Below, in pieces: positions 1 to 21,982 of a stretch of 21,982 nt of DNA (positions within the stretch are counted from its first letter, which is position 1; the number at the start of each line of letters is the position of its first letter). Made by a program: the position numbers and the translations under genes. Under the pieces are notes generated by a model. It saw only the letters and a program-made list of their open reading frames with translations, was not told the origin of the DNA and made no database searches. The DNA is from a virus, in the IMG/VR virus record IMGVR_UViG_3300025012_000974, positions 1 through 21,982 of that record. One strand, 5' to 3'.

Positions 1-1
1 C

Positions 2-466
2 ACCACCGGCGAGCCCATGGACAGGACCATGGCCAAGCTCGAAGATATTTTCGAGCCCTATGTCGGGAAGCCTGGACGCATTCGTGGTGGTGAGGTCATA
101 ACGCCTAACCGCTTGGAGACCATCATCCGTACCAATGCCACAGATGCTTTCAACATGGGCCGTATCGTTGAGGCGCGTAGGGCTGGCCCGTTCTTGCAGG
201 CGTTCCAGTACAGTGCGATCATGGATGATGCTACGACTAAAGTATGCGAGTTCTTAGATCAGAAGCTGTTCCGACCTAATGACCCCGCGCTTGATCAGCT
301 CTCGCCTCCCCGTGCATATAACTGTCGCGCGACTGTCGTGCCGGTAGGGATAGACGAGGAAATTGATGAAGATGATTTCATCGATGCCTCGGAAGTTGCC
401 AAAGGCATAGAACTCAGCCATGTGGATTTCGGCGGGGAATCCACTCGAATGTATAGCAAGGAATAA
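2..466 (+). CDS. Phage minor head / head morphogenesis protein, Mu gpF-like (3' end only)
   Basis: This is the C-terminal part of a minor capsid protein that is normally made next to the portal and acts in early procapsid assembly. The frame is open from the window edge (T-T-G-E-P before the first Met at 17), so the true start lies upstream. The visible part has the end of the Mu gpF/SPP1 gp7 domain: an 'ETIIRTNATDAFNMGR' helix, then 'YSAIMDDATTKVCEFLDQK', then 'PPRAYNCRA'. This matches the family pattern of a D-x2-T-x2-C segment followed by PP-x3-NCR, so both conserved cysteines are present. The tail after 'VVPV' is acidic. In related phages the next late genes are usually the protease/scaffold and capsid genes. 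Here eleven non-structural genes intervene. Family assignment is from these motifs only. Confidence 0.85.
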   Translation, partial: TTGEPMDRTMAKLEDIFEPYVGKPGRIRGGEVITPNRLETIIRTNATDAFNMGRIVEARRAGPFLQAFQYSAIMDDATTKVCEFLDQKLFRPNDPALDQLSPPRAYNCRATVVPVGIDEEIDEDDFIDASEVAKGIELSHVDFGGESTRMYSKE

Positions 467-503
467 GCCTGTATTAAACAAGGGCTGAGTTAGGGAGGTG
501 AGG

Positions 504-1601
504 GTGCGCTACTTGATTGCCCAAATGGTGGAGGTCTATAAGGTTGCGCAGACGAATAGCGGCAACTGCACGGTATTTGAATGTCATCCGCCGTTGAACC
601 TCCCTGACCCTGATGCTCACTTCTTTGTTGACTCCAAGGTCCCGCACGAATACAGCCTCATGCATGGCTGCGAGGATAGCTTCACTTGTGAGATCAGAGA
701 CGGCATCGTTGCCACAGTTCAAGGGCTGGTGTTCGATGACACTCACTTCTTTGTCGATGCCTATCATAATCGAAGGTTGATGGAGACCATCGTGCCCGTC
801 ATGTCTCATGTGTCAGGCATGGTGCAGGGTGAGGTCGAGGCTAACTTCGAGATCGGTTTTTCTTATGACGGTAAGCTTATCGATCTCATTTCCCCGCACA
901 CCTCTAACTACCATCACTGGGTGCTGGAGCTGCTTCCAAAGTTCTGGGCTGTGCAGCAGATGGTTGGACAGGGTGAGAAAGAGATAGCCCTGTTGCTTCC
1001 CACGCTTGAGGTTCAATTCCAGATCGATACCTTGAAGAAGATCATACACTCATTCAAGGATGTGCGATTCACCTTCGTGCCGTTCAATGCGTACCAACTT
1101 CAAGCCGTCAAAGCTAAGGAGCTGGTGTTCCCATCTTTCATCGCTCCGGGCGGGCACTCACGGCGACAGCTTGATTGGCTCCGGTCCATGTTCCTGCCGT
1201 ACAGTTCTTCTTTACAGTTACACCGGCGGATCTTCATTTCGCGCAAGGACTCACGTAACGGACGCAGGTTGCTGGAAGAGGACAGCATCGTTCGTATGTT
1301 AGAGGACTATGGCTTCGAGGCTTGGACGCTGAGTCAACTGGCGCACGCTGATCAAGTGAAGCTGTTTTCCGAGGCTGAGATCATCGTCGGCATTAGTGGC
1401 GCGGGCTTCACCAATCACATCTTCGCGCCGCATTCAGCACACCTTATAGAAATCCATCCCAAGCACTACACGAACCGAGCACACTTCTTCACGGCGAACG
1501 CTCTGGGTCAAAGCTATCAATTCATCATTGCTGATGGCGATGATACCGCTTTGAGCATAGACAGTAGTAAGTTGATAGCCGCTGTGGAGCGCGTGATTTA
1601 A
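504..1601 (+). CDS. Glycosyltransferase family 61-like protein (DUF563)
   Basis: This is a predicted sugar transferase of the GT61/DUF563 type, a family used in capsule, O-antigen and glycoprotein synthesis. Two family blocks are clear. 'NYHHWVLELLPKFWAV' lies near residue 135. A C-terminal half has 'RRIFISRKDSRNGRR', then 'LEDYGFEAWTLSQL', then 'LFSEAEIIVGISGAGFTNHI' and 'FAPHSAHLIEI'. This is the usual RR-x-Y/F-I-S-R and GxxGAxxxN(H) order. There is no signal peptide or membrane segment. Two GTG starts compete, at 498 and 504. The Shine-Dalgarno AGGGAGG at 492-498 runs into the first but sits 5 nt before the second, so 504 is preferred. It is the first gene of the modification cassette. Donor and acceptor are unknown. 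Confidence 0.8.
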   Translation: MRYLIAQMVEVYKVAQTNSGNCTVFECHPPLNLPDPDAHFFVDSKVPHEYSLMHGCEDSFTCEIRDGIVATVQGLVFDDTHFFVDAYHNRRLMETIVPVMSHVSGMVQGEVEANFEIGFSYDGKLIDLISPHTSNYHHWVLELLPKFWAVQQMVGQGEKEIALLLPTLEVQFQIDTLKKIIHSFKDVRFTFVPFNAYQLQAVKAKELVFPSFIAPGGHSRRQLDWLRSMFLPYSSSLQLHRRIFISRKDSRNGRRLLEEDSIVRMLEDYGFEAWTLSQLAHADQVKLFSEAEIIVGISGAGFTNHIFAPHSAHLIEIHPKHYTNRAHFFTANALGQSYQFIIADGDDTALSIDSSKLIAAVERVI

Positions 1602-1623
1602 CTTCCTCACAAGGAGCTTAGAA

Positions 1624-1875
1624 ATGGCAAAGATGCCTCCGAAAGATACCACTGAAAAACCTGTTTCAGAGCCGCAAGTATCCCCGACTGACGCCATTCG
1701 CAACTTTGCACGCTTGAGTGTTGATGTGCAGCGTGAGCGGAGCAAAGTGATCAACACAGCTTTCATCCGCTATGTGGATTCTAACCCGACACGGGAAGAT
1801 TTCGCAGAGGTCACTGAGGGCCTGCTTATTACGCCCGTCATGGTCTGGCATATGGCACGCGCCGGTCGTGGTTAA
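1624..1875 (+). CDS. Small protein of unknown function (83 aa)
   Basis: I do not recognise this protein. It starts at an ATG with a good ribosome binding site (AAGGAG at 1611-1616) and ends 5 nt before the aminotransferase gene, so it is placed as a genuine operon member. The N-terminal third is polar and proline-rich (residues 1-22), suggesting a flexible tail. The rest is predicted mostly helical, with 'AIRNFARLSVDVQRERSKVI' followed by 'NPTREDFAEVTEGLL'. It has no cysteine, signal peptide or membrane segment. Its place between a glycosyltransferase and an aminotransferase suggests an accessory role in the cassette. A regulator or a structural small protein cannot be excluded. Confidence 0.65.
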   Translation: MAKMPPKDTTEKPVSEPQVSPTDAIRNFARLSVDVQRERSKVINTAFIRYVDSNPTREDFAEVTEGLLITPVMVWHMARAGRG

Positions 1876-1880
1876 CAATC

Positions 1881-2969
1881 ATGAGTCGGTATTACCGGCC
1901 TGAGTTTCAGCATCTAGGCGGTATTGAGCGCATCAGAAAGCGATGGCCGTATTCATGGCAGATGCGGCTCAACCGCCTAGAAAACCCCATACCACTTTCC
2001 GATGATATGCAAGCTGCAATCAAGGACGCGGTTGGGGATTTCAATCTATACCCCGACTATCAACCGTTCTATGAACAGCTCGCGGCCTTCCTGAGCATCC
2101 CGTCTGTGAATCTGGTAGTTGGGCTCGGCTCGGAAGAGTTCATGCGGTCCATCATGCTCCTCACTTGTGGGATAGATTGTCCACAGAGGGGTGTCGCGGT
2201 ATTAAGCCCGACCTGTGCAATGTATCAGATACACGCAGCGGCATTGAATACACCACTGTTTGATCCCAGCCCAGCCTCACCAAAGATTGAGTTGACGATA
2301 GATACATTGATCAATGTTTTGGATAATCAGGATTTTGCCGTTCTGTTCCTGCCAAATCCTGGGCAGCCTATTGAGACTTATTTTACTCCTGTCGAGCTCG
2401 CTGCCATTGCTGAATACTGTTCGCAGCGGGAAGCGTTGCTCGTAGTTGATGAAGCATATTATGGCTTCGGTACTGAGACGGCACTGCCTTTGATATTCCA
2501 ATTCGATAATGTGATCGTGATGCGTACCTTTTCCAAGGGTTGGGGTGGGGCAGCATTGCGAATCGGATACGTGGTCGGATGCGAGGCGTTGATCAAGCCG
2601 CTTCATTCGTACAGGCTGTCAGGCGAAATCGCCGGTCCGTCTATGCAGATAGCCAGTGTGATGATCGACAGGTATGAGTCTGATATTCTACCTGCGATGC
2701 AAGAAATAGCTATGGCACGTGACTGGCTCTGCCGTGCAATCAGCGACCTTGGTTTATGGACACAAGGCAAGAAGGGGAACCATGTTCTGGTTGAACTCGG
2801 GGCGGATAGGGCAAAGCGGGTCGGCAGGCATCTTGAAGCTGAAGGCATCTACATCAACTATCAATTACCGCATCCCTGTGAAGACTATGCCATGATCACG
2901 GTTGGATCACTGGATATGATGGTGCGTTTCTTTGAACACTTCGTAGGAGCGCTCGATGGGAACAAGTGA
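1881..2969 (+). CDS. PLP-dependent class I/II aminotransferase, HisC-like
   Basis: This is a fold-type I pyridoxal-phosphate enzyme resembling histidinol-phosphate aminotransferases and threonine-phosphate decarboxylases. Key residues are visible in order. 'NPGQP' has N159 (the family usually has NPNNPTG). 'VVDEAYYGF' has D190, which would pair with the PLP ring nitrogen. 'RTFSKGWGGAALRIGY' has the Schiff-base lysine K219 and the phosphate-binding arginine R227. The N-terminal 'LYPDYQPFYEQLAAFL' block also matches the family. At 362 aa the length is normal and the catalytic set is intact, so the protein should be active. No histidine biosynthesis genes are nearby, so it more likely makes an amino compound for the glycan cassette (inference). 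The substrate is unknown. The next gene overlaps its 3' end by 14 nt. Confidence 0.85.
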   Translation: MSRYYRPEFQHLGGIERIRKRWPYSWQMRLNRLENPIPLSDDMQAAIKDAVGDFNLYPDYQPFYEQLAAFLSIPSVNLVVGLGSEEFMRSIMLLTCGIDCPQRGVAVLSPTCAMYQIHAAALNTPLFDPSPASPKIELTIDTLINVLDNQDFAVLFLPNPGQPIETYFTPVELAAIAEYCSQREALLVVDEAYYGFGTETALPLIFQFDNVIVMRTFSKGWGGAALRIGYVVGCEALIKPLHSYRLSGEIAGPSMQIASVMIDRYESDILPAMQEIAMARDWLCRAISDLGLWTQGKKGNHVLVELGADRAKRVGRHLEAEGIYINYQLPHPCEDYAMITVGSLDMMVRFFEHFVGALDGNK

Positions 2970-3645
2970 GTATGTGTTCAAGGAAGGCGCTGATGGTAGC
3001 CTTGAGCCGGTGTTCGATTTCAACAGGCTGTATCAAGACGTCACGGACCCCTGGGATCAATCAGGCGCCAGCTCCGCTCCCGTGATGTCAGCATATTATC
3101 GACACTCCCGACATAGACTGGCTTCTGTACTGAAACGGGTGCTGTCGGCTTATGCCGGGCCAGTGCTTGAAGTGGGTTGCGGTCATGGTCACGTTGTAGA
3201 TTACCTTTCCAAAGAGCTGCCGTACGCAACGATTGAGGGCATCGACATCAGTTCCATGGCGATCATGGGTGCGTACAAGAGATATCCACATCGTAGATTC
3301 AGGGTTTCGAATATTCTTGAGAACTATACCCATCCAAAGCAGTGCGTCGTGATCCTGAATCAAGTGCTGTGGTATATCGCGGCTCGCCTCGACGACGCTC
3401 TGAACAATTGCGCATCCAGCTTGGAAGAGAACGGCTATCTAGTCATAAGTCAAGCGTTCCTTAAATCCGGGCAACGGTATATGCCTGAGCTAGATTTCAA
3501 CGGCTTGCTTAGAAGGATGCTCGATCATAAAGAATGGCAGGTAATTGGGGTCGAGTATGATTGTGCCGGGAATTACAAGCACCATGATGGGCTTCTGGTA
3601 TTCCGACGCAAAGCTGCTGAATGCGGGGCAGTGTGCCATGAATGA
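2956..3645 (+). CDS. Class I SAM-dependent methyltransferase
   Basis: This is a Rossmann-fold methyltransferase of the Methyltransf_11/12/25 kind. The SAM-binding motif I 'VLEVGCGHG' occupies residues 70-78. The acidic ribose-binding residue is in 'IEGIDIS', and 'VVILNQVLWYI' and 'SLEENGYLVIS' fit motifs IV and VI. The start ATG at 2956 has AGGAG at 2945-2949 and overlaps the end of the aminotransferase gene by 14 nt, implying translational coupling. The C-terminal part ('YDCAGNYKHHDGLLVFRRK') closes the sheet. The acceptor could be a sugar hydroxyl, amine or carboxyl, or a lipid or protein. Context suggests glycan tailoring, but the sequence does not show it. Confidence 0.83.
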   Translation: MGTSEYVFKEGADGSLEPVFDFNRLYQDVTDPWDQSGASSAPVMSAYYRHSRHRLASVLKRVLSAYAGPVLEVGCGHGHVVDYLSKELPYATIEGIDISSMAIMGAYKRYPHRRFRVSNILENYTHPKQCVVILNQVLWYIAARLDDALNNCASSLEENGYLVISQAFLKSGQRYMPELDFNGLLRRMLDHKEWQVIGVEYDCAGNYKHHDGLLVFRRKAAECGAVCHE

Positions 3646-4492
3646 CGCTACAGATCGCAACCTGAAGCGTAAGTCAGTGTTCATTGATGATGTGCAGTTG
3701 GTTGATGGTGTCCCACTTTTCAGTTGGATCGACGTCAATGTTACAGAGCTCTGTAATCGTACATGCTCGTTCTGTCCACGCGGCGATCAGACCAAATACT
3801 CAAACCAGAACCTGAATATGTCGCTGGACCTAGCTGAACGGATAGCGCACGAGCTGTTTGATCTGGACTATGCCGGTACGGTCGTGTTCTCAGGCTTTGG
3901 TGAATCACTGCTCCATCCCAACCTTTTATCTATCATAAACAAATTCGCCGGCACAGCACGCCTTGAGCTTGTGACCAATGGAGACAGGCTCGATGAAGAA
4001 ACCATCAGGGCGCTCTACGTGGCGGGGATCGGTTTCTTTGCTGTCAGTCTCTATGACGGCCCTGAACAGTTGGATGATTTCCACGTACGCTTTGAAGAAG
4101 CGGGTGTGTCCCAAGAGTGCTACATCTTGCGTGATAGATGGCACAGTGAAGGGGACGGCTTCGGCTTGAAATTGACCAATCGTGCTGGCATGGTCAACGT
4201 AGGCAAGCAGCCGCCGGTCGATACGCACCATCCCTGTTTTTATACAGCGTATTCGTTAGCGATCGACTGGAACGGCGATGTGTTGCTATGTGTGCAGGAT
4301 TGGAACAAGCGGAAGGTGTTCGGAAATCTGTACGATCAATCACTGCTTGAAGTCTGGAAACACAATAAGGATTTAAATGGGATGCGAAATCGTTTGATCG
4401 GTGGCAAGCGGATCGATCTGCCTTGTGCCTTGTGCAACGCGGAAGGCACTGTCCACGGAGCGAATCATGCTAAGGCGTGGGGAAGGTTGTGA
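3638..4492 (+). CDS. Radical SAM enzyme with C-terminal SPASM-type domain
   Basis: This is a radical S-adenosylmethionine enzyme. Residues C39, C43 and C46 ('CNRTCSFC') form the C-x3-C-x2-C site for the SAM-binding 4Fe-4S cluster, followed by 'VVFSGFGESLLHP', the usual glycine/GE region. The C-terminal third carries 'CFYTAYSLAIDWNGDVLLC', 'GNLYDQSLLEVW' and 'LPCALC', the SPASM pattern that binds a second cluster. The ATG at 3638 overlaps the preceding stop by 8 nt. An upstream in-frame Met at 3545 would give 31 extra residues inside the methyltransferase gene and is less likely. At 284 aa it is slightly short. SPASM enzymes modify peptides, sugars or small molecules. A dehydrogenation, epimerisation or deoxygenation of a glycan is a possible but unproven role. 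Confidence 0.87.
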   Translation: MNDATDRNLKRKSVFIDDVQLVDGVPLFSWIDVNVTELCNRTCSFCPRGDQTKYSNQNLNMSLDLAERIAHELFDLDYAGTVVFSGFGESLLHPNLLSIINKFAGTARLELVTNGDRLDEETIRALYVAGIGFFAVSLYDGPEQLDDFHVRFEEAGVSQECYILRDRWHSEGDGFGLKLTNRAGMVNVGKQPPVDTHHPCFYTAYSLAIDWNGDVLLCVQDWNKRKVFGNLYDQSLLEVWKHNKDLNGMRNRLIGGKRIDLPCALCNAEGTVHGANHAKAWGRL

Positions 4493-5073
4493 TGCTAGAG
4501 GATTTAGCAAGTGGCACTGATTATGAAGTTCTGGCACGGCTTGCTAGAGGAAGATCATGTGTCTTTGAATTCGGTACATTTATTGGTGGCTCAGCAATGG
4601 CTATGCTGCCCGAAATCAAAGGGGCAAATGGCAAGCTCTATTGTATAGATCATTTTCAAGGCAACTGTGACGACCCATATACAGCCCACCCACGGCGGGA
4701 AGTTGTTGACGCACTATTAGGCCGCACTGAGCCTTACTGGCCCTGGTTGACTGTTATAATCGGCTGTACCCATGAGGCATTCAATTTTCCAGCAGGCTAT
4801 GCGGATATGTGCTTCATCGATGCTGAACACAGCTACCAGGAAGTCGTCTACGATATTCGTGCCGCGCGGCATCTAGTGCAACGCGCGGGCGGGGTCATCT
4901 GTGGACATGATTATCTCAAGCACTATGATGAGTGTGACCCAGAGTTGATGGCTAAGTATTCGGAATCGCCCGACGGCGGATATGGCGGTGTTGGCTACGG
5001 TGTGATTCGCGCTGTACATGAAGCGTTCGGTAGGCCAAACCATGAGGGAGCCGTTTGGTGGGTGATAGTTTAG
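4492..5073 (+). CDS. SAM-dependent methyltransferase, Methyltransf_24/CmcI-like (copy A)
   Basis: This is a small class I methyltransferase. Motif I is 'CVFEFGTFIGGS' at about residues 23-34. A 'CFIDAEHSYQEVVYDI' block contains D110 and H113, equivalent to the metal/SAM-site D-x2-H-x-Y segment of this family, followed by 'GGVICGHDY'. The ATG at 4492 shares one base with the preceding TGA (TGATG), so it is probably translated by re-initiation. GGGGAAGG just upstream serves as ribosome binding site. It is paralogous to the gene at 5837-6415. Both end in a 'YGVIRAV...NH...VWWV' signature, and both flank the DUF115-like gene. Related proteins methylate sugars such as rhamnose, or antibiotic intermediates. 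The substrate here is unknown. Confidence 0.8.
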   Translation: MLEDLASGTDYEVLARLARGRSCVFEFGTFIGGSAMAMLPEIKGANGKLYCIDHFQGNCDDPYTAHPRREVVDALLGRTEPYWPWLTVIIGCTHEAFNFPAGYADMCFIDAEHSYQEVVYDIRAARHLVQRAGGVICGHDYLKHYDECDPELMAKYSESPDGGYGGVGYGVIRAVHEAFGRPNHEGAVWWVIV

Positions 5074-5837
5074 GTGCGCGGCGGTTAGAGAAGTTCACGA
5101 AGTTTTTGAACGGCCGCACCGTATGCTTCCAATCGTGTGGACCGACTATCGCTACGCTTGAACGCTATGTAAATGTGATCCCTGAGGACGTTGTATGGAT
5201 CGCGCATAATGTCTATTTGCCTACCGAGCGGATTTTGGAACCGATAGGTTATAGGCTGGACCTTGTATACGTCTCAGCACAGCAATCGATAAAGTCTTAT
5301 CCTAGGTATCGTGAGTTCCTAGAGCGGCCTGATGATAATCTGTTACTGACTACGCAGGGTGGTATTGAGCAGTTCAACAGTTTTTACCCTGGTCTGGTTT
5401 CTGAATTTGCTGACAAGTTGATAATCGCTGATGTTGGCGATTCAGAAATACATAATGCTGATGCCTTTGATTTAGTTGATTTCAAGAAAGCGTCACACGT
5501 GTTCTCGTTCATATCCACATTCTTGATGCTCATCAAAGCTGGCGTTCGTGAGATAATCTGTTTTGGATTGGATGGCGGCAAGATGGCTGGATACGATAAT
5601 TGGTACTATGGCGTTTATGAAGACTATCCTGAGGGGTGGTTTCACGGGATGCCTAATGGCTATAACACCGAGATCGACTATCTGTATCGCAACTGGGATA
5701 GGCTTTTGCACGAGGCTTGTGGTCTGAAGTCGGAAGATGTCCGTATTCTAAATTGCAGTCCTCATAGTGCAATCAACTGCTTCCCCAAGATTGACTATGA
5801 GGATTTGGCCATGGTGTTTCAGAAGCAGATGTTGTGA
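5058..5837 (+). CDS. DUF115 / MptE-like or GT42-like protein
   Basis: Assignment is by pattern. The N-terminal 'SCGPTIATLERYV' resembles the G-x-GPS-L loop of DUF115/MptE-like proteins and GT42 sialyltransferases. 'IICFGLDGGKM' matches their second strand-loop. 'NTEIDYLYRNWDRLL', then 'ILNCSPHSAINCFPKIDYED', matches the closing NTD-x-L ... PxS block. Such proteins bind a nucleotide or nucleotide-sugar. GT42 members transfer sialic acid-type sugars, and bacterial DUF115 proteins such as Maf are tied to flagellin glycosylation. The loop has GPT rather than GPS. The start is GTG 5058 (or TTG 5055), with AGGGAG at 5045-5050 giving 7-nt spacing to 5058. It overlaps the upstream methyltransferase by 16 nt. 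The function is tentative, but transfer of a nonulosonic-type sugar would fit the cassette. Confidence 0.6.
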   Translation: MGDSLGARRLEKFTKFLNGRTVCFQSCGPTIATLERYVNVIPEDVVWIAHNVYLPTERILEPIGYRLDLVYVSAQQSIKSYPRYREFLERPDDNLLLTTQGGIEQFNSFYPGLVSEFADKLIIADVGDSEIHNADAFDLVDFKKASHVFSFISTFLMLIKAGVREIICFGLDGGKMAGYDNWYYGVYEDYPEGWFHGMPNGYNTEIDYLYRNWDRLLHEACGLKSEDVRILNCSPHSAINCFPKIDYEDLAMVFQKQML

Positions 5838-6415
5838 TGCTTGAATTCGAGGCTAAAGCACTTGCGTCACTGGCCGCAGGCCGTAAGTGTGCTTTGGAAC
5901 TTGGAACATTCTGCGGGGATACCGCCGCTGTGATCTTGCCAGTCCTGCATCTTGATGGTCATCTTCATACGATTGATACGTTCACGGCTGTATCTGGTGG
6001 CCCCTATACCAAGTTAGTGCCGCGCCTTGAACAAATCAAGCAATCGTTGGCAGTGTTAGAATCTTATGAAGGCCGGTTTACGTTGATGATTGGGGACTAT
6101 ACCAAGCAGGCCCCGTGCTTCGCTGATGGATTGTTTGATTTTATATTCATTGATGGCGCGCACGATTATGAATCTGTACGCCGTGACATTACATCATGGC
6201 TCCCTAAGCTGGCCTCAGGTGGCGTGTTCTGTGGCCATGACTTCGAAGATATTCCCAAGGACTTTGATTGGGATACAATCGTGGCAAACTCCTATGAAGA
6301 GCACGTGAATGTTGAAGGGGAACCTGGAAGGCACTACGGCGTGATTCGTGCTGTCACTGAGTTGTTTCCAAAGTTCAATCATAAGGATCGCGTCTGGTGG
6401 GTCGATCCTGTTTAG
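5837..6415 (+). CDS. SAM-dependent methyltransferase, Methyltransf_24/CmcI-like (copy B)
   Basis: This is the second copy of the small methyltransferase. 'KCALELGTFCGDTAA' at residues 17-31 is motif I. 'FIFIDGAHDYESVRRDI' holds D106 and H109 of the D-G-x-H-x-Y site, and 'GGVFCGHDF' follows. The C terminus 'HYGVIRAVTELFPKFNHKDR' then VWWV mirrors copy A at 4492-5073, so the two are paralogs from an old duplication with considerable divergence. The ATG at 5837 again overlaps the previous TGA by one base (TGATG), the same coupling as copy A. No strong Shine-Dalgarno is visible, in line with re-initiation. The two copies may methylate different positions of one glycan or different sugars (inference). 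Confidence 0.8.
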   Translation: MLEFEAKALASLAAGRKCALELGTFCGDTAAVILPVLHLDGHLHTIDTFTAVSGGPYTKLVPRLEQIKQSLAVLESYEGRFTLMIGDYTKQAPCFADGLFDFIFIDGAHDYESVRRDITSWLPKLASGGVFCGHDFEDIPKDFDWDTIVANSYEEHVNVEGEPGRHYGVIRAVTELFPKFNHKDRVWWVDPV

Positions 6416-6426
6416 GAAGGTAGGTA
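6411..6426 (+). promoter_or_regulatory. Shared 16-nt leader/ribosome binding site, copy 1
   Basis: The 16 nt TTTAGGAAGGTAGGTA include the stop codon of the methyltransferase gene and the Shine-Dalgarno (AGGAAGG) of the GT2 gene starting at 6430. The identical 16-mer recurs at 13479-13494 ahead of the GT4-methyltransferase-GT2 gene. Direct reading of both sites shows the identity. Regulatory meaning beyond ribosome binding is inference. Confidence 0.5.
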
Positions 6427-6429
6427 AGT

Positions 6430-7155
6430 ATGTCTAGGTCCGTTTCTGTAGTCGTGCCGTGCTTAACCGAGCACAGATGGCAAGTTGATTTGACTGAAGC
6501 TATCATTCAAGTTGCACGGCACACGACTGATGTTCCGTTCGAGCTTATCATTGCTGAAGCTGTTGGAAATTACTTCGACGGTAGATTGCCGAGGCAGCAT
6601 CTGCCGCCTGTTGACGCTGATAAGCACTTCTACAATCCAGCTAAAGGCAACGCCAACGGCGACACGAATGCGGGTATGGCGCTCTGCTCTGGCGATATCA
6701 TCGTCGTGTTGACTAATGATGTGTTCGTCAAGCCTGGATGGTTGGAAGCTATGCTGGCCTGCTTCGATCTGTTCCCTGACTGTGGCATGGCCAGCCTTGC
6801 AACGACAGATCATCAGGGCGAATCGCAGCCCGTGAATGCTATCCTTGAGGGCATCTGGTGTCCGATCTTTGCCGTGCTCAACAGACCCGAGTTCAGGTTC
6901 GATGCCGTTGAGTTCCCGTCTGAATGGGGGGATTATGACTTAGTGATGCGCGTGTACGCGGCGGGCTTTAAAGCGTATCGTAACCGTATTGTGGTCTGTA
7001 ACCACTTGGGCCGCATGACCAACGGCAATGCTATGGAGCCCGAGAAGGCGGCTAAGATAGAAGGATACAGGCAGAAGTTCCTTCAGCGTTGGGGGAACAC
7101 GCCCGTTGCCGCATCGCTCATGTTCCGCGCTTTGATTTCAGGATGGGTGATCTAA
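6430..7155 (+). CDS. Glycosyltransferase family 2 (GT-A fold)
   Basis: This is a predicted inverting GT-A glycosyltransferase. The N terminus 'SVSVVVPCLTEHRWQVDLTEAI' is the usual first strand and loop. 'PAKGNANGDTNAGMALCSGDIIVVLTNDVFV' is the conserved segment ending in the DXD-like metal site, here T-N-D (in 'LTNDVFVKPGWLEAM'). 'FPSEWGDYDLVMRVYAAGFKAY' corresponds to the ED/GDYDL acceptor-site helix. At 241 aa it is a minimal GT2 domain with no membrane segment. The start ATG has AGGAAGG 7-13 nt upstream, and the stop TAA overlaps the next ATG (TAATG). The DXD replacement by TND is common enough in GT2 proteins not to imply inactivity. Donor sugar unknown. Confidence 0.85.
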   Translation: MSRSVSVVVPCLTEHRWQVDLTEAIIQVARHTTDVPFELIIAEAVGNYFDGRLPRQHLPPVDADKHFYNPAKGNANGDTNAGMALCSGDIIVVLTNDVFVKPGWLEAMLACFDLFPDCGMASLATTDHQGESQPVNAILEGIWCPIFAVLNRPEFRFDAVEFPSEWGDYDLVMRVYAAGFKAYRNRIVVCNHLGRMTNGNAMEPEKAAKIEGYRQKFLQRWGNTPVAASLMFRALISGWVI

Positions 7156-8072
7156 TGTCAGTGCGCATGAATCTAGCTCGATGGCTCATCGCGCGCTCCG
7201 ATATTGAGGCCGCGCTGTATCTGCTCCAAACGAATAAGCCGGGACCGGATGACTGTACGAGGGATGTTGATGGTGAGCGGCGGCTTGAAACTTACATTGA
7301 GAAGTATTGGCCAGCTCTATTTGACCACGATGCTTATGGAGCGGTTTACGTGGAGGCTGGGCGGATTGAGGCAGTGGTTGATCCACTTCAAGTCTACCGC
7401 TCCGTTGAAACCAGTCAGAGATATCAACACACACTTAGTCATTTGCGGCGCGTCATTGGCGAGAACTATATGGGTAAGCGTTGGTTAGACTTCGGGTGCA
7501 ATCGAGGCATCTGGGCTGCGCACCTGTACAGTCACTTCGGTGGTGATTGGACGCTATATGATATTGATCAGATTTGTATCGATGAGGCACAGAAGATTGT
7601 GCGGCGCTTCGCTGGTGGTGGGATGGCGGATAACGCTGAATTCAGTGCGTGGCCGGTAAAGGATAAGACCTTTGATGTTATCCTAGCATTCGAGGTTCTA
7701 GAGCACGTGCTGGACCCGGTCAAAGTGATCACAGACCTTGAGGCTCAGCTTGCAGATGATGGCCTCATCTGCATCAGTGTGCCGTATGGTCCGTTCGAGT
7801 ACAGCATGTGGATGGATAGTCCAACTCGAAACCGTGAACATATACGGGAGTTCGGTTTTGAATGCCTTCTTGAAATGCTGGGTGCGCGGCAACAGCTCAA
7901 TATCCAATATGTGAATTATGGCCGAAGCCTTATTCAGCAAATGGAGCTGGGGCACTGGATAGTGTCATGGCGCAAAACCAAGAATGCTGGGCCGATAGGC
8001 AGGCTGAGCCTTGCACGAAAGACGGCTTTACGTTCTGTTCCCTTTATTGCACTTCCAGGGTTGAATAATTGA
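7155..8072 (+). CDS. Class I SAM-dependent methyltransferase, paralogous to the domain in the 992-aa fusion
   Basis: The methyltransferase core begins near residue 110 with 'RWLDFGCNRGIWAAHLYSHF'. Then come 'TLYDIDQICIDEAQKI', 'FDVILAFEVLEHVLDP' (the EVLEH motif) and 'DGLICISVPYGPFEYSMW'. The first ~100 residues are a helical region with no family I recognise. The ATG at 7155 shares a base with the preceding TAA. Longer in-frame starts at 7089 and 7143 lie inside the GT2 gene. From the EVLEH motif to its C terminus it aligns with the methyltransferase part of the protein at 13501-16479: 'SVPYGPFEY'/'TVPFGTSEY', 'REHIREF'/'RGHIWEF', and 'GPIGRLSLARK'/'KPTGRIDWDRK'. It stops where the fusion protein begins its GT2 domain. 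Target unknown. Confidence 0.83.
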   Translation: MSVRMNLARWLIARSDIEAALYLLQTNKPGPDDCTRDVDGERRLETYIEKYWPALFDHDAYGAVYVEAGRIEAVVDPLQVYRSVETSQRYQHTLSHLRRVIGENYMGKRWLDFGCNRGIWAAHLYSHFGGDWTLYDIDQICIDEAQKIVRRFAGGGMADNAEFSAWPVKDKTFDVILAFEVLEHVLDPVKVITDLEAQLADDGLICISVPYGPFEYSMWMDSPTRNREHIREFGFECLLEMLGARQQLNIQYVNYGRSLIQQMELGHWIVSWRKTKNAGPIGRLSLARKTALRSVPFIALPGLNN

Positions 8073-8084
8073 AGGAGAACCATC

Positions 8085-8270
8085 ATGTCATTCGATGAAC
8101 GTGCTGCACAGTTGGAAGCCGATGCTAGACGTATCGGTACAACGGTAGCTAATGCCGCTCAAGCATGGGTGGCGCATAAGAAGAAGCTGGCCATGAAGCG
8201 TCTAGGGTGGTTGCTGTTCGGGGTTGCGACTTTTGTTCTAGGGCTCGCACTGGGTTTGCAAATTCCGTAA
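8085..8270 (+). CDS. Small tail-anchored membrane protein (61 aa), unknown function
   Basis: This is a 61-residue protein with a polar, helical N-terminal part (residues 1-39, 'HKKKLAMKR' positive just before the membrane) and one hydrophobic segment at about 41-59 ('GWLLFGVATFVLGLALGL'). The charge pattern predicts an inner-membrane anchor with the N terminus in the cytoplasm. AAGGAGA ahead of the ATG is a good ribosome binding site. It is the last gene before the terminator region, so it ends the modification cassette. A holin is conceivable from size alone, but there is no endolysin nearby. A membrane tether for the enzymes, or a surface or exclusion factor, is equally possible. I do not recognise the family. 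Confidence 0.7.
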   Translation: MSFDERAAQLEADARRIGTTVANAAQAWVAHKKKLAMKRLGWLLFGVATFVLGLALGLQIP

Positions 8271-8437
8271 TCAAGAATTTGCAGATGGTTACTAACAGTC
8301 CGTTATCGTAAAGCTTGCTCGGTGTCTATATTCTCCGTATTTATTAAGCACGGGCTAGGGAAGGCCGTTGTCCCTCTGATGAAAGTCCATATTTACATTG
8401 CTTTCCCCAGCCTGCACTCACGAGCCCCTATTTACTT

Positions 8438-8465
8438 TCGGCTGGAACCCGCTTAAATAGCCGAA
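8438..8465 (+). other. Short inverted repeat (hairpin) upstream of the terminator
   Basis: TTCGGCT at 8438-8444 is perfectly complementary to AGCCGAA at 8459-8465, with a 14-nt loop. No T-run follows directly, so it is not a terminator by itself. It lies 12 nt before the 5' arm of the terminator stem and could form part of a larger folded leader (inference). Confidence 0.45.
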
Positions 8466-8477
8466 TTCAGTACGCGC

Positions 8478-8525
8478 AAAAACGCTAGTGATTCTCCGGG
8501 TCGGCCGGGGGTCCTAGCGTTTTTT
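8478..8525 (+). terminator. Rho-independent terminator after the modification cassette
   Basis: AAAAACGCTAG (8478-8488) pairs perfectly with CTAGCGTTTTT (8514-8524), an 11-bp stem with a 25-nt loop that has a CCGG/CCGG self-complementary core, followed by T-rich DNA. It sits 45 nt upstream of the capsid protease start. It would end or reduce transcription from the cassette unless read through. The A-tract in the 5' arm may also make it function on the opposite strand. A second copy of the 3' arm follows at 8530-8554. Confidence 0.8.
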
Positions 8526-8554
8526 ATATCCGGGGGTCCTAGCGTTTTTTATAT
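8505..8554 (+). repeat. Perfect 25-bp tandem duplication of the terminator 3' arm
   Basis: Positions 8505-8529 and 8530-8554 are identical. Each unit consists of CCGGGGGT, then CCTAGCG, a six-T run and ATAT. Both units contain the CTAGCGTTTTT arm, but only one complementary 5' arm (8478-8488) exists, so the two arms compete for it. The second unit ends 15 nt before the TTG start of the protease gene. Confidence 0.9.
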
Positions 8555-8569
8555 ATAGGGATTCGAACG

Positions 8570-10516
8570 TTGAAATTCAACGTACTGCCCGCCGTCAAAT
8601 TCGAAGCAGGAAGGTTAGAAAAGGGTAGCGTCGCCGTTCATAAGGTAACGGTCGACGGCAAGGAACAGATTCTACATGCGAAGTCGGAATTTGCCGCTGA
8701 TCCGCTCTTGACCTTTGTTTCCATATATAAGTCTAGTGAAGCTTCGAAGATCGCTTTCGGGGTTGGTGGGGAAGGTGTAGCCGGCGACGTCTTGCCAGTA
8801 GCATTGTTCTGTTGCGCGCCCACCATGCCGATGCCCGACCACACACCTATGTACGATACGGGCGAGGCTTCTTACCATGTACACAGCTTTCAGCCCATGG
8901 CTGCGTTCACCGACGTGCCCAAAGGCATGTATGAGGGCCATCGCCACCCGATCGAGCGCAATGCTGATGGCTTGATCACAGGCTTTGGTGAAGCCTCTGG
9001 ACATGCCCACCCGCTGCCGTCCTACATGGTTGAAATGGGGAAGATGTTCGCCATGATGATGCCTTCGAAGATGTCCGACACTGAGCTCCAGAAGCATATG
9101 GACGATATGCAAAAGGAGATGGACGCTCTCCGTGAGAAGATGAAAGACGCCTCCGCGGATATGAAGCCGGACATGCAAGAAGATATGGACAGCCTCAAAG
9201 AAAAGATGGCTGATGCAAAGGCAGAGATGAAAAAGCGCCCGTCGATGGCCAAAATGGCCGTCAAGAAAGATGACGATGGGGACGAAGACGAAGATGAGGA
9301 TGAAGATGAAGAGCTTTATACCATCGAGGGTGTAGAAATCTTCGCAGTCGGCAAGTGGAATGGAGACGACTACACGAAGGCTGACCTTGAAGATATGGTC
9401 GCCGCGTTTGAAGAGGTCAGCTTCCAGGTGCCGATTACTTTAGGCCATACCAATAAGGCGGGCGCACCCGCCTATGGCTGGGTCGATAGCATAAAGATGG
9501 CTGGCGACAGGCTTGTTGCCACCTTCCGTGATATTCCCAAGATTCTCTACGATGCGATCAAAGGACGCAGGTTCGATGCGGTGTCGTCAGAGATCTTCTG
9601 GAACCTAGAGCGCAACGGCAAGAAATTCCGCCGGGTGCTCAAGGCAGTAGCGGTGCTCGGGGCTGAGACGCCCGGTGTTGATCTTGCGCCGCTTCGAACA
9701 GTGGTGAACTCGGTCCTGCCTCCTTCTAATGGCTACGATCGGGTTTCGGTTTACACGATCTCAACTGAGGATTTGGATATGGATCTCAAGGAACTCCAAG
9801 AGAAAATCCGTAGTCTCCAGGTGGATCTTGAAGCTGCCAATGCAGCGAAGGCCGAGGCCGAAGCGAAGGCCAAGGACGGAAGCGCGGCGGAAGCTACCAA
9901 GCTCCAGGAGGCAACGGCCAAGGTTGCCCAGCTCCAGACGGCGCTCGATGACGCGCAGAAGCAGGTCACCAAGCTTGCTGAGGAGAAGGACAAAGAAATC
10001 ACGGCCCTGAAGGCACAGTTGACGCAGCAGGGCGCGGCGATTGCCAGTATGCAGGAATCGCAGCGGCAGAAGGACGTCAAGGCCAAGGTGGACCGCGTTC
10101 CCGTTCCCATCCTGAAGCCCTTCTTTGCAACGCTCTATGACACGGCGACTTCCGGTACTTCGCCGAAGGTAGTCAAGTTCATGGCGGCTACGAAGGATGC
10201 CAAGGAAGAGGAACTTTCGCCAGTCGCGCTGCTCGACAAGATGGTGGACTTGCTGCGGGGCGAGTCGATGAAGATGTTCCGTGAGTTCTCGCAGACAACC
10301 CCCACCATTCGCGAGGAAGGCGAAGACCCGATGGTTGCCAAGTTCGATGGCGATCCTTCAGCTGAGGTCACCAAGCGTGCGAAGGCTTACATGGCTGAGC
10401 ACAAGACCAAGGACTTCAAGGCAGCGGCTGAAGCAATTCTCGGCGCAGACGAAGAGCTGAGGGTTGCCTACGCGAATTACACTGCCGGTGCTGGTGTTCG
10501 CGGCGGCAGGCAGTAG
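8570..10516 (+). CDS. Capsid maturation protease fused to scaffold, Mu gpI-like
   Basis: This protein should cut the scaffold and capsid precursors during head maturation. Its parts in order are: residues 1-90 unknown; a histidine-rich segment at about 95-160 with 'YHVHSF', 'GHRHPI' and 'SGHAHPL'; a coiled coil at about 170-230; an acidic run at about 233-248 (D/E only plus one G); and a Mu I/prohead serine protease domain at about 250-385. The last has 'GKWNGDDYTKADLEDMVAAF', 'PITLGH' (H293) and 'FDAVSSEIFW' (S339/S340), the likely catalytic His and Ser. A second coiled coil (about 400-520) and C-terminal region form the scaffold. The start is TTG 8570, with AGGGA at 8557-8561. At 648 aa it is long for the family because of the N-terminal extension. 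It is followed by cement and capsid genes, as expected. Confidence 0.82.
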   Translation: MKFNVLPAVKFEAGRLEKGSVAVHKVTVDGKEQILHAKSEFAADPLLTFVSIYKSSEASKIAFGVGGEGVAGDVLPVALFCCAPTMPMPDHTPMYDTGEASYHVHSFQPMAAFTDVPKGMYEGHRHPIERNADGLITGFGEASGHAHPLPSYMVEMGKMFAMMMPSKMSDTELQKHMDDMQKEMDALREKMKDASADMKPDMQEDMDSLKEKMADAKAEMKKRPSMAKMAVKKDDDGDEDEDEDEDEELYTIEGVEIFAVGKWNGDDYTKADLEDMVAAFEEVSFQVPITLGHTNKAGAPAYGWVDSIKMAGDRLVATFRDIPKILYDAIKGRRFDAVSSEIFWNLERNGKKFRRVLKAVAVLGAETPGVDLAPLRTVVNSVLPPSNGYDRVSVYTISTEDLDMDLKELQEKIRSLQVDLEAANAAKAEAEAKAKDGSAAEATKLQEATAKVAQLQTALDDAQKQVTKLAEEKDKEITALKAQLTQQGAAIASMQESQRQKDVKAKVDRVPVPILKPFFATLYDTATSGTSPKVVKFMAATKDAKEEELSPVALLDKMVDLLRGESMKMFREFSQTTPTIREEGEDPMVAKFDGDPSAEVTKRAKAYMAEHKTKDFKAAAEAILGADEELRVAYANYTAGAGVRGGRQ

Positions 10517-10525
10517 GAGGTAGCA

Positions 10526-10927
10526 ATGGCTCTGTTCGGAAAAGTTGAGGCAATCACGGCTCAGGCCGCTGTTGATCTCTCTGGTAGTCAATACCTCGTC
10601 ATGCGTTATTCCGCAGCGGGTATTGTCAACGTCGCATCCAACCCTGGCGGCGGCACGCAGGAAGTTGCGGGTGTGCTGCAAAACAAGCCCACGAGCGGCC
10701 GTAACGCCTCTATTGGCATTACGGGTGAGACCAAGGCAATCGCTGGCGGCGCTATTACCGCTAACCGTTCTGTGACTACCAATAGTGCAGGCCGTTTGGC
10801 GCACGCTGCGTCAGGCGACTGGATTCTTGGTACGGCACTTGAAGCGGCTGGTGCTAACAGTGAAGTCATTCGTGTACTGCTCAGCATCCCGGCGCATCAG
10901 GCGCCGAGCTCGCTGGCGGCACTGTAA
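10526..10927 (+). CDS. Capsid cement / decoration protein (DUF2190-like)
   Basis: This is a 133-aa protein between the protease and the major capsid gene, the usual place for a head-stabilising protein. Its sequence pattern fits the phage capsid-cement group: 'EVAGVLQNKPTSGRNASIGITGETKAIAGG', then 'NRSVTTNSAGRLAHAASGDWILGTALEAA', then 'EVIRVLL'. These are alternating short beta strands rich in Gly, Ala, Thr and Val, with the typical G-x-A-L-E-A-A turn. The ribosome binding site AGGAGGT is strong, as expected for an abundant virion component. If the enzymes of this locus modify the virion, this exposed surface protein is one plausible acceptor (inference). Confidence 0.75.
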   Translation: MALFGKVEAITAQAAVDLSGSQYLVMRYSAAGIVNVASNPGGGTQEVAGVLQNKPTSGRNASIGITGETKAIAGGAITANRSVTTNSAGRLAHAASGDWILGTALEAAGANSEVIRVLLSIPAHQAPSSLAAL

Positions 10928-10941
10928 AGGAGGGCATCACA

Positions 10942-11922
10942 ATGTTTATCGGACCCAAGACTTATGCTACGGTCAGTGGACCGGATGCCCACCACGACGT
11001 TCTTTTGTCGACCCTCGCCGTGGCGGCGTTTTCCACTGGGGTTGACGGCCTCATCGGCAGCCAACTCTTCCCCTCTGTCACCGTGGGGAAACAGTCGGAT
11101 CGCTATGCCATCATCGATAAGGCAGCGTTCCTTACCATCCCGGATACGAGGCGTGCGCCTAAGACCCGCGCACGACGCGTTGAGTGGACGGCTTCGTCTG
11201 ACAAGTATTTCGCTGATAACTTTGCGCTCGCCGGCGAAATCTCTCTCGAAGACCTAGCCAATGCTGATGTCGCGTTCAATCTCCGTGGAAATACCATTAA
11301 TCTGGTGACCACGGATCTGCTTCGTGATCAAGAGCAACGCATCCTCAATCTGGTGACTTCGGCATCGAACCTTGGTTCGGGTACGCTGCTGACAGGCACC
11401 AACCGTTGGAGTGATTACGTCAACTCCGATCCGCTCGGCGATGTGACCACAGGCCACGCGTTCATTCAGCAGCAGACTGGCCTCATTGCTAATACTGCCG
11501 CTATGGACTGGAACACGTTCCAGGTCATCCGTCGTCACCCTCAGCTCCTCGATATGTACAAGTATACGGCGGGCGGTCAAATCGATGAGGCGCAGCTTGC
11601 CGCTACGTTCAAGGTCGATAGGCTGCTCATCAGCCGAGCAGTCAAAGAGAACGCTCTTGAAGGTGGTACGTCTTCAATGACCGCTCTTTTTGGCACCGGA
11701 GTCCTGTTGGCGCATATCGAACCGGCGGTCGGCCTTCAGACCCGCACCCTTGGCCTTCGGTTCAGTTGGACTCCTCCTGAGTTCCCGGCTCCGATGGCTG
11801 TCGGCACCAAGCGTGAAGAGGGGCCGGGTGAGCGCAATGTCGAGATCGTTGAGGCGGGCTATTTCCAGGATGAAAAGCTCGTGGCAACGAACCTCGGCTA
11901 CTTGATCGATACTGTCGTTTAG
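10942..11922 (+). CDS. Major capsid protein
   Basis: This 326-aa protein directly follows the protease-scaffold and cement genes and has a very strong Shine-Dalgarno (AAAGGAGGG), the position and expression signal of the major head subunit. The N-terminal 'GLIGSQLFPSVTVGKQSDRYAIIDKAAF' is the conserved start of many capsid proteins (an 'FP-x-V-x-V-x-K-x-S-x-x-Y' strand). 'NLRGNTINLVTTDLLRDQEQRILNLV' fits the long spine helix, and 'VKENALEGGTSSMTALFGTGVLLAH' and 'GYFQDEKLVATNLGYLI' the later domain. An HK97-type fold is presumed. The subfamily cannot be named without a profile search. There is no obvious long N-terminal delta domain, in agreement with the scaffold being on the separate protease gene. 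Confidence 0.85.
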   Translation: MFIGPKTYATVSGPDAHHDVLLSTLAVAAFSTGVDGLIGSQLFPSVTVGKQSDRYAIIDKAAFLTIPDTRRAPKTRARRVEWTASSDKYFADNFALAGEISLEDLANADVAFNLRGNTINLVTTDLLRDQEQRILNLVTSASNLGSGTLLTGTNRWSDYVNSDPLGDVTTGHAFIQQQTGLIANTAAMDWNTFQVIRRHPQLLDMYKYTAGGQIDEAQLAATFKVDRLLISRAVKENALEGGTSSMTALFGTGVLLAHIEPAVGLQTRTLGLRFSWTPPEFPAPMAVGTKREEGPGERNVEIVEAGYFQDEKLVATNLGYLIDTVV

Positions 11923-11936
11923 GTCGGAGCAGCTTA

Positions 11937-12182
11937 ATGGAACGTGCGTTCCTAGAGCCCGTCAAGAATGTTAGCGGGGAAGTTAAATTCCCCGCTGGCG
12001 TTCTCTATGACTGGCCTCTAGCCACTTGGAAGCGGATTGCGACGAACCTCGACCAGGACCTTGGTGAAATCACTATCACCAAGGAAGCCTTGGCCGCGAG
12101 GGGAGTGTCTGGTTCCAAGCCGACCGCATCTGCTGGTGTCGAAACTGGCAAGGCGCGTCAGCGTCCTCGGTTGAAGGAGTAA
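11937..12182 (+). CDS. Small head-region protein of unknown function (81 aa)
   Basis: This short gene lies right after the major capsid gene, with ATG 11937 and GGAG at 11925-11928 as ribosome binding site. The N-terminal half ('FLEPVKNVSGEVKFPAGVLYDWPLATWKRIA') is predicted to be beta followed by a short helix. The C-terminal 25 residues are basic and low-complexity ('GSKPTASAGVETGKARQRPR'), a likely disordered or nucleic-acid-contacting tail. Small proteins of this kind are common next to phage capsid genes, but I cannot assign a named family. Its role is presumed structural or in head completion. Confidence 0.65.
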   Translation: MERAFLEPVKNVSGEVKFPAGVLYDWPLATWKRIATNLDQDLGEITITKEALAARGVSGSKPTASAGVETGKARQRPRLKE

Positions 12183-12186
12183 GGCA

Positions 12187-12765
12187 ATGAGCAAGAGCCC
12201 GCTTGAACTTCTGTTTGGGCCGATGTTCAAAGGGCCGGGTTTTGTTGATGTCCGGTCTCACGCGCATCAGTTCGCTGGTCGCAGTACCATCAACTCAGGT
12301 TCTGCGACGGTCGTTGTTTCCACGGCCGCTGTAAAGTCCGACAGTCTGATCCACTTCGCGATGGAAGGCAATGCCAATCGAAACATCATCGCTGGCGTTG
12401 CTAACATCAACTCGAATGCGGCTTCAGTCACGGTGTCCAATGCGGCTATCGCAGCGGATAGCTTGATCTTCCTGACCACGCGCCAGAACGGCACGGCTCA
12501 GAGTTCGGGCACTTCCAATCGTGACGTCGAAGTCGTATCACTGGCTACAGGTTGGGCCTCGTTTGGCTTCTCTGATGGCGCGGCGATTTCCAACAAGCTC
12601 GTGCCAGTCATGTACCATGTCTTTCCAGCAGAAGGTGTGCCTGGGCAGCTTGAAGTAAAGACCCTGTCGGATGGAGGCTACTTCACGATCGGCTTTGCTG
12701 ACAACCGCGCTCAGCCTCGTGATACGAAGGTCTTGTGGCAGCTCACAAGTACGACGCACCACTAG
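12187..12765 (+). CDS. Predicted beta-rich virion protein with internal duplication (192 aa)
   Basis: This is an unassigned structural-type protein. It contains two homologous repeats about 39 residues apart: residues 32-57 ('RSTINSGSATVVVSTAAV' then KSDSLIHF) and residues 71-96 ('VANINSNAASVTVSNAAI' then AADSLIFL), with roughly half the residues identical. Both look like small beta sandwiches or hairpins of the kind found in phage surface, fibre and lectin-like proteins. The C-terminal segment 'SDGGYFTIGFADNRAQPRDT' resembles a third, weaker unit. It follows the capsid gene and precedes other small head proteins, so a decoration or head-fibre role is plausible. There are no cysteines and no membrane segment. 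The ATG at 12187 is 4 nt after the previous stop. Confidence 0.7.
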   Translation: MSKSPLELLFGPMFKGPGFVDVRSHAHQFAGRSTINSGSATVVVSTAAVKSDSLIHFAMEGNANRNIIAGVANINSNAASVTVSNAAIAADSLIFLTTRQNGTAQSSGTSNRDVEVVSLATGWASFGFSDGAAISNKLVPVMYHVFPAEGVPGQLEVKTLSDGGYFTIGFADNRAQPRDTKVLWQLTSTTHH

Positions 12766-12785
12766 GCCGGTGATGGAGACGGGCA

Positions 12786-13151
12786 ATGACTGAAGCACTC
12801 GTACGCAATATTCAGACCATTCTCGTCAATTCCGGTGACTCTGTGTCTGGCAACATCAATCTGGTCGGGGCACGCGGGCAATTCGCCCTCCATGTCCCGA
12901 CCATTGCCAGCGCCTCCAACCTGTTCTTTCAGGTTGGACCCAATTCAGGTTCCTATATAGGCCGTTTGCAAGACCCGACCAGTCAGTCTGCTTATCTGAA
13001 AGCGGCTGGTAACGGTTCGCTCGGCCTCGTAGTCGATCTGTGGCCTTGGCCGCACGCTCGCATTGAATTTGCACAGGCTGTCGCAGTCCCTCTTACGCTC
13101 CAAGCGTTCATCATGGGGCAGCGCGCCGGTGTCGGCGCCAACCGCGAATGA
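12786..13151 (+). CDS. Predicted beta-sandwich virion protein (121 aa), unknown
   Basis: Not firmly recognised. The pattern 'FALHVPTIASASNLFFQVGPNSGSYIGRLQDPTSQSAYLKAAG' resembles a small phage beta-sandwich protein with an 'h-x-h-P-x-x-x-x-x-a-x-L-x-F-Q-V' strand, found near capsid genes. 'LVVDLWPWPHARIEFAQAV' provides further strands. The ATG at 12786 is preceded by GGAGACGGG. Length and place between the 192-aa repeat protein and a 99-aa unknown suggest a minor head or fibre component. Function is inferred only from position and predicted fold. Confidence 0.65.
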   Translation: MTEALVRNIQTILVNSGDSVSGNINLVGARGQFALHVPTIASASNLFFQVGPNSGSYIGRLQDPTSQSAYLKAAGNGSLGLVVDLWPWPHARIEFAQAVAVPLTLQAFIMGQRAGVGANRE

Positions 13152-13183
13152 GGTTGTCCGACTGTGAGGGACGTAGGTAGGCA

Positions 13184-13483
13184 ATGCTTCTCAAGATTTC
13201 CAAGGGGAACGGTGATTGGGCTATATTCGATGTAACTAACGTCGATTACAGCAGCCATCCCCAGCAAGCCAAGACACAGGCCGATCTAGATCACGCTCTG
13301 GCTTTAATTCAGAGCAACTTTGAAATGCGCGATCTACGCACGCGAAAGCCCAATGGTTCTCTGTACCGTTATCAAATCGCGACCCTGCACGGCGTTGACG
13401 GCAAGACCGTCGTAGCTGTGTTCGATAATCCAGCGTACCTGTGCAACAACGCGGGTGATACGCTGGAAAGAATTTCAATTTAG
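13184..13483 (+). CDS. Small protein of unknown function (99 aa)
   Basis: I do not recognise this protein. It has an N-terminal 'LLKISKGNGDWAIFDVTNVDYS' beta hairpin, a helix around 'TQADLDHALALIQSNFEMRDL' and two C-terminal strands ('RYQIATLHG' and 'KTVVAVFDNP'), forming what could be a compact alpha/beta domain. It is the last small gene before the large glycosyltransferase fusion. Its stop codon is part of the 16-nt leader shared with the GT2 gene. GTAGGTAGG precedes its ATG as a weak ribosome binding site. It may be a head protein or an accessory factor for the neighbouring enzyme. The sequence does not decide this. Confidence 0.6.
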   Translation: MLLKISKGNGDWAIFDVTNVDYSSHPQQAKTQADLDHALALIQSNFEMRDLRTRKPNGSLYRYQIATLHGVDGKTVVAVFDNPAYLCNNAGDTLERISI

Positions 13484-13494
13484 GAAGGTAGGTA
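13479..13494 (+). promoter_or_regulatory. Shared 16-nt leader/ribosome binding site, copy 2
   Basis: TTTAGGAAGGTAGGTA here is identical to 6411-6426 and again includes the upstream stop codon (TAG 13481-13483). It is followed by an extra GGT before the ATG at 13501, so the start lies 6 nt after the copy rather than 3. It may mark a shared origin of the two glycosyltransferase leaders or simply parallel ribosome binding sites. Confidence 0.5.
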
Positions 13495-13500
13495 GGTCCA

Positions 13501-16479
13501 ATGCGCGACAAGTACACAATCATCATGGTGGTTCCTGGTATGCGCTTCCAGGGTGACACCCTTGAGACTTCCTCTCTTGGGGGAAGCGAAACCGCTGCAA
13601 TCTGCATGGCACGTGAGCTGGCCAAGCTCGGGCACTCCGTTCGCATGTTCTGTGAATGTGAGAAGCCCGGCATGTATGATGGCGTGCTGTACGTTCACAT
13701 CAGCTATGCTGAGCACGCGCTCCAGCAAATGCCCGCTGATATCGCAATCGTGCAGCGCGATCCAGGCCCGTTCAAGTCCAGCATCAACGCACGCATCAAC
13801 CTTCTCTGGTGCCATGACCTAGCTCTGGGCCGAGTTGCTGATACCTTCCGTGCCTTGTCATGGAACATTGACAGGTTCATCACGGTCAGCAACTACATGA
13901 AGACGCAGTATCGCAAGGTCTATGGTTTGCCTGATGAAACGGTCTATGCTTCACGTAATGGGATCGATCTGTTCCGTATTCCCAAGGTTGATCTGACCAA
14001 GAAGTTGCGCAAACGCCTCGTGTACTCAGCACGCCCTGAGCGTGGCCTTGATGTCATGCTCAGCAGTATCCTTCCAGCGCTCTTGGCCAAAGACCCTGAG
14101 TTTGAGCTCGCGCTCTATGGCTATAACAATCCTGTTGAGCATATGGCCGCGTTCTATGCTGGCTTGAAACAGCAGGCGGCACAGTTCGGTGATAAGGTCA
14201 GGTTCGTCGGCTATCTTCCGAAAGATGAACTCTATAAGCAATACGCTGAATCGGGCATCTATGCCTACCCGACACCTTCGCCCACGTCCCCGACTTTTAC
14301 GGAGGTTTCGTGTATATCGATCATGGAATCCCAAGCGTGCGGAATGCCGGTCGTTACGAGCGCACGCGGGGCGCTGCCTGAAACGCTTCATCCCGATGCT
14401 GGCGTGCTTATTGACGGCGACCCTTGGTCTGATGCCTACCGGGATGCCTTTACAGGGGCGGTTTTAAGGCTCGCTGGAGATGAGGAAGCTTATAACCGGG
14501 CAGCCCTAGCGGGCATGGCCCATTCAGCCAACCTGGGATGGGCTGGAGTGGCCCAGGAGTGGAGCTCCTGGTTCGATACCCTGTTCGATACGTTCAATGA
14601 CGACCCTGTGCGTCTTGCCCATCACTTTTATCAGCGCAGTGATATTGGAGCAGTGCGTGAAGTTCTTGGACGCCTTGATAATCTGGATGATGGCTCTCCG
14701 GCTGCAAACATACTTCTAAACAAGGTCCAAGACGAGTATGCATTCACCCTCGGCACCGAGCGCTATCGAAAGCACTATCTGGCAGCGGGAAAGGAAACTG
14801 ACAAACGACTGAGCTCTGTACCGCTCGAAGCTCATGCACCGATGTTCGAGAACACAGGTGAGCAACGCTTTCTGAACATCCAAGCATTCTTGGAACAGCA
14901 CCCTGAACTCCAGAACATTCTAGAATTCGGGTGCGGGCATGGTTGGTCAACGGTCTACTTCGCTAACAAGCTGGGCCGTAGCTGGACTGCCCTTGACATT
15001 GATCCAGGTGCGATCAAATGGGCCAAGACCTTCGCTGAAAAGTTTGGCCGTGGTAATGCTGAGTTCGAGTTCGTAGTCGGTGATCAGACTGCGGTGCCTG
15101 CTTCGAAAGCCCCCTATGATTGCCTGTTGATCAGTGAAGTGCTGGAGCATTGCCCCGATCCGTACGCTGTTATGGATTCGCTTGAACAGCACATCAAACC
15201 GGGTGGTAGCGTCATACTCACGGTGCCATTCGGCACGTCCGAGTATGGCACACCGAACTGGGACGGGTTCCGTGGTCATATCTGGGAGTTCGACCAGCAT
15301 GACCTGCGGGATATGTTCGGCAGCAAGCCAGACTTCGCAATGACATCTGGTGTGATCTATCCGAATTCTGTTACCGGTGATATGATCGGATACTATCTGG
15401 TCACGTACCGTGCCGATCAAAAGCCCACTGGTAGGATTGACTGGGACAGGAAGCTTCGCTTACAGCGCCCGCGTCAAACCATATCTGCGTGCATAATTGC
15501 TGGCCGTGAGGCTGAGCTGACCCTTGGCTGGTGTCTGAAATCTGTGCAACCCTACATCGATGAAATAGTCATCGCTGATACGGGCATGTCTGGAGATGCC
15601 AAGGCTATTGCTAAGAAGTACGGTGCGAAGCTGGTCAAGGGCTCTGATCCAACGGTCAGCGGTTTTGATGTGCCTCGAAACGAGGCCCTAGCGGGCTGTT
15701 CCATGGATTGGGTGCTGTGGATCGACACTGACGAGAAGCTGCTTGGCGGCATGTTCCTGCGGAAATACCTTCGCCAGTCAGTATGGCACGGCCTTTCAAT
15801 CAGGCAGCACCACTTCGCCATCGATGCTGGTTTTTCCCCTGACATGCCCGTGCGCTGTTTCCGCCGCTCGCCGTACCCATACGAAGGCGGTCTCAAAGGC
15901 AAATCGATGAAGTTCATCGGACGCATCCACGAGCACCCTGAGCTTGACTTGAATGAAGGCCCCGGCGAAGTCCTCATCCTGCCAGATGTGAACATCGCAC
16001 ATATTGGCTATCTCGATGAGAGTATCAGGCGGCAACGCTTCATTCGTAACAAGCCGCTACTTGATATGGATAGGCGAGACCATCCTACACGGCTGCTTCA
16101 GAAGCATTTTGTCATGCGTGACAATATGCTGCTAGCTCAATATCAGCTTCAGCAAAGCAACGGCAATGTGACGACTGAGGTACGGGCTTTAGCAGAGGAA
16201 GTCGTGCAGCTCTATCGCGAGCACTTTCTTGGCAAGATCAAATACACGAACATCGATAGCCTGCAATACTATACGCAAGCACTCCAGGTTCTGGGTCGTG
16301 GCATCGATGTCGTGTTCACAGTCGGTGCCAACCGGGACGGCAAGGGTGACAATCTGCACAATGGTCAGGTTCCGCAGCCCATCGTTGCACGCTTCGCTGA
16401 CTATGAAGAGGCCCGCATCGAGATCGAGTACCGTTTGAAAGAGCGCATGATGCCGCTTCAGGCACAGGAACATTGGTAA
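13501..16479 (+). CDS. Three-domain enzyme: GT4 glycosyltransferase + methyltransferase + GT2 glycosyltransferase
   Basis: This single 992-codon reading frame joins three enzymes. Residues ~1-370 are a GT-B/GT4 domain: donor loop 'SLGGSETAAICMARELAKLG' near 25-44, the 'YSARPERGLDVML' strand, and E268-x7-E276 ('EVSCISIME') followed by 'ACGMPVVTS'. Residues ~450-650 are a class I methyltransferase: 'EFGCGHG' 475-481, 'ALDIDPGAI' and 'EVLEH'. Residues ~658-870 are a GT2 domain: 'TISACIIAGREAEL', then 'DEIVIADTG', and D742-x-D744 in 'WIDTDE' as metal site. The last ~120 residues are helical. The gene sits among virion genes, between small head proteins and the connectors, with its own strong ribosome binding site. 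All key residues are intact. It probably extends and methylates a glycan (inference). Acceptor unknown. Confidence 0.88.
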   Translation: MRDKYTIIMVVPGMRFQGDTLETSSLGGSETAAICMARELAKLGHSVRMFCECEKPGMYDGVLYVHISYAEHALQQMPADIAIVQRDPGPFKSSINARINLLWCHDLALGRVADTFRALSWNIDRFITVSNYMKTQYRKVYGLPDETVYASRNGIDLFRIPKVDLTKKLRKRLVYSARPERGLDVMLSSILPALLAKDPEFELALYGYNNPVEHMAAFYAGLKQQAAQFGDKVRFVGYLPKDELYKQYAESGIYAYPTPSPTSPTFTEVSCISIMESQACGMPVVTSARGALPETLHPDAGVLIDGDPWSDAYRDAFTGAVLRLAGDEEAYNRAALAGMAHSANLGWAGVAQEWSSWFDTLFDTFNDDPVRLAHHFYQRSDIGAVREVLGRLDNLDDGSPAANILLNKVQDEYAFTLGTERYRKHYLAAGKETDKRLSSVPLEAHAPMFENTGEQRFLNIQAFLEQHPELQNILEFGCGHGWSTVYFANKLGRSWTALDIDPGAIKWAKTFAEKFGRGNAEFEFVVGDQTAVPASKAPYDCLLISEVLEHCPDPYAVMDSLEQHIKPGGSVILTVPFGTSEYGTPNWDGFRGHIWEFDQHDLRDMFGSKPDFAMTSGVIYPNSVTGDMIGYYLVTYRADQKPTGRIDWDRKLRLQRPRQTISACIIAGREAELTLGWCLKSVQPYIDEIVIADTGMSGDAKAIAKKYGAKLVKGSDPTVSGFDVPRNEALAGCSMDWVLWIDTDEKLLGGMFLRKYLRQSVWHGLSIRQHHFAIDAGFSPDMPVRCFRRSPYPYEGGLKGKSMKFIGRIHEHPELDLNEGPGEVLILPDVNIAHIGYLDESIRRQRFIRNKPLLDMDRRDHPTRLLQKHFVMRDNMLLAQYQLQQSNGNVTTEVRALAEEVVQLYREHFLGKIKYTNIDSLQYYTQALQVLGRGIDVVFTVGANRDGKGDNLHNGQVPQPIVARFADYEEARIEIEYRLKERMMPLQAQEHW

Positions 16480-16497
16480 GATATCTGGTAAGATATA
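16474..16497 (+). repeat. 12-bp tandem duplication across the stop codon of the fusion gene
   Basis: TGGTAAGATATC (16474-16485) is followed by TGGTAAGATATA (16486-16497), 11 of 12 bases identical. The first copy carries the terminal Trp codon and TAA stop. The unit length is a multiple of three, so the second copy supplies another in-frame TGG-TAA. It marks the 3' border of the 992-codon gene. Confidence 0.75.
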
Positions 16498-16511
16498 AAG
16501 GGGACTGAAAA

Positions 16512-16760
16512 ATGGCTGCTATGCGAGCGAAGATGAAAATCAATCATATTGACCGGCGTCACGAGGGCCAAGAAACCCTCTATTTCAATCCGGTTTCGCG
16601 CTCTGACAGTTACCCCGCCGACGGAAGCGACGAAAACAATACCTACGCTAAGTTCTCACCGTCTGGAATGTTGTCCCTCACAGTCTGCAATCCGGCCCTG
16701 CTTGGCAAGTTCAATGAAGGTGAGACGTACTATCTCGATTTTATTCGGGCTGACGGCTAG
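16512..16760 (+). CDS. Conserved phage protein of unknown function (82 aa)
   Basis: This is a small acidic-to-neutral protein with a recognisable but unnamed phage pattern: 'RAKMKINHIDRRHEGQETLYFNPV', then 'YPADGSDENNTYAKFSPSG', then 'LTVCNPALLGKFNEGETYYLDF'. The 'dGSDENNTyakfsPSG' and 'NPaLlGkF..G..YYLDF' blocks recur in small proteins encoded near head-tail connector genes. It looks like a compact beta-barrel-like protein. AAGGGGA precedes the ATG at 16512. It resumes the structural module after the large enzyme gene. A role at the head-tail joint is inferred from location. Confidence 0.7.
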   Translation: MAAMRAKMKINHIDRRHEGQETLYFNPVSRSDSYPADGSDENNTYAKFSPSGMLSLTVCNPALLGKFNEGETYYLDFIRADG

Positions 16761-16776
16761 CTCTATAAGGCGCAGA

Positions 16777-17268
16777 ATGTACACGACTGTCTCAAATATG
16801 CTGGTGCTATTACCCAATATCGGGTCGCTAAGTGATATGACCAGCTCAGCAATCGTCGAGGCATACATCAAACCCGCTGAAGCCGAGATCAACGCCAGAA
16901 TAGCTCGTGCGTATACCGTGCCTGTTTCTGGCTCTATTCCTATGCTGGAAGCTATCGCTACCGATATGTCAATTCACCGTGCCTTGACCTTGCGTGTTTT
17001 TACAGCGGCAATGCTCAAGGAATCAGCATGGCCAAAGCAGTACGAACGTGCCATTGAAACACTGAAGGAAATTGCTGCTGGTAAACTTCTGCTCGTTGAT
17101 TCAGCGGGTGTAATCGTCGGTGAGCGTGCCGGTACGTCCGCTGCCTATTCCAATACTATGGACTATCAGCCCACATATCATGAGGGTGGTGGTTGGAACG
17201 ATCAGGTCAAGGATACTGAGAAGAACGATGACCTGCTGAATGATAGGGACTTGCAGATATGGCCCTAG
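16777..17268 (+). CDS. Head-tail connector, DUF1320/Mu gp36-like
   Basis: The family pattern is clear. A short N-terminal 'MYTTVSNMLVLLPNIGSL' leads to 'IVEAYIKPAEAEINARIARAYTVPVSGSIPMLEAIATDMSIHRAL', the typical four-helix head-completion fold with A-x-A-x-I-x-x-x-I-x-x-x-Y-x-V-P. This is followed by 'YERAIETLKEIAAGKLLLV'. Members form a ring between portal and tail. The preferred start is ATG 16777, with AAGGCG 6 nt upstream. The open frame extends back to 16549 but would lie wholly over the preceding gene. At 163 aa it is normal in length. Its 3' end overlaps the next gene by 10 nt. Confidence 0.75.
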   Translation: MYTTVSNMLVLLPNIGSLSDMTSSAIVEAYIKPAEAEINARIARAYTVPVSGSIPMLEAIATDMSIHRALTLRVFTAAMLKESAWPKQYERAIETLKEIAAGKLLLVDSAGVIVGERAGTSAAYSNTMDYQPTYHEGGGWNDQVKDTEKNDDLLNDRDLQIWP

Positions 17269-17804
17269 GCTTTTCAGTTCAGATTGATGCGGGGCGTCTT
17301 GCCGGTGCCGTCAACAGACTCCGGCATGTCGCGGCTAACATCAACGATAAGCAGCTTCTACAGGCCATTGGCAATCGACATTTGAAATGGATGGTGCAGA
17401 ACCTTCGGGATGCTGGCACAGAAACCCCGCATCCGCCAATGTCACCGAATACACTGATAAAGAGCAGCGGCCGTGCAAGTCCACGGCACTTATCCTCTCG
17501 GTTTCGGGCATTCTTGCAACAGTCCTACACTGTGAAGGTAGCTAACGATCACGTTGATGTCGGTACGCAAAACGAAATGGCGAAGTGGCACCATCATGGC
17601 ACCGACCCGTTCATTATCAGGCCCACAAACAGGAAGTACCTGAAGTTTGCTACCATTGACGGTGTCGTATTTGCTAAAGAGGTCCACCATCCCGGCATCC
17701 CGGCTCGAGGCTTGCTGCCTACCAAGAAGACCGCCGAGGCTTTAGCGCTCCAGGTCATAGTCGCCGGTATTCAGCGCGCTATCAAAAGCGGAGGTCTGGT
17801 CTAA
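17259..17804 (+). CDS. Tail completion / virion morphogenesis protein, Mu gpG-like
   Basis: This 181-aa protein matches the phage virion morphogenesis (gpG/gpS) group. The N-terminal helix 'LAGAVNRLRHVAANINDKQLLQAIGNRHL' is followed by a basic region and 'SPNTLIKSSG', a beta segment with 'DVGTQNEMAKWHHHGTDPFIIRP', and the hallmark 'HHPGIPARGLLPTKKTAE' near the C terminus. In this family the 'H-x-G-x-x-x-R' and 'IPaR-x-fl' blocks are the conserved ones. It probably acts in tail completion or head-tail joining. Start ATG 17259 overlaps the connector gene by 10 nt, and its stop overlaps the next ATG (TAATG), so three connector genes are coupled. Confidence 0.8.
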   Translation: MALGFSVQIDAGRLAGAVNRLRHVAANINDKQLLQAIGNRHLKWMVQNLRDAGTETPHPPMSPNTLIKSSGRASPRHLSSRFRAFLQQSYTVKVANDHVDVGTQNEMAKWHHHGTDPFIIRPTNRKYLKFATIDGVVFAKEVHHPGIPARGLLPTKKTAEALALQVIVAGIQRAIKSGGLV

Positions 17805-18244
17805 TGGCGAAGATCAATTATTGGAATATCGAGCAACAAATAGGCTCGATCATAAAAACGCAAGTGGCTCGCGCCACGGTCCTTATTGAAGAGGAAATCA
17901 ATTGGGCTGAAGGCGATGTGGTTGCTATCTATCTTGAGGAAGCTCAGGCACCGGCTGAACAACAAGGCTTGAGTGCGGGCACTCGGTTACGGCAATTGAT
18001 CACGTTCAAAATCTGGTGCTGGCATTTTGGCTTCGGCAAGGACAAAGCCCTAGCCATGCAAGCCCGAGACAATCTGGTCGGTGATGTACAGGTAGCACTC
18101 CTAGGCAATCATGGGCTGAACAGCACGGTCAATTCATCTTGGATAATTGGCTGTGAGTTCATAGCTGGGCCATCGCCAACTGATAGAGGCTTCGCAGCCG
18201 GTGCTTCTATAGACCTGATAGCTGAAGCTGTAGCGACGACTTAG
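17804..18244 (+). CDS. Tail terminator-like protein
   Basis: At 146 aa, and placed between the gpG-like gene and the tail tube gene, this is the usual position of the tail terminator (lambda gpU/Mu gp37-like). The sequence is consistent with the alpha/beta fold of that group: an N-terminal helix, 'ATVLIEEEINWAEGDVVAIYL' strands, 'TRLRQLITFKIWCWHFGFG', a helix 'KALAMQARDNLVGDVQVALL' and a final strand pair 'IIGCEFIAGPS'. There is no motif unique enough to prove it. The ATG at 17804 shares a base with the upstream TAA. Confidence 0.6.
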   Translation: MAKINYWNIEQQIGSIIKTQVARATVLIEEEINWAEGDVVAIYLEEAQAPAEQQGLSAGTRLRQLITFKIWCWHFGFGKDKALAMQARDNLVGDVQVALLGNHGLNSTVNSSWIIGCEFIAGPSPTDRGFAAGASIDLIAEAVATT

Positions 18245-18253
18245 GAGGCTATT

Positions 18254-18508
18254 ATGAAAACAGTACGCATGACGCAAGATCGCAACTTTCCCAATCACGG
18301 CATGAAACATGCCGGTGAGGTGTGGGAAAATATATCTGATAGCCTCGCAGCCCAGCTTGAACAGCAAGGCTTCGCTAGAATTGAGTCACATGTAGTCGGC
18401 GTTGATGCTGAAGTGAAGATGCCTATGCGCAAACGCGCGCGAGAGGGGTCAGGCCAATATAAGGGAGATGACCCGACTACGCCCGAAAAGAATGAAGCTT
18501 ATGAATAG
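18254..18508 (+). CDS. Small protein of unknown function (84 aa)
   Basis: This is a short gene with an excellent ribosome binding site (AGGAGG, 18244-18249). The N-terminal half, 'MKTVRMTQDRNFPNHG' then 'AGEVWENISDSLAAQLEQQGFARI', has the pattern of small phage proteins with a beta strand followed by an 'L-A-x-x-L-x-x-x-G-x-A' helix, seen next to connector or tube genes. The C-terminal 30 residues are basic then polar and likely disordered ('RKRAREGSGQYKGDD'). The role is not known. It is probably a minor tail or joining component by location. Confidence 0.65.
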   Translation: MKTVRMTQDRNFPNHGMKHAGEVWENISDSLAAQLEQQGFARIESHVVGVDAEVKMPMRKRAREGSGQYKGDDPTTPEKNEAYE

Positions 18509-18552
18509 GCAGGAAAGCAAGGCAACGGCTTTAGTTTTGATGGAGGTCTAAA

Positions 18553-19512
18553 ATGGCATATGGATTTTTGGGCCATATTGGAATTGCGAAAGAAACGACC
18601 TGGGGAACGGCCGTTGCTGCTACTGATTACTTTGAAGCGTTGAGCGAAGGAATCACGGCCGTACCTGACCGATTCCAGTCTAGAAACATCGTAGGCGCGA
18701 TGTATGAGCCCGATGATAATACCGGCGTCGTTCGTATTTCCGGGCCTGTCACATTCCCCGCGCATCCAAGCCCCTTCGGTCACGTGCTGAACGGGGTGTT
18801 CGGTAACAATTCAGGGTCAGTAGTGCTTTCGGGCTTCTTGTTCAAGAACGAATTCACTGTCCGTACCAGCGACACAAATAGCCTTCATCCGCTGCCCGCA
18901 TATACCTTGGAAATCTTCCGGGACATCACGTCATCGCAGCAATATGATGGTTGCCAGTTCGCTAACGTGCAGATGGCGATCCAGCCCAACCAAGAGCTTC
19001 GCGTTACGGCGCAGGTCATTGGCAAGGGCACACAGAATATCGCTAAGACAACCGCATCATTCCCGGGTTCCCCGACTGGGTTCTTCTATTGGGACTCTTG
19101 TTCGATTGCTCTAGGCGGTACGGGCGTCAGCATTATTGAAGCTTTGACCATCACACTAGACAACGCCCTTGAAGGGCTTCCTGCAATTGCGTCTACGAAC
19201 AGCGGAGAAATCACGCGCATCAAGCGCAATGGTCCGCCGACAGTGCGAGTATCTGGCTCCGTGGCGCTCGAAGATTTCTTCGAGTATAACAAGCTGATCG
19301 CGCAGACTGAGCAGCGACTCGCGGTGCACTTGACGGCAGCTAATTCGTTTGCATTGCTCATTGAAATCCCACGCATGGTCTACACTGAATTCCCCCTGGG
19401 CATTTCAGGCCGTGAGCGACAGATCGTGTCATTCAATGCTACAGGTCGATACCATACGGGCTCAGCATCGATGATCAAAGCAACTCTCTGGACGACCAAG
19501 AGCGACTATTAG
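18553..19512 (+). CDS. Major tail tube protein
   Basis: This 319-aa protein should polymerise into the tail tube around the tape measure. The N terminus 'GHIGIAKETTWGTAVAATDYFEALSEGI' is the characteristic phage tube-protein start ('G-x-a-x-E-x-x-W-G-T-x-x-x-x-x-x-f-x-x-L-s-E'). It is followed by 'RNIVGAMYEPDDNTGVVRISG', a long beta-rich middle ('FANVQMAIQPNQELRVTAQVIGKG') and a C-terminal domain of strands and loops. At 319 aa it is near the upper size for siphophage tubes. The chaperone pair and tape measure follow directly, the standard order. No sheath gene precedes it, which supports a non-contractile tail. It is a candidate acceptor of the glycan machinery only by proximity. Confidence 0.82.
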   Translation: MAYGFLGHIGIAKETTWGTAVAATDYFEALSEGITAVPDRFQSRNIVGAMYEPDDNTGVVRISGPVTFPAHPSPFGHVLNGVFGNNSGSVVLSGFLFKNEFTVRTSDTNSLHPLPAYTLEIFRDITSSQQYDGCQFANVQMAIQPNQELRVTAQVIGKGTQNIAKTTASFPGSPTGFFYWDSCSIALGGTGVSIIEALTITLDNALEGLPAIASTNSGEITRIKRNGPPTVRVSGSVALEDFFEYNKLIAQTEQRLAVHLTAANSFALLIEIPRMVYTEFPLGISGRERQIVSFNATGRYHTGSASMIKATLWTTKSDY

Positions 19513-19541
19513 TTCGATCACACTTAGGCAAGGAGGTAGGT

Positions 19542-19910
19542 ATGGCGGAAGTAGACCCCACTGCGGTGGCGCAGTTTATGGAACTGTTGGCCACCGTCGC
19601 GCCCGAGGACGGTAAGCTAGAATTCAAGCTGCCTGAGGGCGCCACTGTCATTGATTTAGGCCAAGCGTTCCCAGTCAATATGGGTGACTGGATGGACCTC
19701 TACGATGCTGGCTATATGGATGAGCGCGGTATGATCGTTCAGAAAGGCCCGGCGACCATAGCCAACGTCATCCTTCATTTCTGTAAGAAGATAAATCCGG
19801 CTATCAGTATAGATGGTATCCGAGCCTTGGACATCACCAAACTGTCACGGGCGTTTTTGTTTGTGAACAAGCTGCTCAGTAGTGAGGGGGATCTAAACCC
19901 TACGAAGTGA
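19542..19910 (+). CDS. Tail assembly chaperone, lambda gpG-like (0-frame product)
   Basis: This 122-aa protein lies between the tube and tape measure genes, the invariant place of the tail assembly chaperone. It is rich in acidic and hydrophobic residues: 'GKLEFKLPEGATVIDLGQAF', then 'PATIANVILHFCKKINPAISI', then 'RAFLFVNKLLSSEGDLNPTK'. The AAGGAGGTAGGT before the ATG at 19542 is strong. Near its 3' end a canonical -1 slippery heptamer A AAC CCT (19895-19901) allows part of the ribosomes to continue into the next short frame. The chaperone binds the tape measure protein and is absent from the mature virion in known phages. The assignment rests on position, length and the frameshift arrangement. 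Confidence 0.78.
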   Translation: MAEVDPTAVAQFMELLATVAPEDGKLEFKLPEGATVIDLGQAFPVNMGDWMDLYDAGYMDERGMIVQKGPATIANVILHFCKKINPAISIDGIRALDITKLSRAFLFVNKLLSSEGDLNPTK

Positions 19911-19980
19911 GATGCTTGAAATTGATTCACATCTTTGCTTCAGCATATGGTTGGGGCCAGGATGAAATCAGGCGTCTCAC
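19895..19980 (+). promoter_or_regulatory. Candidate -1 programmed frameshift signal (slippery heptamer plus RNA stem)
   Basis: In the zero frame the codons read CTA AAC CCT ACG AAG TGA, so the heptamer 19895-19901 is A AAC CCT, an exact X XXY YYZ. The -1 frame is open from 19886 and continues to a stop at 20036-20038. Five nt after the heptamer GTGAGA (19907-19912) can pair with TCTCAC (19975-19980). Inside that, TGC-t-TGAA (19913-19920) can pair with TTCA-GCA (19939-19945). The stem is a candidate stimulator; folding was done by eye. Confidence 0.65.
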
Positions 19981-20038
19981 GGTAAAGCAGGCCGAGGTGC
20001 TGAAAATGTTCATAGAGCAAGACAGGCGGCGGGAATAA
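19901..20038 (+). CDS. Tail assembly chaperone extension, lambda gpT-like (-1 frame)
   Basis: This is the 45-codon reading frame entered by -1 slippage, giving a fusion of 165 residues (120 from the upstream frame plus 45). It contains 'LKLIHIFASAYGWGQDEIRRLT', the typical 'a-x-x-y-GW-x-x-d-e-I-x-x-L-t' sequence of the second chaperone part in siphophages, then 'KQAEVLKMFIEQDRRRE'. No ATG is available for this frame. A GTG at 19907 could begin it independently, but it has no convincing ribosome binding site. The frame is too short and lacks a standard start, so it is easily missed. Its stop overlaps no other gene, and the tape measure ATG follows 2 nt after the stop. Confidence 0.75.
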   Translation, partial: YEVRCLKLIHIFASAYGWGQDEIRRLTVKQAEVLKMFIEQDRRRE

Positions 20039-20039
20039 A

Positions 20040-21982
20040 ATGGCTGCTGACGTTGTCGTAAGGACGGTACTTACTGGGCTCAGTGGTGTTCAGCAAGGGC
20101 TGGGTCAGCTTGCTTTTGGCCTATCCTCTCTCGGTATCCGTAGCTTATCCATAGCCGGTGCGGTATCAGCTATTGGGCTTGCCTTCGGTAAAGCGGTCAA
20201 GGGCGCTGAGGACTTTGATCTCAGCCAACGTAAAATCCAATCTATCCTCCGTGCCACAGAGAGTGCTTCTGGTAAGACGGTTGAAAGTATCGAGGAACTT
20301 GTACGTTCGGTAGATGACCTCGGATCCTTCAGTGAAATGCGCGAGGCTGCTGCAAATCTTCTTACGTTTCAGAGCATCGCTGGAAATACATTTGATAGAA
20401 CACTTCGTGCCGCTTCAGATCTAGCGGCTGCGGGTTTTGGCTCTGTATCAAGTGCGGCATTTATGCTTGGCCGCGCTATGGAAGACCCAGAACGCGGCAT
20501 GATGATGCTCCGTCGTTCAGGCATTATCCTGAACGAAACCCAGAAAGAACAAATCAAGCTGCTGATGGCGACCGGCCAGCAATTGAAGGCGCAGGAAGTG
20601 TTGCTGGAGATTGTTGAAAAGAAGGTTGGCGGAACAGCGGCGAACAAAGGTGGTGGCCTTTCCGGTGCCTTTGATAACCTCACGGACAGCATTGAGCTCT
20701 TTGGCCTTGGTCTTGTTCAGAAGATGGGCATCCTTGATCTATTCAAGAAGGGATTAGAAAGTTGGCAGCCTATCCTTGACAAGCTGAACAAAGGTTTTTC
20801 AACAAGCGGCCAGTTTGAAGGCATAACGGATGAAATCAAGACGTGGGAAGAAACGCTTAATAGAATGTCTGCCGGTGATTCTAATCGCGCAGCGGTTCAA
20901 GAGAAGTTGAATGATCTCTATTCCAAGCGCACGGAAATTCTAGAGAAGCAGGCCAAGATACAGATTGACCGGGATATAGCGGCCAATGATTCTAGCACTG
21001 CTGCTATAAAACGTGAGGGGGAATTTCAAAAAATCCGTAGCAAGAAGCTCGACGATCTGAAGTTTGAACAAGATCGTGAGGCAGAGCTTGCGGCTATTTC
21101 CGATGAAAAGGAGAGGCAGAAGCGTGAGGCCGCTGACAAGGCAGAAGCCGCTGTACTTAAGGCACTGGAGCTCGACCGTGAACACAAAGACTTAGCAGCC
21201 GATGAAATTAAGACTGCACGTGAACGTGCTATTCTAGCTGTTGAAATTTCCCAGGCTACACAGGAAACAAACAATCAAATACAGTTCGAACTTCAAAACG
21301 AGCAGGCATTGGAGACTGCCCAGAAGTCTAGAGCTAAAGCGCTCGACGATCAGGTAAAAAGCATCGAGGACGAGATTCGCCTGGGCAAGCTCCACGGCGT
21401 TGACCTTGAGGTTGCCAAAGAAATATTGACGGCACAGAACCGGCTCTATGATGAACAGAGCGAGAAGGTCCGTGATCTGACTGATGACGAGCGCGAACGG
21501 CTGGAAGTTATGGCAAAGCAGCGGTTCGCGCAGCGTCAGCAGAAAGAGCAGGCAGAAAGCCTGACCCGTGAATTGGCCAGCTTCTCCGAACGTGCATTTG
21601 ATCGTATCGGTGATCAGATCACCCGTATGTTCGTTGAGGGCAAACAGGGCGCGCTTGAATGGAAGAACGTGTTCCGCGCCGTCCTTTCCGAGCTTATGCA
21701 GGAGCTTATCAAACTCGCGATCATGAACCCGATCAAGAACGCTCTATTTGGGAACATAGCTGGATATGCTATGGCACCCGCGCTCTTTGGCGGAGGCGGC
21801 GGTCTAGGTTCATTATTTGGTATGGGGCGAGCGGCGCTGACTACGCTTGCTTCACCAATCGGGTTTACCGGCGGCGGTTTTGATATTGCTTCGGGCGCTA
21901 CGTTCTACCATGGCGGCGGTTATGTAGGGACCGGCGGGTCACGTCGGGGGCTTAACCCGGCTCTATTTATGAACGCACCGCG
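20040..21982 (+). CDS. Tail tape measure protein (5' part, runs off the window)
   Basis: The reading frame is open from ATG 20040 to the window end (647 codons seen) with no stop. N-terminal: 'LTGLSGVQQGLGQLAFGLSSLG' and a hydrophobic stretch near residues 35-50. Next comes a tape-measure core like lambda gpH: 'FSEMREAAANLLTFQSIAG', 'AAFMLGRAMEDPERGMMMLRRSG' and 'LNETQKEQIKLLMATGQ'. Then there is a long coiled coil (about 260-510) rich in Glu, Lys and Arg. 'RAFDRIGDQITRMFVEGK' and 'WKNVFRAVLSELMQELIKLAIMNPI' match the C-terminal domain, and the end is glycine-rich ('YHGGGYVGTGGSRRGLNP'). The protein sets tail length. The visible part already reaches a typical C-terminal domain, so the gene probably ends soon after the window, implying a fairly short tail. 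The ribosome binding site (GGCGGGAA) is weak, suggesting coupling to the frame ending at 20038. Confidence 0.85.
   Translation, partial: MAADVVVRTVLTGLSGVQQGLGQLAFGLSSLGIRSLSIAGAVSAIGLAFGKAVKGAEDFDLSQRKIQSILRATESASGKTVESIEELVRSVDDLGSFSEMREAAANLLTFQSIAGNTFDRTLRAASDLAAAGFGSVSSAAFMLGRAMEDPERGMMMLRRSGIILNETQKEQIKLLMATGQQLKAQEVLLEIVEKKVGGTAANKGGGLSGAFDNLTDSIELFGLGLVQKMGILDLFKKGLESWQPILDKLNKGFSTSGQFEGITDEIKTWEETLNRMSAGDSNRAAVQEKLNDLYSKRTEILEKQAKIQIDRDIAANDSSTAAIKREGEFQKIRSKKLDDLKFEQDREAELAAISDEKERQKREAADKAEAAVLKALELDREHKDLAADEIKTARERAILAVEISQATQETNNQIQFELQNEQALETAQKSRAKALDDQVKSIEDEIRLGKLHGVDLEVAKEILTAQNRLYDEQSEKVRDLTDDERERLEVMAKQRFAQRQQKEQAESLTRELASFSERAFDRIGDQITRMFVEGKQGALEWKNVFRAVLSELMQELIKLAIMNPIKNALFGNIAGYAMAPALFGGGGGLGSLFGMGRAALTTLASPIGFTGGGFDIASGATFYHGGGYVGTGGSRRGLNPALFMNAP

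Follow-up and report, generated by a model that had tools for sequence, protein, structure and literature searches.

The window analysed here is an entire IMG/VR record of 21,982 bp. The family scan covered + strand ORFs, so that all named ORFs lie on that strand (those of the - strand were only listed), and the protease/scaffold gene is followed by scaffold/decoration-like and major capsid genes. The head gene is separated from the protease gene by 8104 nt, and the 299 nt immediately before the protease TTG (8271-8569) hold no ORF of at least 60 aa. The features with which we are concerned are these:

17-466, + strand: head protein fragment
498-8270, + strand: accessory cassette of GT61, aminotransferase, methyltransferase, radical SAM-SPASM, GT2 and unmatched ORFs (Pfam)
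8271-8477, + strand: 207-nt stretch 5' of the hairpin, with no ORF of at least 60 aa
8478-8524, + strand, terminator-like on the - strand also: intrinsic terminator hairpin of 20 pairs, loop 8500-8504 (from energies and z scores)
8478-8488, + strand: single outer 5' arm, AAAAACGCTAG
8505-8529, + strand: copy 1 of a 25-bp unit, which comprises the T-run and the entire 3' half of the hairpin
8520-8525, + strand: first T-run
8530-8554, + strand: copy 2, identical, with an arm able to replace that of copy 1
8545-8550, + strand: second T-run
8557-8561, + strand: probable Shine-Dalgarno sequence of the protease gene, AGGGA (from sequence and inference)
8570-10516, + strand: head maturation protease/scaffold gene with TTG start (PHROG 976, E 1.2e-21; PHROG 3894, E 1.2e-17)

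The preliminary description of this site had taken the downstream gene for a capsid protease and had put the second T-run close to its start. Both points hold: the ORF matches two head maturation protease families, PHROGs 976 and 3894, and its TTG, at 8570, lies 19 nt after 8550. The protein extends for about 226 residues (8570-9250) on the N-terminal side of its PHROG 976 match, with the motifs GHRH and GHAH. The TTG start lies within a perfect inverted repeat, ACGTTGAA-A-TTCAACGT (8567-8583); the repeat may be an operator, or chance, there being 3 inverted repeats of this kind (arms of 8, spacer 0-3) in the window vs 1.05 in shuffled sequence.

A strong predicted terminator with its 3' half in duplicate

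The hairpin is larger than first described, since its stem extends inward beyond the outer 11-nt arm to make 20 pairs, and a stable stem followed by a T-run, the mark of an intrinsic terminator, is present. A terminator scan gave it -26.9 kcal/mol on the + strand and -20.4 on the -, making it two-sided; it is the strongest hairpin in the window and the sole strong non-coding terminator there, the remaining hairpins being weaker and inside ORFs except for one weak overlapping call within the duplication (the scan demands TTTTT, and weaker tails escape it). Folding of 8478-8529 yielded a z of -4.6, none of 200 shuffles being equally stable, and the excess shrank with larger flanks, to z -3.3 for 79 nt (0/200 shuffles) and -2.4 for 111 nt (5/200). 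A simpler scan caught only a 5-pair fragment of the hairpin, and over 1-11500 found 5 sites vs 9.5 in shuffles.

The arms are where the preliminary description placed them, AAAAACGCTAG at 8478-8488 and CTAGCGTTTTTT at both 8514-8525 and 8539-8550, and the 25-bp tandem duplication is perfect as claimed, 8505-8529 being identical to 8530-8554. Identity at period 25 covers exactly 25 bp: the bases at 8504 and 8529 are unlike, as are those at 8530 and 8555, so that the duplication junction is without microhomology. The unit begins exactly at the 3' edge of the loop, with the first paired base, and runs through the T-run. Beyond it, TRF extends the period-25 repeat to 8571 at 75% matches. A degenerate third copy over the ribosome-binding site and start is conceivable but is left aside here: it has 11 of 25 matches, a score equalled or beaten at 577 of 21,957 window positions. 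Its first 17 bases taken alone have 10 matches, equalled at just 54 positions, and a third copy is not needed to account for the site.

A count of perfect tandem duplications (unit length 15-150 bp) gave six in 121 dereplicated loci of this virus and its relatives (1,136,528 bp, window included), the present one alone being non-coding, and three in stretches of cultured phages (8 records, 365,613 bp), all of them coding. Among 30 distinct non-coding terminators from the two sets an exactly duplicated arm occurs once, that is, in none of the 29 besides the window's. Two exact patterns for the site each had no match in viral_contigs, and the 299-nt stretch 8271-8569 had none among phages and plasmids. 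Titles and abstract openings in the literature disclosed no terminator whose 3' arm is repeated in tandem, which falls short of proving absence.

The duplication is known from one contig only. Two further contigs of the same virus, 99.96 and 100% identical to the window over the 7923 and 7798 bases compared, end at window positions 9997 and 10122, both inside the protease gene and short of the duplication.

Terminators near capsid genes of related phages

Relatives were gathered by capsid and by protease, in searches of which two were limited to the best 80 of 91 and the best 80 of 148, and by one genome scan (3 loci); the 164 pooled loci were dereplicated to 121, window included. ORFs were called mechanically, and some starts may be wrong. 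A terminator was deemed strong at -18 kcal/mol or lower, and counted if it ended no more than 75 nt before a start. Such a terminator precedes 4 of 97 protease genes (those of the window, L072, L127 and L110) vs 3 of 881 other ORFs in the collected loci (P 0.0025); with the window left out the figure is 3 of 96 (P 0.015). The claim that a terminator stands ahead of the capsid protease is backed by its sequence, by its energy and by the fact that several other phages have terminators here too. The other 93 of the 97 protease genes have none, including those of L026, L006 and L029, which bear accessory genes. The L017 hairpin (-28.5) was set aside as a pre-protease terminator: it lies inside a called ORF whose start is uncertain.

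The three non-protease cases all precede a gene of about 990 aa, encoding a glycosyltransferase-methyltransferase, which is located after the capsid gene:

L054, 6978-7001: strong terminator just 5' of the glycosyltransferase-methyltransferase gene
L042, before 4469: the same
L007, 1651-1690: the same

In these loci the gene is 29-31% identical to the window's 13501-16479, and relatives of it are found in 74 of the 121 loci, window included.

Position relative to the head gene also bears on the matter. In 41 of 119 distinct protease loci the head or portal gene lies at most 400 nt upstream of the protease, and none of these 41 has a terminator of -14 kcal/mol or lower in the 400 nt before the protease. 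The gap is larger in 29 loci, of which the window and L134 have a terminator ending within 100 nt of the protease, and L076 and L080 have one farther off; the remaining 49, among them L072, L110, L127 and L017, have no head match in the stretch examined. The L072 head gene was found farther out, and only a handful of cases are available to set against the 41 adjacent loci.

The four pre-protease hairpins (window, L072, L127, L110) share at most 6 consecutive bases: they are sporadic, without shared sequence. The layout of L072 comes close to that of the window, with a head gene, an accessory region of about 7 kb that holds two ORFs resembling the window's GT2, a terminator, GAGGGA and ATG. The ORFs nearest upstream of its terminator are on the - strand, and the sole upstream ORF called in L110, in 392 nt of sequence, is likewise on the opposite strand. 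In L127 a 4.5-copy tandem array of period 8 (1600-1636) overlaps the 5' arm of the terminator, a weak parallel to the window duplication. Arm repeats are thus present in two of the four pre-protease terminators, which hints at something beyond pure chance; terminators that overlap an array number 3 of 30, all of them pre-protease (window, L127 and, at its edge only, L134), in a comparison that is post hoc and small.

Insertions between head protein and protease genes occur also in L072, L026, L006 and L029, with differing contents, and mark this place as an insertion hot spot. In L177, a fused portal/Mu F-like ORF (366-3902) carries an intein-like insertion (PF14890, E 6.4e-8, below the curated cut-off) that interrupts the head protein match.

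Pairing of the two 3' arms

It had been proposed that either arm can close the stem. At equilibrium this is so for a 79-nt RNA, predicted at -27.6 kcal/mol with the first arm paired and -30.3 with the second, which is favoured by 2.7; transcripts reaching 8596 or beyond, on the other hand, are predicted to return to the first arm in their best structure. Structures predicted for growing transcripts that start at 8460 have the first arm fully paired once it is made, and the second taking over only when complete, at 8551. Pairing with copy 2 gains partners for just two loop bases (8500-8501), so the toehold for exchange is close to zero. The heuristic barrier to exchange of the first arm for the second is 11.7 kcal/mol, and rearrangement while the polymerase covers 25 nt comes to 0.02-7% for assumed prefactors of 1e5-1e7 per s and elongation at 20-80 nt/s, a rough estimate given that the path is heuristic and the prefactors are assumed. 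The further proposal, of two termination points or a switch, is not supported by these calculations: synthesis of the first arm runs 25 nt ahead of the second, its pairing is full, and little would rearrange in time. Cotranscriptional strand exchange is described in riboswitches (PMC9756952), and for this reason we go no further than to call a two-arm switch unlikely.

An effect of the duplication on access to the protease ribosome-binding site was considered too. The 111-nt fold predicts an outer stem between 8462-8468 and the neighbourhood of AGGGA, and in transcripts that begin at 8440-8478 AGGGA has a mean unpaired probability of 0.40-0.49 for one copy vs 0.23-0.46 for two, up to about halved; it is, however, unchanged (0.20-0.21 either way) for transcripts from 8271 or 8380, and in one case it moves the other way, from 0.42 to 0.46. 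Masking of the site was rejected as an explanation, with predicted access at most about halved, and in some transcripts only.

Interpretation

The reading that we favour, and hold to be somewhat better than an even bet, is that the hairpin is an ordinary two-sided intrinsic terminator which separates a moron-like accessory cassette from the operon for protease, decoration and capsid, and that the second arm is a recent duplication, at most a backup stop and not a timed switch. Transcripts from the cassette side would mostly halt at the first T-run, and the second arm would serve, if at all, polymerases whose first hairpin did not form. The capsid genes would then be reached by read-through, by an antiterminated late polymerase or from an unrecognised promoter upstream of the hairpin; any promoter of their own would have to lie there, since the 19 nt from second T-run to TTG are too short to hold one. 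That terminators recur at the protease in a few relatives, and in none of the 41 loci with adjacent head or portal genes, supports the boundary reading, as does the similar layout of L072, and the stop signal probably is such a boundary. Against it count the 93 of 97 protease genes that lack a strong terminator, the opposite-strand ORFs upstream in L072 and L110, and the failure of any promoter in 8271-8478 to beat shuffles, which leaves this reading without an account of protease expression. A setting of the cassette:capsid transcript ratio, as proposed in the preliminary description, is possible through leakiness of the boundary terminator. Termination at E. coli tR2 is reported to be nearly abolished several bp behind a gene and to rise with distance (PMC4824070); a similar hindrance is not to be expected here because the distance is 207 nt.

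The same arrangement could be read as a leader attenuator, with a late promoter in 8271-8477 and a leader hairpin that acts as a constitutive stop until overridden late by an antitermination factor or complex, much as Q-dependent antitermination overrides the lambda tR' stop late in infection. The short distance from T-run to TTG and the 207-nt ORF-less stretch ahead of the hairpin speak for it, as do L072 and L110, which have the same spacing of hairpin, ribosome-binding site and start and whose opposite-strand upstream ORFs suit an attenuator or insulator as well as they suit a cassette end. We nevertheless judge it unlikely. No promoter in 8271-8478 rose above shuffled sequence, 77% of 300 shuffles being as good; hairpins at this place share almost no sequence; and neither a known RNA family nor an antiterminator structure, by which a leader attenuator or riboswitch would be recognised, was found, there being no Rfam match in the window at gathering or in 8071-8700 at E up to 5, and no antiterminator in the folds inspected (starting at 8460).

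Other accounts give the duplication itself a part. As a functional device, the duplicate arm would add a second place to terminate, or would tune capsid output as a slow switch. In its favour, each pairing is stable, the unit spans exactly the complete 3' half plus a second T-run, strand exchange during transcription has its precedent in riboswitches (PMC9756952) and the L127 terminator in this position has repeats in its 5' arm. Yet the order of synthesis and the near-zero toehold favour the first arm, exchange in time reaches about 7% at most under the assumed rates, longer transcripts revert to the first arm and no other terminator examined has an exactly duplicated arm, and we find such a device improbable. 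That pre-protease terminators are contingency elements, whose arm repeats (the window's 3' half, the period-8 array in L127's 5' arm) grow and shrink, their copy number tuning transcription from accessory to capsid genes, we hold to be very improbable. There is hardly any likelihood, given the mixed predictions above, of a translational effect through the ribosome-binding site. Nor is it at all likely that the duplication is an assembly artefact of the metagenomic contig: only a single contig spans the site, both others ending downstream in the protease gene, but a 25-bp repeat is shorter than usual reads and than many assembly k-mers and is normally resolved.

To return to the favoured reading, the second arm is most likely a recent and near-neutral duplication, with perhaps a slight gain in termination. 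Its perfect identity and the lack of other copies fit a recent event, and the extra copy looks like a chance one. The preliminary description offered recent origin or active selection; the former is plausible, and the latter is without evidence, since no second copy of the site was found. Template switching or slippage at the hairpin may have produced the duplication of its 3' half. For two archaeal DNA polymerases, slippage on a hairpin template has been reported in vitro (PMC4134008); template switching, or end-joining, would be the better fit here because microhomology is absent.

The duplicated arm alone is a minor matter. The wider pattern is the more useful result: in this phage group, most of it uncultured, strong terminators that have no sequence in common are found repeatedly right ahead of the capsid protease gene and of the glycosyltransferase-methyltransferase gene that comes after the capsid gene. 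It suggests that the capsid genes are bounded by transcriptional borders, and it allows a simple read-through test. A natural terminator that offers its single 5' arm two 3' partners would also show cleanly whether the hairpin formed first always prevails.

Comparison with known systems

Morons are described as accessory genes inserted in phage operons and equipped, as a rule, with transcription signals of their own (PMC2920897, PMC2629481). The window cassette resembles them in that it consists of extra genes between genes that adjoin in relatives (the 41 of 119 protease loci noted above) and, judged by sequence, in having a terminator of its own. It is like the ant moron of the P22 group, as described in PMC2629481, in being a set of variable accessory genes between morphogenetic genes; it is unlike that moron in lying between head protein and protease, in having no identified promoter of its own and in a GC content that differs only slightly (0.506 against 0.535). 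A simple consensus scan for promoters on both strands of 1-11500 gave 10 sites vs 11.1 expected. The ant moron is believed to affect the level of tailspike by the frequency with which late polymerase passes it (PMC2629481), and passage of late polymerase could have a comparable influence here, on the capsid genes.

Leader attenuators, among which PMC2965389 includes the rimP leader with its tandem terminators, share with the window site a terminator placed just before the ribosome-binding site of a gene. The site differs from those described there in that no antiterminator or sensor structure was found in it, and in that it has a single 5' arm for both 3' arms and not two complete hairpins. 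With intrinsic (Rho-independent) terminators in general it has in common a GC-containing stem, an A-tract/T-run and a T-rich tail; it departs from them in carrying two tandem copies of its 3' half and T-run and in lying 19 nt from the following start codon.
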